From: an uncultured Bacteroidales bacterium
GTDB lineage: Bacteria; Bacteroidota; Bacteroidia; Bacteroidales; P3
Assembly (NCBI GenBank): GCA_900316515.1
Contig: ONDE01000009.1
Coordinates: 1 to 64,000, forward strand
DNA: 64,000 nucleotides
Direction of reading: 5' to 3'
Part shown: in pieces, positions 1 through 64,000 of the stretch
Numbering within the stretch: position 1 is the first letter of the stretch
Layout: every line of letters begins with the position of its first letter
Program-made: the position numbers and the translations under genes
The notes under the pieces: model-generated
Databases searched by the model: none
Seen by the model: the letters and a program-made list of their open reading frames with translations, nothing else
What the model was told of the DNA's origin: nothing

Positions 1-4
1 GTTG

Positions 5-78
5 CTCCCCCTGAAGGACTTGAACCTTCGACCCCCTGATTAACAGTCAGGTGCTCTAACCAACTGAGCTAAGGAGGA
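5..78 (-). tRNA. tRNA-Asn (anticodon GTT)
   Basis: A 74-nt cloverleaf can be folded on the minus strand. The acceptor stem pairs TCCTCCT with AGGGGGA (one G-U pair), and the T arm pairs GAAGG with CCTTC around TTCAAGT. The anticodon arm is CCTGA-CTGTTAA-TCAGG, which places GTT at positions 34-36, so it reads Asn codons. The discriminator base is G and CCA is not encoded. A TTTG-N19-TACTTTTG promoter lies upstream at 145-175. Confidence 0.96.
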
Positions 79-97
79 ATCTCTTTGATTTCTAATT

Positions 98-119
98 TCT
101 GATTTCTTATTTCTAAGTG
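98..119. repeat. Degenerate 7-bp tandem repeat
   Basis: Four units of the type gatttct/aatttct/tatttct stand between the tRNA and its promoter. This is one of many period-7 arrays in the window. Confidence 0.7.
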
Positions 120-144
120 TCAGTTTTTCTCTCGAAATCGGGTG

Positions 145-175
145 CAAAAGTACAACCTTTTTCCAAACTGACAAA
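145..175 (-). promoter_or_regulatory. Promoter of tRNA-Asn
   Basis: On the minus strand TTTG (172-175) is followed after 19 bases by TACTTTTG (145-152). This matches the Bacteroidota -33/-7 pattern, and the tRNA begins about 67 bases downstream. Confidence 0.7.
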
Positions 176-206
176 ATAATTTTTCAAAATATTTTTTATC
201 CTGTTG

Positions 207-1001
207 CTAATATTCTGTAATATCGGTCGATACGAGTCTTAGATTTTCTATCAGGTCGGAGGCTATGAGGCTCGATTCCGACTGTTTTTCTATCGCAATG
301 TCGCCTAATTTGCCGTGTGTTTCGACGGCATGGCAGACGATATCATACATTTTTGCGTGCAAGTGGTTGGAACAGAGCATGCCAAGCAGTATTCCCGTCA
401 GCACGTCGCCGCTGCCGGCGGTGGCCATCCCTGCATTGCCGGTTGTATTTTTATACACTTGTCCGTCAGGGTTGTACACACATGTATGGTGCGCTTTCTT
501 GACGACGGTTAGGCTGTGCTTGGCAGCCATCGCTGCTGGGTCGGCCTTGCCAAAAAGCCGTTCGTATTCGCGTGCGTGTGGGGTTATTATTGCACCTTTG
601 GCCAACGACAGCCAGTCGGGATGCATAGAGAGGATATTGAGGGCGTCGGCATCCAATACCAGCGGAGTGCCTGCGGGACGTTGCATGAGAAGCTGCCGCA
701 GGGCTTCGGCGGTGGCGGGGTCGGTGCCGATGCCGGGTCCGACGGCGATGGCGGTATAGCGGTCGAGGTGTTCAGGCACGGTGGTGAAGAGGGTGGGGGA
801 GGCATCGAGGCTTACCATAGCTTCGGGGAAGGCCGTTTGCATGGGGTCGACGCAACTCGAGGGCAGGTGCACCGACACAAGTCCGCAGCCACTCCTTAGC
901 GCGGCACGTGCCGCAAGGATGGCGCAGCCCATCTTGCCGTAGCTGCCTGCTACCAGCAGCCCGTGACCATAGTCGTGTTTGGTGGTCTCTTGATTTCGCA
1001 T
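207..1001 (-). CDS. nnrD: ADP/ATP-dependent NAD(P)H-hydrate dehydratase (NnrD/CARKD domain)
   Basis: This 264-residue protein repairs damaged NAD(P)H hydrate, a cytosolic housekeeping task. It shows the ribokinase-like signature of the family: the glycine-rich GSYGKMG segment near residue 20, GPGIGTD around residue 89, LDADALN around 118, and NAGMATAGSGDVLTG near the C-terminus, which holds the catalytic Asp and nucleotide-binding glycines. Many bacteria, Bacteroidetes included, encode it fused to a YjeF_N epimerase (NnrE). Here only the kinase-like half is present, so the epimerase must be elsewhere or missing. The gene stands downstream of a strong hairpin terminator and is followed by tRNA-Asn on the same strand. 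Confidence 0.88.
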   Translation of the reverse strand: MRNQETTKHDYGHGLLVAGSYGKMGCAILAARAALRSGCGLVSVHLPSSCVDPMQTAFPEAMVSLDASPTLFTTVPEHLDRYTAIAVGPGIGTDPATAEALRQLLMQRPAGTPLVLDADALNILSMHPDWLSLAKGAIITPHAREYERLFGKADPAAMAAKHSLTVVKKAHHTCVYNPDGQVYKNTTGNAGMATAGSGDVLTGILLGMLCSNHLHAKMYDIVCHAVETHGKLGDIAIEKQSESSLIASDLIENLRLVSTDITEY

Positions 1002-1008
1002 ATATAGT

Positions 1009-1050
1009 AAAACGCCGCCACAGGATTTATATTGCCTGTGGCGGCGTTTT
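1009..1050. terminator. Bidirectional hairpin terminator
   Basis: The 16-base arms AAAACGCCGCCACAGG and CCTGTGGCGGCGTTTT pair perfectly around a 10-base loop. It lies 19 bases past the stop of the M16 protease and just upstream of nnrD, so it should end the protease transcript. Confidence 0.85.
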
Positions 1051-1068
1051 GTTGTTTAAAAGTGTCTA

Positions 1069-3963
1069 TCAATCGGCAGTTCCGACGGCACCATCCTCGG
1101 GACGGAGGGTGACGGCGACGTAGTTGTTGAGGTTGATGTACTTCTTGGCGATGGCCTTGATGTCCTTGACGGTGACGGCTTTGACCATGCGGTCGTAGTC
1201 GTTGACCACGTAGTCGCGGCTCTCGTTGTAGCGGTAGCTGCCGCTGATCTGGCCGAGCCAGAAGCTGTTGTTCTGTTTGGCTTTGCCGCGGTTGACAATC
1301 ATCTGCTCCTGGACTTTGCTGAGGGTCTTCTGGTCGCAGCCCTTCTTGATGTACTGTTTCAGGATCTTGATGCAGTCTTTCTCAATCTTCTTGGCCTTCT
1401 CGGGGTCGCAGCCGATGTAGAACTGCCAGCTCACCTGGCCTTCGGGGCTGATCTCGTAGTCGCAGCCGGCACTGGGGCTGTAGGCGTCGCCGTTCTTCTC
1501 GCGGATGATTTCGAGGGTGGTCATGCCGAGGGCGTCACCGAGTTCCTGAATGGCGATACGGGTCTGCGGGTCGAGTTCGTTGACGTTGACGTTCATCTGG
1601 CCGGTTATGAGGAGCATGCCCTGCTTCTCGATACCCTTGACGGCTTCGGCGTGCTGGATGCCTTCGGCGAACTTCGGGTTGCGGTTGATGAATTTCTCGC
1701 CATGCTGCTTGCCGTTGACGGGCAGATGGTTGAGATACTTGGCAATGAGGTCGATGTCCTTGTCGCTCACGTTGCCGACGAAGAAGAATATCTGGTCACC
1801 GGCATCGGCAAAGCGTTCGCGGTAGATGTCATACATGCGGTCGAGGTTGAGGCTGCGAACCTTCTCCTCAGAGGGAATGACCACGCGGCGTTTGTCGTTG
1901 GGGAAGGCAGTCTTGTAGTAGGTCTCGATGAAGGCCACCTGCGGGTTCTCGCGGATGAATTTGACCTGCTGGATGGTGTTCTCGATATTGCGCTCATAGG
2001 CTTCCTGGTCCTTGCGGGGGGCGGTGTAGTAGAGGTTGATGAGCTGCAGGGTGGTTTCGAGGTCCTTGGGCGAGCAGCTGCCGCTGAAGCCCTGGCTCTC
2101 GTCGTTGATGTTGGGGCTGATGCTGAGGTTCATGCCCTTGAGCTTCTTGCTGAGCTGGGTGGCGCTGAAGTTGGCGATACCACCGGCGTCGATGAAGTTG
2201 GCAGCATTCTGGGCCTGGTAGGCCTCCTTGTCGTCGTAGAGCGAGCTTCCGCCAAGGGCGAACGAACTGATGATAATCTCGTCGGCCTTATAGTCGGTCT
2301 TCTTCACGATGAAGCGGACACCGTTGGGGCAGGTGTACTCGGTGTAGTCGAGCACGCTGTTGGTCTTGCTGGCTTTGGCCTTCACATCCTTGACCTCCTC
2401 GGCGAAGAGGGGCTCGTCTTTGAAGTTGTCGACCCAAGGCTCGGTCTTGATGTTACGGATGCTCTTGATAATGTCGGTGGCTTCCTTCTCGGTGGGCACC
2501 TTGAAACCTTCCTTCTCGGGAGCGGTCAGGTAGAAGACTATGTTCTCGTCGGTAATCCAGCTGCTGACGAGCTTGTTGCACTCCTCGAGGGTAATCTCGG
2601 GGATGAACTCCTTGGCATATTTCCATTCCTGGCGGATGCCGGGGCAGGGCTCGTTGTCGAGGTAGTGGTTGGTGTATTCGTCGGCGAGGCTGTTGGTCTG
2701 GGTCTTGTTCTCCTCCTTGGCCAGCTTGGTGTAGGTGCTGAGGAGGTCTTCTTTCTGGCGGTCGAGCTCGGCCTGCAGGAAGCCGTGGTCGTCAATCTGT
2801 TTGATCACCTGGAGCAGCAGCTGGGCAGTCTCCTCGATGCGGTTCTCCTTGGGAGCGGCACCGACCTCGAAGACGTCGATCTCACGGCCGAGGAAGCCGC
2901 TGTGGCCACCGTTGGCATACATCATGGGGGCGGTGGGCTTCTGGCAGATGTCGCTGAAGCGCTCGTTGATCATCATGCCGATGAGGCTGCGGACAAGCAT
3001 CTGGCGGTAGTCGCCGACGGTGCCGTTGTGGGCTTTCTTGTGCTTCCAGAAGATTTCGAGGCTGGCACTGGTGGCCTCCTTGTCGGTGGCGATGGCCACG
3101 AGGGGCTCCTTGTTGTCGGGGATAGCATAGCTCAGACGGGGCAGCTTCTCCTTGCCGAGGAACTGGTGGCTGCTGAAGACGTCTTTCACCTTCTGCTCCA
3201 TGGCAGCGGCGCCCTTCTTGCCAGCGTACTCGTAGTTGTCCATGTCGCCAACGATGACGATGGCCTGCAGGTCGGGACGGTACCAGTCGTTGAAGAAGTC
3301 GACGATGCTCTGGCGCTCGAAGTTCATGATGACCTCTTCCTTACCGATAGGCAGACGGTCGGCATAGCGCGAGCCTTTGAGCATGGTGGGCCAGGTCTTC
3401 TTGCGGAGACGGTCGCCGTGGCCTACGCCACCGCGCCACTCCTCGTGGATGACGCCGCGCTCGCTCTCGATCTCCTTCTGGTCGAAGAGGATGTTGCCGG
3501 CCCAGCCGTCGAGGATCTCGATGCCCATCTTAACCATCTCGGCGTCGTCGGCGGGCATGTTCACGTAGTACACCGTCTGGTCGAAGCTGGTGTAGGCGTT
3601 GATGTCGCGGCCGAACTCGACACCGTGCTCCTGAAGCTTCTGGATCATGGTGTTGTGGGGATAGCCCTTGATGCCGTTGAAGGCCATGTGCTCACAGAAG
3701 TGGGCGAGGCCCTGCTGGTCGTCGCGCTCCATGATGGAACCGGCGTTGCTGACCAGTCGGAACTGGATCATGTTCTCCGGCTTCTTGTTGGCACGGACGT
3801 AGTAGGTGAAGCCGTTGTCGAGCTTACCATAGCGCACCTTCTTGTCGAGGGGCACATTCTCTGTCAGATCGCTCTTCTTGGCAGGTTTCTCGCCGCCAAG
3901 CTGGGCGAATGCTGTACCGCCCATGATGACGGCAATCAGCAGAATCCAAAATGATTTCTTCAT
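1069..3963 (-). CDS. M16 family zinc metalloprotease (two-domain, exported)
   Basis: The 964-residue protein begins with a signal peptide (MKKSFWILL... ending FAQ at about residue 21). The inverted zinc motif H88-F-C-E91-H92 of the pitrilysin/insulinase family is followed by a distal Glu in ESERGVIHEEW. The length fits a tandem arrangement of two M16 halves with an inactive C-terminal copy. Such proteins cut peptides in the periplasm or at the outer membrane; the substrate is unknown. It stands alone, with a period-7 repeat array upstream and a strong terminator downstream. A long open frame on the opposite strand is a codon-bias shadow. Confidence 0.93.
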   Translation of the reverse strand: MKKSFWILLIAVIMGGTAFAQLGGEKPAKKSDLTENVPLDKKVRYGKLDNGFTYYVRANKKPENMIQFRLVSNAGSIMERDDQQGLAHFCEHMAFNGIKGYPHNTMIQKLQEHGVEFGRDINAYTSFDQTVYYVNMPADDAEMVKMGIEILDGWAGNILFDQKEIESERGVIHEEWRGGVGHGDRLRKKTWPTMLKGSRYADRLPIGKEEVIMNFERQSIVDFFNDWYRPDLQAIVIVGDMDNYEYAGKKGAAAMEQKVKDVFSSHQFLGKEKLPRLSYAIPDNKEPLVAIATDKEATSASLEIFWKHKKAHNGTVGDYRQMLVRSLIGMMINERFSDICQKPTAPMMYANGGHSGFLGREIDVFEVGAAPKENRIEETAQLLLQVIKQIDDHGFLQAELDRQKEDLLSTYTKLAKEENKTQTNSLADEYTNHYLDNEPCPGIRQEWKYAKEFIPEITLEECNKLVSSWITDENIVFYLTAPEKEGFKVPTEKEATDIIKSIRNIKTEPWVDNFKDEPLFAEEVKDVKAKASKTNSVLDYTEYTCPNGVRFIVKKTDYKADEIIISSFALGGSSLYDDKEAYQAQNAANFIDAGGIANFSATQLSKKLKGMNLSISPNINDESQGFSGSCSPKDLETTLQLINLYYTAPRKDQEAYERNIENTIQQVKFIRENPQVAFIETYYKTAFPNDKRRVVIPSEEKVRSLNLDRMYDIYRERFADAGDQIFFFVGNVSDKDIDLIAKYLNHLPVNGKQHGEKFINRNPKFAEGIQHAEAVKGIEKQGMLLITGQMNVNVNELDPQTRIAIQELGDALGMTTLEIIREKNGDAYSPSAGCDYEISPEGQVSWQFYIGCDPEKAKKIEKDCIKILKQYIKKGCDQKTLSKVQEQMIVNRGKAKQNNSFWLGQISGSYRYNESRDYVVNDYDRMVKAVTVKDIKAIAKKYINLNNYVAVTLRPEDGAVGTAD

Positions 3964-4007
3964 TGTTGTGATGTTTTAAAATGTTTGTTATTTGTATTGT
4001 TTATTGT

Positions 4008-4050
4008 TTCAATTCTTAACTCTTAACTTTTAACTTCTAACTTCTAATCC
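4008..4050. repeat. Degenerate 7-bp tandem repeat
   Basis: Five or six units of the type aactctt/aactttt/aacttct run into the 3' end of the HTH gene. Confidence 0.7.
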
Positions 4051-4247
4051 TCCCTGTATTCCAGCAGGTCGGCAGGCTGGCATTCGAGCACCTGGCACAG
4101 GCGCTCGAGGGTGCTGAAGCGCACGGCGCGGGCTTTGCCGGTCTTGAAGATGGAGAGGTTGGCAGGCGTGATGTCCACCTTCTCAGCCAGTTCGCCCAGC
4201 GATATCTTCCGCTTGGCCATCATCATATCAAGGTTGACTACAATCAT
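4044..4247 (-). CDS. Small XRE/YozG-type HTH transcriptional regulator
   Basis: This 67-residue protein is almost entirely one Cro/C1-type helix-turn-helix. The segment ISLGELAEKVDITPANLSIF gives the helix-turn-helix, and LERLCQVLECQPADLLEY is the usual closing helix pair. Short regulators of this kind are regularly paired with DUF2975 membrane proteins, and a DUF2975 gene lies 49 bases upstream on the same strand. The pair probably acts together and may be self-regulating; no target operator was recognised. Period-7/8 repeat arrays flank it on both sides. Confidence 0.88.
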   Translation of the reverse strand: MIVVNLDMMMAKRKISLGELAEKVDITPANLSIFKTGKARAVRFSTLERLCQVLECQPADLLEYRED

Positions 4248-4250
4248 TCT

Positions 4251-4292
4251 TTTACTACTTAACTCCTTAACTACTGTCTCCTTAACTACTTT
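4251..4292. repeat. Degenerate tandem repeat between DUF2975 and HTH genes
   Basis: Repeated actactt/aactcctta units fill the 49-base gap between the two genes. Spacing is 7-8 bases with one longer interruption. Confidence 0.6.
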
Positions 4293-4296
4293 TTTA

Positions 4297-4971
4297 TCAT
4301 ATCGTCAGTTCCTGTTCTTCCTGTATGTCGCGCCCTATCTTGAATATCTCGGCCATGAAGATTATCGTCAGGCCGAAGAGTATGCGGGTGATGTGTATCG
4401 ACACCTTTGCTGCGGGAACCCACTGGCTCTGCTGCAGCAGGTCGAAGGCAATGCTGCGCTCCAGGTAGGTGCCTATGTCCATGCCCAGCGACATGAGGAT
4501 CATAAGCACACCGGCCCAGGTGAGCCAGGTGATGTTCTTTTTGGGGAATATCTTGCCGCGGCGCGTATATATATAAAATGATATAAGGGCCATTACCACG
4601 AGCACCGTCATTGCCGTTCCGGCGAGCACGCAGACAATCTGCAGCCACATGCACCAGGCTGCCTTGCCGGTGGGCAGGGCGTCCATGTCGTCGGCAACGA
4701 TGCCTATGTCGTAGCGGCTCACCTTGGCGTTGGCGCTGAGGCCTTCGGGCAGGCCGTCGACGTCGAAGTTCTGCTGGTAGAGTTTCGGTCCGCTCTGCAG
4801 GTCGGTGATAAGCATGCCGTAGTCGCTCTTGTTTTCGCCCAGGTTGGCCACCTCGATGGGGTCGGCCGAGGTGAAAACATTGAGGAAAAAGAGCGCTATG
4901 CACAATGCAATCACGCCTATGAAAATAGCGTAAAGTGTTCTTATTCGTGTTATTGTAGCTTTCTTTGCCAT
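4297..4971 (-). CDS. DUF2975 membrane protein
   Basis: This 224-residue protein has about four hydrophobic segments: one at the N-terminus (ALYAIFIGVIALCIALFF) and three after about residue 110. This is the usual plan of DUF2975 proteins. I placed the start at MAKKATITRIRT because the earlier in-frame ATG (4998) lies inside the -7 box of the promoter. The downstream HTH gene is the expected partner. The biochemical role of the family is not known. Confidence 0.82.
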   Translation of the reverse strand: MAKKATITRIRTLYAIFIGVIALCIALFFLNVFTSADPIEVANLGENKSDYGMLITDLQSGPKLYQQNFDVDGLPEGLSANAKVSRYDIGIVADDMDALPTGKAAWCMWLQIVCVLAGTAMTVLVVMALISFYIYTRRGKIFPKKNITWLTWAGVLMILMSLGMDIGTYLERSIAFDLLQQSQWVPAAKVSIHITRILFGLTIIFMAEIFKIGRDIQEEQELTI

Positions 4972-4995
4972 CGTTTTATCTGCTCTTATCGACGG

Positions 4996-5003
4996 CAAAG
5001 ATA
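4996..5003 (-). promoter_or_regulatory. -7 box of the DUF2975-HTH promoter
   Basis: TATCTTTG on the minus strand, 24 bases upstream of the chosen ATG. It decides against the upstream in-frame start. Confidence 0.6.
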
Positions 5004-5162
5004 CAACTTTTTTCTAACATACAAGAAAAATTTTACGAAAAACGAAAAAAAATTATCGTTTCTCAATAAATAATATATGTAAAACAAGAAAAAGTGTGCT
5101 TCTGATAATCGTCGGAAGATTTTATTTTGCCCAGCAGGTGGTTGCGTATAACTACTTATTAT

Positions 5163-5219
5163 AGCAGCAGCACGTTGAGTTTATTGTCACATGCAAACTC
5201 AGCGTGCTGTTGCTTTTTA
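5163..5219 (+). terminator. Long hairpin with T-tract, plus strand
   Basis: Twenty-base arms at 5163-5182 and 5195-5214 pair with two G-U pairs around a 12-base loop, followed by five T. On the minus strand the same positions give A-C mismatches, so the plus strand is the better terminator. No plus-strand gene precedes it. The rest of the interval 5004-5240 is AT-rich without a clear gene. Confidence 0.6.
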
Positions 5220-5240
5220 TCGGACTGTGCCGGTGCTAAC

Positions 5241-6575
5241 CTATTCGATAGAGAGTTTCATTGTCGATGTCCCTTTTTCGGTGTTGATGCGTACCAGATA
5301 GGCGCCGGTGGGCAGTGCGCTTACATCGAACTCTGCATAGTCTCCGTATAGTGCTTTCTTGCGCCAACACTTGCCCTGCATATCAATGATTTCGACGCTT
5401 CCCTGCTTGTCTCCGGTGCATTTCAGGGTCACAAGGCTCTTGGCAGGGTTGGGGGAGAGGGTGAAGTCGGTAGCTTCGATGGTGTTAATGCCTTCAGGGG
5501 GTGTTGGAGGAGTTGGGATGGAGTCGATGAGGCAGGGTGTGCTCCAGTTGCTCCAACCTTCCCAGATGCCTGTCTCGCAGTATCCGCGCACATAGACGTG
5601 ATAGGCACTGTCATCGTTAATGTCGGTGTATTCGATATAGGGGTTCGTAGTCGGGATAATCAGTCCAGTCTCTGGGTCGCCGCCCGGCGCGGTGCGCGAC
5701 ACTTCCCAGTGGAGATTATTAGTGTCCACCCATTCCACACGTACCATGAGGCTGTCCCTGTACGCCACCTGTGGCTCTTCCGGCGTAATGCAGAAGGTAT
5801 CCACTTCGATGATGGGAAAAATCAACTGGAAAAGCTTTCGCGTGGTGTAAGACCAACTGCTGTCGAGTCGTGAGGAGTCATAATAGATGAATTCGGGCAT
5901 CTCCGCTGCGCAATCCTTGTAGATAGTGCCTTCCGGCGCACCATAGGCACAGAAGTCCCAGTTGTGGAATGCGGCATAGGTAAAGGCTTCAAATGCATTG
6001 GGGTCATTGGAATTGATGCTGATATCTGGAAAAGCGCAACCCACGTAGAACGAGTCTGTGACGGTGATGGTACTGTCAAAATAGTATTCACGCAGCGAGA
6101 CGATGGTATCATGGTCCTCCATGTTGGAGCAGAAGCCTGCTTTCATAGGCAGTTCCATATAGCGTTTGGGGTGGGTCATGTAATCGTCCGACCAACGGAC
6201 GCGTGCCATCTCCACCAGTCCGCCGACGGTGGCGCCACAGAGAACATAGTCCATCGCAGGCTCGATGCTGGGGTCCAAATCCTCATAACGGTTGGCGCCC
6301 TGTGTGTTCAAGCGTGCCACGGTCGAAGCGATGCCAATCACCTTCAGCGGAGTGTTGGTTGTGTGTTTCATGTACCCAGTCGCTCTTCCTACAGCGGTGT
6401 TGACCAAGCTGTCGGTGTGGCCTGCTGCGTTGAGGATAGGCCACCAGCCTTGTTCGTAGTGGTAGATGGGACATTTGCCGCGCACGGTGTCGCCGACCTG
6501 GTGATAATAGCCGCTCTGGGCCATAGCGCTGCCTGCCACAGCGATAAACGACAGGATGAACAATACTTTTTTCAT
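5241..6575 (-). CDS. T9SS type A sorting-domain protein, secreted
   Basis: The 444-residue protein has a signal peptide (MKKVLFILSFIAVAGSAMAQ). Its body is without a recognised enzyme signature, and a fibronectin-III-like stretch lies at about residues 280-345 (VRVEWVDTNNLHWEVS, then YHVYVRGYC). The last 80 residues are a T9SS type A sorting domain (LSPNPAKSLVTL, then SALPTGAYLVRI and a C-terminal KLSIE). It should therefore cross the outer membrane through the type IX system and be attached to the surface or released. It starts 18 bases after a sigma/anti-sigma/lipoprotein unit and may be expressed with it. Confidence 0.88.
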   Translation of the reverse strand: MKKVLFILSFIAVAGSAMAQSGYYHQVGDTVRGKCPIYHYEQGWWPILNAAGHTDSLVNTAVGRATGYMKHTTNTPLKVIGIASTVARLNTQGANRYEDLDPSIEPAMDYVLCGATVGGLVEMARVRWSDDYMTHPKRYMELPMKAGFCSNMEDHDTIVSLREYYFDSTITVTDSFYVGCAFPDISINSNDPNAFEAFTYAAFHNWDFCAYGAPEGTIYKDCAAEMPEFIYYDSSRLDSSWSYTTRKLFQLIFPIIEVDTFCITPEEPQVAYRDSLMVRVEWVDTNNLHWEVSRTAPGGDPETGLIIPTTNPYIEYTDINDDSAYHVYVRGYCETGIWEGWSNWSTPCLIDSIPTPPTPPEGINTIEATDFTLSPNPAKSLVTLKCTGDKQGSVEIIDMQGKCWRKKALYGDYAEFDVSALPTGAYLVRINTEKGTSTMKLSIE

Positions 6576-6593
6576 TGTTGTTATATTTAATGT

Positions 6594-7181
6594 TTATTCA
6601 TCATTAAAATCGTACGTTTCTTCAACCATATGTTTTATGACGGCTTTGTTCTTGCGGCTGCGGGTCTCATCTGCTTCTGGTTTTTTCCATTTGCTACCGT
6701 ATGCCACCCCGTCGCCTGTCTCAAAAATGCTGACAAGACGCCGGTTGCCCAGCACAAACACCCTTAAATCGTCCACCCTGGCGCTTTTGGATTCGATTAT
6801 TTTCTCCGGGGTCTCGCGGTGGGAACGATAAAAATGACAACTAGAAAAACCTTTTAGAATTTGGCGTTTCAAACTATCGGACATGTCAGGGTCGCTCATA
6901 ATCTCGTTTAGTGTTTCCGAATAGCCGAAGAGGCTGTCGAGGAGCTCCCAGCCGCGGTCGGTCTCAGCCTCGAGGAGGGTGACGGGGAGTCGCAGGGTGT
7001 CGTTGACCACCTTGTCGCGAACGTATGTGACTCGCACCCCCTCAAGCTGCATGTCAGCAAAGTGGCGGTAGACGCTGCTGCACTCGTTGTACGACAGTTT
7101 CCGCGGCGTGAACTTACATGCCGCCACGACGCCTGTCACCACGAGGGCCGCCACAAGGGCTATGAGTATGCTTCGTTTCAT
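6594..7181 (-). CDS. Hypothetical protein, probable lipoprotein
   Basis: The 195-residue protein starts with a hydrophobic segment ending in a possible lipobox (GVVAAC, Cys at about residue 22). The rest is charged and soluble in character. I do not recognise a family. Its start overlaps the end of the 79-residue gene by 4 bases, the usual sign of translational coupling, and it is the third gene after an ECF sigma factor. A role as target or sensor of that regulatory unit is only an inference. Confidence 0.72.
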   Translation of the reverse strand: MKRSILIALVAALVVTGVVAACKFTPRKLSYNECSSVYRHFADMQLEGVRVTYVRDKVVNDTLRLPVTLLEAETDRGWELLDSLFGYSETLNEIMSDPDMSDSLKRQILKGFSSCHFYRSHRETPEKIIESKSARVDDLRVFVLGNRRLVSIFETGDGVAYGSKWKKPEADETRSRKNKAVIKHMVEETYDFNDE

Positions 7182-7417
7182 AGGCTTGCCAATAGGAGTT
7201 GGTCGATGGTCTGCACCGTCTCGGCACGGTGACTCAGGTTGCTGGCATATAAGCCGTCTGAGGACTGAATATTATCCACGACGAGCAGCCCCGCGGTGAC
7301 CACCACGGCGAAGGTGGCCAAACCCGACACTATGGCCCGGCGGCGCTGGCGCCGGTCGAACCACTTGTCGAAGCCGTCGGTCATGGCCTTAAGTTGTTGC
7401 CTCATATCATCTTCCAT
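7178..7417 (-). CDS. Small single-pass membrane protein, likely anti-sigma factor
   Basis: The 79-residue protein has a charged N-terminal part (about 30 residues, KWFDRRQRRR), one transmembrane helix (GLATFAVVVTAGLLVV) and a short outer tail. It overlaps the sigma gene by 11 bases and the next gene by 4. Position, size and topology fit a minimal membrane anti-sigma factor holding the ECF sigma at the inner membrane. No zinc-binding HxxxCxxC motif is present, so this is not a ZAS-type anti-sigma. Confidence 0.65.
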   Translation of the reverse strand: MEDDMRQQLKAMTDGFDKWFDRRQRRRAIVSGLATFAVVVTAGLLVVDNIQSSDGLYASNLSHRAETVQTIDQLLLASL

Positions 7418-7904
7418 ACTCTTTCTTCAATTTATTTATGATACGGTTCATTCGTTGATATACGTTGTTGCGCTCTATGCCCAGCGCCTGCGCTATCTCT
7501 GCGGCGTCATAGCCGTCGAGGCGCATCTGCAGCAGACGTCGCTCCTCGTCGCCGAGGAGGCCCATCATGTCGTTTATATGCCTTGCATAGTCCACCGTGG
7601 TGTCGGCCATTTGCTTTTCGTCCAAGCTGTCGAGCGGCACGGTGTCGGGCTCGCGTTTGCGGTAGAGGTCCACCAGCACCGACCGTGCTGTGCGCCACAC
7701 CCATGCACGTTGCTGCCACGCGTTGGCCCTGTCGCCCAGCTGGTCGTAGCGGATCCACATCGCCAAGTAGACCTCCTGCACAAGGTCGCGGGCCAACTCC
7801 TTGTTGTTGCGGGCAAAGCGGCAACAGGCCCGCCACACAGTGGTGCGGTGCCGCAGCATGAAAGCCTCATAGTCGGCGTATGTACTCTTGCGCGGATTGC
7901 CCAT
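7407..7904 (-). CDS. ECF-family RNA polymerase sigma factor
   Basis: The 165-residue protein has a sigma-70 region 2 (CCRFARNNKELARDLVQEVYLAMW, residues 27-50) and a region 4 helix-turn-helix (LQMRLDGYDAAEIAQALGI). It lacks regions 1 and 3, as ECF factors do. It heads a unit with a putative anti-sigma, a probable lipoprotein and perhaps a T9SS cargo gene. A terminator hairpin upstream separates it from folP-cdaA. Confidence 0.92.
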   Translation of the reverse strand: MGNPRKSTYADYEAFMLRHRTTVWRACCRFARNNKELARDLVQEVYLAMWIRYDQLGDRANAWQQRAWVWRTARSVLVDLYRKREPDTVPLDSLDEKQMADTTVDYARHINDMMGLLGDEERRLLQMRLDGYDAAEIAQALGIERNNVYQRMNRIINKLKKEYGR

Positions 7905-7922
7905 ACACTATATATGACGAAA

Positions 7923-7961
7923 AAAGAGGATGAAATCTTACATCCCCTTTATTTTTTTTTT
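7923..7961. terminator. Hairpin terminator between cdaA and the sigma gene
   Basis: Ten-base arms with one mismatch (aaagaggatg and catccccttt) surround an 8-base loop. A T run follows in both directions, so it can end the minus-strand folP-cdaA transcript. Confidence 0.7.
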
Positions 7962-7994
7962 AGTAGGACCAGGCCTTTTTGACCGTGATGGTAA

Positions 7995-8789
7995 TCAGCA
8001 TTCGTATTTCTCGAGGGCCTGGCGGAGCTCTACGGGGCTGATGTCGTGGTGGATGGTGCCGCCGATGGCGTAGCTGATGGCGCCGGTCTCTTCGCTGACG
8101 ATGACGCTTAGCACGTCGAGCTGTTCGGTGACGCCGATGGCGCTGCGGTGGCGCAGGCCGAGGTTGGGGTCGATGTCGAGGCGCGAGGTGACGGGCAGTA
8201 TGCAGCGTGCTGCCAGCAGCTTGTTGCCGTGGGCGATGACGGCGCCGTCGTGCAGGGGCGAGTTCTTGAAGAACAGGGCCTCTATCAGCGCGCTTGAGGC
8301 CAGTGCGTCGATGCGCTCGCCGGTGTCGATGAGTTCCTCCACCTCGTTGCTGCGCTTGAAGACTATCAAGGCTCCGGTCTTGCTCTGCGACATGTGCATG
8401 CAGGCGTTGACGTAGGCTTCGTAGCTCACGTTGCTGGTGTTCTGTATGTTGTGGCGCCAGAACTGGATTCTCTTCCACAGCGATTCGTTGAGCTGTGTCT
8501 TGGTGCCGAGGAAAAGCAGGAACTTGCGAATCTCGGGTTGGAATATGACGACAAGGGCTATGAGACCCACGCCTGCCACGGCGCCGAGCAGCGCGCCGAG
8601 CAGCCGCATTCCCAAGGCATTGGCCACACGCCACACTATAAGCAATATGAGCAGTGCCCAGAAGATGAGCATGACGTTGGTTCCGCGTGCCATGCGGTAG
8701 ATGTAGTAGAACAGCGCCGCCACGATGAGGATGTCGAATATGTCGACCACACGCAGTGCAGGCAATCCGAGTATTTCCAGAGGTATCAT
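7995..8789 (-). CDS. cdaA: Diadenylate cyclase CdaA
   Basis: This 264-residue protein makes the second messenger c-di-AMP from two ATP. Three N-terminal membrane helices cover about residues 20-85. The cytoplasmic DAC domain follows, with the DGA motif at 181-183 and RHR at 213-215, both required for catalysis. Size and plan match CdaA (YbbP) rather than DisA. It lies four bases after folP, an order common in Bacteroidetes. A matching c-di-AMP phosphodiesterase candidate is at 53429-55411. Confidence 0.95.
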   Translation of the reverse strand: MIPLEILGLPALRVVDIFDILIVAALFYYIYRMARGTNVMLIFWALLILLIVWRVANALGMRLLGALLGAVAGVGLIALVVIFQPEIRKFLLFLGTKTQLNESLWKRIQFWRHNIQNTSNVSYEAYVNACMHMSQSKTGALIVFKRSNEVEELIDTGERIDALASSALIEALFFKNSPLHDGAVIAHGNKLLAARCILPVTSRLDIDPNLGLRHRSAIGVTEQLDVLSVIVSEETGAISYAIGGTIHHDISPVELRQALEKYEC

Positions 8790-8793
8790 ATAT

Positions 8794-9681
8794 TTATGCT
8801 TTACTGTTTATGGCTAGGAGTTTTATTGTTTCGAGAGCGGGCTTTACGTCGTGTACACGTACAATGCGGGCGCCGCGGTCGAGGGCTATGGCGTCGAGGG
8901 CTATGGTGCCGTCGAGGGCCTCGTCGGGAGTTATGCCCAGCGGACGGTAGATCATGCTCTTGCGGCTCAAGGCAGCCAGCAGAGGCTCGCGGAAGAGGGT
9001 GGTCAGCTCGTCGAGGCGGTCGAGCAGCATGTGGTTCTGCTCCACGGTCTTGCCGAAGCCGAAGCCCGGGTCGATCCACACGTCCTTGACGCCGAGGCGG
9101 TAGAGGGTGTCGAGCCGCCGGGAGAAGAACTGTACCATGCTGTCTATCAGTCGGTCGTCCTCCAGGTAAGGCTCGTGGTTCACATGCTCGCGGCCGCCGT
9201 GCATCATTATATATGGCACCTGCAGCTCGGCCACGGTGGCGAACATTTCAGGGATTGCTTGATTGCTTGATTGGTTGATTGGTTGAGTGAGCTCGCCGCC
9301 AGCGATGTCGTTAATAATGTCGGCGCCAGCCTCGATGGCGGCGCGGGCGGGAGCGGCGAAGCAGGTGTCGACCGAGATGATGCAGTCGGGCATTTCGCTG
9401 CGGAGCAGCCTTACGGCCTCCGTCAGGCGGCGTGCCTCCTCGTCCTGCGGTATGAGCGTGGCTCCGGGGCGCGACGACGAGGCGCCGATGTCGATGATGT
9501 CGGCACCGTCGGCCAGCAGCTTGCGGGCCTGTGCCAGCATGGCCTCGGGCTTGCGGTAGCGGCCGCCATCGTAGAACGAGTCGTCGGTGACGTTGAGTAT
9601 GCCCATCACCGCCGGCCGGTTGAATTCCACCAGCCGTCCTTGCACCGTGATGCTGAAACTCTTAAAGTTGTTCTTTTTCAT
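8794..9681 (-). CDS. folP: Dihydropteroate synthase
   Basis: The enzyme joins p-aminobenzoate to dihydropterin pyrophosphate in folate synthesis. Family motifs are clear: the N-terminal VMGILNVTDDSFYDGG, ADIIDIGASSSRPGA, ISVDTC, ADIINDIAGG, IDPGFGFGKT and the C-terminal RVHDV. The length is 295 residues. Directly after INDIAGG there is an unusual TQPINQSSNQAI segment encoded by an octamer tandem array (9253-9287). It looks like an in-frame insertion in a loop next to the active site. Transcribed with cdaA. Confidence 0.94.
   Translation of the reverse strand: MKKNNFKSFSITVQGRLVEFNRPAVMGILNVTDDSFYDGGRYRKPEAMLAQARKLLADGADIIDIGASSSRPGATLIPQDEEARRLTEAVRLLRSEMPDCIISVDTCFAAPARAAIEAGADIINDIAGGELTQPINQSSNQAIPEMFATVAELQVPYIMMHGGREHVNHEPYLEDDRLIDSMVQFFSRRLDTLYRLGVKDVWIDPGFGFGKTVEQNHMLLDRLDELTTLFREPLLAALSRKSMIYRPLGITPDEALDGTIALDAIALDRGARIVRVHDVKPALETIKLLAINSKA
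9253..9287. repeat. Octamer tandem repeat inside folP
   Basis: Two gattgctt units are followed by two gattggtt units and gag, read in frame as part of FolP. The same octamer flanks the palindromic element in waaA and mtaB. Confidence 0.85.
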
Positions 9682-9733
9682 TCTTCCCCACTAACGCAGG
9701 AAAGCCTTTTTTATTGTGCCGCCGCGAAAAAGG

Positions 9734-9838
9734 TCATTGCACCATCAGCCGTCGGGTGGCGGTGCGGAGGGAGGTGTGGATGCGGACGATGTAGGTGCCA
9801 CGCGGCAGGGAGGCGACGAGATGTGAGACGTGAGAGGT
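9734..9838 (-). pseudogene. Fossil T9SS C-terminal sorting domain
   Basis: Reading the minus strand back from a TGA at 9734-9736 gives about 34 residues (VSHLVASLPRGTYIVRIH, then the tail TATRRLMVQ). This has the SLPrGtYivri pattern of a T9SS type A sorting domain. Upstream the frame runs into a tandem repeat array and has no start codon. It is the decayed end of a secreted-protein gene. The remaining 9681-10005 gap holds only repeats and the start region of the next gene. Confidence 0.6.
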
Positions 9839-9935
9839 CGGAAGTGGGTGGTATGTGAGTAGTATGTGAGTAGTATGTGAGCAGTATGTGATGGGGGAGA
9901 AGTGAGAGTTAGGAGAGAGTTAGGTGAGAGGAGAG
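9838..9935. repeat. Period-11 tandem repeat (gtatgtgagta type)
   Basis: Several units of gtatgtgagta/gtatgtgagca fade into purine-rich gagagttag units. Closely similar arrays occur near 24600-24660 and 55500-55600. Confidence 0.75.
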
Positions 9936-10005
9936 ATGGGAGGTGGAAAAAAACTTTTTATTTATTTATACAATAAAGAAAACGTATTGTCGTTATAAAC
10001 ATAAT

Positions 10006-10584
10006 ATGACTAAAAACGTGACTGATAAACTTGATACAAGAAAAGAGATAGAGCAGCAAGCGGCGGTGTGCCGCACGCTGTTCGAGAAGAAGACGCGCGA
10101 CTATGGTACGTCGTGGCGTGTGTTGCGCCTGCCGTCGCTGACGGATCAGATATTTATCAAGGCTAACAGAATAAGGAGTATACAGGAGAGCGGCGAGAAC
10201 CGCGTGGGCGACGACATCAGGGGCGAGTTTGTGGCTATGGTGAACTATGCCGTGATGGCGCTGATACAAGCAGAGGTGGAAAGTGGGAAGCTGAAAGTTG
10301 AAAGCGAAGATCCGATGGAGTTGCCGTTGGAGGAGGCTATGCGGCTGTACGACAAGCATCTGAATGCCACGCTCGAGTTGATGTTGGCCAAGAACCACGA
10401 TTACGGCGAAGCCTGGCGCCAGATGCGCGTGAGCTCGATGGTGGACTTGATACTGATGAAGTTGCGTCGCATAAAGCAGATAGAGGACAACGACGGCAAG
10501 ACGCTGGTGAGCGAGGGCGTCGAAGGCGGATACATGGACATTGTCAACTACTCGCTGTTCTGTCTGGTTAGATTAAATGGTTGA
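10006..10584 (+). CDS. DUF1599 protein (tandem nucleotide-pyrophosphatase-like domains)
   Basis: The 192-residue protein has two internal copies of one unit: KTRDYGTSWRVLRLPSLTDQ in the first half and KNHDYGEAWRQMRVSSMVDL in the second. Each ends in an MVNY/IVNYS helix. This is the DUF1599 arrangement, with a fold suspected to be MazG-like; its activity is not established. I start at MTKNVTDKLD, since the earlier in-frame codons encode a non-conserved run. Between the copies lies VESGKLKVESE, encoded by a period-7 repeat. It begins a plus-strand run and ends 3 bases before the next gene. Confidence 0.85.
   Translation: MTKNVTDKLDTRKEIEQQAAVCRTLFEKKTRDYGTSWRVLRLPSLTDQIFIKANRIRSIQESGENRVGDDIRGEFVAMVNYAVMALIQAEVESGKLKVESEDPMELPLEEAMRLYDKHLNATLELMLAKNHDYGEAWRQMRVSSMVDLILMKLRRIKQIEDNDGKTLVSEGVEGGYMDIVNYSLFCLVRLNG
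10274..10312. repeat. In-frame period-7 repeat in the DUF1599 gene
   Basis: Units of the type aggtgga, aagtggg, aagctga, aagttga, aagcga encode the linker VESGKLKVESE between the two domain copies. Confidence 0.65.
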
Positions 10585-10587
10585 AAA

Positions 10588-11712
10588 ATGAAAGATACAA
10601 AACTGAACTACACGCTGAACGTGATTTGCCGATGGGTGGTGGGTCTGGTGTTCCTCTTCTCGTCGTTTGTGAAGGGGGTCGACCCGATGGGTACCACCTT
10701 CAAGGTACAGGAATACATGACCGCCTGGAGCATCGGCGGTTTGACTTTCGAGTGGGCGCTGCCGCTGGCGGGAGTGCTGTCGATGGGGTTGATATGCGCC
10801 GAGTTTGTGGTTGGCGTGCTGCTCATCACCAACGCCTACCGCCGCCTGTCGGCCTGGCTGCTGGTGCTGATGATGCTGTTCTTCACGGTGACCACATTCA
10901 TGGATGCGCTGACCAACAAGGTGACCGACTGCGGCTGCTTCGGCGACGCCGTGAAGCTCACCAACTGGCAGACTTTCTGGAAGAATATAGCCCTCGATGT
11001 GCCGACGGTGTGGATATTCATGACGCGCAATATGCGCCGCAAACGCCGCTTCGAGCGCGATGCCATCATAACGCTCGTGGCTGTGGCCGCGATGCTGGTG
11101 TTCGGCATATACAACATCAAGCACGAGCCTGTTATCGACTTCCGTCCCTGGAAGATAGGCAATGTGATGGTGGAGGAGCGCGAGCCGATGAACCACATGC
11201 TGATGCGCAATGTGGAGACCGGCGAGGAGAAGATGGTGGACTACAAGAACGGCGACTGGGCGTCGGTGCCCGAGGAGTATAAGGACTTTGACCGCTGGGA
11301 GATACTGCAGTCGACCAGCGACGAACCTTTCGAGGTTAAGGCTCCTGGTTTCTCGATGCTCGACCTCGAGGCCGAGGACCGCGCCGCCGACCTGCTGCCC
11401 GCCGAGGACGGCCTGATCATTGTCACCATACACCACATGGCCGAAGTTGACGAGAAGGGTGTGCGCGAGGTGAAGGTGGCGCTGCGCATGGCCGAGGACA
11501 ACGGCATACGCATCGTTATGCTCACGTCGGCGCTACCCGAGGAGTCGCAGGCCTGGCTGGCAGACAACAACATTACCGGGCTCGACTACCTCTTTGCCGA
11601 CGCCACGGCCATCGAGACCATGATGCGCGGCAACCCCGGCTTCATGTATATCGAGAATGCCACAGTGGTGGACAAGACGCGCAAGGCAGGAGAGTTGAAA
11701 ATAGAAAAATGA
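10588..11712 (+). CDS. BT_3928-family DoxX/MauE-like membrane protein
   Basis: The 374-residue protein has an N-terminal four-helix DoxX/MauE-like membrane domain (about residues 1-150) carrying the conserved DCGCFGD motif. A soluble C-terminal part follows that is thioredoxin-like in outline (LIIVTIHHMAEVDEKGV, then GNPGFMYIENATVV) but lacks a CxxC. This matches the Bacteroidetes BT_3928 family. A redox or quinone-linked role is suggested by the DoxX/MauE relationship, not shown. It follows the DUF1599 gene by 3 bases. A related but CxxC-bearing protein is at 59574-60449. Confidence 0.85.
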   Translation: MKDTKLNYTLNVICRWVVGLVFLFSSFVKGVDPMGTTFKVQEYMTAWSIGGLTFEWALPLAGVLSMGLICAEFVVGVLLITNAYRRLSAWLLVLMMLFFTVTTFMDALTNKVTDCGCFGDAVKLTNWQTFWKNIALDVPTVWIFMTRNMRRKRRFERDAIITLVAVAAMLVFGIYNIKHEPVIDFRPWKIGNVMVEEREPMNHMLMRNVETGEEKMVDYKNGDWASVPEEYKDFDRWEILQSTSDEPFEVKAPGFSMLDLEAEDRAADLLPAEDGLIIVTIHHMAEVDEKGVREVKVALRMAEDNGIRIVMLTSALPEESQAWLADNNITGLDYLFADATAIETMMRGNPGFMYIENATVVDKTRKAGELKIEK

Positions 11713-11792
11713 ATGTTTGAATGTTTGAATGTTTGAATGCTTGAGTGCTGACGCGCCAAATACTCAAACAATCAAGCAATGACACAATCAAG
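11711..11792. repeat. Period-8 tandem repeat with inverted second half
   Basis: Units atgtttga/atgcttga are followed by the complementary type aatcaagc/aatcaagc. The array fills the 88-base gap after the BT_3928-like gene and can form a hairpin. Confidence 0.7.
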
Positions 11793-11800
11793 CAATAATT

Positions 11801-12346
11801 ATGTTACAGAGAATACAGAGTTTTTGGTTGGTGCTGGCAGCATGCTGCATGGCACTGTGTTTTATGACACCTGTGGCAGAATACAAAGCCGAGGTTGAGT
11901 CGATGCAGCAAACGGTGCAGTCGGAGTTGAACCTGCTGCCCAAGGGCGAGGTGACGATGAGCGAAGAACAGCTGCTCACGATGGGCGCCACGATAGATTA
12001 CAGCCAGAAGATGAGCGGTTTCAAGACCTGGCCGCTGGTGACGCTGGCTATATTCATCGGAGCCATCGCGCTGGTGAGCATATTCTTGTTCAAGAACCGT
12101 GTGCGCCAGATGCGTGTGGTGATGGTGGGCTTCCTGTTCAACGTAGTGTATGTCTTCCTGCTCTTCTTCTGGGCGGTGGACGCCTATGGCAAGACTATGG
12201 TGCAGGCAATGAATGCCGACAACCTGAATGTGACGTGGCTCGCGGGCGCCTATGCGCCGATAGTGGCTATAGTGTTCTTCGTGCTGGCTCACCGCGGCAT
12301 CAAGAAGGACGAGATGAAGGTGAGGGCGGCCGACAGGCTGAGATGA
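11801..12346 (+). CDS. DUF4293 membrane protein
   Basis: The 181-residue protein has four membrane helices: MLQRIQSFWLVLAACCMAL at the start, two in the middle (ATIFIGAIALVSIFL; VVMVGFLFNVVYVFLLFF) and one near residue 150. The opening MLQRIQS and overall plan fit the Bacteroidetes DUF4293 family. Function unknown. It sits before the tsaE-rsfS-ftsH run and is separated from it by a repeat array. Confidence 0.82.
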   Translation: MLQRIQSFWLVLAACCMALCFMTPVAEYKAEVESMQQTVQSELNLLPKGEVTMSEEQLLTMGATIDYSQKMSGFKTWPLVTLAIFIGAIALVSIFLFKNRVRQMRVVMVGFLFNVVYVFLLFFWAVDAYGKTMVQAMNADNLNVTWLAGAYAPIVAIVFFVLAHRGIKKDEMKVRAADRLR

Positions 12347-12376
12347 GTTATGAGTTAATAGTTAAGAGTTAGGGAG
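12344..12376. repeat. Degenerate 7-bp tandem repeat
   Basis: About four units (agttatg, agttaat, agttaag, agttagg) fill the space between the DUF4293 gene and tsaE. Confidence 0.7.
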
Positions 12377-12799
12377 TTGAAGATTGAAATACATAGCATA
12401 GAGCAGTTGCCGGAGGTGGCACGGAAGTTGCTGGAGGTGTTCAGGGACGACCGTTTCTTTGCCTTCTTCGGCAAGATGGGGGTGGGGAAGACCACGCTCA
12501 TCAAAGAGATTTGCGCCACGCTGGGAGTCGAGGACAACGTTTGCAGTCCCACCTTCGCCATAGTGAACGAATACAGCGACCGCGAAGGAGAGCCAGTGTA
12601 CCACTTCGACTTCTACCGCCTGAAGTCGGTGGCCGAGGCCTACGACATAGGTTACGAAGAGTACTTCTACAGCGGCTGCTACTGCTTCACAGAGTGGACG
12701 GAGAAGATAGAGGAGTTGCTGCCCGAGCGCTATGTGAGGGTGGAGATAGAGGAACGCGAGGGGGTGAGAATACTGACAGCGAATATAAAAGAACAATGA
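12377..12799 (+). CDS. tsaE: tRNA t6A37 threonylcarbamoylation ATPase TsaE
   Basis: TsaE is the ATPase subunit of the TsaBDE complex that makes t6A at position 37 of ANN-decoding tRNAs. The 140-residue length is normal. A Walker A motif GKMGVGKTT is at residues 32-40, followed by CSPTFAIVNEY and the HFDFYRL motif typical of the family. The start codon, TTG or the next ATG, is not certain. Its stop overlaps the rsfS start (ATGA). Confidence 0.95.
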   Translation: MKIEIHSIEQLPEVARKLLEVFRDDRFFAFFGKMGVGKTTLIKEICATLGVEDNVCSPTFAIVNEYSDREGEPVYHFDFYRLKSVAEAYDIGYEEYFYSGCYCFTEWTEKIEELLPERYVRVEIEEREGVRILTANIKEQ

Positions 12800-13167
12800 C
12801 AAATAAAGAGAAAGAATCGATGGTGCTGGCCCGATTGGCAGCACAGGCAATGGATGAGAAGAAAGCCGAAGATGTGCGCATCTTGGACTTGCGCAAGGTG
12901 CATGGCGCACCGGCGGAGTTCTTCGTGATAGCCACCGGCAACGTGCCGTCGCACGTGTCGGCTTTGAGCGACGCCGTGCACGAGACGGTGAAGAAAGCCA
13001 CAGGCTTGAACCCCCACAAGGTGGAGGGTTACAACAACGCCGAATGGATACTGATGGACTACTTCGACGTGGTGGTGCACATCTTCCAGAAAGACAAGCG
13101 CGCCTTCTATCGCCTCGACGAACTGTGGAGCGACGGCGAGGAGGTGGCGGTTTCAGTTAAGAGTTAA
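12796..13167 (+). CDS. rsfS: Ribosome silencing factor RsfS
   Basis: The 123-residue protein binds L14 of the large subunit and blocks subunit joining under starvation. Family features are AEDVRILDLRKVHGAPAEFF, an HKVEGYNNAEWILMDYFDVVVHIF core and the C-terminal YRLDELWSDGE. I start at MTNKEKESM, where the ATG overlaps the tsaE stop; longer in-frame extensions lie within tsaE and are not conserved. The order rsfS-ftsH is usual in Bacteroidetes. Confidence 0.95.
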   Translation: MTNKEKESMVLARLAAQAMDEKKAEDVRILDLRKVHGAPAEFFVIATGNVPSHVSALSDAVHETVKKATGLNPHKVEGYNNAEWILMDYFDVVVHIFQKDKRAFYRLDELWSDGEEVAVSVKS

Positions 13168-13187
13168 GAACTAAGAGTTAAGAACTA
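13157..13187. repeat. Degenerate 7-bp tandem repeat
   Basis: Four units (agttaag, agttaag, aactaag, agttaag) lie in the gap before ftsH and overlap the rsfS stop. Confidence 0.8.
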
Positions 13188-15257
13188 ATGGCACAACAGC
13201 AGAATAACAACCAGCAGCAACCCAACAAGCCCAACAACACCAACCGCGGCAAGCGTCCGTGGTGGTCGAAGTTGCTATATGTCATATATATCATCATCAT
13301 GATATTCCTGATATGGGGGCTCTTCGGTGATGGTGGATCGGCGGGCAAGCATGCAATCACATGGGAACGCCTCGAGCCGATACTGGAGAACCACGACTAC
13401 GAAAGCATCACCGTCATCAACCAGGAATATGCCGAGATCAGGATCAAGCGCGATGTGGTGAACCGCGACACGGCGACCTACCGCGACATCATCACCCGTA
13501 CGATGACCGGGCAGAAGGGTGAGCAGGGCTACTATGTATACAACATCGGCAACTACGAGCATTTCGACAAGGAACTCTCCATTGTCGAGGCGAAGACCGG
13601 CGAGCATATAAGTTATAAGATAGAGACCCGCAGCAACGCATGGAAGGATATAATGGTATTCTTCGGACCGCTGCTGATGCTCATCATCTTCTTCTGGATA
13701 ATGAGTGCCATCACGCGCCGCCAGATGGGTGGCGACGGCAGTGGCGGCGGTTTCGGCGGCGGCATCTTCGGCTTCGGCCGCTCGAACGCCAAGCAGTATG
13801 ATGCCACCAAGCAGAACAACGTAAGCTTCAAAGATGTGGCAGGACTGGCGGGCGCCAAGGAAGAGGTGATGGAGGTTGTCGACTTCCTGAAGAACCCCAA
13901 GCGCTACACCGACCTCGGCGGCAAGATTCCCAAGGGAGTGCTTCTGGTAGGCCCTCCGGGCACCGGCAAGACCCTCTTGGCCAAAGCCGTTGCCGGCGAG
14001 GCTGGCGTGCCCTTCTTCTCGATGAGCGGCTCGGACTTCGTGGAGATGTTCGTCGGCGTCGGCGCTTCGCGAGTGCGCGGCCTCTTCGAGGAAGCCAAGA
14101 AGAAGGCCCCCTGCATAGTGTTTATCGACGAGATAGACGCCGTGGGTCGTGCCCGCGGCAAGAACGGCATCACCGGAGGCAACGACGAGCGCGAGAGCAC
14201 GCTGAACCAGCTGCTCACCGAGATGGACGGCTTCTCGAGCACCACCAACGTCATAGTGATGGCCGCCACCAACCGCGCCGACGTGCTCGACAAGGCCCTG
14301 CTGCGTGCAGGCCGTTTCGACCGTCAGATATACGTGGAACTGCCCGACCTCGAGGAACGCAAGGCTATCTTCGCCGTCCACATGAAGAACCTCAAGCTCA
14401 ACAAAGACAAGGATAGCGAGCAGTATGTGGACCGCGCCTTCCTGGCCAAGCAGACTCCCGGTTTCAGCGGTGCCGATATCGCCAATGTGTGCAACGAGGC
14501 CGCCCTCTGCGCTGCCCGCAAGAACAAGAAACAGATTGACAAACAAGACTTCCTCGACGCTGTCGACCGTATTGTCGGAGGCTTGGAGAAGCGCACCAAG
14601 GTGCTCACCGACCAAGAGAAGCACACCATAGCCTACCACGAGAGCGGCCACGCCTCGGTGAGCTGGCTGCTGCGCTGGGCCAATCCGCTGGTGAAGGTGA
14701 CCATAGTGCCGCGCGGTAAAGCCCTCGGCGCCGCCTGGTACCTGCCCGAGGAGCGTCAGATAACCACCTACGAGCAGATGTTCGACGAGATGACCTCGCT
14801 GATGGCAGGCCGTGCGTCGGAGGAGATAGTGTATGGCAGGATAAGCACAGGCGCCTTGAACGACATAGAGCGTGCCACCAAGATGGCGCAGGCGCTGGTG
14901 ACCTACTATGGCATGAGTCCCGAGATTGGCAACATAAGCTTCTACGACTCGACAGGCCAGAGCGACTGGGGCTTGACCAAGCCCTTCAGCGAGAAGACCG
15001 CCGAAGCCATCGACCGCGAAGTGAAACGTATGGTCGAAGAGGCATATGCCAAGGCCAAGGAACTGTTGCTCAGTCACCGCGAGCAGCTCGACCAGCTGGC
15101 TACGCAGCTCTATGACAAAGAGGTGCTGTTCCGCGAGGATTTGGAGCGCATATACGGACCTCGTCCGTGGGAAAGCCCTGCCGAGACCGCAGAGACGGCC
15201 GAGGATGCCGACGAGCAGGGCGACAACGATGAAAAAAAAGACTTTGAAGAGGTATGA
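13188..15257 (+). CDS. ftsH: ATP-dependent zinc metalloprotease FtsH
   Basis: The 689-residue membrane-anchored AAA+ protease degrades membrane and regulatory proteins. Order of parts: a Gln/Asn-rich N-terminus, TM1 ([18 protein letters not shown]), a periplasmic domain, TM2 near residue 160, a Gly-rich linker, and an AAA+ domain with Walker A GPPGTGKT (255-262) and Walker [12 protein letters not shown]. The peptidase domain has zinc motif HESGH (484-488), Ser in place of the more common Ala. The acidic tail is typical. Its stop overlaps cdsA by 4 bases. Confidence 0.97.
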
Positions 15258-16102
15258 AGAATTTCTGGGTCAGAGCGGCAAGCGCCGTAGTGTATGTGGT
15301 GCTGTTCCTAGGGTGCATCTATAGCGGTGCGCTGCTGAAGAACCCCACTCTGGGTGCCATCATCTTCGGTGCCTTCCTGATGTTTGTGGCTTGCGGCTGT
15401 ACCTTCGAGTTCTTCCGCATGGTAGCCCTTCAGGGAGCCACGCCCTGCAAGCCGTTGGGCTACGCCTTTACTGTGATAACGCTGCTGTCGCTGATAGGCA
15501 TGCAGGCATTGTCAGGAGTGAACGGTCTTAAGCTGATAGGCGTTGCCATAGTGCTGCTGCCTGTGGTGTTCGGCATATCGGCAATAGTGCAACTGTGGTA
15601 CCACAGCGAGCAGCCTTTCCGCGATGCCGCCTACACCATGGTGCCTATGTTCTACGCCGCCATCCCACTCGGATTGATGCCGCTGCTGCATTCGGGGATG
15701 AATGTGCTGGTAATGGTGCTCATCATGGTGTGGATGAACGACAACGGTGCCTATATGGGTGGCTCGCTGCTCGGCAAGCACAAAATGTGGGAGCGCCATT
15801 CGCCGGGAAAGACCTGGGAGGGTACCGCCATCGGAGTTGTGATAACTCTGCTGGTGGCCGTCTTCATTGGCCCGCTCTTCAATCATGATATCGCCTGGTA
15901 CCACTGGCTGGTGCTGGGCTTCATCTGCAGCGTCATCGACACCCTTGGCGACCTGGTGGAGAGTATGTTGAAGCGCTCGGTGGGTGTGAAAGACAGTGGC
16001 AAGATAATGCCCGGTCACGGCGGTTTCCTCGACCGCTTCGACAGCCTGCTGATAGCGGTGCCTATGGTTTTTGTATACATCACTTTATTTGTTGAAATAT
16101 GA
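15254..16102 (+). CDS. cdsA: Phosphatidate cytidylyltransferase
   Basis: This 282-residue multi-pass membrane enzyme makes CDP-diacylglycerol from phosphatidate and CTP, the entry to phospholipid synthesis. The C-terminal signature is complete: WMNDNGAYMGGSLLGKH and SPGKTWEGT, then DTLGDLVESMLKRSVGVKDSG, closing with PGHGGFLDRFDSLL. It overlaps both neighbours by 4 bases and is directly followed by psd, giving a small phospholipid operon behind ftsH. Confidence 0.97.
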   Translation: MKNFWVRAASAVVYVVLFLGCIYSGALLKNPTLGAIIFGAFLMFVACGCTFEFFRMVALQGATPCKPLGYAFTVITLLSLIGMQALSGVNGLKLIGVAIVLLPVVFGISAIVQLWYHSEQPFRDAAYTMVPMFYAAIPLGLMPLLHSGMNVLVMVLIMVWMNDNGAYMGGSLLGKHKMWERHSPGKTWEGTAIGVVITLLVAVFIGPLFNHDIAWYHWLVLGFICSVIDTLGDLVESMLKRSVGVKDSGKIMPGHGGFLDRFDSLLIAVPMVFVYITLFVEI

Positions 16103-16758
16103 AGATACATCGCGAAGGAAGGACAATAATACTGCTCGCTTTTGGTGTGACGGCCGTTATCTGGCTCGCCTTACTTTTCTTGGCACACCATTGGACGGTG
16201 TTCCACACCATCTTCATTGTGGCGCTCGTTATCTTCGACATCCTCGTGGCGGCGTTTTTCCGCATTCCGCGACGTATCTTCACCGAGAACGCCAACGAAT
16301 TGATATCGCCAGCCGACGGCACCATTGTCACCATAGAGCAGGTGTTTGAGAAGACCTACCTCAAAGAGGAGTGCATGCAGGTGTCTATCTTCATGAGTGG
16401 CACCGACGTGCATGTGAACCGCTACCCATGCGACGGCGTGGTGGAATATGTGAAGTTCCGTCGCGGTAACTATTTTGTCGCTTCCTATCCCAAGAGCAGC
16501 GACCTGAACGAGCGCACCGAGGTGGGCATGCGTCTCAACAATGGCAAGAGAATCATGATACGTCAGGTGGCAGGTGTGATGGCCCGCCGCATAGTGTGCT
16601 ACGCCAAAGAAGGCGAGACGGTGAAGCAGAACCAGGAGATGGGTTTCATAAAATTCGGCTCGCGCATCGACCTCTTCCTACCGCTCGACTTCCCCATCAG
16701 CGTGCAGCTGCAGGACAAGGTGCGCAATGCCATAAGCCCCATTGCGGAGATTGTATAA
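16099..16758 (+). CDS. psd: Phosphatidylserine decarboxylase-related protein (short form)
   Basis: The 219-residue protein has two N-terminal membrane helices and the PSD core: NELISPADGTIVTIEQV, FMSGTDVHVNRYP, and a C-terminal FIKFGSRIDLFLP where the GS bond is the expected autocleavage site producing the pyruvoyl group. It makes phosphatidylethanolamine in the inner membrane. The short archaetidylserine-type form is usual in Bacteroidetes. Overlaps cdsA. Confidence 0.93.
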   Translation: MKIHREGRTIILLAFGVTAVIWLALLFLAHHWTVFHTIFIVALVIFDILVAAFFRIPRRIFTENANELISPADGTIVTIEQVFEKTYLKEECMQVSIFMSGTDVHVNRYPCDGVVEYVKFRRGNYFVASYPKSSDLNERTEVGMRLNNGKRIMIRQVAGVMARRIVCYAKEGETVKQNQEMGFIKFGSRIDLFLPLDFPISVQLQDKVRNAISPIAEIV

Positions 16759-16767
16759 TGCTTAAAG

Positions 16768-17442
16768 ATGATAGGTGACCAGATACTATATGAAGATAAC
16801 CACCTGATGGCTATCAACAAGTTGCCGGGCCAGATAACGCAAGGCGACAAGACTGGCGACACACCGCTTGCCGAGCTCGTGAAGGCGTATATCAAGGAGC
16901 GCGACAACAAACCTGGCCAGGTGTATTGCGGTGTCATTCATCGTCTTGACCGTCCTGTGTCGGGTGTGGTGCTGTTGGCCAAGACCTCCAAGGCTCTCTC
17001 GCGGATGTCGAAAGCCTTGCAGGACCGCAACTTCGAGAAGCATTACTGGGCTGTGGTCAAGAACGCCCCTCCGCAACCGGCGGCGATGCTCGAGAACTGG
17101 CTTGTGAAGAACGAGGAACGCAACAAGAGTTATGTCTTTGGTGCCGCACGGCCCAATGCCAAGCTGGCACGCCTCGAATACCGCGAGGTGGCTGTCAGCA
17201 CAGGTGGCTACCATCTGCTCGACGTCAACCTCCTCACCGGCCGCCATCATCAGATACGCTGCCAATTGGCCAATATTGGCTGCCCCATCAAGGGCGACCT
17301 CAAATATGGCGCCGAGCGCAGCAACCCCGACGGCAGCATATCGCTCCATGCATACAAGCTGACCTTTGTGCATCCAGTGACCCACGAGCGGATTACTATC
17401 ACCGCCCCCAATGTAGAAATAGAAAAAATGTTCAATATATGA
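16768..17442 (+). CDS. RluA-family RNA pseudouridine synthase
   Basis: The 224-residue enzyme converts uridine to pseudouridine in rRNA or tRNA. The catalytic motif HRLDRPVSGVVLLAKT (residues 57-72) carries the essential Asp, and TGRHHQIRCQL is the second family motif. There is no S4 domain, so the target cannot be named. It begins 9 bases after psd, and its stop overlaps the start of the C25 peptidase gene. Confidence 0.93.
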   Translation: MIGDQILYEDNHLMAINKLPGQITQGDKTGDTPLAELVKAYIKERDNKPGQVYCGVIHRLDRPVSGVVLLAKTSKALSRMSKALQDRNFEKHYWAVVKNAPPQPAAMLENWLVKNEERNKSYVFGAARPNAKLARLEYREVAVSTGGYHLLDVNLLTGRHHQIRCQLANIGCPIKGDLKYGAERSNPDGSISLHAYKLTFVHPVTHERITITAPNVEIEKMFNI

Positions 17443-19787
17443 AAAAAATAGTCCTATTTGCTGTTATCCTGTCAGCTATAACCACCCTCGGCGCACAGCA
17501 GGTGGTGGAGGACAACTTCTCGCAACTACGTCTTTCTTTCGGTGTGCCCGAACTCGCTACTGGCGAAGTAGGCCTTTGTGGAGACAAATACCTACAGCTC
17601 TCCATGCCTGGATTCATTGCCGGTGGCGAGGTGGGAAACCCCGAGGTGCCCGTCAGCACTTCGCTGCTCACCATCCCCTTCTGTTCGGCTGTCGAGGTTA
17701 CTGTGGAAAGCGCCTACTATGATACCGTTCATCTCGGTTCCTCGCTGCTGCCACTGCCACTGCAACCGTCGCGCAGCAAGTCGGACCGCAGTGAGCCTGT
17801 AGTGCATATAAACAGGGAAGTGTATGCTGCCGATGCCTTCTGCGGCCTTCCGCTGGCTAGCGTAGAGGTGATAGGCATTGCCCGTGACCGTCGTCTGGCA
17901 CAGCTGGTCTTCTCGCCTGTCAGCGTCAATCCCGTAAGCGGTGATGTCGTCGTCTGCCGTAAGGCCGACATCAAGGTGCGCTATATCGATGCCGACAGTG
18001 CAGCTACCGTGGAACACTACAATCGCTACCATACCCAGGCTTTCTCGGCAGGCAATACAATCAATACCCTCCTTGACACCAAGGGCGTTTCCAGTGCCAT
18101 GCCAATCCGTATGGTCATACTTACGCCTTCGAGCCTCAAATGCAATCGCCTCGAATCTTTTGCCAACTGGAAACGCACGCAGGGTATGCTCGTCGACATT
18201 GTTGTCACCGACGAGCGCGGGCTCAACACCAGCACCGCCATCGCCAACTACCTCAAAGACCTCTATACCAACGCCACTGCCGCCGCTCCTGCTCCTACAT
18301 ACCTTATAATTTGCGGCGACAACGAGCAGATTCCCGCTTTCTCAAGCAAGCTCTCCAACGGCTATAACGACCACGTCACCGACCTCTATTTCGTTACCTG
18401 GACATCGGACGATAACCTACCCGACTGCTACCAAGGGCGTTTCTCGGCTACAGATACTACCACCCTGCGCAACATCATCATCAAGACCATGCAGTACGAA
18501 CAGTACTACTTCGACGACGACAGCTACCTCTCCCGTGCCGCTCTTATCGCCGGTGTTGACAATACATATTGGAACAACACCAGCGACAATGGCTATAAGT
18601 ATGCCGACCCCAATATGGATTACGCTGCCAAATACTATGTCAAAGGCGACAATGGTTTCACCAGCGTGACATATTATAAGAACAATACCTCTTTTGCGCC
18701 CGACGGTGTGACCGTCACCGGCAGCAGCCGTCCGGCCTCTACCGCCACCGCTCTGCGCAACCTTTATAACAACGGCGTGGGTTGGATCAACTACTCCGCC
18801 CACGGCGACTGGGACGAGTGGTCGTATCCGAACTTCACCGTCAGCAACGTTTCATCCATGAACAATGTCGGTATGCCTTCGTTCATGATCGGCAACTGCT
18901 GCCTCTCCAACAAATTCAACAAGGGTGTCTGCTTGGGCGAGGCACTCATCCGTCGTGGTGCACGCCAGGGTGCTATCGGCTATATCGGCGGCACCAACTC
19001 TACCTACTGGACCGAAGACTTCTATTGGAGTGTCGGCATCCGTAGCAATATCTCTAATACGATGAATGCTACCTATCATGTCGATAAGCTGGGGGTCTAC
19101 GACCGTTTGTTCCACACTCATGGCGAGGCTTTTGAGAAACGTGCTGTCACTGCTGGCAAACTTGTGTATGACGGCAACCTCTCCGTCCAGAACTCATCGT
19201 CGCAGTCGATAATGAAGAAGTACTACTGGGAGATCTACGAACTCATGGGCGACCCGTCGCTCATGCCTTGGTTGGGTACCGCCACAGATCTCTCTATTGC
19301 TATCAACGACGACACCAACCCCATCAGGGTGCACACCGTGCCGTATGCCTATGTGTCACTCATCGACTCGGCAACCCTGCAGGTCTATGCGGCCACCTTC
19401 ACCGATGCCAACGGCGACGGCACCCTCGTGGTTCCCGCGTCGGTCAATGTCGCATCAACATTCATTGCTGCCATAGCCCAAGGCTACAAACCTTTCTTCA
19501 CCAGTGGCGTGCATCACGATATTGACGGACCTACGGTGATCGACAATGGTAGTGACGACAATACCATACAAATCTATCCCAATCCTGCCACAACCACCTG
19601 CACCGTCACCAGCGAGAAGAAGATGTACCTCGGACGGCTTTTCGACTCGCGTGGCTGCCTCATGGGTTCATTCTCCGCCGACGATACCGCTATGGTCATC
19701 CCGTTGGCCGACATCCCTCGCGGTATCTACCTGCTGCAGGTACATACCAGCGACACTATCTGCACAAAGCCGCTGATTGTTAAATAA
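17439..19787 (+). CDS. Gingipain-like C25 cysteine peptidase with T9SS sorting domain
   Basis: The 782-residue secreted peptidase has a signal peptide (MKKIVLFAVILSAITTLGAQ), a propeptide of about 200 residues, a C25 domain, and a C-terminal type A sorting domain (IYPNPATTTCTV, then DIPRGIYLLQV, ending PLIVK). The catalytic pair is visible as His455 in NYSAHGDW and Cys488 in IGNCCLSNK. The spacing of 33 is the same as His211-Cys244 of RgpB. It is coupled to a pseudouridine synthase gene by overlap, an odd partner. Substrate unknown; PorU-like sortases are longer and lack such a sorting domain. Confidence 0.92.
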   Translation: MKKIVLFAVILSAITTLGAQQVVEDNFSQLRLSFGVPELATGEVGLCGDKYLQLSMPGFIAGGEVGNPEVPVSTSLLTIPFCSAVEVTVESAYYDTVHLGSSLLPLPLQPSRSKSDRSEPVVHINREVYAADAFCGLPLASVEVIGIARDRRLAQLVFSPVSVNPVSGDVVVCRKADIKVRYIDADSAATVEHYNRYHTQAFSAGNTINTLLDTKGVSSAMPIRMVILTPSSLKCNRLESFANWKRTQGMLVDIVVTDERGLNTSTAIANYLKDLYTNATAAAPAPTYLIICGDNEQIPAFSSKLSNGYNDHVTDLYFVTWTSDDNLPDCYQGRFSATDTTTLRNIIIKTMQYEQYYFDDDSYLSRAALIAGVDNTYWNNTSDNGYKYADPNMDYAAKYYVKGDNGFTSVTYYKNNTSFAPDGVTVTGSSRPASTATALRNLYNNGVGWINYSAHGDWDEWSYPNFTVSNVSSMNNVGMPSFMIGNCCLSNKFNKGVCLGEALIRRGARQGAIGYIGGTNSTYWTEDFYWSVGIRSNISNTMNATYHVDKLGVYDRLFHTHGEAFEKRAVTAGKLVYDGNLSVQNSSSQSIMKKYYWEIYELMGDPSLMPWLGTATDLSIAINDDTNPIRVHTVPYAYVSLIDSATLQVYAATFTDANGDGTLVVPASVNVASTFIAAIAQGYKPFFTSGVHHDIDGPTVIDNGSDDNTIQIYPNPATTTCTVTSEKKMYLGRLFDSRGCLMGSFSADDTAMVIPLADIPRGIYLLQVHTSDTICTKPLIVK

Positions 19788-19790
19788 AAA

Positions 19791-19822
19791 GAAGGAGATA
19801 AGGCATCCGTCTTATCTCCTTC
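19791..19822. terminator. Bidirectional hairpin terminator
   Basis: Twelve-base perfect arms GAAGGAGATAAG and CTTATCTCCTTC surround an 8-base loop between the convergent C25 peptidase and arginine decarboxylase genes. Confidence 0.85.
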
Positions 19823-19843
19823 TTCGTTTCTGGTGCTTAACCT

Positions 19844-21244
19844 CTAGTATCCCAAAATCTTCAGCATCGATTTGTAACTTTGCTCCTTGGCAAAGAGTTT
19901 CGTCGTGTATTCGCCGTTCTCGTCCTTGTCGATGATTACGTGCTTGGGGGCAGGTATAAGGCAGTGTTGTATTCCGCCGTAGCCGCCGATGCTCTCCTGG
20001 TAGGCACCGGTGTGGAAGAAGCCTATATACAGCGGGTCACCCTTCTGCAGTTTCGGCAGGAAGATGGCGTTGGCGTGCGAGTCGGCGTTGTAGTAGTCCT
20101 CTGAATCGCAAGTCAATCCGCCTAGGAACACCCTTTGGTATTCGCAGTCCCAGTGGTTGATGGGCAGCATGATGAATCTTTGGTTGATGCCCCAGGTGTC
20201 GGGCAGTGTGGTGATGAAGCTCGAATCTATCATATACCACAGCTCGCGGTCGTTCTGCTGCTTCTGGTCCAGGATGCTATACAGTGTAGCGCCGCTTTCG
20301 CCCACGGTGAATGAACCGAACTCGGTGAAGATGTTCGGCTCTTCTACTCCGCGCAGCGTGCATATGTTCTTTATCTGGGCCAGTATTTCCTCTGCCATGT
20401 ATTCGTAGTCGTAGTTTGCCGCCAGGCTCACCTTCGACGGGAATCCGCCGCCGATATTCAGCGAGTCAAGCTCAGGACATACACGCTTCAGGTCGCAGTA
20501 GACATTGACGCATTTCGACAGCTCGTTCCAATAGTATGCCGTGTCGCGTATGCCGGTGTTGATGAAGAAGTGCAGCATTTTAAAGTGGAACTTGCGGTTC
20601 GGTTTTATCTGCTCCTCGTAGAACGACACGATGTCGTGGTAGCGGATGCCCAGACGCGAGGTGTAGAAATCGAACTTCGGCTCCTCTTCCGAGGCTATAC
20701 GGATGCCAAGTTGCATGGGCTCGTTGGCATCGGTCAGTGTGGTGTCGAGTTGGTGGAATTCGTTCTTGTTGTCCAGCACGGGTATCACGTTGCGGAAACC
20801 GTCGTTGAAGATGCCGACGATGTTTTCTATGTATTGGTCCTTTTTGAATCCGTTGCACACAATGACCTTGTCCTTGTCGATCAGGCCTTGCGCGTGCAAC
20901 TCTTGAATCAGGTTTATGTCGAATGCCGACGATGTCTCGAGGTTAATATCGTTCTTCAGTGCCTCTTCCAGCACGAATGCAAAGTGGCTGCTTTTGGTGC
21001 AGTAGCAATAATTGTACGTGCCTTTGTAGTCGGTTTTGGCTATTGCGACATTGAACAGGCGCTTGGCACGCTGTATCTGTGAGCTGATCTTGGGCAGATA
21101 GGTGATTTTCAGCGGTGTGCCATACTGCTTGATTACCTCCATCAACGGTATGTCGTGGAACATCAATTCGCCTTCTTCCGTGCGGAATTCATCCTGCGGA
21201 AAGTCGAAAGTCTGGTCAATCAGGTCGTAATACTTGTTTTTCAT
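19844..21244 (-). CDS. speA: Arginine decarboxylase (fold type III, short form)
   Basis: The 466-residue PLP enzyme belongs to the Orn/DAP/Arg decarboxylase group 2. The PLP lysine is in NYCYCTKSSHF near residue 82, the GGG phosphate-binding loop is in LDSLNIGGGFPS, and the C-terminal part has GLTCDSEDYY and GAYQESIGGYGG. It is close to the flavobacterial biosynthetic arginine decarboxylase. It would give agmatine for polyamine synthesis. Substrate assignment rests on resemblance; diaminopimelate or carboxynorspermidine decarboxylases are alternatives. A promoter is at 21306-21313. Confidence 0.82.
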   Translation of the reverse strand: MKNKYYDLIDQTFDFPQDEFRTEEGELMFHDIPLMEVIKQYGTPLKITYLPKISSQIQRAKRLFNVAIAKTDYKGTYNYCYCTKSSHFAFVLEEALKNDINLETSSAFDINLIQELHAQGLIDKDKVIVCNGFKKDQYIENIVGIFNDGFRNVIPVLDNKNEFHQLDTTLTDANEPMQLGIRIASEEEPKFDFYTSRLGIRYHDIVSFYEEQIKPNRKFHFKMLHFFINTGIRDTAYYWNELSKCVNVYCDLKRVCPELDSLNIGGGFPSKVSLAANYDYEYMAEEILAQIKNICTLRGVEEPNIFTEFGSFTVGESGATLYSILDQKQQNDRELWYMIDSSFITTLPDTWGINQRFIMLPINHWDCEYQRVFLGGLTCDSEDYYNADSHANAIFLPKLQKGDPLYIGFFHTGAYQESIGGYGGIQHCLIPAPKHVIIDKDENGEYTTKLFAKEQSYKSMLKILGY

Positions 21245-21305
21245 TGCAACTAAATTAATTAATTTACAATTATTTTACCAATCCGACTCACTTGGATTGC
21301 GACTG

Positions 21306-21313
21306 CAAATATA
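21306..21313 (-). promoter_or_regulatory. -7 box of the arginine decarboxylase promoter
   Basis: TATATTTG on the minus strand, about 60 bases upstream of the ATG. The intervening leader is AT-rich. Confidence 0.5.
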
Positions 21314-21355
21314 CAACTAATTTAATTACTTTGATAAAAAATATTAGTCAGGTAT

Positions 21356-21385
21356 AAAAAAAGCCCGCGTGTAGCGGGCTTTTTT
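21356..21385. terminator. Bidirectional hairpin terminator
   Basis: AAAAAAGCCCGC and GCGGGCTTTTTT surround a 5-base loop, between the FKBP gene and the arginine decarboxylase promoter. Confidence 0.9.
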
Positions 21386-21417
21386 ATGTGTCGGTTTATA
21401 TGGATTGATCGTGCTGT

Positions 21418-22122
21418 TTAATCCTTATACAGCTCGTGCAGTTCTATCTCGTATATCAATGGGGTGTAGCCAGGAACGCTGCCGCTGCCATTGGGACCGA
21501 AGGCCAGCTGGTAGGGGAAATAGAAGCGGTAGAGGCTGCCGGCGTTCATTAGTTGGAATGCTTCGATGAGTCCGGGGAACATGGGGTTGCCCACCACGTG
21601 GATTATCGATTCGCGTTTGCCGTATGTCTGGTCGAAGGGTTCGTTGGTGAGCATCAGATAGCTGCGGTAGTCGAAGCGGATGCGTTGTGCGTAGGATGCC
21701 TTGGGGCCTTTGCCTTCACGCAATACTTCGTAGTAGAAACCAGCGGGGTGGCGTTTCACGTTGGGGTTGGTGCGTTCCAGATTGGCGAAGTAGAGTTGCT
21801 GAACCGAGTCTAACGATGTTTCCATCGTTTTCATCTTTTCTTTCTGGCGCACTTGAGCCATTGCATATATATATTGTATCACTTCGTTGTAGACAGAGTC
21901 TTCGAGGGGCTGTTTCTTGCCTTCAAGGGTGTGCTTCACTGCCGCAAGGAACACCTCGTGGTCTATCTCTACTGCGTCGCCGCTGAGGATACTGTTACCG
22001 ACGCTTTCGCCCATGGCCCAGGAAAGGGTGTCGGTCTGAGTGTTAAGTTTTGGAGCGTTGTTATTGCAACCGACCAACAGGAGTGTCGCTGCAACAAAAA
22101 TGGGTGTAACTTTTTTTATCAT
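21418..22122 (-). CDS. FKBP-type peptidyl-prolyl isomerase lipoprotein
   Basis: The 234-residue protein has a lipoprotein signal (ATLLLVGC, Cys at about 19), a helical linker, and a C-terminal FKBP domain: RIRFDYRSYLMLTNEPFDQTYGK, PGLIEAFQLMNAGSLYRFYFPYQLAFG, PLIYEIELHEL. It would help fold exported proteins in the periplasm. The GldI subgroup of gliding/T9SS bacteria has this plan, but the sequence alone does not settle that link. It is the last gene before a strong terminator. Confidence 0.9.
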   Translation of the reverse strand: MIKKVTPIFVAATLLLVGCNNNAPKLNTQTDTLSWAMGESVGNSILSGDAVEIDHEVFLAAVKHTLEGKKQPLEDSVYNEVIQYIYAMAQVRQKEKMKTMETSLDSVQQLYFANLERTNPNVKRHPAGFYYEVLREGKGPKASYAQRIRFDYRSYLMLTNEPFDQTYGKRESIIHVVGNPMFPGLIEAFQLMNAGSLYRFYFPYQLAFGPNGSGSVPGYTPLIYEIELHELYKD

Positions 22123-22181
22123 GGTTGTTCGTGTATGTTTATCTTTATATTAAATTAGTTTATTTGTGATGGCTAATGGCC

Positions 22182-23618
22182 TCACTTTCCGCGTCCCTGC
22201 AGTATTATGATTACCGTGTAGAGCAGTATCTTTATGTCGGTCGAGAGCGACATGTTGTCGAGGTAGAGGAGGTCGTAGCGGAGTCGTTCCACCATCTCGT
22301 CGACCGATGATGCGTAGCCGTACTTGACCTGTCCCCATGATGTGATGCCGGGTTTCACGCGCTGTAGCAGTTGGTATTCTGGCGCACGGCGCACTATCTG
22401 GTCGATGTAGAACTGGCGTTCGGGACGGGGGCCGACGAGGGACATGGTGCCGCGGAGGACGTTGTAGAACTGCGGTATCTCGTCTAGGCGCACTTTGCGC
22501 ATGAAACGGCCGAAGGGCGTTATGCGCGGATCGTCGTCCTTGGAGAGGGCGGGGCCTGCCTGCTCGGCGTCGACGTACATCGAGCGGAACTTGTGCATCT
22601 TGAACGGACGCCCCAGGTATCCTATTCGCTCCTGGGCGTAGAAGACAGGCCCCGGAGAGGTCATCTTGACAATGAGCGCGGTAACAAGGTATACGGGCGA
22701 CAGCAGTACGATGGCCAGCAGCGAAAAGATAATGTCGAAAAGCCGCTTCAGCGAATACTGCCATTCGGGCATCAGTCGGTTGTTGATGACAATCAAGGTG
22801 GAGTGGAAGATGTTGTCCTGCTTGATAGAGCCTACTATTATATCGCGCGCGTCAGGCGTAATCTTTATTATTATGTCACCGCTGGTGGCGGCGGCTTGTA
22901 TTATCTCGTTAATCCGCTGCTGCTGCTCGGGTTCGAGGGCTATGATCACCTCCTCGATGTTCTTCTGCTGCACTATGGCGCGTAGGTCGGCGATATTGCC
23001 CAGGGAGGGCATGATGGAGTCCAATGAGGAATGAGGAGTGAGGAATGAGGAATGTTCATCGTTGATAGTGACGTAGCCGACGAAGAGGTTGCCTGAGTAT
23101 ATCTCCTGGTTTTCCAGATCCAGGTAGGTCTGTAGCGCCCGCGGCCCGTTGCCTATCATGAGGGTCGGGAAGCCCAGACGGCGCTGGTGTACGCTGTCGA
23201 CGGTGTGCGTGGTGATAATCAGTCGCGGTATGTAGGTCAGCGTGAAGTGTACCGCAAACAGGAATAGGAACGACGCATAGTGGTAGCGGTACGACGCAAA
23301 CACATCGTCTATCAGCAGCAGGAAGTATATGACGACGACGCCTATGGTAGTCGCTATCAAGGTCTCCGTCAGCTCCTTCAGCCTCGCCTTGCGCAACACA
23401 TTGCGGTACGAACCTTGTATGGTGTACAACGCCAGCCAGCCGGCAGGCACGAGTATGAGGCCTGCCCAGAAGTTATTGTCTGAGAGGATGTGCCCGAGTA
23501 TCTCGCTCCATGGTGTGCCCTCAAGTGCCGCCTTGCGGAACACAAACAGGGCTCCCCATGCCAGCATGGCCGACAAGGTGTCGCAAAGTATATATTTGAT
23601 TGTCTGTCTTTTCTTCAC
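22182..23618 (-). CDS. Polyprenyl-phosphate sugar-1-phosphate transferase (exopolysaccharide initiation)
   Basis: The 478-residue protein has four or five N-terminal helices, a CoA-binding-like central domain, a membrane helix near residue 300, and the bacterial sugar transferase domain (KRLFDIIFSLLAIVLLSP, then KMTSPGPVFYAQERIG, FKMHKFRSMYVDAEQ, RKVRLDEIPQFYNVLRGTMSLVGPRPE). It starts glycan assembly on undecaprenyl phosphate. Residues EHSSFLTPHSSLDS in the central domain are encoded by a period-7 repeat. No capsule cluster is adjacent. The gene overlaps the next lipoprotein gene by 4 bases. Confidence 0.94.
   Translation of the reverse strand: MKKRQTIKYILCDTLSAMLAWGALFVFRKAALEGTPWSEILGHILSDNNFWAGLILVPAGWLALYTIQGSYRNVLRKARLKELTETLIATTIGVVVIYFLLLIDDVFASYRYHYASFLFLFAVHFTLTYIPRLIITTHTVDSVHQRRLGFPTLMIGNGPRALQTYLDLENQEIYSGNLFVGYVTINDEHSSFLTPHSSLDSIMPSLGNIADLRAIVQQKNIEEVIIALEPEQQQRINEIIQAAATSGDIIIKITPDARDIIVGSIKQDNIFHSTLIVINNRLMPEWQYSLKRLFDIIFSLLAIVLLSPVYLVTALIVKMTSPGPVFYAQERIGYLGRPFKMHKFRSMYVDAEQAGPALSKDDDPRITPFGRFMRKVRLDEIPQFYNVLRGTMSLVGPRPERQFYIDQIVRRAPEYQLLQRVKPGITSWGQVKYGYASSVDEMVERLRYDLLYLDNMSLSTDIKILLYTVIIILQGRGK
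23021..23056. repeat. In-frame period-7 repeat in the sugar transferase gene
   Basis: Four atgagga/gtgagga units lie in the central domain and encode EHSSFLTPHSSL on the minus strand. Confidence 0.75.
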
Positions 23619-24538
23619 AATACTACGTTGGTTGTTATAAGTTTCACATTGTCAATCCGCACCTTGCCTTCGATGCCATCGGTGTTCAATGCCGAGAACG
23701 ATATCTTGAAAGTGGCATGGTGATTGAAGTAAGCCCACGTACGACCAAGGTTGATGTACATGTGCTGCCATTTGTCCGTTGGATTTATCACCATCACCGG
23801 CAGCACATCCTCGGCGCCGCCGTTCACATAGGCCGAATGCATATACACCTGCAGGCGCACGTCGCTGCGCGTGTCCAGTTCCAGATACACGATGCTGCTG
23901 GGGTCGCTGACGCTGAAGGGGTCGCCGCTGATGGCGAAACGTTTCGTGAGGTCGGCGGCGCTCACCGTCAACTCGCCGTAGCCGTCGCCCGTGCATGCAC
24001 TGTCGCTGTTGTTCACCGTGACCAGCGTCGAGTCGAAGCGCACACTCCCTTCATCGTGGTCGAACGAAGCCCAGAACAGCTTGTGTGTGAAGGCCGAATA
24101 GCGTGTCGTCAGCGTGCCTATGTTCAGTGTGTCGCCGCTGACAAACGTAGTGCTGTCGCCAGCCGTCAGGTGTATCTTGTCATAAAACGTATAGTAGGGT
24201 AGGGTGCCAGAGATACCGCTCTGCTCTATGGCGGGGTATATGTCGATATAGTCGGCCTGGCCGTTGAAAAGCAGCGGCGTCGTGAACGGCAGACGGAACA
24301 AACCCACCGTGTCCACACTCATGCTCCCTGGGTAGTGCGCCACCACATATGCCGCAACAATATCACTGCGGTAAAACCCCATATTGTACGACAGCGGGTC
24401 CTCGTCGCTGATGTCTACGTTGATACCCTCGATGTGCAGAAACGACGGCGCCGTGAAGTCCTCCTCCTTGCAACCCACCAGGGCCATGGCGGCAAACAAC
24501 ATCACGACAGCGGCAGATAGTTTATTTCTATTATTCAT
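23615..24538 (-). CDS. Hypothetical lipoprotein
   Basis: The 307-residue protein has a lipoprotein signal (FAAMALVGC, Cys at about 23). The remainder is rich in beta-strand-like segments and ends VRIDNVKLITTNVVL, the look of a carbohydrate-binding or jelly-roll surface domain. I do not recognise a family. It is coupled by a 4-base overlap to the sugar transferase gene, so the two are likely made together; whether the protein touches the same glycan is unknown. Confidence 0.75.
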   Translation of the reverse strand: MNNRNKLSAAVVMLFAAMALVGCKEEDFTAPSFLHIEGINVDISDEDPLSYNMGFYRSDIVAAYVVAHYPGSMSVDTVGLFRLPFTTPLLFNGQADYIDIYPAIEQSGISGTLPYYTFYDKIHLTAGDSTTFVSGDTLNIGTLTTRYSAFTHKLFWASFDHDEGSVRFDSTLVTVNNSDSACTGDGYGELTVSAADLTKRFAISGDPFSVSDPSSIVYLELDTRSDVRLQVYMHSAYVNGGAEDVLPVMVINPTDKWQHMYINLGRTWAYFNHHATFKISFSALNTDGIEGKVRIDNVKLITTNVVL

Positions 24539-24599
24539 AATCCTTCCCCTATTAACGCCCCACGTCCGAAAATATTATACCTCCACCACAAAAATAAAA

Positions 24600-24662
24600 T
24601 AATACACATCCACATCACATACTGCTCACATACTGCTCACATACTACTCACATACTACTCAC
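24600..24662. repeat. Period-11 tandem repeat (catactactca type)
   Basis: Two catactgctca units are followed by two catactactca units. The array is the reverse complement of those at 9838 and 55560, in a gene-free 24541-24738 gap. Confidence 0.85.
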
Positions 24663-24738
24663 TCCCCCTAAAAAAACTCGGCACAATAAATTGCGGTAGG
24701 TCGGCGTTATTGTGGTGTACTTTAAAACGAAGCACTAT

Positions 24739-25287
24739 ATGAAGGAACTGGCAATGCACGTCTACGACCTGATGGAGAACTCCACGGCCGCAAACGCTAA
24801 AGATGTCAAGCTGACTATCGTGGACAGCCTGAAGAACAACGACTTCCACTTCACCATCGAGGACAACGGCAAGGGCATGAGCCCCGAGTTCCTCGCCAAG
24901 GTCACCGACCCCTATACCACCAGCCGCACCACCCGCAAGGTTGGCCTCGGCCTGCCGCTCATCAAGATGAACACCGAGAAATGCGGCGGCGGCATGAAGC
25001 TCACCTCCGAAGTCGGTGTGGGCACCCGCCTCGAATTCTGGTTTGAACACAACAACTGGGACCGCCCGCCCATGGGCGACCTCCCTGGCACCCTTGTCAT
25101 GCTCCTCTCGGCACACGAGGACATCCATTTCGTTATCACCTACCGCACCGACGACGACGAGTTCGTCCTTGACACCGACGAGCTCAAGGAAGCCCTCGAC
25201 GGCATGTCCATGAACGACATCCACATCATCAACTACCTCAAGGAGATGATCTCCGAAAACCTGAAGGAGATTAAGGCTAATGAGTAG
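24739..25287 (+). CDS. Stand-alone GHKL ATPase domain protein
   Basis: The 182-residue protein is essentially one HATPase_c domain: N box DLMENSTAANA (the Asn binding Mg-ATP), G1 box FTIEDNGKGMSPE, and the G2 box KVGLGLPL. There is no histidine phosphorylation domain or sensor. I chose the ATG at MKELAMHVYDLMENS, the usual opening of this family; a GTG 27 bases upstream is possible. Relatives occur beside iron hydrogenase genes in anaerobes, but no hydrogenase is near here. A phosphoesterase gene follows after a repeat array. Confidence 0.85.
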   Translation: MKELAMHVYDLMENSTAANAKDVKLTIVDSLKNNDFHFTIEDNGKGMSPEFLAKVTDPYTTSRTTRKVGLGLPLIKMNTEKCGGGMKLTSEVGVGTRLEFWFEHNNWDRPPMGDLPGTLVMLLSAHEDIHFVITYRTDDDEFVLDTDELKEALDGMSMNDIHIINYLKEMISENLKEIKANE

Positions 25288-25319
25288 TTAAGTAGACAGT
25301 AGTTAAGTAGTTAAGGCAA
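25285..25319. repeat. Degenerate 7/8-bp tandem repeat
   Basis: Units of agtagtt/aagtaga/cagtagtt fill the gap between the GHKL and phosphoesterase genes. Confidence 0.65.
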
Positions 25320-25805
25320 ATGCGTAGGATAGGTATTCTTTCTGATACTCACGGCGTGGTGCCCAAGCAGGTGTACTCCTTCTTCAACGACTGCGACGAG
25401 TTGTGGCACGCCGGCGACCTGGGCCCAGGGGTGCTCGACGAGCTCCGTGCGTGGAAAGAGGTGCGCGCCGTCTACGGCAACTGCGACAGCTTCGCCCTCC
25501 ACTACGAACTCGAGGAGCGCGCCTTCTTCGTGGTCGAAGGGCAACGAGTGCTGATGACACACATCGGCGGCTGGCCGGGCCACTACCCCTACGAGCTGCG
25601 CCGCACGCTCGAACTGGCCAAGCCCGACATCTTCGTCTGCGGCCACAGCCACATCCTCAAGGTCATGTACGACAAAGATATGGGTTTCCTGCACATCAAC
25701 CCCGGTGCCTGTGGGCATCAGGGCTTCCACAAGGTCGGCACCCTGGTGCGATTCACCATCGACGGCACCCCCAAAGACCTCGAAATAATGGATTTCCCAA
25801 AATAA
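25320..25805 (+). CDS. YfcE/MJ0936-type metallophosphoesterase
   Basis: The 161-residue enzyme has the calcineurin-like metal ligands in order: GILSDTHG (8-12), HAGDLG, GNCD, MTHIGG and CGHSH. Small phosphodiesterases of this group hydrolyse simple phosphodiesters in vitro; the natural substrate is unknown. The gene is preceded by a period-7/8 repeat array and followed by a hairpin terminator. Confidence 0.92.
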   Translation: MRRIGILSDTHGVVPKQVYSFFNDCDELWHAGDLGPGVLDELRAWKEVRAVYGNCDSFALHYELEERAFFVVEGQRVLMTHIGGWPGHYPYELRRTLELAKPDIFVCGHSHILKVMYDKDMGFLHINPGACGHQGFHKVGTLVRFTIDGTPKDLEIMDFPK

Positions 25806-25810
25806 TAAAA

Positions 25811-25837
25811 GAGCCGCAACCTGCTTGGTCGCGGCTC
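25811..25837. terminator. Hairpin terminator
   Basis: Arms GAGCCGCAACC and GGTCGCGGCTC (one mismatch) stand between convergent genes and are followed by a CT-rich tail. Confidence 0.75.
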
Positions 25838-25866
25838 CTTCTTGTCTACTGCTATCCTGCGAATGG

Positions 25867-26406
25867 TTATTCGGCAGGGGCGACGGTCTCTTCTGCGGGG
25901 TTGCCCTCGCCTTTGGGGTTGAGGCCGTACTTGTTGGGACCGTAGTTGGAGTCCATAAACATCCATACCAGGAAAACGATGGCGATAGCCAATGATATCA
26001 AAGCAAGCACTAAATAGAGTGCCGTGTTGGACTGCGATGCCAGGCTTGCGAACATGCTCAGTACGCTTCCGCCAACGGGCAGGAAATACCAGAAGCCCGA
26101 CTTGCCGATGTCGTGCAGACGGCGCACGCTGACGGCAATGCTCGGAATGAGTATGGCGAGATAGTAGATGATGTAGATGTATAAGAACGGGCTCTTCAGC
26201 AGCATGAGGGTGAGCGCCTCTATGTCCGGGGCATCAGCGCCTTCAATGCCGGCTTTAATACTGACCGAAATGATAGGCCATATCCAACAGCTGACCAGTA
26301 TCATCCCAATGATGAAATTAATCAGAGTGAACCACCAGAATTCCTTGCGACGTGCACGGCCGCTGAAATCGGCGTACTGCTTGAAACATTTAATGAACCA
26401 TTTCAT
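25867..26406 (-). CDS. DUF805 membrane protein
   Basis: The 179-residue protein opens with MKWFIKCFKQYADFSGRARRKEFWWF, the signature of DUF805, and has four or so membrane helices. The RRLHDIGKSGFW motif is in the middle. The tail PNKYGLNPKGEGNPAE is also typical. Function unknown. It stands alone between a terminator and a transporter gene. Confidence 0.93.
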   Translation of the reverse strand: MKWFIKCFKQYADFSGRARRKEFWWFTLINFIIGMILVSCWIWPIISVSIKAGIEGADAPDIEALTLMLLKSPFLYIYIIYYLAILIPSIAVSVRRLHDIGKSGFWYFLPVGGSVLSMFASLASQSNTALYLVLALISLAIAIVFLVWMFMDSNYGPNKYGLNPKGEGNPAEETVAPAE

Positions 26407-26435
26407 AATTGTTGTTTTTTGGGTTAATAATAAGG

Positions 26436-27329
26436 TTATTTATATTTTTTTGCTGGTATCTGCGAAATGACGACACCGGCGATTACTATGCACATGCCCG
26501 CCAGTTTGCCCCACGAGAAGATTTCCTGTCCTATAAGCAATGCGGCTATCAGCGAGAAGATGGGTATGGCGTTGTTGAAGATGCATGCCTCCGAGGCTCC
26601 GAGGTTGCGCACGCCGTAGTTGTAGCCGGCATAGGCGAGGGTGGAGCAGAAGAGGCCTAGCACGAGCAGCAACAGCAGCATCTTGGGGCTCCACGACAGC
26701 AGCGGCAATGCCGAACTGTCGAAGGCGAACATCAGCGGCAGGAAGTAGGCGAGGCCTATGACGTTCTGCCAGGTGGTAACCACAAGCGGGTGATATTTGT
26801 CAACCACCTTCACAAGCAGTATGGTGTATACAACGGCTATAATCACCGCCCCCGAAAGGAAGAGCAGCCCTTTCAGGTTGCCTGTGAGTCCTTCGCCGCC
26901 CATCAGCATGATGAAGACACCCGTCAGCGACAGCACCACACCGATAATCAGCGGAAGGCGTATGCGCTGGCGGTAGGCAATCCACATCCCGAAGGGGACA
27001 AAGAGCGGTATGGTGGCAATAACCACCGAGGCCAGCGAACCGCTAACGAGCTGCACTCCCGACGTCTCGCAGAGGTGGTAGATGAATGGCTCGCAGAGGG
27101 CAAGCAGCAAAAACCATTTTATGTCCTGCTTCCGTATCCGTTGCAGTCGGCGTGTAAGCGCCAATGCCGGCAGCATGACGAGCGACGCTATCGCCAGTCG
27201 GATGGTAATCAGCACCGTGACAGTCATGTGCTCTTCCGTCAGGAACAGCTCCTTGGTCATTATGAAGCTGATGCCCCAGAAGATGACAGAGAACGTTATG
27301 AGAATATATGTCAGCAGTTTGGAATTCAT
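26436..27329 (-). CDS. DMT-superfamily (EamA) transporter
   Basis: The 297-residue membrane protein has ten hydrophobic helices in two EamA repeats. The first begins ILITFSVIFWGISFIMTKELF and the second GLLFLSGAVIIAVVYTILL. Members export amino acids or other metabolites; the substrate here cannot be told. A period-8 repeat array lies upstream. Confidence 0.9.
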   Translation of the reverse strand: MNSKLLTYILITFSVIFWGISFIMTKELFLTEEHMTVTVLITIRLAIASLVMLPALALTRRLQRIRKQDIKWFLLLALCEPFIYHLCETSGVQLVSGSLASVVIATIPLFVPFGMWIAYRQRIRLPLIIGVVLSLTGVFIMLMGGEGLTGNLKGLLFLSGAVIIAVVYTILLVKVVDKYHPLVVTTWQNVIGLAYFLPLMFAFDSSALPLLSWSPKMLLLLLVLGLFCSTLAYAGYNYGVRNLGASEACIFNNAIPIFSLIAALLIGQEIFSWGKLAGMCIVIAGVVISQIPAKKYK

Positions 27330-27337
27330 TGCGCTAT

Positions 27338-27372
27338 TGCTTGAATGCTTGAATGTTTGATTGGTTAATTAC
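27338..27372. repeat. Period-8 tandem repeat
   Basis: Three units attgcttga, atgcttga, atgtttga lie between tamL and the transporter gene. Confidence 0.65.
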
Positions 27373-27387
27373 AACTTTCACCTTTTT

Positions 27388-29763
27388 TTAGAACGGATAG
27401 TTGATACCGAAGTTCGTTACTATCTGGTTGAAATGCCAGTGCGGCGGACGGAAGCGGTGCGAGAGGGCGTAGCCGGGGTCGTATAACGGTATGCCGAAGT
27501 CGAGTCGCAGGGTGGCTATCGAAACAGAGACGCGAAGGCCAAGACCTATGCCTACAGCCACCTCCGAAGGCAGACTCTTCAACTTTATCTCGCCACCGGG
27601 ATATTGCTCCGACGAGTTGAGGAGCCATACATTGCCCATATCGGCGAAGACTGCCCCTTCAAATACGCCTGCTATCGGGAAACGCCCTTCCAGGTTCAGC
27701 ACCAGCTGCAGGTCGCCCACACGTTCGAGCATGTCTTCACTGCCATAGTAGGAGCCAGGCCCCAGGTGGCGCAGCTGCCAGGCGCGCATCGTCGTGGGGC
27801 CGCCGCCGAAGAAACTCTTCTCATATGGCATCGATATGGAGTTGCCATAGGGGATGCCTATGCCAAGAAGTATGCGGGCAACAAGCGAACTCTTGTCACC
27901 GATATAGTGGTATCGTGTCCATTCCCCGCCAAGACGTACATACTGCGCGTAGGGCACGCCGAGCACTTGGCGCACACCGTTGCTGTCGGCCTCTATGCCT
28001 GCTATGGCGCCGATGCCTGCCAGCAGGTTGCCGGCCGTCTCAAACGAGAGGTGGAGTATGGAGAAGTTGCTCCGCGAACCGTACACCTGGTTGCTGTAGG
28101 TGTAGTCATATCGTGCGTCGAGGATAAAGTGCGAACTGTACTGGTATTTCAGCCTCAGGTCCGACAGCTGGTTCAGGCGCGCCAGGAAGTTGGCGTCGAG
28201 GTTCAGTATCCGCACAAAGGTCATCTCTATGGGCAGCAGCTGGTGCGAGACATTCTTGTTCCAGCGCCAGTTGTAACCGAACGACGTGTTGGCCAGTATA
28301 CGCTCGTAGTAGTAGCGGTATTGGTAGCTGCCGCCGAGGGTCAGCAGGGTGTGTGGCTTGGTGCGGTAGAAACGGATGCCGTTGGCGAAAGGCAGCAGGA
28401 AGATAGGCATGTCGAGCGACAGCTCCAGGTCGGCCTCGAAGGCGCTGAAGTTGTCGTAGAATCCTTGGCCGCTCTGGCGGAAGATGAGCTTCGGAAGTTC
28501 CAGCAGCATGGAACTCTTCACCCGCAGCAGTTCGGCACCGCCGAACAGGTTCTTGTGCTGGTATTCCAGCGAGGTCTGCAGTCCCAGGTTGCCGCCGAGG
28601 AGAAACGAACTGCTGTCCGACGAACCGAGCGGCGAGGCGTTGGTCAACTCAAACGACAGCGACAGCCGCTGCATCGTGCTGTTGATGAGTCGTATGTGCG
28701 CGTCGACAAGGGGCAGCGTGTCGGTCGACGAGGGCGACTCGGTGAACTCAATGTTTATGTATTTGAAGGTGCGCAGTCCCAGCAGCGAGTTGTAGGTGTC
28801 GGTGATATAGCGCGGTCGGTACGTCATGCCGGGGAAGATGGAGAGCGAACGGCTGATGGTCTGCGGCCTGATGCTCATCGGTCGGTCGTATATGTAGTGC
28901 AGGTCGATGCGGCGGCGGGCTCCGGGGTAGTTGTAGATTAGGGTGTCGAACTGCCGCGGCGCCTCTCTGAGGTTGGCGGTGCTGTTGGGAAATATGTCGA
29001 TGTTGTTGATGTGGTATATCTTGAGCGCCGAACCGTCGACAACAACATCTATGCTCAGGTGTCCGCTCAGATAGGTGGTGTCGACCAAGAATGAGATGTT
29101 CTCGCCCGACGCGTGGAAGAATCCCGATTCACGCAGGTTTGAGGCTAGACGGGCTCGTTCGGCGGCCAGGTTCTCCTGGTCGTAGTAGTCGCCGACGCGG
29201 ATGGGCGAGTCGCTGCGCCATTCGTCGAGCATCTTCGCTATCGTGCTGTTGTCGGTGCGATAGAGCACCTCGTCAATCACATGGCGTTGGGTGGCTGCCA
29301 CGTGATAGCCAATCGTTATGTCGCGTTTGCGTCGCGTGATCTTTGTGTCCAGGGTGTCGAAACTTACCTTGGAACCGAAACAGCCTTTGCTCTCGAGCAG
29401 TTGCTGCAGCTGCTGCGCCGAACGGTAGGCTTTGTTCTCGTCGTATACCACCGTGGCCTGTCCTGTGCGGCGCCAGTAGTTGCCCCAGAAGGTGCTGTCG
29501 CTGGGCGATGCCCAGTTGTAGATATACATGCCGACGCGGCCCAGAAAGAGTATTTTGCTGTTGGGCTTCTGCAGCATGTAACTCTTCGACTTCTTCAGCG
29601 CCGCCGACACCTCGGGCGCTACATCGCTGCTGTCGGCCATGCTGATATCCACCACCTGCCGATAGAGGGCGTACTCGTCGTCGGCAAGGTAGCGCGTGTT
29701 CGTGCAGCTTGCTGCAACGACAGCCAGCAACAAGATGATTATATATGGCAGTCTACGCTTCAA
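27388..29763 (-). CDS. tamL: Lipidated BamA/TamA-family outer membrane protein TamL
   Basis: The 791-residue protein has a lipoprotein signal (LAVVAASC, Cys at about 20) followed by CTNTRYLADDEY. POTRA-like repeats cover about residues 30-400, and a C-terminal 16-strand-type barrel has FFGGGPTTMRAWQLRHLGPG (the VRGY/RGF-like loop) and ends FGINYPF. The lipid anchor on a TamA-like protein marks Bacteroidota TamL. It inserts or assembles outer-membrane material. The usual TamB partner is not adjacent; instead the gene overlaps waaA by 11 bases. Confidence 0.9.
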   Translation of the reverse strand: MKRRLPYIIILLLAVVAASCTNTRYLADDEYALYRQVVDISMADSSDVAPEVSAALKKSKSYMLQKPNSKILFLGRVGMYIYNWASPSDSTFWGNYWRRTGQATVVYDENKAYRSAQQLQQLLESKGCFGSKVSFDTLDTKITRRKRDITIGYHVAATQRHVIDEVLYRTDNSTIAKMLDEWRSDSPIRVGDYYDQENLAAERARLASNLRESGFFHASGENISFLVDTTYLSGHLSIDVVVDGSALKIYHINNIDIFPNSTANLREAPRQFDTLIYNYPGARRRIDLHYIYDRPMSIRPQTISRSLSIFPGMTYRPRYITDTYNSLLGLRTFKYINIEFTESPSSTDTLPLVDAHIRLINSTMQRLSLSFELTNASPLGSSDSSSFLLGGNLGLQTSLEYQHKNLFGGAELLRVKSSMLLELPKLIFRQSGQGFYDNFSAFEADLELSLDMPIFLLPFANGIRFYRTKPHTLLTLGGSYQYRYYYERILANTSFGYNWRWNKNVSHQLLPIEMTFVRILNLDANFLARLNQLSDLRLKYQYSSHFILDARYDYTYSNQVYGSRSNFSILHLSFETAGNLLAGIGAIAGIEADSNGVRQVLGVPYAQYVRLGGEWTRYHYIGDKSSLVARILLGIGIPYGNSISMPYEKSFFGGGPTTMRAWQLRHLGPGSYYGSEDMLERVGDLQLVLNLEGRFPIAGVFEGAVFADMGNVWLLNSSEQYPGGEIKLKSLPSEVAVGIGLGLRVSVSIATLRLDFGIPLYDPGYALSHRFRPPHWHFNQIVTNFGINYPF

Positions 29764-31021
29764 GGGTGTTGAGTATGATGTCGGTGCTGCCGAGGTTGCG
29801 GCGCATCAGTTTCAGACAGGCGTCCGAGGCGGCACGGTAGACCTCCTCGTCGGTGAACCATTTCCGTAGTAGCGACACATCGGGGTGCTCGTCGACAGCC
29901 GTGCCGCCTCCTAGTTCGATAATGTCGTGTGCTTCCTGGAACTTGTGCCAGTTGGGACCGAAGACCACGGGCTTGCCGAAGGTTACGGCTTCCAGTATGT
30001 TGTGTATGCCCACCCCGAAGCCCCCGCCGATATACGCCACGTCGGCATAGCGATAGAGCTTCGACAGCAGGCCTATGTTGTCGATGATGAGAGCCTGAGA
30101 TTGCTTGATTGTTTGTGGTGTGCCGTCGGCTCGGCCGACAATGCTTGATTGCTTGAGTTGGGAGTAGCGGACGCTGTCGGGGAACAGTCTCTCTATTTGC
30201 TGCAGGTGCTCTTCGTGTATCTGGTGCGGGGCGATGATGAGCCGTTCCGGGAACCACTCCTTGCCGTCGTTCAGTCGTGCCAGCAGTTGCTCGTCGGGCG
30301 GCCAGGTGCTGCCACAGACCAGCACTTTGCCATTGTATCCTTGCAGGAATTCTTCCACCACCGTGTCCCCCTCGGCGGCGGTGGCTATCTGGTGCACACG
30401 GTCGTAGCGCGTGTCGCCGGCGATGGTGCTATGCTCTATGCCGTGGGCTTGCAGCAGATGCAGGCTCTCCTCGTTTTGCACGAAGAGGTGGCCGAAGCAC
30501 TCTTTCAGCTGCCGTAGGTACCATCTGCCCCACGGCTTGAAGAAATACTGCCCCGGGCGGAATATGGCCGAGAAGATATATGTGGAGATACCCCTGCGGC
30601 GCAACTCGCCGAGGTAGTTGTACCAGAACTCGTACTTGACGAAGAACGTCACCGTGGGCTTCACGGCATCGAGGAAGCGGCGCACGTTGTGCGGCGTGTC
30701 CATTGGCAGGTAGCACACAGCCTGTGCCTTTGCGTAGTTCTTCCGCACCTCGTAGCCCGAGGGCGAGAAGAAGGTTACGAGCACTTGGTGCTCGGGGTGC
30801 CTCTCGATGTAGGCTTCCAGCACAGGCCTCGCCTGCTCGAACTCACCCAGGCTGGCGGCATGGAACCATGCCACTGGACGCTCGTGGTTCAGCTTGGTCA
30901 CCAGTTCGGGCCAGCGCTTCCACCCCTCAACCATCTGGCACGCCTTGGTGTGGCCGAACAGCGCCGCCACACGCACCCCCAGCGTGTAGAACCAAATCCC
31001 AATGGTGTAAATCAGACGCAT
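29753..31021 (-). CDS. waaA: 3-deoxy-D-manno-octulosonic acid transferase (Kdo transferase)
   Basis: The 422-residue GT30 enzyme adds Kdo to lipid A on the inner face of the inner membrane. Family motifs are visible: WFHAASLGEFEQARP near residue 52, TFFSPSGYEV, FVKYEFWYNYLGEL, CGSTWPPDEQ, APHQIHEEHL and YIGGGFGVGIHNILEAVTFGKPVVFGPNW. About 20 residues (KQSSIVGRADGTPQTIKQSQ) before LIIDNIGLL come from a 60-bp palindromic element inserted in frame. Coupled to tamL by overlap. Confidence 0.95.
   Translation of the reverse strand: MRLIYTIGIWFYTLGVRVAALFGHTKACQMVEGWKRWPELVTKLNHERPVAWFHAASLGEFEQARPVLEAYIERHPEHQVLVTFFSPSGYEVRKNYAKAQAVCYLPMDTPHNVRRFLDAVKPTVTFFVKYEFWYNYLGELRRRGISTYIFSAIFRPGQYFFKPWGRWYLRQLKECFGHLFVQNEESLHLLQAHGIEHSTIAGDTRYDRVHQIATAAEGDTVVEEFLQGYNGKVLVCGSTWPPDEQLLARLNDGKEWFPERLIIAPHQIHEEHLQQIERLFPDSVRYSQLKQSSIVGRADGTPQTIKQSQALIIDNIGLLSKLYRYADVAYIGGGFGVGIHNILEAVTFGKPVVFGPNWHKFQEAHDIIELGGGTAVDEHPDVSLLRKWFTDEEVYRAASDACLKLMRRNLGSTDIILNTLEA
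30099..30158. repeat. 60-bp palindromic element, copy in waaA
   Basis: The core GTCGGCTCGGCCGAC (6-bp arms, 3-base loop) is flanked by direct octamers of the gcttgatt type. It is exactly 20 codons and leaves the waaA frame open. It differs at one base from the copy at 44085-44144. Confidence 0.9.
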
Positions 31022-31024
31022 AGC

Positions 31025-31104
31025 TTTTAGTCTTTTCGACTTTTCGACTCTTCGACTTTTCGACTCTTAGACTTTTCGACTTTTAGACTTTTTGACTCTT
31101 AGGC
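31025..31104. repeat. Period-8 tandem repeat (ttttcgac type)
   Basis: About nine units (ttttcgac, tcttcgac, ttttagac, tcttagac) fill the whole gap between an outer-membrane-protein gene and waaA. Confidence 0.85.
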
Positions 31105-31926
31105 TTAATAATAGTAGTAATCATACGTCGTCTTGCCCATCAGCGGGAACATCCAGGTAAGCTTCACGCCGTAGAGCAGGTCGAAGTAGCGGTTGTTGTC
31201 CTTGCCGTTCAGACCCATCTTGTTGTCTATTATATATGGGCGGCTCGACCAACTGAAGCACTGGCTGATGTCGAAGCTGATACGCACGTTGACGTAGGTG
31301 GAGTAGTTGCTCATGAACACGAAGCCTATGCTCTCGGTCAGTATGGCGCCGTTGCGCAGGTGGTCGTACAGCTTGCCGTATTCGTCCACCACCTGTGGCA
31401 CTGGGGCTTCGGTAAACTCCTGGTGGAACACCGTCTGCTGCAAGAACCATCCGCCGCTCACTTTCAGCAGCAGGCCCGAATTGGGGTTGCCTTTCAGCAC
31501 CGGGATTATCTTCCCGCCGCCGATACGGGCTGCCAAGCCGCGGTTGTAGGCGGTGACATATCCGTCTGTGCCGCCCCACGAATAGGCGATGCCGTTGGGC
31601 AGATACACGTTGGGCATACGTTCGCTGCGCTCCTGCAGGTTGTCGCTGTTGAGGCCGAACCACAGGTCGGCGTCTAGGGTCACCAGCCAGTTGCTCTTGT
31701 ATTTGTAGTCGCAGTTCAGTGCGAAGTCCAGCCACGGACTTCCGTACAGGTCTTTCATCCCGCCGCCAAGGGCCCCCTCGCTGGCGCTGCCGCCGCCAGG
31801 CATCAGTATTCCCGCCGAGAAACCTATCACGTGGCACTCCAAGGTGTCGGCCGTGAGCTTCACCTGGGCATTGGAACATAGTGCCAAGCATATCAGTGAT
31901 GCTGTGATTATCAGTCGTTTGCTCAT
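31105..31926 (-). CDS. Hypothetical outer-membrane beta-barrel-like protein
   Basis: The 273-residue protein has a signal peptide (MSKRLIITASLICLALCSNAQ). Alternating strands follow, such as WLVTLDADLWFG, GLLLKVSGGWFLQQ and YVNVRISFDI, ending in an aromatic KTTYDYYYY. This is the look of a small outer-membrane barrel. No family is recognised. It may share transcription with waaA-tamL, with a repeat array in between. It is divergent from proS. Confidence 0.7.
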   Translation of the reverse strand: MSKRLIITASLICLALCSNAQVKLTADTLECHVIGFSAGILMPGGGSASEGALGGGMKDLYGSPWLDFALNCDYKYKSNWLVTLDADLWFGLNSDNLQERSERMPNVYLPNGIAYSWGGTDGYVTAYNRGLAARIGGGKIIPVLKGNPNSGLLLKVSGGWFLQQTVFHQEFTEAPVPQVVDEYGKLYDHLRNGAILTESIGFVFMSNYSTYVNVRISFDISQCFSWSSRPYIIDNKMGLNGKDNNRYFDLLYGVKLTWMFPLMGKTTYDYYYY

Positions 31927-31941
31927 TTCGTGTCTAAAATC

Positions 31942-31958
31942 ATTTCACCAAGTGAAAT
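31942..31958. promoter_or_regulatory. Inverted repeat in the proS promoter region
   Basis: ATTTCAC-CAA-GTGAAAT is a perfect 7-bp inverted repeat at the place of the -33 element of proS and 16 bases upstream of the divergent gene. It is a candidate operator. Confidence 0.45.
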
Positions 31959-31966
31959 ATTTTGTG

Positions 31967-31974
31967 TACTTTTG
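31967..31974 (+). promoter_or_regulatory. -7 box of the proS promoter
   Basis: TACTTTTG followed by CACTCC, about 55 bases upstream of the proS ATG. Confidence 0.6.
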
Positions 31975-32029
31975 CACTCCATTTTTAACGAAACTTATTA
32001 TTAATTATTGTATTCAATAGTCAAAAAAT

Positions 32030-33502
32030 ATGGCAAAAGACTTTCCCAAACGCAGTGAGAACTACTCCGAATGGTACAACGAGCTCGTCGTACGTGCCGA
32101 CCTCGCCGAACAGAGCGCCGTCCGCGGTTGCATGGTGATAAAACCCTATGGCTATGCCATCTGGGAGAAGATGCACGACCAGCTCGACCGCATGTTCAAA
32201 GAGACCGGCCACCAGAACGCCTACTTCCCCCTCTTCATCCCCAAGAGCTTCCTCTCTCGTGAGGCCGAGCATGTCGAAGGCTTCGCCAAGGAGTGCGCCG
32301 TGGTCACCCACCACCGCCTCATGAACGACCCCAACGGCAACGGCGTCGTCGTCGACCCCGCCGCCAAGCTCGAAGAAGAACTCATCGTGCGTCCCACCTC
32401 CGAGACCATCATCTGGAGCACCTACAAGAACTGGATCAAGTCCTACCGCGACCTGCCCATCCTCTGCAACCAGTGGGCCAATGTCGTCCGCTGGGAGATG
32501 CGCACCCGCATGTTCCTCCGCACCGCCGAGTTCCTCTGGCAGGAAGGCCACACCGCCCACGCCACCCGCGAGGAGGCCGAGGCCGAGACCCGTAAGATGC
32601 TCGAGGTCTACGCCGAGTTCGCCGAGAAGTATATGGCCATGCCCGTCCTCAAAGGCCACAAGAGCCCCAACGAGCGCTTCGCCGGTGCCCTCGACACCCT
32701 CTGCATCGAGGCTATGATGCAGGACGGCAAGGCCCTGCAGGCAGGCACCTCCCACTTCCTGGGCCAGAACTTCGCCAAAGCCTTCGAGGTACAGTTCCTC
32801 AACAAGCAGAACCAGCTCGAATACGTCTGGGCCACCTCCTGGGGCGTCAGCACCCGTCTCATGGGCGCCCTCATCATGACCCACTCCGACGACAATGGCC
32901 TCGTCCTGCCGCCGCACCTCGCACCCATCCACGTCGCCATCGTCCCCATCGCCAAGAGCGACGAGCAGATGGCGCAGATCGACTCGCATATCGAGCCCAT
33001 CATCCGCGCCCTCGAAGCCAAAGGTCTGGTGGTGAAGTACGACAACCGTCCCGAGTACAAGCCCGGCTGGAAGTTCAACGAGTACGAGTTCAAGGGCGTC
33101 CCCGTGCGCCTCGCCATCGGTCCCCGCGACCTTGAGAACGGCACCTGCGAGGTCTGCCGCCGCGACACCCTCGAGAAGATCACCATGCCCATCGAAGGCA
33201 TCGCCGACCATGTCGCCGACCTCATGGAGCAGATCCAGCAGAACCTCTTCAAGAAAGCCGCCGACTTCCGTGCCAGCATGACCCGCCGTGTCGACACCTG
33301 GGACGACTTCAAGACCGAGATCGAGAAGAACGGCTTCCTGCTCTGCCACTGGGACGGCACCGTCGAGACCGAGGAGCGCATCAAGGAGGAGACCAAGGCC
33401 ACCATCCGCTGCATCCCCTTCGACGCCCCCGAGGAAGAAGGCAAGTGCATCTACAGCGGCAAGCCCTCGCACCGCCGCGTCGTCTTCGCCCGCAGCTACT
33501 AA
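32030..33502 (+). CDS. proS: Prolyl-tRNA synthetase (short, archaeal/eukaryote-like type)
   Basis: The 490-residue class II synthetase charges tRNA-Pro. It shows the type without the inserted editing domain: motif 2 [27 protein letters not shown], motif 3 [17 protein letters not shown], the anticodon-binding domain after residue 300, and the C-terminal [18 protein letters not shown] zinc-like domain ending in Tyr. The codon bias is strongly GC-rich at third positions, as in a highly expressed gene. Its last 38 bases are duplicated downstream of the ATPase gene at 35173. Confidence 0.97.
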
Positions 33503-33612
33503 TTGCAGTAGTTAAGGAGACATGAGTTAAGTAGATACTATTTAAAGTGGAGTCTTTCCGGGCTCCACTTTTTCTTTTGTCGCATTCGGAAAATAATTCG
33601 TATCTTTGCACC
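33465..33612 (+). repeat. 148-bp direct repeat, copy 1 (proS 3' end, terminator, promoter)
   Basis: This copy spans the last codons of proS, a repeat array, the AAAGTGGAG/CTCCACTTT terminator and a TATCTTTGCACC promoter box. Copy 2 at 35173-35321 matches it with about eight differences, all in the downstream two thirds. Confidence 0.9.
33544..33576 (+). terminator. proS terminator
   Basis: AAAGTGGAG and CTCCACTTT arms surround a 12-base loop, then TTTCTTTT. Confidence 0.85.
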
Positions 33613-33712
33613 GTGAAAAGAACAGTGGGAATGCGTTAATGTGTGAATGCGTTAGTGTCTTCCCGAAACACTACAGAGGGGTCGCCGGAAGGCTACAGGA
33701 GAATAGGACTTG

Positions 33713-34912
33713 TTAGTAGGTTAATCCGAATAACCAAAGTGGCAGTTTTTTGCCGTAGGAGTATTCAATTCCGTCGCAGGCGAGATAGGCATTATCGCGA
33801 CCAATAATCTGCCCTCCGTCCTTGGAACTGCCACCTACCTCCACAACAATCTTCCCGTCAATGATAAAATCAGCGGGTTTTGTGTACTCCACACCATGCT
33901 TATATGCCATCTGGTTGCAGAAGAAAGACTCTCTGACGGTTCCTTCGTTGGCTTGGCCAAGATTGAGGATATAACATAGGTTGGGGTTCTCCATCAGAAT
34001 TTTGTCCGGTTTTTGCATACGCTTTACCGATGTGGCATCGGAATAGAGCAAACGAATGAGACGTGCATCATGTAGATATTGCAGATAGGAGGTAAGACTC
34101 ACGCGACTCAACTCCGTCATCTTAGAAAGTTTGCTTACGTCCACCAGCATTGGAACTTCTGTAGCCAGTACCGCCAAAAGAGACTTCAGTTTCCGAATAT
34201 TACCCACATCCACGCCTCGCTGTTGCGGTAGTTCTATGCCAAGAATCATGTCCACAACATTCTCTACCCTTGTAGTGTATTGGTTTGGATTCTCCTTGCG
34301 GAATGGGTAGTAGCCCGACCGCAGATAGTCTCCGAAATACTCCAAAGGTCTGCATTTGGCATTGACATTATCGCAGATGTCGTCGGCATTGTGAACGATA
34401 TCGTCAAGCGAACATTTCGGCAAGTCGATTTTATGATAGAACCGCATATACTCAGCAAACGAGAGACCCTGCATCTCGTAACTTACACAACGTCGTGACA
34501 AGTCGGCTTCTGCATTTAGAATCTGTAACAGGGAGGAACCGGTAAATACAATCTTAAGGGTTGGGTAGAGGTCATAGATATTTTTTACATATTGGCTCCA
34601 ATGAGGATACCTGTGCACTTCATCCAGCAGAAGACACTCTCCCCCTGAAGTGTAGAAAGACTGGACGGTGTCCATTAGGTCGTTGCGTGTAAAATACGCA
34701 CTGTCGAGGTTAAGGTATAACGCTTTTTTTGTGTTAGTTCCATAGTGCAATTTGATATGCTGAAGCAAAAGTGTCGTTTTCCCAACACCTCTGGCACCAC
34801 GAATACCGATAAGTTGGGTGTTGCCCCAGTCGATATCATTCATCACTGAACGTACAAAATTTGTTGTACTATTCTGAATCAGTTGTCGTTGTAATGTAAA
34901 AAGTGTTTCCAT
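33713..34912 (-). CDS. AAA ATPase with C-terminal DUF4143
   Basis: The 399-residue protein has a P-loop GIRGARGVGKTTLLL near residue 40, Walker B CLLLDEVHRYPHW and sensor IVFTGSSLLQI, then a helical middle part and a restriction-fold-like DUF4143 end (NPNLCYILNLGQANEGTVRESFFCNQM, then DFIIDGKIVVEVGG). The family is common in Bacteroidota and its function is unsettled. I start at METLFTLQRQ because the earlier in-frame start lies upstream of the promoter. The base composition is poorer in GC than neighbouring genes. It is bracketed by the duplicated proS tail, so it is probably a later arrival. Confidence 0.88.
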   Translation of the reverse strand: METLFTLQRQLIQNSTTNFVRSVMNDIDWGNTQLIGIRGARGVGKTTLLLQHIKLHYGTNTKKALYLNLDSAYFTRNDLMDTVQSFYTSGGECLLLDEVHRYPHWSQYVKNIYDLYPTLKIVFTGSSLLQILNAEADLSRRCVSYEMQGLSFAEYMRFYHKIDLPKCSLDDIVHNADDICDNVNAKCRPLEYFGDYLRSGYYPFRKENPNQYTTRVENVVDMILGIELPQQRGVDVGNIRKLKSLLAVLATEVPMLVDVSKLSKMTELSRVSLTSYLQYLHDARLIRLLYSDATSVKRMQKPDKILMENPNLCYILNLGQANEGTVRESFFCNQMAYKHGVEYTKPADFIIDGKIVVEVGGSSKDGGQIIGRDNAYLACDGIEYSYGKKLPLWLFGLTY

Positions 34913-34928
34913 ATATCCATTGTTTTGT

Positions 34929-34998
34929 GATGCAAAGATACACTTTTTGTTTAATATGCTAAACAAAAATTAAAAAATATTGTTTAACACATTAAACA
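34929..34998 (-). promoter_or_regulatory. ATPase promoter with two palindromic operator-like sites
   Basis: TATCTTTGCA lies at 34931-34940 on the minus strand. Two 18-bp palindromes of the form TGTTTA-N6-TAAACA occupy 34948-34965 and 34981-34998, with centres 33 bp apart, about three helical turns. The first covers the -33 region. This suggests repression by a dimeric regulator. Confidence 0.55.
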
Positions 34999-35070
34999 CA
35001 AATGGTGAAAAAGCAATATTCATTGACTTTCCCTGTGACTTTCCCTGAAATTGGTTGACAGATTTGGGAT

Positions 35071-35088
35071 GGTTGTCGGCCGAGCCGA
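35071..35088. repeat. Isolated core of the palindromic element
   Basis: Eighteen bases containing GTCGGCCGAGCCGAC are identical to the core found in waaA and mtaB, but without the octamer flanks. The rest of 34999-35172 holds a few TGGTTTACA repeats and no gene. Confidence 0.7.
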
Positions 35089-35251
35089 CGCCACAGCAAA
35101 ACTGAATTGGTTTACATTGTTTCGTCCATATCCCTAATCTGGTTTACACCTTCACGGTTTTGGTTTACACTTCCTCGCACCGCCGCGTCGTCTTCGCCCG
35201 CAGCTACTAATTGCAGTAGTTAAGGAGACAGTAGTTAAGTAGATACTATTT

Positions 35252-35284
35252 AAAGTGGAGTCTTTCCGGGCTCCACTTTTTTCT
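35252..35284 (+). terminator. Duplicate of the proS terminator
   Basis: The same hairpin arms as at 33544, with one more T in the tail. It would shield the array from upstream transcripts. Confidence 0.8.
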
Positions 35285-35318
35285 TTTGCCCGATTTGGAA
35301 AATAATTTGTATCTTTGC
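35284..35318 (+). promoter_or_regulatory. Promoter upstream of the CRISPR array
   Basis: TTTTG is followed after 21 bases by TATCTTTG (35311-35318 region), about 60 bases before the first repeat and pointing into the array. Confidence 0.6.
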
Positions 35319-35377
35319 ACCATGAAATCGGAATGACAAAAAACAAATAAAACAGAAAAGAAACAGAGAGATAGAAT

Positions 35378-36123
35378 AAGGATAATTGCTTGAAAAGTAA
35401 ACATTGATAATAGATCTTTGACATCCGCAGGGCAAGACCGACATCGGTCCTCATGGGTTGTGAATTGCTTGAAAAGTAAACATTGATAATAGATCTTTGA
35501 CATCTTAAGACACTCAACATAAGACTGAACTGGGGTTGTGAATTGCTTGAAAAGTAAACATTGATAATAGATCTTTGACATCCCGGACTTTGTACGTATT
35601 TTTCAATTACTGTTGTGAATTGCTTGAAAAGTAAACATTGATAATAGATCTTTGACATCGCTTCAGCAGAAATTTGAACAGAGGAGTAGTTGTGAATTGC
35701 TTGAAAAGTAAACATTGATAATAGATCTTTGACATCGGCGACACGTTGGGATGAAGCCTACGAGGGTTGTGAATTGCTTGAAAAGTAAACATTGATAATA
35801 GATCTTTGACATCGCGGTATTTTCCATCCTCTTTGACTACTAGTTGTGAATTGCTTGAAAAGTAAACATTGATAATAGATCTTTGACATCATAAGACGAC
35901 CTATTATAGAGGCGTAGCGGTTGTGAATTGCTTGAAAAGTAAACATTGATAATAGATCTTTGACATCGATGGGCACGGCCGCCTATGCCATCCTCGAGTT
36001 GTGAATTGCTTGAAAAGTAAACATTGATAATAGATCTTTGACATCCACGTTTGAACATTGTCGAAATCAACGTAAGTTGTGAATTGCTTGAAAAGTAAAC
36101 ATTGATAATAGATCTTTGACATC
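35378..36123 (+). CRISPR. Type II-C CRISPR array, 10 repeats and 9 spacers
   Basis: The 48-bp repeat begins GTTGTGAATTGCTTGAAAAG and ends GATCTTTGACATC. Full copies start at 35457, 35535, 35612, 35689, 35766, 35843, 35920, 35998 and 36076. The copy at 35378 is identical except for its first 6 or so bases. The spacers are 29-31 bp and all different. The tracrRNA anti-repeat pairs with the 5' part of the repeat, so crRNAs read on the plus strand. The 3' half of each repeat resembles a promoter (TTG, 20 bases, GATCTTTG). Open frames across the array are artefacts. Confidence 0.98.
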
Positions 36124-36174
36124 ACGATGTCAATAATCGGGTGATATACAATGTACTATTAGTTGTCAAAGACT

Positions 36175-36207
36175 AAAAAAATCCCGCCATTATAGGCGGG
36201 ATTTTTT
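36175..36207. terminator. Symmetric terminator between array and cas2
   Basis: AAAAAATCCCGCC and GGCGGGATTTTTT surround a short AT loop. It can end both the plus-strand array transcripts and the minus-strand cas operon. Confidence 0.9.
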
Positions 36208-36232
36208 GTTTGTTGTAATTGTTTTTTCAATT

Positions 36233-37472
<1,240 letters not shown>

Positions 37473-37480
37473 AAGAAATA

Positions 37481-40400
37481 TTAATACTCTCCTACATGAA
37501 CTATTCGGCCGATATGGTCAATGCGTACTTTCACAATGCCTTTAAGGTTGTTGAGCGATGTTATCCTCTTCCAGGTTATGTTTTGAAGGGCTTTTTTGTC
37601 ATCTATGGTTGTCTCAAGGTGGTGACGGAACCAATAGTCTTTGCTCGACAGCTTTTGTACGCGGAATAGGTTGGGGCTAATCTGGCTGTAGTTGCGTTCG
37701 TCGGTAAGGTCTATTTCTGTGGGGTCGAAGCCCTGTGTAGGATTGGGAAAAACGAAGTATTCGTTTTGCTTCATGGTGAATAGGAACTGCCAACCTTTGT
37801 CTTTGTTATATTCTTTGTCGACAACGGGCATGTCGAGTTGTGTTACGCGTGCCACAGCTTCGTAGAAGGAAACTATATGCTCTTGCAGGTTGCCGTCGGC
37901 ATCGCGGAAGATGGCTACATGATGGTTGTTTTTGAGGTTGACATAATCGGCAGGTTGCAGATTGCCATCTGCGTCGAGTATCGGATGGCCCTCTTTATCG
38001 TGCTTGTGGTGCAATGGTTCACCTGGAATGCTCTCGACGATCGTAACTCGCTTGATGTCGATGCCACGCTCACGATTGAGCCATATCGGGTTGCTGTCGA
38101 GATTGGAGAATGCTTTGCCTGCATCGCCGCCATATTCGGCCAAGCGTGCTTGCAACAGGCGACGTACCCCATTGTCAAGCACTTTGTCTACGTTGAGGTC
38201 TTTGTCTACGCTTTTGCGGATTGTGAATTGTTTGTCATACTGGCGTATGAGTACTTTTTCCGGCACTTGGACGGTATGTTCGGCGTCAAGCCAGATGGGG
38301 CTCTTGGCGGGGCTGTTTTTGCCAGTGAAAGCTTTCTTGGTGTCGCCGTCAAACTCATCGAGGCGTTGTTGCAGCGCCTTGCGGTAGGTGGTATTCTGCA
38401 CTTGTGCTATTAGTTTGGCTGTCATTTTGCTGCCGACAGGCACCTCACATGTGGACGGTATGAGAGCAGAGCCGTATACTGTTTCCTTGTGCAGTTGCCC
38501 GCGAGGGGTGAGCTGTGTCTTCTGTTTATTGCCACCTTTGGTTTTGGTGATGTTGGTGTTGCGTGTTGCCACTTTGTTTTTTGCCTTGATAGATACCAGT
38601 ATCATCTCGAGGTGTCGTTTGGCTTCTGCACGGAAGTTGCCAGCAATAGGCATGACGAAACGTAGGTGGCCGTTTGCATCGCGCTCCAGGAAGTGGCGCT
38701 CAATAGAACGAATGTCATCAATATCGCGGGCATTAAGATGATTGAGGTAGTTGATGTACGCCGGGCGGGTAAAGGCGATGGTGAGTGCATCCATAGCGTG
38801 ATGGCGGTGGTCGTTGCGCTTTGTCCAGTCTTCGATTCGGCGTATCTGCTGCCCGTCGCGTCCTGTTATGACAGAGGTGAGTCCTTGTTGTTGGTATTTG
38901 CTCCAGTTGAGTTCCTGCATGATGTCGACCAGTTGCCAGTCTTGTCGCAGGCGGTCGGTGACGCTGCCGGTGGTGGCGGTTACGATGCGAGCAATGTCGT
39001 GCAACATTTCCTGGGCTTTGCGTGAGATATACTGAGTGTTGCGTAGGTCGCGCTCTATGAAGTCTTCAGGTATCTCGGCTTCAGTCATCTTGAGTTTACG
39101 CGCTTTGACAGGCGAGATGGCACCATTGCTAAGAAGGCTGTCGATGCGGCTTTTGTAATCAGAAACGCCGGAGTCGCCATATTTGTTTTTGACATAGTCG
39201 ATGGCGGTGGCGTTGCTCTTTTCTATATTTATATCTCGGTATTCGAGAGTCTTGTTTGAGAAAGAGTCGTCGAAGAGGCGTGACTGCGGTATGATATGCT
39301 CGATGTCTATATCCTTGCTGAAAAGCTTTTCTTTAGGAATGTATTGGTTGGAGTATAATGTTTTATAGCCGTTTGGTGCCAGTTCTTGATAAAGTCGGTA
39401 TCGGATGATGTCGTTGCGGCTGACATGCGTAAGGCCAAAGTCTTTCTGCAGGATGGTGCGGTATTGTTCTGTTTCGCGTGTGGTGCGGTTGATGGCTTCA
39501 GTCATAGCCTTGCGCTGTGCGGCGTTCCTCTTCAACTCGCGTGCAAGTTCGATGCGCACTTCGTCAGGACGACCGTATGCGTCAATGATTCCGTTGACTA
39601 CGTTAACCATCTGGTTTAATATTTTCTCCACCACTGGGTTGCGAAGACTGTTTTTGGCCAGCGGCTCAAGATGCTCTTTGAGTGGACGGCTGTCGTTCTC
39701 TTCGCGGGTAAGAGACTGCTCGGAATGCCTATAGCCAGCCAGAGCGCATGCCTCGCTGTATTCGTGTCCTGCGGCCATGTAGGGCAGAATGCGTTTGATG
39801 GCTTTTGTGGAAATGCTGCAATAGTCATCCTCGAAATGCAGTTTGGCATATAGCCTGGCATATTCATATGGCAAGTGAGTCAGCTCCATAATGTGTTTGG
39901 TCAGCTTCTCGTCGCCTGTTGTTGTGTTGTCGCCTTCGAAAGAATAAAGAAGGTGCCAGAGTCTCATCTGCGGCTCGTCTTCTATTTTTTCGGCGTCGGT
40001 GTTGAGGTTGAGCCAGTCGGTGGCATATCCGAGACCATGGAATACTGACTTGATAATGTCGAGTATTTGGTCGGCAGGCATTTTGGAGAAGTCGTATTCC
40101 CCGTGTCCGCTTAAAGAGATAATCTCTTGTGTGGCCGAGAGGATATTGGCCATTGTGCGGTCGCCATCGAGCGATGCAAAATTGAGGTCAAGTCCGCGGG
40201 TTTTTGTGAAGAGTGCTTTTAGTGCGTCTTTCTTGCTGAGTTTCTCCTTAAGGAGCAGCTCTGTGCAGAGTGTTGCTTTCTGTTCGTCATTAAGCACATA
40301 TTCTTCGTCGTCTTTTATTATAGTTACATTGTTTAGTGTTTGCCATATTCTGAAGCGTTGGAAAAGCGGCGATGATTTAGGGCATACTTTGCGATGTTCA

Positions 40401-41536
40401 AACGGGCAGTTGGCGACAAGCCATTTTTGCGACTTCAGCCTGCGTTGGTAGAAGATGATTATGTCGCGTATTTCGTGCTTTAGCTCCGGTGTCAGTTCTG
40501 TATGGTATCGAGCCTGCGTTTCCCATAGTTGTTCAAATTCATCCAAGTAATCTTGGCGGTAGAAGGGTTTGTTCTTGAGGCTTGCGTTGGGGTTGCTGTC
40601 CAGTTGCTGCATGAGATACTGCCCAACTGTTTGGTGGTTGATATATAGTATTTTGCTACGGTCGCTGATGGCACCGAGGTAGCCGCTACTGCTGTTTATC
40701 TGTCCGTTGACCTCGCAGATTACTGTTGCGAGCTCCTCTGGTGTCAGAGCCCTGTTGAGTGCATCGTTACGGAGAGAAAACAGTTGCTTGTTTCTCTCGA
40801 ACCGATTTCCCTTGATGTCGGCAGTATAAATGCCGTATGTCTTCGAAAAGACAACGCTGGTTCCTTTCTTGCTTTGCCCTTCTATGGAATTTCGGAAATC
40901 TGTCGATAGTATTGTGCTATGATACTGATGCTGGTATGCCCATATTTTGTCAAGTTCGGCCAGCAGGTCGGAACGATAGAAGTCAGGAATGTAGTGCTTG
41001 CCTTCGCTTATCAACAGGTGCCCATATTGGCCTGGAGTCATGCCCGAATCGTAGAGTTGGCGAGCCATATCGAGATTGTTGATAAAGCTACCATCCTCGT
41101 TATTGTTCATCTTTCGGCTGCTCTTATAGCCTCTCTTCTTGTTAAGCATGAGCAATACACGTGCGAACTGCTCCAGGGTAATCTCTTGTGAGGCGGCTTT
41201 GGCTCGCAGACGATAGGTCTCAAAAGTACTATTGTTGCCATTCTCTGATAGAATAGTATTGTCAGATATCCATTGGTTTTCTTTGAGGAGGGATATAAGG
41301 TTTTCGCGTCGCAGTTTGTATCGTTGCAGATTGCGTCGCATACTCCTTTTTAGGGTTCTGTCGGCTGTAGTGGTGATGGGAGCACCTTTCTCAAAGTTGG
41401 TTTGCTCGTCGGTGGTTAGCGGATTAACGCGAACACCAAGACGTACTATAGAAGAGTCTTTTGGCATATCAGCTTCGTTGACAACCGCCCAACCAATACT
41501 GGTGGTACCAAGGTCTAATCCTAATACTTTAGCCAT
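37481..41536 (-). CDS. cas9: CRISPR RNA-guided endonuclease Cas9 (subtype II-C)
   Basis: The 1351-residue nuclease cuts DNA matched by a crRNA:tracrRNA pair. All catalytic parts are present: RuvC-I VLGLDLGTTSIGWAV (Asp8), an arginine-rich bridge helix RRNLQRYKLRRENL near residue 65, RuvC-II IELARELK (Glu663), HNH IDIEHIIPQS (His747) with NKTLEYRDIN, and RuvC-III HRHHAMDAL (His913, Asp916). I start at MAKVLGLDLG; the upstream in-frame TTG (41554) falls at the likely transcription start. The size is large for II-C but usual for Bacteroidota. The promoter is divergent from the tracrRNA promoter. Confidence 0.98.
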   Translation of the reverse strand: MAKVLGLDLGTTSIGWAVVNEADMPKDSSIVRLGVRVNPLTTDEQTNFEKGAPITTTADRTLKRSMRRNLQRYKLRRENLISLLKENQWISDNTILSENGNNSTFETYRLRAKAASQEITLEQFARVLLMLNKKRGYKSSRKMNNNEDGSFINNLDMARQLYDSGMTPGQYGHLLISEGKHYIPDFYRSDLLAELDKIWAYQHQYHSTILSTDFRNSIEGQSKKGTSVVFSKTYGIYTADIKGNRFERNKQLFSLRNDALNRALTPEELATVICEVNGQINSSSGYLGAISDRSKILYINHQTVGQYLMQQLDSNPNASLKNKPFYRQDYLDEFEQLWETQARYHTELTPELKHEIRDIIIFYQRRLKSQKWLVANCPFEHRKVCPKSSPLFQRFRIWQTLNNVTIIKDDEEYVLNDEQKATLCTELLLKEKLSKKDALKALFTKTRGLDLNFASLDGDRTMANILSATQEIISLSGHGEYDFSKMPADQILDIIKSVFHGLGYATDWLNLNTDAEKIEDEPQMRLWHLLYSFEGDNTTTGDEKLTKHIMELTHLPYEYARLYAKLHFEDDYCSISTKAIKRILPYMAAGHEYSEACALAGYRHSEQSLTREENDSRPLKEHLEPLAKNSLRNPVVEKILNQMVNVVNGIIDAYGRPDEVRIELARELKRNAAQRKAMTEAINRTTRETEQYRTILQKDFGLTHVSRNDIIRYRLYQELAPNGYKTLYSNQYIPKEKLFSKDIDIEHIIPQSRLFDDSFSNKTLEYRDINIEKSNATAIDYVKNKYGDSGVSDYKSRIDSLLSNGAISPVKARKLKMTEAEIPEDFIERDLRNTQYISRKAQEMLHDIARIVTATTGSVTDRLRQDWQLVDIMQELNWSKYQQQGLTSVITGRDGQQIRRIEDWTKRNDHRHHAMDALTIAFTRPAYINYLNHLNARDIDDIRSIERHFLERDANGHLRFVMPIAGNFRAEAKRHLEMILVSIKAKNKVATRNTNITKTKGGNKQKTQLTPRGQLHKETVYGSALIPSTCEVPVGSKMTAKLIAQVQNTTYRKALQQRLDEFDGDTKKAFTGKNSPAKSPIWLDAEHTVQVPEKVLIRQYDKQFTIRKSVDKDLNVDKVLDNGVRRLLQARLAEYGGDAGKAFSNLDSNPIWLNRERGIDIKRVTIVESIPGEPLHHKHDKEGHPILDADGNLQPADYVNLKNNHHVAIFRDADGNLQEHIVSFYEAVARVTQLDMPVVDKEYNKDKGWQFLFTMKQNEYFVFPNPTQGFDPTEIDLTDERNYSQISPNLFRVQKLSSKDYWFRHHLETTIDDKKALQNITWKRITSLNNLKGIVKVRIDHIGRIVHVGEY

Positions 41537-41557
41537 AGTTATAGATGTTTTCAATGG

Positions 41558-41627
41558 TGCAAAGATACATGTTTTTCAGCGAATAGAAAAAAATATTTTG
41601 CTATATTGTGGAAAAGTTGTATTTTTG
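41558..41627. promoter_or_regulatory. Divergent promoters of cas9 (minus) and tracrRNA (plus)
   Basis: The cas9 -7 box TATCTTTG is at 41560-41567 on the minus strand. On the plus strand TTTG (41597-41600), 19 bases and TATTTTTG (41620-41627) form a full consensus promoter for the tracrRNA. Confidence 0.8.
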
Positions 41628-41632
41628 CATCA

Positions 41633-41718
41633 CTTTTTAAGCAATTCACAATAAGGATTATTCCGTTGTGAAAACATTTCGGAGGGCGGGAGCAGCAATG
41701 CTCCCGTCGTCTGTTTTG
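41633..41718 (+). ncRNA. tracrRNA
   Basis: The anti-repeat CTTTTTAAGCAATTCACAA (41633-41651) pairs with the first 19 bases of the CRISPR repeat, with one G-U pair. A small GGA/TCC hairpin follows (aaggattattccg), then a terminator stem CGGGAGCA-GCAA-TGCTCCCG (41687-41706) and a T-rich tail. The start is set about 6 bases after the -7 box, and the 3' end is estimated. Confidence 0.9.
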
Positions 41719-41832
41719 ATTGAAAAGAATGCTTGGGAGGTTTGGCGGTAATATTAACCCATTTTTCCTTAATATTTCAATCCAGATGGTTTGGCCATAG
41801 GGTAAACACCCATATAGGTGGCCTATTTCGAC

Positions 41833-41896
41833 AGTATTTCTTCAGTATTTCTTCAGTGTTTCTTCAGTGGATGACTGAAGAAACACTGAAGAAATA
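41833..41896. repeat. Perfect 23-bp inverted repeat built from 11-bp units
   Basis: Arms 41846-41868 and 41874-41896 are exact complements around GGATG. The left side is three direct tatttcttcag/tgtttcttcag units. The flanking stretches 41719-41832 and 41897-41979 hold no gene or recognised site. Confidence 0.9.
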
Positions 41897-41979
41897 GCGG
41901 GAAGTGATTGAAAATCAGACGGTGTTTTCACGAGGTCTGGTTGCACCCTGGTCGCTCTGGTTGCGCAGGTTGCGCGGGG

Positions 41980-42969
41980 TTACAGCTTGACCAGGCGGTA
42001 GCGGGTGGTGCCGGTGCCGAGACGCTCGGCATGGGTGATGATGTGGGTGCCGTGTTTCTTGTTGACGCGCTCCTGCAGGGGGGCGGCATCGTCGCCCTCG
42101 GTGTCGCTGTGGGTGAAGACGAGGTCGAGACAGGCCTTGTCGAGGGCCACGGGGTCGGTGGAGGCCAGGATGCCCACGTCTTTCATCTTGGGCGAGGCAG
42201 GGCGGCCCATGCAGTCGCAGTCGACCGAGAGGTTGTTCATGACATTGATGTAGACGATGTTGCGTCCCTCTTGTTTGAAGTAGCGCTGCACGGCGTCGGC
42301 AGCGGTGGCCATGCATTCGAGGAAGGCGTCCTGCTCGGCGGGTTTCCAGCGGCTGTCGGTCGCGCCGGCGGAATGGATGTAGAACTTGCCGCTGCGCGAG
42401 GCAACGCCGATGGAGAGGTTCTTCAGCGCGCCGCCGAAGCCGCCCATGGCGTGGCCTTTGAAGTGCGAGAGATCGATCATGAAGTCGTAGTTGGCCAGGT
42501 GGCTGCCCACCTCGTCGTAATTGATATAGGTGGTGTCCTGCACCGGCAGGCGCATGGTGCCTTCGGAGTCCATGATGTCCACGTTGCCGTAGCCGCGCTT
42601 GGCGATGGCCTTGCTGTGGCTCTTGGTCTTGGCACGGCGGGAGAGTGGATAGGCGGTGTTGCACTCGACAAGGGTGCCGTCGACGCGCTGCACCAGGGGC
42701 ATGATGAGGGCGGGGTCGAGGTGGTTGCTGTGGCTCGACTCGCCGGTGCTTATCTTCACGGCCACGCGGCCTGAGGCTTCGACGCCAAGGGCTTCGTAGA
42801 TGCGCACCAGGGCCTCGGGGCTGATTTCGTCGGTGAAATAGACCACCGCGCCGTCGTCGCCCATGGTGGGCACGTAGGGGACGGGGTTGGCGCCCTTTTG
42901 GGCGCAGGCTGTCAAAAGGCTGATGGTGAGCGCTATGGCTGCTGTGAAATGTGGAAAGTTGTGTTTCAT
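41980..42969 (-). CDS. DUF362 domain lipoprotein
   Basis: The 329-residue protein has a lipoprotein signal (LTISLLTAC, Cys at about 22) and a DUF362 body: VAVKISTGESSHSNHLDPALI, FMIDLSHFKGHAMGGFGGALKNLSIGVASRSGK and DVGILASTDPVALDKACLD. DUF362 proteins often carry ferredoxin clusters; none is seen here. I start at MKHNFPHFT, as the earlier start lies upstream of a TACTTTTG box at 42978-42985. That leaves almost no leader. Function unknown. Confidence 0.88.
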   Translation of the reverse strand: MKHNFPHFTAAIALTISLLTACAQKGANPVPYVPTMGDDGAVVYFTDEISPEALVRIYEALGVEASGRVAVKISTGESSHSNHLDPALIMPLVQRVDGTLVECNTAYPLSRRAKTKSHSKAIAKRGYGNVDIMDSEGTMRLPVQDTTYINYDEVGSHLANYDFMIDLSHFKGHAMGGFGGALKNLSIGVASRSGKFYIHSAGATDSRWKPAEQDAFLECMATAADAVQRYFKQEGRNIVYINVMNNLSVDCDCMGRPASPKMKDVGILASTDPVALDKACLDLVFTHSDTEGDDAAPLQERVNKKHGTHIITHAERLGTGTTRYRLVKL

Positions 42970-42977
42970 AATGGCGG

Positions 42978-42985
42978 CAAAAGTA
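42978..42985 (-). promoter_or_regulatory. -7 box of the DUF362 gene promoter
   Basis: TACTTTTG on the minus strand, only 9 bases upstream of the chosen ATG, which predicts a very short or absent leader. Confidence 0.5.
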
Positions 42986-43082
42986 CGAATTAATTTCCTT
43001 TTTTCTTTTTTCACGAACAATAATATTTCTAAATATTCGTTAAAAGGTCGATGGAAAATGTTTAACCAAAAACTATAAAACT

Positions 43083-43814
43083 ATGAAGATTACAAACAAA
43101 ATGCTTGCTGAGTGCTTCGGCACCTTCGTTCTCGTGCTGGGCGGCTGCGGTACCGCACTGTTCGGCCATGTGGGCTTCCTCGGCGTTGCCATTGCCTTCG
43201 GCCTCACGGTGATCGCCATGGCCTATGGCATCGGCCACGTGAGCGGCGCCCATCTGAACCCCGCCGTGTCGTTCGGCGTGTGGGTCAACGGCCGCATGAG
43301 CTTGAAAGACATGCTCCTCTACTGGGTGAGCCAGATTGTCGGCGCCATCATCGCCGGCGCTGTCCTTTTCGGCATCTATAAAGCCGCCGGTCTCGGCGCC
43401 ACGGGTGTCTTCGCCGCCAACGGCTATGGCGAGGCCTTCCAGGCCGCTACCGGCAATCCTGACTACCTCAACGTCTCGATGTGGGGCGCCTTCGCCGTCG
43501 AAGCTGTCCTGACCTTCATCTTCCTGATGGTGATCCTCGGCGCCACCGACGAGCGCAGCAACACCAAGGCCGCCGGCCTTGCCATCGGCCTCACGTTGAC
43601 GCTCATCCACCTCGTCAGCATCCCGCTGACCAACACCAGTGTCAACCCCGCCCGCTCCATCAGCCAGGCCATCTTCAGCGACTGCGCCACCTGGAGCGCC
43701 TGCAGCCAGCTGTGGCTCTTCATCGTCGCCCCGCTTGTGGGTGCCGCTGTGGCCGGTCTGTTCTACAAGTGCGTCTGCGGCGACTGCTGCTGCAAGAAGT
43801 GCAAGAAAGACTGA
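43083..43814 (+). CDS. aqpZ: Aquaporin Z-like water channel with Cys-rich tail
   Basis: The 243-residue six-helix channel has the two pore motifs HLNPAV (NPA 59-61) and SVNPARS (188-191). His176 and Arg191 are placed as His174 and Arg189 of E. coli AqpZ, so a water-selective filter is likely. The C-terminus CVCGDCCCKKCKKD has six cysteines in 14 residues, which I do not know from other aquaporins. It is followed by a repeat array and a terminator. Confidence 0.93.
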   Translation: MKITNKMLAECFGTFVLVLGGCGTALFGHVGFLGVAIAFGLTVIAMAYGIGHVSGAHLNPAVSFGVWVNGRMSLKDMLLYWVSQIVGAIIAGAVLFGIYKAAGLGATGVFAANGYGEAFQAATGNPDYLNVSMWGAFAVEAVLTFIFLMVILGATDERSNTKAAGLAIGLTLTLIHLVSIPLTNTSVNPARSISQAIFSDCATWSACSQLWLFIVAPLVGAAVAGLFYKCVCGDCCCKKCKKD

Positions 43815-43816
43815 CG

Positions 43817-43874
43817 GAAGTGAAGAGTGAAGAGTGAAAAGTGAAAAGTGAAGAATGAAGAGTGAAGAGTGAAA
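43817..43874. repeat. Degenerate 7-bp tandem repeat (agagtga type)
   Basis: About eight units of agagtga/aaagtga/agaatga follow the aquaporin stop. Confidence 0.85.
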
Positions 43875-43909
43875 GAGGCCGTCTCGATACGAGGCGGCCT
43901 CTTTAGTTT
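43872..43909 (+). terminator. Hairpin terminator after the aquaporin gene
   Basis: AAAGAGGCCG and CGGCCTCTTT arms with an inner CTCG/CGAG stem, then AGTTTTT. It works in either direction. Confidence 0.85.
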
Positions 43910-43961
43910 TTGGTTTTTACTTTTTACTTTTTAGTTTTTAGTTTTTAGTTTTTAGTTTACA
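43905..43961. repeat. Degenerate 7-bp tandem repeat (agttttt type)
   Basis: About seven units agttttt/ggttttt/acttttt run to the stop codon of mtaB. Confidence 0.85.
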
Positions 43962-45273
43962 CGTCGGCTGTCTCTTTGACGATGTTGTCGGGGGTGAGGG
44001 TTATCTCTTCGATGGTGTTGACGAGGGTTTCGTCGTAGGGACGGCAGAGACGTATGTAGTTGTCGGTCCAGCCTTGCATGGTTTGATTGCTTGATTGCTT
44101 GTGGTGTGCCGTCGGCTCGGCCGACAATGCTTGATTGCTTGAGTGGGGTGTGGATTCCCAGAGGACGGGGCGGGTCTTGCCGAGCTGGGAGGATATGAAT
44201 TCTTTATGTTTGCGCTCGCTGAGCTCGAGGAGGCGGGCGGTGTGCTCGCGGCGCACGGCGACGGGGATCTTCTCGCCCAGACGCAATGCTGCGGTGCCGG
44301 GGCGGTCGCTGTAGGTGAAGACGTGGAGGTAGGAGATGGGCAGCGAGTCGATGAAGGAGAGCACCTTGGCGAATTCATCCTCGTTCTCGCCGTTGAAGCC
44401 TGCCATGACGTCGGCGGCGATGCAGGCGTCGGGCATGACGGACTTGATGCGCTCGAGTTTGGCGCGGTAGAGGGCGGTGTCGTAGCGGCGGTGCATGAGC
44501 TGCAGCACATGGTCGGAGCCAGCCTGCAGGGGTATGTGGAAGTGGGGCAGGAAGGCGCGGCTGTGGGCCACGAAGTCTATTATCTCGTCGGTGAGCAGGT
44601 TGGGTTCGATGCTGGAGATGCGGTAGCGCAGGATGCCCTCGACCTGGTCGAGACCGCGCAGCAGGTCGAGGAACGACTCGCCGTGGTGCTGGCCGAAGGT
44701 GCCTGTGTTGACGCCGGTGAGTATCACCTCCTTGGAACCCGAGTCGGCGATGCGGCGGGCGGCGCAGAGGGTCTCCTCGATGGTGGCGGAACGCGAACGG
44801 CCGCGGGCGAAGGGGATGGCGCAGTAGGTGCAGAAGTAGTCGCAGCCGTCCTGTATCTTGAAGAAGGTGCGGGTGCGGTCGCCGGAGGAGGAGTATTGTA
44901 AGTTGAAAGTTGGAGGTTGAACGTTGAAATCGGGGCGGAAGCCGTTGCGGACAATGTCGGGGAGCAGGTGCTTGCGGTCGTTGCCGAGGACGAGGGTGAC
45001 GCCGGGGATGGCTTCGATTTCCTTGGCGGCGACTTGTGCGAAGCAGCCTATGACAGCTATCTGTGCATCGGGGTTCTTGCGGTGGGCCTGGTGGATGGCC
45101 GTGCGGCATTTTTTCTCGGCGACGGCGGTGACGGTGCAGGTGTTGACGATGTAGAGGTCGGCCTGCTGGTTCCAGTCGACAATGGTATTGCCTTCTGCGG
45201 CGAGACGCCGCAGAAGGTCGGAGGTTTCAGCGAAGTTGAGTTTGCACCCGAGGGTGTGGGCGGCGATGGTCAT
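43957..45273 (-). CDS. mtaB: tRNA t6A37 methylthiotransferase MtaB
   Basis: The 438-residue radical SAM enzyme converts t6A37 to ms2t6A37 in tRNA. The N-terminal UPF0004 domain has HTLGCKLNFAET (first Cys), VNTCTVT and VIGCFAQ. The radical SAM motif is CDYFCTYCAIPFARGRSRS, and a TRAM-like end has WTDNYIRLCRP. Two stretches look inserted: FNVQPPTFNLQ (period-7 repeat) and SNQALSAEPTAHHKQSSNQT (60-bp palindromic element) just before the TRAM part. It starts 3 bases after the MORN-repeat gene. tsaE, needed for the t6A substrate, is also in this window. Confidence 0.95.
   Translation of the reverse strand: MTIAAHTLGCKLNFAETSDLLRRLAAEGNTIVDWNQQADLYIVNTCTVTAVAEKKCRTAIHQAHRKNPDAQIAVIGCFAQVAAKEIEAIPGVTLVLGNDRKHLLPDIVRNGFRPDFNVQPPTFNLQYSSSGDRTRTFFKIQDGCDYFCTYCAIPFARGRSRSATIEETLCAARRIADSGSKEVILTGVNTGTFGQHHGESFLDLLRGLDQVEGILRYRISSIEPNLLTDEIIDFVAHSRAFLPHFHIPLQAGSDHVLQLMHRRYDTALYRAKLERIKSVMPDACIAADVMAGFNGENEDEFAKVLSFIDSLPISYLHVFTYSDRPGTAALRLGEKIPVAVRREHTARLLELSERKHKEFISSQLGKTRPVLWESTPHSSNQALSAEPTAHHKQSSNQTMQGWTDNYIRLCRPYDETLVNTIEEITLTPDNIVKETADV
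44085..44144. repeat. 60-bp palindromic element, copy in mtaB
   Basis: It matches 59 of 60 bases with the waaA copy but is translated in a different register. The core is GTCGGCTCGGCCGAC with gattgctt octamers on both sides. Confidence 0.92.
44897..44930. repeat. In-frame period-7 repeat in mtaB
   Basis: Units aagttga, aagttgg, aggttga, acgttga encode FNVQPPTFNLQ on the minus strand. Confidence 0.75.
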
Positions 45274-45276
45274 AGG

Positions 45277-46317
45277 TCAGTCGCCTAACATCTTGTCGAG
45301 CGGGGAGTCGTCTTCGAACTTGCGGCTGCGGACCATCTTGATGCCGTCCTCGTCGGGGTAGATGGCGAAGTCGGGCTGGGGCTCGAGGAGCAGTATCTCG
45401 CGGCCTTCGCGGTCTTTGCCGATGCCCTGCACGCAGTGGCGCGACACGAGGACGCGGCCTTTGCGGTTGGCATAGTCGAAGAGCTCGTTGCCGAGACGGT
45501 CGTAGACGACCTCGGAGTTCTCGTTGGTGACCTTCTTGGTGCCGTCCTTGAGGAAGATGACCACTTTGGCCTTGCCCTGCGGGGCGAGGCAGGCGATGTC
45601 GAAGATGGAGACGAACTCCTCGTTGGGGGTGAGGAGGCGTATGCGGCGGTCGGCGAGGGTGCCGTGGTTCCAGGTCTCGTCGATGGTGAGTTTACGGTCT
45701 TCGAAGTACTGGTAGGAGCCGTTCTTGAAGCCGTCGGTGTAGTGGCCGTCGCGGACTAGGAGGCCGTTGTCATCGTATTCAACGAGGCGTCCTTCGAGGC
45801 CGCCGTTGACGTAGGTGCCGGTGATGTAGCCTTTTTCGCCGATGCGTTTCCACCAGCGGCCGTGGCGGTGGTTGTTGGCCCAGGTGGCCACTTCGGCGGT
45901 GTCGCCCTTGGAGGTGAAGATGACGTGGGTGCCGTGCTTGACGCCCATCTTATATTCGGCCTTTTTCACGAGGCGGCCGTCTTCGGCGAAGAACTCCCAC
46001 TGGCCGTCGCGATTGCGCTGGTTGTAGATGCCGCGGGCCAGGAGGTGGCCCTGCTCGTCGTAGGCTTCGTGGTTGCAGATGCGGCCGGGGGTGGTGTAGG
46101 TGTTGCGGATGCGGACGGTGCCGTCGGAGTAATAGTAGGTGAAGGTGCCGGTCTCGAGGCCGTCGACGAAGTTGCCCTCGTAGATCTTGGAGCCGTCCTT
46201 GTCGGTGCGCACCCAGTGGCCCTGGCGGCGGCCCTGCTTGTCGATTTTGTTCTGTGCCACAGCGCCGACAGAGTTCAGCAACAAGGTGGCGGCGAGGAGG
46301 AAAAGAGTTCTTTTCAT
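45277..46317 (-). CDS. Exported MORN/YwqK-repeat protein
   Basis: The 346-residue protein has a signal peptide (LFLLAATLLLNSVGAVAQ) and about eight MORN-like units such as YEGNFVDGLETGTFTYYYSDG, ITGTYVNGGLEGRLVEYDDNG and VRDGHYTDGFKNGSYQYFEDR. The remaining 130 residues are unassigned. The YwqK name comes from a Bacillus antitoxin, but no toxin gene is adjacent and secretion argues against that role. It is directly upstream of mtaB. Confidence 0.85.
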   Translation of the reverse strand: MKRTLFLLAATLLLNSVGAVAQNKIDKQGRRQGHWVRTDKDGSKIYEGNFVDGLETGTFTYYYSDGTVRIRNTYTTPGRICNHEAYDEQGHLLARGIYNQRNRDGQWEFFAEDGRLVKKAEYKMGVKHGTHVIFTSKGDTAEVATWANNHRHGRWWKRIGEKGYITGTYVNGGLEGRLVEYDDNGLLVRDGHYTDGFKNGSYQYFEDRKLTIDETWNHGTLADRRIRLLTPNEEFVSIFDIACLAPQGKAKVVIFLKDGTKKVTNENSEVVYDRLGNELFDYANRKGRVLVSRHCVQGIGKDREGREILLLEPQPDFAIYPDEDGIKMVRSRKFEDDSPLDKMLGD

Positions 46318-46346
46318 TGCTTGGATGTTTGAATGCTTGAATGCAA
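46318..46346. repeat. Period-8 tandem repeat
   Basis: Units tgcttgga, tgtttga, atgcttga, atgcaag lie upstream of the MORN-repeat gene. Confidence 0.6.
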
Positions 46347-46417
46347 GAAAACGTGCTATTATTTGTTTGAGTAACGAGGTTTTATATAATTTATTTTAGT
46401 ATGTGGAAAAAAAGATG

Positions 46418-46425
46418 TATTTTTG
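46418..46425 (+). promoter_or_regulatory. -7 box of the 46450 gene
   Basis: TATTTTTG followed by CAATTG, 25 bases upstream of the ATG. Confidence 0.5.
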
Positions 46426-46449
46426 CAATTGTTTTAATAAATACAGAAG

Positions 46450-46941
46450 ATGAATACTATGGTGAAAACAAGGGCCATTGGCCGATATGCCATTATGGAT
46501 GCCGCGCTGATAGCAGCGGCGTGTCTGATACCTGCTGTGTCGCACCTGACGGCGCTGCCGCTGTATATGCTGAACCCGATGCTGGCGCTGCTGCTGGCGG
46601 GTATGCTGCTCGGCAAAGACTGGCGCAATGCGCTGGTGCTGGCGGTGCTGATGCCGGCAGTGAACTGCCTTGTGGCCGGTATGCCTACAGCCGCCAAGAT
46701 GGTGTGCATGGTGGCCGAGTTGGCCACTGTGGCGGGCTTGTTCCACCTGCTGTCGCGCCGTTGGGCGGTATTGCCGAGTGTGTTGGTCTCCATATTGGCC
46801 GCCAAGGTCGTCTACTACGCCCTGAAGGCCGTGGTGATTGCCCCCGCTGTGCTCATTGGCACCGCCTGGTGGATGCAGCTGGGCGCCGTGGTGCTGTGGG
46901 GTGGGGTGTTCGCTGCGCTCAATGTGAGACGTGAAAGGTGA
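46450..46941 (+). CDS. Small integral membrane protein, possible ECF-transporter S component
   Basis: The 163-residue protein has five or six hydrophobic segments and almost no loops. Motifs such as LPLYMLNPMLALLLAGMLLGKDWRNALVLAVLMP resemble substrate-binding S components of energy-coupling-factor transporters for vitamins. No EcfA/EcfT genes are nearby, so the assignment is tentative. It is followed by a repeat array and the cytidylyltransferase gene. Confidence 0.6.
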   Translation: MNTMVKTRAIGRYAIMDAALIAAACLIPAVSHLTALPLYMLNPMLALLLAGMLLGKDWRNALVLAVLMPAVNCLVAGMPTAAKMVCMVAELATVAGLFHLLSRRWAVLPSVLVSILAAKVVYYALKAVVIAPAVLIGTAWWMQLGAVVLWGGVFAALNVRRER

Positions 46942-46998
46942 GACGTGAGAGTTGAAAAAGACTTGGAAATCAGAATTTAGAATTTAGAAATCAGAGAT
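46926..46998. repeat. Degenerate tandem repeats
   Basis: gtgagac/gtgaaag units are followed by agaattt/agaaatc units in the gap before the cytidylyltransferase gene. Confidence 0.6.
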
Positions 46999-46999
46999 T

Positions 47000-47683
47000 A
47001 TGTATACTTTGTTGTTCCTTTCGGGTGGTACTGGGAGCCGAATGCATAATGCAACTCCGAAGCAGTACCTGCTGTTGGCTGGAAAGCCTGTGATTATGCA
47101 TATTCTGGAGAGGGTGGATTTGATAGATGCCATAAAAGACGTGGTAGTGGTGTGCGCCAAGGAGTATGAGGCTCCGATAGGGCTGATGCTGAGCCAGTAT
47201 GGAGTGAAGAAACCGGTGAGGTTCGCCCCCGCCGGCGCCACACGACAGGAATCGGTACGCAACGGATTGGCGTTGGTGGAAGAGGAAGATGTGATAGTGC
47301 ACGAGGCGGCACGTCCGTTTGTCAAGACAGAGGATTTCGAGCGGTTGATTGCCGTGAAGGAGAGGAACGCGACGCTAGGATACAGCATACCTTTTTCGGT
47401 GTTGAAGGGTCACGAGTATGTGGAGGGTTTGACTGAGAGGTCGGAGCTGGTGAATGTGCAGCTGCCGCAGAAGTTTGAGACGCGCCTGCTGAAGGAGGCT
47501 CACGAGAAGGCCGCCGCGGAGGGACGCGAGTTTACGGAGGATGCGGGCATGATTTACCTCTATCATCCCGAGGTTCCTATAAAGGTTGTTGAGGGCATGG
47601 ACTATGATCTGAAGCTGACCACCAGAATAGACATGTTGGCTGGTGAGCAGATATACAGAGAGGTGTTCAGCGGGAGGAAGTAG
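47000..47683 (+). CDS. IspD/TarI-family cytidylyltransferase
   Basis: The 227-residue enzyme has the IspD/TarI fingerprints: LSGGTGSRMHNATPKQYLLLAGKPV, AGATRQESVRNGL, VIVHEAARPFV and the C-terminal LKLTTRIDM. In housekeeping form it makes CDP-methylerythritol. Here it is followed by an SDR reductase and a CDP-glycerol-type transferase. This context favours a CDP-polyol such as CDP-ribitol, as in TarI or Haemophilus Bcs1. The polyol is not proven. Confidence 0.87.
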   Translation: MYTLLFLSGGTGSRMHNATPKQYLLLAGKPVIMHILERVDLIDAIKDVVVVCAKEYEAPIGLMLSQYGVKKPVRFAPAGATRQESVRNGLALVEEEDVIVHEAARPFVKTEDFERLIAVKERNATLGYSIPFSVLKGHEYVEGLTERSELVNVQLPQKFETRLLKEAHEKAAAEGREFTEDAGMIYLYHPEVPIKVVEGMDYDLKLTTRIDMLAGEQIYREVFSGRK

Positions 47684-47707
47684 TTTACGGATTACAGATT
47701 ATCGTTT

Positions 47708-48424
47708 ATGAGGACTTGTATCATTACAGGAATAGGATCGGGCATCGGCAAGGCTACGGCCATCATGCTTGCCGAGAGGGGCTATTATGACAGCTATGCA
47801 CTGATAGGAAGAAACGATGCGGAGATGCGCGTCACACAGGAGGAGATGCAGAAGCACCTGCCCGAGGGCAGCACAAAGGTGTATCATATCGATCTCTCAA
47901 ATCCAGAGCAGATACCCGAGGTTGTGAAGGCAGTGGACGCCGACATGGGAGGGATTGACGCGTTGCTGAACATAGCAGGCTATACGGACCCACAGCCGTT
48001 GCTGACGACGACGCTGGAGAGTTTCGAGTTGACGTACAAAGTGAATGTCTTTGCTCCGTTCATGTTCATGAGGGAGTGTGTGAAGTATATGCGCCAGAGG
48101 GGTGGCAAGATATTGAATGTTGCCTCGACGGCAGGAATGACTCCACGGCCCGGCTGGTTGAGCTATGCCTCGTCGAAGGCGGCTGTGATATCGATGTCGG
48201 AGACGTTGACGGCCGAGTTGTCGGAGTACGGCATAATGGTGTACTGTGTGTCGCCGGGACGTTGTGCCACGAAGTTGAGGAAGCGCTTGGCTCCGGACGA
48301 GGACCCGACGACTATCATGCAGCCAGCCGAGGTGGCGGAAGTGATATGCAACCTGATGAATCCAGAGGAGCGTTGCCTCGATGGTCAGAATATCATTATC
48401 AGGAAGCAAATGAAGAAGAATTAA
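47708..48424 (+). CDS. SDR-family oxidoreductase, possible polyol-phosphate reductase
   Basis: The 238-residue protein has the Rossmann motif TGIGSGIG (residues 8-15), NIAG (NNAG-like) and the catalytic YASSK with upstream Ser in VASTAGM. Its position between a cytidylyltransferase and a CDP-glycerol transferase parallels the reductase half of Haemophilus Bcs1, which makes ribitol 5-phosphate. That function is inferred from context. A short period-7 array precedes it. Confidence 0.85.
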   Translation: MRTCIITGIGSGIGKATAIMLAERGYYDSYALIGRNDAEMRVTQEEMQKHLPEGSTKVYHIDLSNPEQIPEVVKAVDADMGGIDALLNIAGYTDPQPLLTTTLESFELTYKVNVFAPFMFMRECVKYMRQRGGKILNVASTAGMTPRPGWLSYASSKAAVISMSETLTAELSEYGIMVYCVSPGRCATKLRKRLAPDEDPTTIMQPAEVAEVICNLMNPEERCLDGQNIIIRKQMKKN

Positions 48425-48428
48425 AACA

Positions 48429-49790
48429 TTGTTTTTTGGGGGAAAGATGAAGCTGCTGGATACATTGAAGAAGATGAATGTGGAGTCGCCGTTGATATAC
48501 GAGTTCCGCATATTGTTTCATTATCCAGACGTTATACGGACGCATGTGCCGTTTCTGTACCGATGGTGGATAAAGTGTGCGAGAAAACGAACCCTGCGGG
48601 GTACGAGAAAGCTGCAGGGCAAGGAGCGTCTGGAGGTGGCTTTCATACTGGCGGTGCCGGGGATGTGGAAGCTGGACTATGTGTTCAAGGCGATGCAGGA
48701 GAGCGAGAGGTACCACCCATATATAGTGATTATACCGTACACGGTGTTCAAGAACTACTCGGAAGAGGAGAATGAGAAGACTATCCGCAGGACTGCGGAG
48801 TTTGCGAAGGAGAGGGGGTTCGAATATGTGATACCGCGCGACGAGAAGACGGGGAAGTGGATAGACATAAAGAAGACGCTGAACCCCGACATAGTCTTCT
48901 TCACCTGTCCGTACAAGGATATGGAGAGGAAGTACCATGCGTACCATTTTGTTGACAGGCTGACGTGCTATGTGTCGTATGGTTTCACGTCGATGAAGCT
49001 CTTCAAGAACAATTTCGACAAACTGGCCATCAACATGGCTGGATGTTATTTCCTGGAGACACCGATACACAAGCGTTTCGCTGAGCAGTATAGCCACGCA
49101 AAGGGTAGGAACTGCTATGTGACGGGCTATCCGGGATGCGAGGTGTACCTGCATGAGGACTATCGCCCCGTGGAGGTATGGCGGAAGCAGGAGGTGGAGA
49201 AGAAGCGCATTATCTGGGCTCCGCACCACACCATCGAGGGAACATTCAGCGTGTCTACGTTCCTGGATGTATGCGACACGATGGTTGAGGTGGCGGAGAA
49301 ATACGCCGACAGGGTGCAGTTTGCCTTCAAGCCCCATCAGTTTTTGAAGTTCAAGTTGATAGAGATGTGGGGAGCCGAGCGCACAGAGGAATACTATCGT
49401 CGCTGGAAGGAGATGCCAAACTGCCAGCTGGTGGAGGATGACTATAAGGATCTATTTATAGGCTCGGACGCCATGATGCACGACAGCTGCAGCTTTACTA
49501 CGGAGTATCTGTACCAGCGCAAGCCTGTGATGTACCTGCTGAAGAATAACCCACAGGAGGTGTTCAACGATTTCGGCATAATGTCGTTCGAGCAGCACTA
49601 TCATGGCCGCACGCGGGAGGAGATAGAGCATTTCATAGAGGATGTGGTGCTCGCCGGCAACGACCCGAAGAAGGCGGGCAGAGAGCAGTTCTTCGAGCAG
49701 TACCTCGGCCCTTACAATGGCGCGCTGCCATCGGAAAATATCATTAAAGTCATTGAGAGCTTGATTGAGGGCAACGACCCCAATGCTTAA
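48429..49790 (+). CDS. CDP-glycerol/CDP-ribitol glycerophosphotransferase family protein
   Basis: The 453-residue protein has the TagB/TagF-like GT-B fold: GYPGCEVYLH, IIWAPHHTIEGTFSVSTFLDVCDTM (with the conserved APH), FAFKPHQFLKFKLIEMWG, LFIGSDAMMHDSCSFTTEYLYQRKPVMYL. It would transfer a polyol phosphate to a glycan. There is no transmembrane helix. It is 4 bases after the SDR gene, completing a three-gene cassette. Its stop overlaps the stop of the convergent glycosyltransferase in TTAA. Confidence 0.9.
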   Translation: MFFGGKMKLLDTLKKMNVESPLIYEFRILFHYPDVIRTHVPFLYRWWIKCARKRTLRGTRKLQGKERLEVAFILAVPGMWKLDYVFKAMQESERYHPYIVIIPYTVFKNYSEEENEKTIRRTAEFAKERGFEYVIPRDEKTGKWIDIKKTLNPDIVFFTCPYKDMERKYHAYHFVDRLTCYVSYGFTSMKLFKNNFDKLAINMAGCYFLETPIHKRFAEQYSHAKGRNCYVTGYPGCEVYLHEDYRPVEVWRKQEVEKKRIIWAPHHTIEGTFSVSTFLDVCDTMVEVAEKYADRVQFAFKPHQFLKFKLIEMWGAERTEEYYRRWKEMPNCQLVEDDYKDLFIGSDAMMHDSCSFTTEYLYQRKPVMYLLKNNPQEVFNDFGIMSFEQHYHGRTREEIEHFIEDVVLAGNDPKKAGREQFFEQYLGPYNGALPSENIIKVIESLIEGNDPNA

Positions 49791-50890
49791 CCCTCAAGTA
49801 CCTTGCGGAATTTGTCGACCATGCGGTCGGCTGAGTATTGCGTGACGAAGACGTTGCGGCTGTAGGTGTTGAAGCGAGGACGGGGGTGTTGGCAGAAGTC
49901 GGTGAGTGCGGCGATGAATTCGTCGGCTGTGAAGCAGCTGGCGCCGGCTTTGGAATAGTCGAGTTCGTAGCCGCTCCAGGCTTCGGGGGTGCCGATGATG
50001 TTCTTGCCGAACATCATGCTTTCGCAGGTCTTTACTTTCATGCCGCTGCCTTTGAAGATGGGCAGCACCATGATGTCGGCAGCTTCGAAGAGGGGGTCCA
50101 GGTCGGGCACGCTGGATAGCACCTCGATGTCGGGGCGCATCCAGTCGGCATCTTTCAGCTTGTCCATGTCTTTGCCCACGATCTGCATGCGTATGTCGAC
50201 ATGGGGCAGTACGTTCTTGGTGAACCACTCGATGCCCTCGACATTGGCGGGGAAGTAGGCGCCGAGGAACATGCACTTCGGAGGAACCGAAGTGAGTGGA
50301 GAGTGGAGAGCGGAGAGTGGAGAGTTGTTCAAGCGGTCGACGAACGCCACGGGTATCAGCACGTCGGCGTGACGGCCATAGCGGCGGAAGAGTTCGTCGT
50401 CGTCGCGGGTGCTGAGGGCGATGGTGCGGTCGGCATAGCGGCAGCTCCAGCGGTCGTTGCGGTCGGCGCAGGGCACCACGAGCCAGCGCAGCGGGTTGAG
50501 GCGGTTGGCATATTTGGCTGAGAAGTAGACTACCTCGACGTTGTGGAAGAAGGCGACCACACGGCCGCGGTAGCTAGTTTCTTTGAGCCGTTTGGCGACA
50601 ATACCGAAGACCGAGCGGTCGACGAAGACAACATCGTAGGCTTGTGCCAGTGATATGATTTCGCGCACGCGTTTGGGAGTGAGGCCGAAGTAATAGCCCA
50701 GCGGCATATAGAGGATGCCTTGCAGGTACTCCCAGGGGGTGCGGCGGTGTGCCTCGTCGTGGATGAAGTAGGTGTCGACATTGTCGTGGCCTGCAATCTG
50801 TCGCAGCACGGTGAGGTTCTTCTCGCTGCCTTGTTCGCCGCCTTCGGGGACGCCGCGAGTCTTCTTGTAGCGTATTATCAGTATCTTCAT
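49787..50890 (-). CDS. GT-B glycosyltransferase (family 4-like)
   Basis: The 367-residue protein has an N-terminal sugar-acceptor half (MKILIIRYKKTRGVPEGGEQGSE) and a C-terminal nucleotide-sugar half (KCMFLGAYFPANVEGIEWFTKNVLP, then ADIMVLPIFKGSGMKVKTCESMMFGKNIIGTPEAWSGYE) with the conserved Glu. The donor and acceptor are unknown. The linker NNSPLSALHSPLTSVPP is encoded by a period-7 repeat. It is coupled by a 4-base overlap to the YfhO gene. Confidence 0.9.
   Translation of the reverse strand: MKILIIRYKKTRGVPEGGEQGSEKNLTVLRQIAGHDNVDTYFIHDEAHRRTPWEYLQGILYMPLGYYFGLTPKRVREIISLAQAYDVVFVDRSVFGIVAKRLKETSYRGRVVAFFHNVEVVYFSAKYANRLNPLRWLVVPCADRNDRWSCRYADRTIALSTRDDDELFRRYGRHADVLIPVAFVDRLNNSPLSALHSPLTSVPPKCMFLGAYFPANVEGIEWFTKNVLPHVDIRMQIVGKDMDKLKDADWMRPDIEVLSSVPDLDPLFEAADIMVLPIFKGSGMKVKTCESMMFGKNIIGTPEAWSGYELDYSKAGASCFTADEFIAALTDFCQHPRPRFNTYSRNVFVTQYSADRMVDKFRKVLEG
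50287..50330. repeat. In-frame period-7 repeat in the glycosyltransferase gene
   Basis: Five gtggaga/gcggaga-type units encode NSPLSALHSPLTS between the two GT-B halves. Confidence 0.75.
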
Positions 50891-53382
50891 TTCTTCTTCT
50901 TGCGGTAGACAAGGAATATCGCTCCGCCAGCGATGGCTACGAGGAGGATGGAGCCGAGGATGGTGACGATGTTCATCTTGTAGAAGAGGGGTGCCTCGTT
51001 GCGGAACTCGATGACGTGGTCGCCGGCGGGGATAACCATGGCGCGGAGGATATAGTTGGCGCGGATATATTCGGCGGGTTTGCCGTCGATGTAGGCACGC
51101 CAGTCGGGGGCGTAGTAGATTTCGCTGAAGACGGCTATCTGTTCGTCGCTGGTGTGGGAGGTGTATTTCAGGTAGTCGGGGTTGTAGGGTTTCTGGTGCA
51201 CCATTTCGATGTGGTCGGTGCTGTCGAGGAGGCTCTTGTTTTCAGGCAGAGTAAACTCCTCGGTGTTGATGACTGCCGTGGTGGCAGGGTTGAAGTCGTT
51301 GAGGGCCAGTATCTCGCCGTTGGCGTCGCTGACGCATTTGACATCCTGTACGAACCATGCGTTGCCGAGGGCCTCGGGGTTGCGCTGCACCTGTCCGTTC
51401 TGGACGACGATGTAGCGGGCGTTGAGCATGTTGAGGATGCCCATGTTGATGTGGCGCGAGAGGTAGAAGTCGATGATGTCCTGGTAGCGGCGCATCTTGA
51501 CGGCGCTGTAGCCGCCCACCTGACGGTGGAAAGCGGCGGGTTTGGAGTCGTTGAAGGTGTTGGTGGCGAGGTTCAGCACGCGGTAGTTCTGGTCGCCGAA
51601 CTGCGCAGCCAACTGGTCGATGTCGTAGTCCCAGGAGTCCGGGCGCAGCTTGAGTTGCTGTTTCGTCTTGTAGAGCTTGTCGCTGGTGGACACATAGCGG
51701 CGGTCGACGCCCCAGAGGTCGATGACGACGAGCAGCATGAGCACCATGGTGATGTACACGGGCATGCTTGTTTTCACGGACGAGGTATTCTTGCCGCTGC
51801 GCCAAACGTAGAACCACAAAGCAGCAAAGGCGAGTGCCACGAAGAGCAGCGAGCGCCATGAGTCGGAGACGAAGAGTGCTTTGCGGTCCTGGATGAAGAT
51901 GGACAGGATCTGGTCCCACTGTGCGCCGTATTGGGGAGCCATCTGAGCATCGGAAGCGCCGCTGTAGCTGAAGCCGCCGGAGAGCAGCAGGCCGATTATG
52001 AGCATGGCAGCAGTGATGCCGCCAGAGATGTAGAGTGAGAGTTTTTTCCGTTTCTCGTCGACCTCTTTCGAGAAGAGCTCGCGCAGGCCAAGCACACCCA
52101 GCAGCACCATGCATACGTTGGCCAGCACGAGGCTCATGCTTGGAGTGCGGAACTTGTTGTAGAGCGGCAGGTTGTTGAAGAGCCATTCGTTGAAGGGCAT
52201 GAAGTTGCGGCCCCACGACATGATGATGGCCAGGATTGTGGCCAGCAGCAGCCACCAGCGTTCGGGACCTTTGACGAGTATCAGGCCCATCAGTGCGAGG
52301 AATATGACTATGGCGCCGAAGTATACAGGGCCGGAGGTGAAGGGCTGGTCGCCCCAGTAGAGAGGCATCTGCTGTTGGTGGAAGGCCTTGTAGGAGGCGC
52401 TTTCGGTGCTCACCGTCTCGCCGCTGCCGCCGCCCATGGCGCCAGGCACCAGCAGGGTGTAGGTCTCGCCCACGCCGTAGCTCCAGCTGAAGGCGTAGTT
52501 GATGTCCAGGCCGCTGGTCTTGCCGCTGATAGAGGCAGGCTCGCTGTCGTGGTACAGGTCCTCGGGTGTTACCGTGATGGCGTTGCCGCCGCGCATGGTC
52601 TGCTTGGCATATTGCTGGCTCACCACGAGGGCACGAGCGTTGCAGGCAAAGGCCAGTGCGCAGCCCAGGAGCAGCACACCCACGCCCCAGCCGAATTTAG
52701 GTAGATACTTGTCCTTGATGGCATACACCAGGTGGGCAGCGCCAAGCAGGACGGCGCCTATCATGGTGTAGAAGGTGATCTGGATGTGGTTGAAGTTGAG
52801 TTGCAGGCCCAGAGCCAGGGTGAACAGCAGTCCGCCCCAGAGCCAGTCCTTGCGCTTGTCGGTATTCTCTGTGGGTTTGCGCAGACACAGCACCATGCCG
52901 GCGAAGATGGGCGCCATCATGGCCATAGCCCAAGCCTTGGAGATGTGGCCTGCTTCGACGATGATGATGTTGTAGCTTCCCAGTCCGAAAGCGAGGGCGC
53001 CGAAGATTGCCAGCCACGGCGAGCATCCAAGGAGCACCAGAGCCAGGTAGAATCCTATCAAGTAGAGGAACAGGACACCTATGGTGCGTCCCCAGCCGAG
53101 GACGTCGAGGTTCACCAGCGAGCGCAGCGGAGCCATGATGCTCTTCATCGGCGGGTTGCCGCCGACCTGGTATATCGGCATGCCGCCGAACAGCGAGCTG
53201 TTCCACAGGGCGTATTCGCCCGTTTGTGTGTGATAGTCCTTGGTCTCTTTCACCATGGCCTCGAACTTCTGCGTGTCGCCCTGATACATCTCCTTGCCGC
53301 TAAGCACAGGCGAGAAATAGATGCACGCCACGGCGAACATCGCAATAACCATTGCTACATGAATCCAGATCTTCTTCTTCAT
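50887..53382 (-). CDS. YfhO-family multi-pass membrane protein
   Basis: The 831-residue protein has about 13 membrane helices in its first 600 residues and a large extracytoplasmic C-terminal part (about 640-800: NYRVLNLATNTFNDSKPAAFHRQVGGYSAVKMRRYQDII). A last helix and basic tail KKKK close it. The YfhO family is GT-C-like and in Gram-positives is linked to lipoteichoic acid or glycolipid glycosylation. Coupling to a glycosyltransferase fits sugar transfer across the membrane. The substrate is unknown. Confidence 0.88.
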   Translation of the reverse strand: MKKKIWIHVAMVIAMFAVACIYFSPVLSGKEMYQGDTQKFEAMVKETKDYHTQTGEYALWNSSLFGGMPIYQVGGNPPMKSIMAPLRSLVNLDVLGWGRTIGVLFLYLIGFYLALVLLGCSPWLAIFGALAFGLGSYNIIIVEAGHISKAWAMAMMAPIFAGMVLCLRKPTENTDKRKDWLWGGLLFTLALGLQLNFNHIQITFYTMIGAVLLGAAHLVYAIKDKYLPKFGWGVGVLLLGCALAFACNARALVVSQQYAKQTMRGGNAITVTPEDLYHDSEPASISGKTSGLDINYAFSWSYGVGETYTLLVPGAMGGGSGETVSTESASYKAFHQQQMPLYWGDQPFTSGPVYFGAIVIFLALMGLILVKGPERWWLLLATILAIIMSWGRNFMPFNEWLFNNLPLYNKFRTPSMSLVLANVCMVLLGVLGLRELFSKEVDEKRKKLSLYISGGITAAMLIIGLLLSGGFSYSGASDAQMAPQYGAQWDQILSIFIQDRKALFVSDSWRSLLFVALAFAALWFYVWRSGKNTSSVKTSMPVYITMVLMLLVVIDLWGVDRRYVSTSDKLYKTKQQLKLRPDSWDYDIDQLAAQFGDQNYRVLNLATNTFNDSKPAAFHRQVGGYSAVKMRRYQDIIDFYLSRHINMGILNMLNARYIVVQNGQVQRNPEALGNAWFVQDVKCVSDANGEILALNDFNPATTAVINTEEFTLPENKSLLDSTDHIEMVHQKPYNPDYLKYTSHTSDEQIAVFSEIYYAPDWRAYIDGKPAEYIRANYILRAMVIPAGDHVIEFRNEAPLFYKMNIVTILGSILLVAIAGGAIFLVYRKKKK

Positions 53383-53428
53383 AATATCTTTGTTCTTATT
53401 TTCTAAATTCCAAGTTTTAAACTCTTGT

Positions 53429-55411
53429 TCAACTCTTAATCGTTGGGTATTCGACGCGGACGTGGTAGATGCTCATCATCTTCTCCTTCAGTATGTGTCG
53501 AATCTTGCTGATGTCGCCATAGTTCAGCGGGCAATTGTCGAGCTGTCCGGCCTTGATCTTGCCGTCGATCAGGTTGTCCACCATCTTGTCTGTCGCCTCT
53601 TTGGTGTGCTCTTTCATGCTGCGGCAGGCTGCTTCGACAGTGTCTACAATCATTACCACAGCTGTCTCGCGGCTGTAGGGGCGCGGGCCGGGGTAGCGGA
53701 AGAGGCTAGCGTCGAAGTCGCCGTCGGGGTGTAGCTCCTTTTCTTTGGCAAAGAAATAGCCCGTGTATGTGGTGCCGTGGTGTGTGCGGATAAAATCCTG
53801 CACCTCGGCAGGCAGGCCGTACTGGCGTGCCAGTTCCAGGCCGTCGGTCACGTGCCTTGTTATTATGCTTGCGCTCTCGGCATAGTCCAGTTCCTCGTGA
53901 GGGTTGAAGCCGGAGGTCTGGTTTTCGGTGAAATACTGAGGATTTCGCACTTTGCCGATGTCGTGGTAGAGGGCGCCGACCTTCGCCAGCAGCGCGTCGC
54001 CGCCGATTTCGTTCATAAGGTCCTCGCTGATGTTGGCCACCTGTACTGAGTGTTGGAACGTTCCCGGCGCACGCCGACTCAATTCCCTCAACGCCTCGTG
54101 GCTTGTGTTGGACAATTCCATGAGTGTCAGGTTTGTGGTCATGCCGAACAAACGTTCGAACAGGTATATCAGCGGGTAGGCCATCAGCGTCAATGTTGCG
54201 TTGAGCAGGAACATCAGGTAGCGCTCAGCATCGAGCGAGAGCAGGTTGGTGTCCTGGCTCAGGACGCCAGCTGTGTAGATGAACGAATAGCTGGCGAAGA
54301 TTACCGCTGCCAGGGTGAAGAACTGGCTACGGCGCTCAAGGCTCCGCACGGCTATGATGCTCATCATGCCTGTTACCAGCTGGTAGAAGATGAACTCGAA
54401 CGAGTTGGGTACCAGGTTTGCCAATATGATCACCGTTGTGAGGTGGATATACAATGCCACGCGCATGTCGAAAAAGACCCGCATCAATATAGGCACTATG
54501 CATAGCGGCACCAGCAGTACCCAGTCGGCATTCACCCTTGTCACCAGAGCGGTGATTGCCGCCATCAGCAGTATCACCACCATCACCATCAGCACCTTGC
54601 GGTCGTCTTCGAGGATTGGATGGCGAGTGTTCTTCAGGAACATGTAGAGTGCCACGAAGGCAATTGCTGCCAGGAGCAGCTGGCCTGCCAGCTGGCCCCA
54701 CAGGCTGTAGCGCTCGCTGTAGCGGCGGTCCTGCTCGGCTTCGAGATTTTCTATCACCTGTGCTGTCTCTTCGGTCACCTCTTCGCCTTTGCTCACAATA
54801 CGGTCGCCCTCCATCACCATGCGGCTTTGGTAACTCAGCTGGCTCAGGCGGCTCTCAAGTTCCAGCGCCGTGCGCTCCTCGTCGACGACAATGCTTGCTG
54901 TCAATATGCTGTCGCGCAGCAGCCCGGCTTCGAGGTCTGCCGCAGTAACATATTCACCCTGACGGCACTCATGGCCTACGTTGCCTTCCAGCACGACGGC
55001 ACGCTGACCTTCGGTCCAGTTCGGCACATGCTCCATGTAGCCTATTCTGTAAATGCTGTCCACCTGCCGTCTTATCTTGCGCCACTCTCCATTCTTGATG
55101 CTTGACTCATAACTCTTGATTTTCTCAAGGGCTTTGGAGTGTGCGGTGCTATCCACGCGATAGTACACCGTGGCCCGTTGACGCTCAGCGTCCTGCTCGC
55201 TTCTCATCTGTTCGGCGTCTTTCAGCACTACAAAATCGTAGGGCGCCACCAGATCGGCACCGCGCCATACTGCACCAACTTTATAGTCATAATGCTCTCC
55301 GCGACCTTCGTGAGGGAAAATCAACACTATCAGCGACGCTGTAATCAGCATCGCAAATATTCTGTACAACAGCGATAAACGCTTTACTGTACCTGTTAAT
55401 ATGCTGCTCAT
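53429..55411 (-). CDS. pgpH: 7TM-HD phosphohydrolase, likely c-di-AMP phosphodiesterase (PgpH type)
   Basis: The 660-residue protein has one N-terminal helix, an extracytoplasmic 7TMR-HDED domain (about 50-250), seven helices (about 255-440), and a cytoplasmic HD domain with HSVQVANIS, ALYHDIGKV, ITRHVTDGLELA and RTHHGTTYTG. PgpH proteins hydrolyse c-di-AMP to pApA. Together with cdaA at 7995 the window encodes both ends of the signal. I start at MSSILTGTVKRL; the earlier frame lies over the -7 box TACTTTTG (55433-55440). Confidence 0.92.
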   Translation of the reverse strand: MSSILTGTVKRLSLLYRIFAMLITASLIVLIFPHEGRGEHYDYKVGAVWRGADLVAPYDFVVLKDAEQMRSEQDAERQRATVYYRVDSTAHSKALEKIKSYESSIKNGEWRKIRRQVDSIYRIGYMEHVPNWTEGQRAVVLEGNVGHECRQGEYVTAADLEAGLLRDSILTASIVVDEERTALELESRLSQLSYQSRMVMEGDRIVSKGEEVTEETAQVIENLEAEQDRRYSERYSLWGQLAGQLLLAAIAFVALYMFLKNTRHPILEDDRKVLMVMVVILLMAAITALVTRVNADWVLLVPLCIVPILMRVFFDMRVALYIHLTTVIILANLVPNSFEFIFYQLVTGMMSIIAVRSLERRSQFFTLAAVIFASYSFIYTAGVLSQDTNLLSLDAERYLMFLLNATLTLMAYPLIYLFERLFGMTTNLTLMELSNTSHEALRELSRRAPGTFQHSVQVANISEDLMNEIGGDALLAKVGALYHDIGKVRNPQYFTENQTSGFNPHEELDYAESASIITRHVTDGLELARQYGLPAEVQDFIRTHHGTTYTGYFFAKEKELHPDGDFDASLFRYPGPRPYSRETAVVMIVDTVEAACRSMKEHTKEATDKMVDNLIDGKIKAGQLDNCPLNYGDISKIRHILKEKMMSIYHVRVEYPTIKS

Positions 55412-55432
55412 CTTTACTATAAAATCAATTTG

Positions 55433-55440
55433 CAAAAGTA
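55433..55440 (-). promoter_or_regulatory. -7 box of the pgpH promoter
   Basis: TACTTTTG on the minus strand, 22 bases upstream of the chosen ATG. Confidence 0.6.
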
Positions 55441-55489
55441 AACAAAAAACCTCACATGGCAAAAAAAGAATTTAGCAGTTTGTGGGACG

Positions 55490-55602
55490 GAGGGAGTGGG
55501 GGAGTGATGGGGAAGTGATGGGGGAGTGAGTAGTGGGGTGGGTAGGGGGTGGGTAGTAAGTGAGTAGTAAGTGAGTAGTATGTGAGCAGTAAGTGATAGG
55601 GT
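55490..55602. repeat. Period-11 tandem repeat (agtgagtagta type)
   Basis: Purine-rich agtgatgggg units pass into agtgagtagta, agtgagtagta, tgtgagcagta. This fills most of the gene-free 55441-55731 stretch; the rest is AT-rich. Confidence 0.8.
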
Positions 55603-55731
55603 GGTAAAAATAATTTTTACTCGAATACAATATTCTTTACAATATGTTGTTATTATATGTTGTCGGTTGCAATAAGTGGACTGGCAATTGTACTAATCGT
55701 TGAAATAGAAACAAATAAAAATAGACAAACA

Positions 55732-56481
55732 ATGAAAAAGATTTTCGCTTTGGCTGCCGTAGTTCTTTTCTTTGGCAGTTTTGCTTTTGCTCAGAATTCC
55801 TTCAAGGGTATTGTGAAGTACAAGGTTGAATCCACCGGTCAGGTGGCTATGACTATTCCTGATGAGGCTGCTACAGCAGAGATCAAGGTTTCGGGCGACA
55901 ATATGTTTACCAAGAGTGCTATTTTCGCCGGCGGTATGACGGAGTGCGTGCTGGTGCAGAACCTCACCATGACCCGTTGCGACAACTACAGCCAGCTCCT
56001 CGGCTACCTTCGCGGACAGGGCTCCGAGTTTACCTACCAGGGCGACGGCAAGCTCCTGCTGAAGAATGTTTTCAAGGCCAGTGATTTCGACAGCGTTTAT
56101 ATCGTCGACACCGAGGCTGGCCACTTCTACTATGAGCTGGTGAACGAAACCAAGCAGATTGCCGGTGTCACCGCCAAGAAGATTATCCGCCACCAGTACG
56201 ACGACGAGGGTGTTGACCACCCCCGTGAGATGTGGTACAGCGACGAGATTGGCCCCCAGATCAACGTCCTCTTCGGCGGCATCAAGGGCATGCCCCTTGA
56301 GTGCACCGTGGATGCCGGCGAGGGTAAGGCTATCACCTATACCGCCACCGAGATTGTAAAAGGCAAGGTCAAGGAAGCCGACTTCCTGTTGCCTGACGGC
56401 TATGAAGTGCTCAGCGAGGAAGAGTTAGAGACCCTCGGTACCGAGCTCCAGGAAGAGATCGAACTCCTCCAGGCCGAGTAA
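55732..56481 (+). CDS. Exported hypothetical protein
   Basis: The 249-residue protein has a signal peptide (MKKIFALAAVVLFFGSFAFAQ). The body is beta-rich and resembles DUF4412-type periplasmic proteins (FKGIVKYKVESTGQVAM, then GVTAKKIIRHQYDD) and ends in an acidic LGTELQEEIELLQAE. I start at MKKIFAL, where the signal peptide begins. Function unknown. A period-7 array follows before ftsK. Confidence 0.78.
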   Translation: MKKIFALAAVVLFFGSFAFAQNSFKGIVKYKVESTGQVAMTIPDEAATAEIKVSGDNMFTKSAIFAGGMTECVLVQNLTMTRCDNYSQLLGYLRGQGSEFTYQGDGKLLLKNVFKASDFDSVYIVDTEAGHFYYELVNETKQIAGVTAKKIIRHQYDDEGVDHPREMWYSDEIGPQINVLFGGIKGMPLECTVDAGEGKAITYTATEIVKGKVKEADFLLPDGYEVLSEEELETLGTELQEEIELLQAE

Positions 56482-56516
56482 GTTTACGGTTTACAGTTTA
56501 CGGTTTACGGGTTACA
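56480..56516. repeat. Degenerate 7-bp tandem repeat (agtttac type)
   Basis: Five units agtttac, ggtttac, agtttac, ggtttac, gggttac fill the gap and abut the GTG of ftsK. Confidence 0.85.
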
Positions 56517-59057
56517 GTGGCTGCAAGCAAAAATAAATCCAAGTCGAAGAAGAGCAAAGGCGCCTCACGTCGAGGCGCCTTCGCCGAGTTTCTGAAAAGC
56601 AAACAATTCGCTCATATCCGCGGTGCTCTTTATGTTCTATTTGCCGCTTTCCTCGCGCTGGCGCTGACGGGTTACTATGTTACCGACGCACGTGGCGGAT
56701 GGACGGGCTCGCTGGGCAGTGGCTTGGCAGAGTTCTTCTCCATCAACCTCTTTGGCATCGGCAGTTTCGGCTTTGTGCTCCTATTCTTTGTCTATGGCCT
56801 CCGCCTATGGAATGTCGTTGTCCTGCCATGGTGGAAGACCTTCGGAAGCACGCTTTTCTGGATGCTGTGGCTTTCGGTCTTCCTCGGATACATAGGCGGT
56901 GCGTGGGTTAAAAGCGCTGGTTTCGAGATATACGCAGGCATCGGCCTCAACCTTGCCGAACCGCTTCACAACCTCCTTAGTTGGTGGACCCTTGTGATTC
57001 TGATTTTCCTCGCCGTGCTGTTCCTCGTGCTGGTGCACAAGATGCAACTGCCCGAGGTGAAGCTTCCGAAGGTCGACCTCAAGCAGGTTGCCAAGGAGGT
57101 CGGCAAGGAGATAGAAGAGGTGGCCACCGACCACACCAAGCCTGCGGCGAAGCCCGACGTGACCGAGCCTGTGGATTTGTCGGACACCGCTGGCGATTCC
57201 TCGATTTTCGCGACTCAACCTTCGTCGGACAGCGACGACGACCCCGGCGCCGACTTCGATGCTGCGGCAATGGAACTCTTCCACCGCCCAGCCAACATCG
57301 ATGATGATTCGGCAGAAGAAGGGACAGCGGAGGAAAAGCCGACCACAGAACCGGCCTTCTCCATAGACGACGAGTTTGCACGGATAAATGCCAAAGCCCA
57401 AGGCACCGAGTCGTCAGAGGTGAGCTTCACCATTGAAGATACCTCAGAGGTTTCTTCAAGCGAACCATCAGCAGATGCTCCCATAGACGAAGAACCAGTA
57501 AATGTCGACGACCTCGACCCCGACGACTATCGCCGCCACTATGGCCTCGACGAACCCTACGACCCGCACTTGGACCTCAGCGACTACCAGATGCCTGGCA
57601 CCGAGTTGCTTGAGGACAGCGAGGTGCGCAACGTCAAGGTATCGAAGGAAGAGCTCATAGCCAACAAGGACCGCATTGTGCAGACCCTCAACGACTACGG
57701 TATTGAGATTACCGAAATATCGGCTCAGCCTGGTCCCACGGTGACGCTTTATAAGATAAAACCTGCTCCCGGCGTCCGTATCTCCAAGATTAAAGGTCTC
57801 GAAAACGACATAGCGCTTTCCCTTGCCGCCCTCGGCATACGTATCATAGCCCCCATTCCCGGCGAAAGCAACATCGGCATAGAGGTGCCCAACGCAAAGC
57901 CGCAGATAGTCTCGATGAAGACCATGTTGGAGAGCGATGCCTTCCAGAACGCCAAGATGGAATTACCCATAGCTTTCGGCAAGACCATCAGCAACGAGTG
58001 CTTCGTCACCGACCTGGCCAAGATGCCACACCTGCTGATGGCCGGTGCTACGGGTACGGGTAAATCCGTTGGTCTCAATGCCGTCCTGGCATCGCTGCTC
58101 TACAAGAAGCACCCCTCAGAGCTAAAACTCGTCCTTGTCGACCCGAAGAAAGTAGAGTTCAGTCTCTATTCCGCCCTGGAACGCCACTATCTGGCCAAGA
58201 TGCCCGACGAGGAAGAGGCTGTCATCACCGACGTCAAGAAGGTTGTCAGGACACTCAATTCCCTCTGTATAGAGATGGACACCCGCTACGACCTGCTGAA
58301 GCAGGCCAAGGTGCGCAAGATTACCGAATATAACGAGAAATTCTGCAAGCGCATGCTCAACCCCGAGCATGGTCATCGTTTCCTGCCATACATCGTCGTG
58401 GTCATCGACGAGTTCGGCGACCTCATTATGACCGCAGGCAAAGAGGTGGAACTTCCAATTGCACGTCTGGCACAGCTGGCCCGTGCCGTGGGCATCCATC
58501 TCATCATAGCCACACAGCGCCCCACGACCAACATCATTACAGGTACCATCAAGGCCAACTTCCCCGCCCGCGTCGCTTTCAGGGTAACCTCGGGCATTGA
58601 CTCCAAGACCATCCTTGACACTGGCGGCGCCCAGCAACTCATTGGGCGCGGCGACATGCTGATTTCATTGGCTGGCAAGGACATGATACGCCTTCAGTGT
58701 GCACTTATCGATACGCCCGAGATTGAACGTCTGGTACGGTTCATAGGAGACCAGCGCGGTTACCCCGAAGGTTTTGAACTGCCCGAGTACCTCGACGAGA
58801 ACGAAGAACCCAACAAGGAATTCGATGCCAAGCACAAAGACGAGTTCTTCAACGATGCCGCCCGTCTTGTAGTCAATTCCCAGTTTGGCAGCACTTCGCT
58901 GCTTCAACGCAAACTGCAACTCGGCTACAACCGCGCCGGACGAATCATCGACCAGCTGGAAGCTGCAGGCATCGTGGGGCCGTCCAACGGCTCCAAGCCC
59001 CGCGACGTGCTTGTACACGACCTCGAATCGCTCGAAGACATACTTAGAACATTATAA
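56517..59057 (+). CDS. ftsK: DNA translocase FtsK
   Basis: The 846-residue septal motor moves chromosomes during division. It has a basic N-terminus, four membrane helices (about 35-175), an acidic linker (about 200-350), and the alpha-beta-RecA motor with Walker A GATGTGKSVGLN and Walker B IVVVIDEFGDL. The motor also has IIATQRPTTNIITGTIKANFPARVAF. A gamma winged helix (SLLQRKLQLGYNRAGRIIDQLEAAGIV) closes it. Translation seems to start at a GTG reached straight from a repeat array. Confidence 0.96.
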   Translation: MAASKNKSKSKKSKGASRRGAFAEFLKSKQFAHIRGALYVLFAAFLALALTGYYVTDARGGWTGSLGSGLAEFFSINLFGIGSFGFVLLFFVYGLRLWNVVVLPWWKTFGSTLFWMLWLSVFLGYIGGAWVKSAGFEIYAGIGLNLAEPLHNLLSWWTLVILIFLAVLFLVLVHKMQLPEVKLPKVDLKQVAKEVGKEIEEVATDHTKPAAKPDVTEPVDLSDTAGDSSIFATQPSSDSDDDPGADFDAAAMELFHRPANIDDDSAEEGTAEEKPTTEPAFSIDDEFARINAKAQGTESSEVSFTIEDTSEVSSSEPSADAPIDEEPVNVDDLDPDDYRRHYGLDEPYDPHLDLSDYQMPGTELLEDSEVRNVKVSKEELIANKDRIVQTLNDYGIEITEISAQPGPTVTLYKIKPAPGVRISKIKGLENDIALSLAALGIRIIAPIPGESNIGIEVPNAKPQIVSMKTMLESDAFQNAKMELPIAFGKTISNECFVTDLAKMPHLLMAGATGTGKSVGLNAVLASLLYKKHPSELKLVLVDPKKVEFSLYSALERHYLAKMPDEEEAVITDVKKVVRTLNSLCIEMDTRYDLLKQAKVRKITEYNEKFCKRMLNPEHGHRFLPYIVVVIDEFGDLIMTAGKEVELPIARLAQLARAVGIHLIIATQRPTTNIITGTIKANFPARVAFRVTSGIDSKTILDTGGAQQLIGRGDMLISLAGKDMIRLQCALIDTPEIERLVRFIGDQRGYPEGFELPEYLDENEEPNKEFDAKHKDEFFNDAARLVVNSQFGSTSLLQRKLQLGYNRAGRIIDQLEAAGIVGPSNGSKPRDVLVHDLESLEDILRTL

Positions 59058-59061
59058 TTCC

Positions 59062-59307
59062 ATGAAAAAGAAGATTGAAATATTGGCACTTGCCGCTTTG
59101 GCATTAACCGTAGTGGCTTGCAACAAGCAGCAGACATGCCGCTGCTCTGTTCTCGGCACTCAGAGCGTACGCATTATCAAGATTGACAAGGGGAACTGTG
59201 AACAACTCCACACCTACACCTATCACAACGTGATGGACTCCCTCAATGTCGACTCCCTGCTTTGCACAGGTTATGAGTTCCGTATAGACTCCATTTATGA
59301 AGAATAG
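59062..59307 (+). CDS. Small Cys-rich lipoprotein
   Basis: The 81-residue protein has a lipoprotein signal (LALTVVAC, Cys at about 20) directly followed by NKQQTCRCSVLG. The next gene has a matching CTREHQCRCSHEG, so the two are paralogues. It starts 4 bases after ftsK. Family not recognised. The conserved CxC near the anchor could bind a metal or take part in redox reactions with the MauE/thioredoxin protein downstream; that is inference. Confidence 0.75.
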   Translation: MKKKIEILALAALALTVVACNKQQTCRCSVLGTQSVRIIKIDKGNCEQLHTYTYHNVMDSLNVDSLLCTGYEFRIDSIYEE

Positions 59308-59314
59308 TAGATTT

Positions 59315-59587
59315 ATGAAGCACAGATATTCAACCGTTAAAGCATTTGTTGCAGCAGCCATTTTCCTTTTTGCTGCTTCAGCATGTACCCGTGAGCATCA
59401 ATGCCGTTGCAGCCATGAGGGTGACGGCGGTCACATGCAGTACCTCACCGTAGACCGCTCGCTCAGCTGTGACGACATCACCGAGATGTCCATCGAACGC
59501 CACATAATCGACAGCGTTACAGGTACGCCTACACTCGAACGTGTCGAGATCCATAAAGTCTCTTGTCACGAATATGCCGAAGACTAG
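59315..59587 (+). CDS. Small Cys-rich lipoprotein, paralogue of the preceding gene
   Basis: The 90-residue protein has a lipoprotein signal (MKHRYSTVKAFVAAAIFLF, lipobox AASAC) and the shared QCRCS motif, plus two more cysteines (SCDD, SCHE). An in-frame ATG at 59297 lies inside the previous gene; the later one gives the normal signal peptide. Its end overlaps the MauE-like gene by 14 bases. Confidence 0.75.
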   Translation: MKHRYSTVKAFVAAAIFLFAASACTREHQCRCSHEGDGGHMQYLTVDRSLSCDDITEMSIERHIIDSVTGTPTLERVEIHKVSCHEYAED

Positions 59588-60449
59588 AGTTCCGCAATGG
59601 GTGGGCGCGGCGCTGCGTATTCTTGTCGGCGTTTTGTTTCTGGTCTCTGCCGTTGCCAAACTGGTGGCCATAGACCCATTTGCCCTGTACGTCTTCTCCT
59701 ACGGGTTCTTCCCTTTCAATGTCGTCGACGTCCTTGTGCGCCTATGCATAGCTGCCGAATTTATATTGGGCGTCTTCATCATTGTTGGATGGTATCGCCG
59801 CCTCGTAAGGCTGCTAACCCTCCTCATGCTCATCTTTTTCAGCCTTTTCCTATGCTACGCCGCCTTAAAGGGGCGTATGGAATCGTGCCAGTGCTTCGGT
59901 CAGCTCATCGACTTTGATCCCCTGCAGTCGCTTCTTAAGAACGGTGTTCTCGTAATGCTTGTCCTCCTCGCCTACCGCCTTTCGGGCAATGGCAACGAGG
60001 CGAAGCGTAGGGGACTTCGTATTGGTATTTCGGCGGGTATTGTCATCCTCGTCACTATTGCTGTTTTCGTCATATCACTCCCTGACAGTTGGCTTTTTGG
60101 CCCCAGCGAAAACCGTTATCACAAAGAAACCCTTGCCCAAAGCATATCTCAGGACGGCATCCTTGGTGACAGACACCTTGATCAGGGACACCAACTGGTG
60201 GCCTTCGTCACCCCAGGCTGCGAATTCTGCAAGATGGCCCGTCAGAAGATAGGCACCATCGCCGAGCGTCATGACCTTGACACCACTCGCATTCATTATG
60301 TTGAGCCATCCGACATAGGCGACAGCCTATTTTTGCGTATCACCTACGGTCAGCGCCCGCTCGTCCTCCTCATTGACGACGGCACCGTTGAAGCGACCTT
60401 CCATTCGCGCAACATCTCTGAGCGTCAGATTGCCGACTTTCTGAGATAA
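59574..60449 (+). CDS. MauE/DoxX-like membrane protein with thioredoxin-fold domain
   Basis: The 291-residue protein has four membrane helices (about 8-150) with a SCQCFGQ motif, a fifth helix near 165, and a periplasmic thioredoxin-like domain with CxxC in FVTPGCEFCKMARQKIG. MauE-type domains pass electrons to or from thiol carriers as DsbD or VKOR do. I start at MPKTRVPQW, since the upstream codons lie within the lipoprotein gene. Two Cys-rich lipoproteins directly upstream may be its clients. Confidence 0.85.
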   Translation: MPKTRVPQWVGAALRILVGVLFLVSAVAKLVAIDPFALYVFSYGFFPFNVVDVLVRLCIAAEFILGVFIIVGWYRRLVRLLTLLMLIFFSLFLCYAALKGRMESCQCFGQLIDFDPLQSLLKNGVLVMLVLLAYRLSGNGNEAKRRGLRIGISAGIVILVTIAVFVISLPDSWLFGPSENRYHKETLAQSISQDGILGDRHLDQGHQLVAFVTPGCEFCKMARQKIGTIAERHDLDTTRIHYVEPSDIGDSLFLRITYGQRPLVLLIDDGTVEATFHSRNISERQIADFLR

Positions 60450-60507
60450 TCGTTGTAATTAACCTATAGTGTTGAAAACTTTATCCAGGTGTTTCTGGGA
60501 AAAGTCG

Positions 60508-60515
60508 TATATTTG
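60508..60515 (+). promoter_or_regulatory. -7 box of the purF-like gene
   Basis: TATATTTG followed by TATTTT, with a leader of about 80 bases to the ATG. Confidence 0.5.
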
Positions 60516-60598
60516 TATTTTTAAAAAATGATGCTTGTTTTGGGTAATAAATTTGTTATCAATATATTGTTATCATCATTTAAAACAAAAACAACATT

Positions 60599-62023
60599 AT
60601 GAGCGGCTTTTTCGGCGTGGTGAGCACGCAACCGTGTATCTCAGATCTGTTCTACGGAACCGATTATCATTCGCATCTTGGCACCAAACGTGCCGGTATG
60701 GCTACCTTTGACGGTAACCAAGCCCACCAAAACATCCACAACATCCAGAACTCGCATTTCCGTCCAAAGTTCTCGAAGGATCTCCACGAGATGACAGGCA
60801 ATGTTGGTATCGGTGTTATCAGTGACACCGAGGCGCAACCGGTGATGGTCAACTCCCACCTGGGACGTTTCGCCATTGCCACCGTGAGCAAAATCAACAA
60901 TATCGATGCCCTCGAACAGGATTGCCTCAACAAGCATCAGCAGTTTACTGACCTCTCCATAGGTCGCACCAACCCCACTGAGCTTGTTGCATTGCTTATC
61001 TCGCAGGGTAAAGATTTCGTAAGTGGTATCGAGAATGTCTACAACAATGTGAAGGGCAGTTGCTCGATGCTCATCCTCACCCCCGACGGCATCATTGCCG
61101 CCCGCGACCGTTACGGCCGCACGCCGATTGTCATTGGACGCCGTGGCAATGACTACGCTGTGGCTTCCGAGAGTCACTCATATGTCAACCTCGGCTATGA
61201 GACATGCCGTTTCGTTGGCCCTGGTGAAATAGTGAAGATAACCACCGACGGCGGCATCAAGGTCTTGCGCGCCGCTGAGGAGAAGCTGCAGATTTGCTCA
61301 TTCCTCTGGATTTACTACGGCTACCCCTGTACTGAATACGAAGGTATCAATGCCGAAGAGGTTCGCTATAACCTTGGTCGTCTTATGGGAGAGCGCGATG
61401 ATATCAACCCCGACTTTGTTAGTCCAATACCTGACTCGGGTATAGGAATGGCCCTAGGTTACAGCAACGGCCGCAAGATACCATACAAGCGTGGATTGCT
61501 GAAATACACTCCCACGTGGAGTCGCAGTTTCATGCCTGTCAGTCAGGCCGACCGTTTCCTTGTTGCCAAGATGAAACTCATTCCAAGTCACGCCGTTCTT
61601 GAAGGCAAAGAGGTGGTCTTCTGCGACGACTCCATTGTCCGTGGTACTCAGCTCCGCGATAACGTCAAGATGCTCTATGACTATGGCGCCAAGCGTGTCC
61701 ATGTGCGCATCAGCTGTCCTCCGTTGGTTCATGGATGCACCTTCCTCAATTTCAGCGAGAGCAAGACCGACAGAGAACTAATCACCCGCCGTGTCATTGA
61801 GGAACTCGAAGGTCGTCCCGCTGCCGAGCTCGACACTGCAAAACTCAGTGCCTACCATGACCACCGCACACCCGAATATGCCAATATGGTTGAGGTCATT
61901 CGCCAGCATGTTGGTGTCGACACACTTAAGTTTAACACTATCGACGATGTCTGTGAAGCTATAGGCATGCCCAAGGATCGCATATGTACCCATTGCTTCG
62001 ACGCTTCGTCCTATGGCGACTAG
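60599..62023 (+). CDS. Amidophosphoribosyltransferase-like protein lacking the catalytic Cys
   Basis: The 474-residue protein has the PurF plan: an N-terminal Ntn glutaminase fold (MSGFFGVVST, then RAGMATFDGN, GSCSMLILTPDGIIAARDRYGRTPIVIG) and a PRTase domain with the PRPP loop VVFCDDSIVRGTQLRDN and RVHVRISCPPL. PurF uses Cys1 as nucleophile after Met removal; here the second residue is Ser, so glutamine hydrolysis should fail or be weak. The C-terminus has ICTHCFDASSYGD. I recall similar Bacteroides paralogues. It may use free ammonia or do something else. Confidence 0.88.
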   Translation: MSGFFGVVSTQPCISDLFYGTDYHSHLGTKRAGMATFDGNQAHQNIHNIQNSHFRPKFSKDLHEMTGNVGIGVISDTEAQPVMVNSHLGRFAIATVSKINNIDALEQDCLNKHQQFTDLSIGRTNPTELVALLISQGKDFVSGIENVYNNVKGSCSMLILTPDGIIAARDRYGRTPIVIGRRGNDYAVASESHSYVNLGYETCRFVGPGEIVKITTDGGIKVLRAAEEKLQICSFLWIYYGYPCTEYEGINAEEVRYNLGRLMGERDDINPDFVSPIPDSGIGMALGYSNGRKIPYKRGLLKYTPTWSRSFMPVSQADRFLVAKMKLIPSHAVLEGKEVVFCDDSIVRGTQLRDNVKMLYDYGAKRVHVRISCPPLVHGCTFLNFSESKTDRELITRRVIEELEGRPAAELDTAKLSAYHDHRTPEYANMVEVIRQHVGVDTLKFNTIDDVCEAIGMPKDRICTHCFDASSYGD

Positions 62024-62052
62024 TAAATTGAAAGTTGAAAATTGAAAGTTAT
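62024..62052. repeat. Degenerate 7-bp tandem repeat
   Basis: Units aaattga, aagttga, aaattga, aagttat link the purF-like gene to the next start. Confidence 0.75.
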
Positions 62053-63903
62053 ATGAGAATGAATAAAACCATAAAGTTTTGTATACTTGTTTTTGCAAGC
62101 ATAATTTTCAATTCTCAATTCTCATTTTTCAATCCTGTAAGGGCTCAGCGCCCCAAAACCCCCACAGTCCTCAGTGTCGCCGACATAATTCCCAACTATG
62201 GTCTCGACACCGCTTGGGTCAATGATACGGCCGGTGTGATGGCCTATCTGGCCGAACAGACTGAGGATTATGTGGCACTGACTAACCTTTGTGTCTCAAT
62301 ACGCACCAAAGCGCAGAAGGCAATCTCCTCCATCGAGAATGACTACGACTTCCGCGACAGTGTCATTTGGATAGACAGCAACACCGTTCTGGCAGACTAT
62401 CCTATATATGAGTATCGTCTGCGTCGTCTGGCGGACTTGATGGGCCGTATGAGCATCAAGTATTCTCGATTGGAGCAACAGCGAATAGAGCAAGAGAAGG
62501 AGGTTGCCCGACAGCGTGCTATCGACGAGGCGCGCCGTCAACAGGAAGAGCGAAACAAGATGGCCTCCGACCTGCGTAGCAACATCGAACTGCACCACCG
62601 AGCTATCATTACAGCCTGTGACGGGGCTGGCATAACCGACAAGGCTAAACTTAAGGAACTTAAGGATTTGTACTACAGTTATCTTATGGTCTACAATAAG
62701 TATGACCTCTCTACAGGTAACGCCACCAATGAGAGTCTCGCTCGCCTTGACGAACTCAACGCCTTCCAGAACGATATGCTCGACAATGTTTTAGGACAGA
62801 ACTCGTTGCCTTTTCAGATAGAAAACTTCAAGAATATCCTTCGAGTACGCTGTGAAAAGGAGAACAGCGACGTTTATCGTTCATACACCAAGGTCTTCAA
62901 GAACACCTCTGTGCCTGTCAATTTTGCCGATGTGCGTGAATATGAGGGGTACATCAACCGTATGCGCACCATTGTCAATGTCCAGCAGCGCTATATCCAG
63001 ACACTGGATCTCCGAGCCACTATCGTCTCTGGCAGTGACGCCATCGCTTCGGTGTACGGGAAAAAATACAAGCAGCAACTTGCAGCCTACCGGGAAGTGT
63101 TGAAAACGGTAAATCAGGTGCCGGCATTTACCACCGACGCCGAGAGCCGTCTCTTTATTGAAAGTTTGGAAGAGTTTATTGCCGCGCAGCAACTGTATGT
63201 CGACTATTACTCCCTTCTTGAGGAGATTGGCGAACGCAGTGACACCCTCACCTCCATAAGTACCGGTAAAATGTACGATATAGCTACTGCATACCGCAAT
63301 ATCGAGCCCAATATGCTTCCAATGCCTGGTTTCCGTGACCGTGAAGGTGCAGCATACTATGAACAACAGTTGGAACAGGTGCTTGCCGTGCAAGAGTGTT
63401 ATCTACAGGTGGTGCGCAAGCGTGCTGTCATTGCCCGCAACGACGATACCATCACTGCATCCCGCAAGGTGGACCGAGTCCTCGCCAATGGATACCGTCT
63501 TCTCCGTAAACAGACAGACTTGAAACCTGCTTTTTCCACTGTTGAACGTGGACGTAGTTTTCTTGATGTCCTTGACGGATATATAGAGATGCAGAACCTT
63601 TGTCTGGATACCCGTGACAAACTTAACCGTATCGCCGCAGGCGAGAAGGAAATTGTTGGCAAGGAGAATCCCTACCGAAACATTGCCAAAGCTTATCGTC
63701 GAGTGGAGAAAGCCTACAGCGGCATAAGTGAGATTACCAACGCTGAGGATTTGCGTCGCTACAACCGTCAATGTGACTATCTGCTTGGTGTGCAGAAGGA
63801 CTTCTCGGCAGCGTTGCACAGTTCTACTGTAAATGAAATTGACAACACACTACGTCGCGAGAGCGCCTTGGATAAGATCAAGTTGGTGATTGGAATTAAG
63901 TGA
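62053..63903 (+). CDS. Exported helical protein of unknown function
   Basis: The 616-residue protein has an N-terminal signal segment (KFCILVFASIIFNSQFSFFNPVRAQ) whose end is itself encoded by a period-7 repeat. The rest is mostly alpha-helical with a coiled-coil stretch (RLEQQRIEQEKEVARQRAIDEARRQQEERNK, about residues 140-170). Four to five repeats of a motif like YRxxLxxxxxVPAF...FIESLEEFIAAQQLYVDYY follow. It is probably periplasmic. No family recognised. The start could also be the ATG two codons later. A strong terminator follows. Confidence 0.8.
   Translation: MRMNKTIKFCILVFASIIFNSQFSFFNPVRAQRPKTPTVLSVADIIPNYGLDTAWVNDTAGVMAYLAEQTEDYVALTNLCVSIRTKAQKAISSIENDYDFRDSVIWIDSNTVLADYPIYEYRLRRLADLMGRMSIKYSRLEQQRIEQEKEVARQRAIDEARRQQEERNKMASDLRSNIELHHRAIITACDGAGITDKAKLKELKDLYYSYLMVYNKYDLSTGNATNESLARLDELNAFQNDMLDNVLGQNSLPFQIENFKNILRVRCEKENSDVYRSYTKVFKNTSVPVNFADVREYEGYINRMRTIVNVQQRYIQTLDLRATIVSGSDAIASVYGKKYKQQLAAYREVLKTVNQVPAFTTDAESRLFIESLEEFIAAQQLYVDYYSLLEEIGERSDTLTSISTGKMYDIATAYRNIEPNMLPMPGFRDREGAAYYEQQLEQVLAVQECYLQVVRKRAVIARNDDTITASRKVDRVLANGYRLLRKQTDLKPAFSTVERGRSFLDVLDGYIEMQNLCLDTRDKLNRIAAGEKEIVGKENPYRNIAKAYRRVEKAYSGISEITNAEDLRRYNRQCDYLLGVQKDFSAALHSSTVNEIDNTLRRESALDKIKLVIGIK
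62108..62142. repeat. In-frame period-7 repeat in a signal peptide
   Basis: Units ttttcaa, ttctcaa, ttctcat, ttttcaa encode FNSQFSFFN at the end of the signal peptide. Confidence 0.65.
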
Positions 63904-63911
63904 ACCGAAAA

Positions 63912-63946
63912 AAGAAGGGCTGACCATTCGGTCAGCCCTTCTTTTG
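63912..63946. terminator. Hairpin terminator
   Basis: AAGAAGGGCTGACC and GGTCAGCCCTTCTT arms surround ATTC, then TTG. It is a perfect 14-bp stem. The final 63947-64000 bases hold no recognisable feature. Confidence 0.9.
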
Positions 63947-64000
63947 TTAGGATCGGTTGTCATTTCTTGACAGGAATTGCTTCCAACACAGCCAAGAGAT

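Follow-up and report, generated by a model that had tools for sequence, protein, structure and literature searches.

A 24-bp palindrome, probably mobile, in genes, tandem arrays and tRNA gene fragments of one Bacteroidales genus

Selfish palindromes that sit in frame within genes have their best-known examples in Rickettsia. The Rickettsia palindromic elements RPE-1, RPE-4 and RPE-6 are dispersed palindromes that lie in frame in genes likely encoding functional proteins; two of them, RPE-4 and RPE-6, are members of the CGTC superfamily, in which stems measure 8–9 bp and loops 4–5 bases (PMC3733652). CGTC REPs, which include dRS3 of Neisseria, are short and palindromic, some of them are intragenic, they have no dedicated transposase, and they have been reported also in Bacteroidetes (PMC3733652). 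The GC clusters of yeast mitochondria (e.g., GC42) are very small palindromes able to multiply, to fuse with one another and to insert into genes; no mover is known for them (PMC4478555).

The element described here is the 24-bp core TGSTRTGSCGTCGGCTNNGCCGAC, found in a 64,000-nt stretch of DNA (hereafter, the window). Like the RPEs, it occurs in frame in genes and in several registers (as seen against the empty sites of mtaB, and in mnmE in three registers), and the likeness to RPEs put forward in a preliminary description of the window holds for the way of working. It differs from the RPEs in phylum and, by published CGTC features only, in sequence, and for this element a target rule, (G/C)TT^CRR, is shown. 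It differs from RPE-4, RPE-6 and other CGTC REPs in having a 6-bp stem and a 3-base loop in all variants folded. With CGTC REPs it shares its short, palindromic and intragenic character and the lack of a transposase gene flanked by copies (the Y1 loci hold one degenerate match); however, it has no unpaired CGTC tag, the CGTC of its core lying partly within the paired stem. Like GTAG REPs, it is a short hairpin, non-autonomous and cleanly inserted, but GTAG is absent from the 24-bp consensus and from the flanks, and neither the presence nor the number of Y1 genes follows its copies, as detailed below. By published criteria, the element is neither a GTAG nor a CGTC REP. The yeast GC clusters are likewise tiny spreading palindromes that can enter genes, whereas GC42 is mitochondrial, 42 bases long and provided with short direct repeats, and the 24-mer is constant in length and has no direct repeats. 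Unlike a MITE (terminal inverted repeats of 15–30 bp, total length of 70–300 bp, target duplication), it is 24 bp long, its hairpin is not terminal on both sides, and empty sites reveal no duplication. No description of the 24-bp element was found in the literature searched, which gave partial coverage, most subscription papers being outside it. The element adds a case from another phylum: its unit is far smaller, its empty sites can be read exactly in the DNA, and its target rule points to the tRNA T-loop.

Two 60-mers of the window (30099–30158 and 44085–44144) are identical at 59/60 bases, with a match that ends abruptly on both sides, and both lie inside open frames on the minus strand, one in waaA and one in mtaB (Table 1). 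The preliminary description had singled out this pair, with its one difference and its different reading registers, and had concluded that the DNA rather than the peptide is the thing copied; the pair is confirmed, and the conclusion is upheld by the two peptides read from the same DNA (Table 1). The pair is not a product of chance, as a search for the 15-bp palindrome, with one mismatch allowed, gave 29 hits in the genome that contains the window (G000) and 0 for the reversed control. The view of the 60-mer as a dispersed palindromic element inserted in frame was correct except for its length. The mobile unit is the 24-bp core, and the octamers of the 60-mer are an older tandem array; the 60-mer as mobile unit is ruled out because the flanks vary by locus and the array predates the core. 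A third copy in the window was missing from the earlier account.

Table 1. Positions in the window of the 24-bp copies, the adjoining arrays, the host genes and other tandem arrays
Feature	Position	Strand	Remark
24-bp element TGGTGTGCCGTCGGCTCGGCCGAC in waaA	30116..30139	+	gene on minus strand; translated VGRADGTP
Octamer array, unit ATTGCTTG, one side of waaA copy	30099..30115	+	outside the element
Octamer array, other side of waaA copy	30140..30158	+	starts AA
24-bp element in mtaB	44102..44125	+	identical to waaA copy; gene on minus strand; translated LSAEPTAHH
Octamer array next to mtaB copy	44083..44101	+	
Octamer array, other side of mtaB copy	44126..44144	+	
Third copy, variant TGCTGTGGCGTCGGCTCGGCCGAC	35075..35098	-	intergenic repeat near CRISPR array
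waaA, Kdo transferase, host gene	29753..31021	-	Pfam Glycos_transf_N
mtaB-like radical SAM methylthiotransferase, host gene	43957..45273	-	Pfam UPF0004 + Radical_SAM
Tandem arrays, examples	43819-43958, 31024-31106, 9844-9930, 24605-24662, 55497-55596		

Alignment of 165 copies from the genus yields a conserved 24-bp block, TG(G/C)T(R)TG(G/C)C-GTCGGC-TNN-GCCGAC, which is nearly always followed by AA. One strand of the element reads T-GG-TRTG-CC-GTCGGC-TNN-GCCGAC and is predicted to fold, as DNA, into two adjacent hairpins, one of two pairs and one of six (about −6.6 kcal/mol; z about −1.9). Pair-keeping changes replace G3–C8 by C3–G8 in 16 copies and G13–C21 by A13–T21 in 8 copies, and may come from few events. 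Elsewhere the flanks consist of AAGTCTCG octamers, AACNTATC octamers, AACCTTG heptamers, an 11-bp repeat, unique intergenic DNA or genes. In the strict cases, with array on both sides of the element, the phase of the array is preserved across the 24 bp (7/7). Cores in tandem are spaced by 24 bp plus whole array units, that is, by 40, 56, 64 or 72 bp in octamers and by 52 bp (24 + 4 × 7) in the heptamers of locus L326, and head-to-tail pairs of unlike variants (L057, L281, L283 and L312) are as expected if a second copy entered at the GAC^AA end of an earlier one. The reading frame is maintained because 24 is divisible by three; the earlier account had ascribed this to a length of 60. Openness in six frames is unremarkable, and a design for open frames is ruled out: 64% of random sequences with the same build are open in all six, and 33 of the 61 element variants have a stop in some frame.

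Sites without the element define its ends. In mtaB of three congeners (G002, G019 and G036), the octamer array stands alone, and the gap opposite the element measures exactly 24 bases, which indicates that the array is older than the core; relative to these congeners, the core is an exact eight-codon insertion. The bases beside the gap are AAT or AAC in the congeners and ATT in G000, and mtaB of two further species has neither array nor element. In genome G001, a truncated copy of a pyruvate oxidoreductase gene contains the element at GAGTT^CGG, whereas the full copy in the same genome and nine further genes in the alignment are without it, the gap again being exactly 24. The element-bearing copy, a truncated extra one, is not taken as a working gene and serves for the empty-site comparison only. 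The element also occupies the T-loop in partial tRNA-Arg, tRNA-Ala, tRNA-Leu and tmRNA genes that lie close to their intact counterparts. When the tRNA-Arg and tRNA-Ala fragments are compared with the intact gene of the same locus, the alignment crosses the insertion point without any loss or doubling of bases. Insertion is thus clean, without target duplication or loss, and takes place in front of AA. Partial tRNA or tmRNA genes near an intact gene, some of them in tandem, are seen at loci L205, L217, L289, L295, L298, L322, L054 and L201, and every fragment has the element in its T-loop.

The WaaA site is a variable loop in which short arrays differ by species. The extra length relative to short-loop relatives is about 11–13 residues, eight of which are the element and the remainder array, rather than the clean 20-residue insertion that had been expected. 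The site lies at about residues 295–315 of 422, beyond the Pfam N-terminal domain (37–208). Neither for waaA nor for mtaB do orthologues from distant genera carry the same peptide at the same place. No Rfam family was matched at the waaA site, and a known RNA family there was dropped as a candidate.

Long open frames pass through copies in all six registers. Examples in G000 are waaA, mtaB and an MMPL/acyltransferase gene. In mnmE, which encodes a tRNA-modification GTPase, three copies in three registers lie in one octamer array (G102, L301), and relatives have a short loop or unrelated arrays at that position; a glycosyltransferase gene of G102 contains two copies within heptamer arrays. The element adds eight codons and lies in protein loops; as read from the sequence, housekeeping enzymes, among them WaaA, MtaB and MnmE, would gain eight-residue loops in this way.

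The element is largely a feature of one genus of gut bacteria. A 26-mer search with up to 3 mismatches gave 28 copies in G000 and matches in 23/61 genomes searched (controls, 0), and the 28–29 copies of G000, a genome that is 98.7% complete, are the most of any genome. Within the genus, 77/120 genomes (G000 included) have the element, mostly in few copies (controls, 0). Elsewhere in the family, a single copy (L383) was found in one genome of another genus (G206); it occupies the same site, close to the end of the same gene, as in three species of the genus (L048, L050 and L324), and this common site is an old insertion, by shared descent, or the result of gene transfer. A sample of 393 genomes from across the order gave just two with the element, both of them of this genus, and a wide spread in the order was rejected. 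Viral contigs contained no exact match, and carriage by viruses was dropped. Among named relatives, those nearest to the host are uncultured Bacteroidales, and many of them come from the guts of ruminants. About 120 related genomes with or without copies make the movement of transposase-less palindromes directly testable.

Target statistics were obtained from 77 non-redundant sites. AA comes directly after the element in 71/77 and AAC or AAG in 67/77, and the motif (C/G)^AA(C/G) is found at 60/77 sites compared with 1.8% of positions. On the reverse strand, the target becomes (G/C)TT^CRR, to which the tRNA T-loop GGTT^CRA is the best fit; exact GGTT^CRA is present at 8/77 sites compared with 0.013% of positions. 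In a weight matrix built from the sites, the T-loop GGTT^CGAA scores 8.2 bits, above the 99.9th percentile of the background (7.2), a match that is partly circular because some T-loop sites were included in the matrix. Array units also score highly (AACCTTG in G023, 8.0; AAGTCTCG in G000, 5.4; AACCTATC in G102, 4.6; 99th percentile, 4.3), and in several landing arrays the repeat unit itself contains the target motif. Insertion into hairpin loops was rejected as a rule, flank complementarity being weakly above chance (5/200 permutations reach it).

The palindrome, exactly 24 bp long and hardly found outside a single Bacteroidales genus, is probably mobile but non-autonomous. An enzyme supplied in trans, by our best guess one of HUH type, would recognize the hairpin in single-stranded form and join it to the DNA behind (G/C)TT. 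The evidence for movement comes from comparisons between species and between copies in one genome, and the element may or may not be moving at present. Points against the explanation are that no mover was found and that the octamer of waaA and mtaB fits the target matrix poorly (−2.0). Copies within arrays probably also spread when arrays with a common unit recombine, which may account for the flanks common to the waaA and mtaB copies; one of these was probably copied from the other together with its flank, because the unusual TT beside the element and the array flanks are in common. It is unlikely that such recombination, or gene conversion, between like-unit arrays does all the work and carries an immobile 24-mer along. 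Most copies within G000 do lie in arrays of two units, and the 59/60 bases common to waaA and mtaB include the TT absent at the empty mtaB sites, but many other copies occupy unrelated unique sites and tRNA fragments under one target rule, and strict array contexts make up just 5/77 non-redundant sites. Recombination is refuted as the sole route by the copies outside arrays and is likely as a helper. A further reading, offered tentatively, is that this 24-bp mobile element, among the smallest known, has the T-loop GGTT^CRA of tRNA and tmRNA genes as its primary target and depends on an undescribed enzyme in trans, arrays and gene loops being secondary targets that resemble T-loops.

The hairpin, the fixed short target and the absence of target duplication would also suit a REP whose movement depends on a dedicated RAYT (a Y1 HUH transposase), the model put forward for GTAG REPs, and Y1 genes are present in 28/41 genomes of the genus. 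However, Y1_Tnp (Y1/RAYT) genes are absent from G000, the genome with the most copies, and from G008, G009 and G016; the number of Y1 genes is uncorrelated with element copy number over 37 genomes (rho 0.08, p 0.62); and the Y1 loci fetched are without an element copy, apart from one degenerate, chance-like match. The RAYT was therefore rejected as mover because of its absence from G000 and the uncorrelated copy number, and a dedicated RAYT is a doubtful explanation. The fit of the target to the T-loop and the copies in tRNA and tmRNA fragments might suggest that the element moves as RNA, joining the T-loop of a tRNA-like RNA and then being copied back into DNA, but the tRNA fragments extend beyond the gene into the genomic DNA downstream, a sign of duplication at the DNA level that makes an RNA route very improbable. 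Strong conservation of the 24 bp and of their pairing is what would be expected of a functional signal under selection (a terminator, uptake sequence or protein tag). Such a role is scarcely credible: 43/120 genomes of the genus are without the element and most others have few copies, no T-run follows it, it has no fixed position or strand relative to genes, it yields six different peptides, and the waaA site is without an Rfam family.

The third copy of the window forms the middle of a longer intergenic repeat common to genome G063, where it occurs in two places, and is placed between the CRISPR array and its neighbour gene. This CRISPR-like array (35384–36123) has a unit of about 77 bp, and frames at 36233–41554 resemble cas2, cas1 and a 1357-residue Cas9 (type II), as named by sequence appearance. 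The window is rich in 7-, 8- and 11-bp tandem arrays, mostly intergenic (examples in Table 1), some of which serve the 24-mer as landing sites. A second short array lies in frame in mtaB (44896–44929; translated FNVQPPTFNLQ), at a position that in relatives holds different arrays or a short loop; the variable loops of mtaB gather tandem repeats.

Follow-up and report, generated by a model that had tools for sequence, protein, structure and literature searches.

Type II-C CRISPR arrays of Neisseria and Campylobacter carry an extended -10 element at the end of the 36-bp repeat, and promoters embedded in these repeats were reportedly established by Zhang and by Dugar in 2013 (cited in PMC12080349). 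For the type II-C arrays of Flavobacterium columnare and F. psychrophilum, the accessible portions of two accounts propose a repeat-encoded promoter in which TTG forms the -33 element (PMC8092290, PMC10309648), and for CRISPR1 of Riemerella anatipestifer the authors state, in the portion of their text available to us, that they saw no potential repeat promoters, and propose a leader promoter instead (PMC5006608). In Bacteroides, promoters of the main sigma factor have TAnnTTTG at -7 and TTTG at about -33; that study, as far as its accessible text goes, found no CRISPR array in its species (PMC7366714). A literature search that was thin on subscription journals returned no report of TAnnTTTG inside Bacteroidota type II-C repeats, nor any public 5'-end data for Bacteroides strains that have type II-C arrays.

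The window, a 64,000-nucleotide stretch of contig ONDE01000009.1 from an uncultured Bacteroidales bacterium, contains a type II-C array of ten 48-bp repeats and nine spacers of about 29-31 bp on the + strand (35378..36123). Beyond it, on the - strand, lie cas2 (36233..36565; TIGR01573), type II cas1 (36567..37472; TIGR03639) and cas9, encoding 1357 amino acids (37481..41554; TIGR01865); the open reading frames between 36.2 and 41.6 kb include no further cas gene, as in type II-C operons. Beside cas9 is a + strand tracrRNA gene, recognised by pairing and sequence, with approximate ends (41631..41725), a terminator-like hairpin near its end and a -7 box, TATTTTTG (41620..41627, + strand), with TTG 19 bases upstream. 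Its anti-repeat (41631-41651) can pair with bases 1-20 of the repeat at 20/20 positions when G-U is allowed, again as in type II-C, and because this pairing involves the 5' end of the repeat, the reading direction of the array is the + strand, towards cas2. An Rfam scan of positions 30000-45000 of the window gave no match.

A sequence-only reading had proposed that every repeat holds its own Bacteroides-type promoter, formed by a TTG and, 20 bases on, the box GATCTTTG (35413..35420 on the + strand in repeat 1, and at the same place in the other nine). The observation itself is accurate. TTG-N20-GATCTTTG is present in 10/10 repeats and nowhere else in the window on either strand; the box agrees with TAnnTTTG at five of six fixed positions and ends 5 bases before each spacer. 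The spacing of 19 with which it had been compared is indeed that of the tracrRNA promoter TATTTTTG and of TACTTTTG, a promoter-like site that has TTG 19 bases upstream and ends 66 nt before tRNA-Asn, the only tRNA gene in the window. Correct as it is, the match is nevertheless not significant alone, because shuffled and random sequences reach it often: a match of at least five in six appears in 57% of 5000 dinucleotide shuffles of the window repeat, a five-in-six match with TTG 17-22 bases upstream in 6.5% of shuffles (15.4% with the first 16 bases kept), and a matrix built from 106 tracrRNA promoters gives 5.2% of random genomic 48-mers a score at least equal to that of the window repeat. The single mismatch of GATCTTTG is at T1, which is T in 95/95 tabulated tracrRNA boxes, with few exceptions in the wider set of 106 (column counts use 95, as 11 of the 106 had sites too near an edge and were dropped).

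We compared the array with relatives from 80 cas1 loci of named genomes and further loci from the family and phylum, with 40 loci of other cas1 types as controls. A script detected 177 type II-C arrays, whose 125 distinct repeats form 60 clusters, 49 of them of 44-48 bp; 20 of loci L141-L280, including the 10-base L240, yielded no array. The conserved 5' end served to orient the repeats, and anti-repeats with the typical CACAATAAGG ending, judged by eye, agreed with this orientation; elsewhere the script chose false sites, which were not used. Counts leave out duplicate arrays and those whose first repeat lies beside N or near a contig end (less than 90 nt for the oldest-repeat count, less than 150 nt for the upstream count).

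Across these relatives, a weighted 22.58 of the 49 long-repeat clusters contain exact TAnnTTTG, compared with 1.78 in shuffles and 0 on the reverse strand; for the looser TAnnTT[TAC][GAT] the weighted count is 36.25 of 49 (shuffles, 13.51; reverse strand, 4.63). Among non-type-II repeats of the phylum, the exact box was found in 1/20 clusters, counting either strand. It starts at repeat position 23-27 in most repeats, with the TTG of the opening GTTG about 19 bases upstream, as in tracrRNA promoters, and in most it ends 13-17 bases before the spacer; box and TTG together hold this fixed place in other Bacteroidota type II-C repeats beyond chance. Where near-matches deviate, 16 of 23 mismatches are at positions 7 and 8, which also vary in tracrRNA promoters, while T1, A2, T5 and T6 are invariant there (95/95). 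By eye, the tracrRNA genes inspected carry a box of the same sense at the place that matches the repeat box. Conservation of the box for pairing with tracrRNA was considered; in these genes the pairing segment, also judged by eye, stops before the box.

A promoter per repeat suited to the Bacteroidota sigma factor finds support as a principle, for most related type II-C repeats and on the crRNA strand only, but not for the window box as it had been described. Aligning Bacteroidota repeats, as the earlier reading had suggested, reveals TAnnTTTG conserved in much of the phylum but not where the window has GATCTTTG, and the accompanying idea that the long repeat is a pairing segment followed by a promoter fits the boxed repeats and is at most putative for the window repeat. 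That GATCTTTG is the box of the wider family can be dismissed, as it has another position and is not kept in close relatives.

Named loci with boxed or near-boxed repeats include those of Parabacteroides massiliensis (L084), Phocaeicola coprophilus (L095) and Dysgonomonas alginatilytica (L102). Some groups depart from the common arrangement. Among 36-bp repeats (such as those of L202, L214, L225, L196 and L234), 6 of 11 clusters end in [TG]AnnTT, versus 2 of 49 clusters of long repeats, and all 11 have TTG 19 bases upstream of that place; the box of short repeats possibly straddles the repeat end. Six loci from Bacteroidota outside Bacteroidales (L181, L197, L199, L203, L211, L217) have [GT]TTCTTTGA without TA at the box position. 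A second, small group (L054, L057, L061, L067, L083) has an eroded box, and the three of its members with 150 nt upstream (L057, L067, L083) each have TAnnTTTG ahead of the array. One contig titled Eubacteriales (L069) has a Bacteroidales-type cas1 and a boxed repeat, probably a binning error.

The window falls in a supported set of 31 rows of the Cas1 tree (136 rows, one per distinct protein, in which support is weak for 46 of 133 inner branches and some long branches come together), and 30 of these 31 have no box. At the homologous place (start 23-27) the window repeat reads AAACATTG and many of its sisters GAACATTG, not TAnnTTTG; the one candidate elsewhere in the window repeat is GATCTTTG at 36-43, a chance-level match at five of six positions. 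Of the 29 distinct repeats of this clade, no more than 3 exceed the 5th percentile of tracrRNA promoter scores, compared with 70 of 76 other long repeats and 22% of random genomic 48-mers; the window repeat has the highest box score of its clade (6.8). A changed sigma consensus can be rejected as the reason, since 20 of 22 clade tracrRNA matches have exact TAnnTTTG, and with these promoters still canonical the consensus is unchanged in the clade. As judged by its repeats, the clade of the window array is one that has lost the family-wide box.

Promoters upstream of the arrays show the converse distribution. In the 150 nt ahead of the first repeat, TAnnTTTG is present in 14/26 clade arrays, 4/44 boxed arrays and 0/20 short-repeat arrays (Fisher p 0.0001), and without tracrRNA promoters the clade count is 9/26 (binomial p 0.0025 against 12.1%), although these tests overstate independence because the clade loci are related. 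Chance occurrence is 7.5% in random 150-mers and 12.1% in AT-rich ones; other long arrays without a box have TAnnTTTG within 150 nt upstream in 4/14 cases, and 12/26 clade arrays have none within that distance. A same-strand tracrRNA gene stands upstream of the array, no more than 1.5 kb away, in 13 of the 21 clade repeat types with a located tracrRNA, versus 1 of 41 boxed types. In twelve loci of the window clade (L037, L039, L040, L041, L042, L146, L150, L156, L159, L163, L166, L168) a same-strand tracrRNA gene is directly upstream of the array and not beside cas9. Since the upstream tracrRNA genes seem to finish with terminators, it is a guess that transcription reads through from them into the array.

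Upstream of the window array, a canonical -7 box, TATCTTTG (35310..35317, + strand), is an exact match to TAnnTTTG and lies 68 bases before repeat 1. TTG lies 21 bases upstream of it, and by sequence and spacing a TTTG (35285..35288, + strand) is its possible -33 element. Most likely, a longer precursor would start from TATCTTTG, the proposed array promoter, and would then be cut with the help of the tracrRNA. A 155-bp stretch is duplicated here at 94% identity (33465-33618 and 35173-35327), flanking an ATPase-like gene (33713-34966), and carries the TATCTTTG promoter along with the 3' end and the terminator of the preceding synthetase gene; because TATCTTTG lies within it, the upstream promoter of the array may derive from the duplication.

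The oldest repeat of each array offers a further view of the box. Of the 105 distinct arrays that have 90 nt or more upstream, 51 have an intact first repeat and 54 a partial one, and in 48 of the 54 partial cases, long and short repeats taken together, what is preserved starts at position 3-25 and extends to the repeat end. Six partial first repeats with boundaries at 28-48 are presumed to be non-repeat sequence that passed the 50% identity threshold; should they be genuine, they would weigh against the pattern. In long repeats the boundary lies at or before the usual box start, and in the other Bacteroidota type II-C arrays the oldest repeat keeps the part with the box while the pairing half decays. 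The window agrees, with 5 of the first 6 bases of its oldest repeat changed (35378..35383, + strand) and none elsewhere. A mere breakpoint effect working from the outside in would predict remnants of the 3' end only; this explanation was considered, and such remnants were seen in 0/105 arrays, with a chance rate of 3/1723 random places. Selection for a promoter ahead of the first spacer would leave such a pattern. A concentration of changes in the first 15 nt of type II-C first repeats is already reported in the accessible part of a published study (PMC12080349); the link between this decay and the Bacteroidota box comes from the present analysis.

In the clade without the box, 11 of 12 partial oldest repeats retain their 3' half, with boundaries no later than position 19, and one has its boundary at 28. 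Either a promoter that TAnnTTTG does not describe is still present in these repeats, or the 3' half has another job. This preservation would also suit a box retained for a reason other than transcription, whether recognition by Cas1-Cas2, pairing or DNA shape: Cas1-Cas2 also read repeats, and one clade lives without the box. We consider such a reason very improbable, however, given that the tolerated changes and TTG spacing are those of tracrRNA promoters, that the box keeps to a single strand and, bar 1/20 clusters, does not occur in non-type-II repeats, that the oldest repeat is not the integration site, and that box loss accompanies upstream promoters. Within-array transcripts are also reported for F. 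columnare, from 8 reads, in the available portion of that study (PMC8092290).

The same preservation bears on whether GATCTTTG is, after all, a working embedded promoter, with CTTG 20 bases upstream and transcripts starting at the first spacer bases. In that case the box would have been rebuilt near the repeat end after the ancestral one, at about 22-31, had eroded. Its presence in 10/10 repeats and the best box score of the clade are consistent with this, and so is the fact that in L207 and L237, which have unrelated 36-bp repeats, it likewise ends 5 bases short of the spacer. The 12 window-like repeats end in a common CTTTGACAT[CT], and CTTTGACAT is kept in 12/12, which also fits a working box; the rest of the match is less constant. 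T1 is lost. In the nearest relatives the place of GATCTTTG is occupied by GCTCTTTG or GTTCTTTG, and box position 2 is A in 2/12 (the window and L150), C in 8/12 and T in 2/12, so that A2 is lost in 10/12. CTTG is absent from L042, L146, L163 and L166, and the repeats of the sister group end in forms like GATAAACACC, with no TTTG at that place. Such a match also arises easily by chance, and the array has its canonical promoter upstream. As a family promoter, moreover, GATCTTTG is misplaced, sitting at 36-43 rather than 23-27 in a clade without the family box. We regard a working GATCTTTG as rather unlikely, and give it that much weight because the oldest repeats of the clade keep a 3' half that an outside promoter would not need. 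The principle was probably right for much of the phylum and the box probably the wrong one: from the sequence comparisons, GATCTTTG is probably not the working box of the window array and is at best a weak, recent substitute.

Taken together, the comparisons make it somewhat probable that most Bacteroidota type II-C repeats embed a main-sigma promoter, and that the window clade lost the box and has its array driven from upstream. In a boxed repeat, the opening GTTG would have two roles, as the -33 element and as the start of the segment paired with tracrRNA; TAnnTTTG would follow about 19 bases on, directly after the pairing segment, and each repeat would thereby start a transcript for the spacer behind it. 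We infer transcription from boxed repeats from the observed conservation, strand, geometry and oldest-repeat preservation of the box. More tentatively, and with rather less confidence than doubt, we suggest that Bacteroidota evolved per-repeat promoters to their own sigma consensus and that one genus-level lineage, that of the window, then gave them up for a leader promoter or for a tracrRNA gene moved to the front of the array.

Should the boxed repeats act as promoters, these gut and rumen bacteria would transcribe every spacer independently, and old and new spacers would consequently be expressed alike. The length and sequence of the repeat would then reflect three jobs, namely tracrRNA pairing, transcription start and serving Cas1-Cas2. 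If the lineage switch is true, it would be a natural change from many promoters per array to one, and the clade without the box would be a natural experiment on the gains and losses of returning to a single promoter.

Among described systems, CRISPR1 of R. anatipestifer is likewise a Bacteroidota type II-C array and differs in having no repeat promoter according to its authors, in the accessible part of their report (PMC5006608). The Flavobacterium accounts, in the portions available, name only TTG within the repeat and name TAnnTTTG for cas9 alone (PMC8092290, PMC10309648). Promoters of the Bacteroides main sigma factor have the same boxes but are known, from the available text, upstream of genes (PMC7366714). 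With the arrays of Neisseria and Campylobacter, the boxed Bacteroidota arrays would share one promoter per repeat read towards the cas genes and the addition of spacers at the 3' end, and they share an oldest repeat that decays mainly in its first 15 nt. They differ from them in that the Bacteroidota box is TAnnTTTG, usually 13-17 bases before the spacer, in repeats of 46-48 bp.
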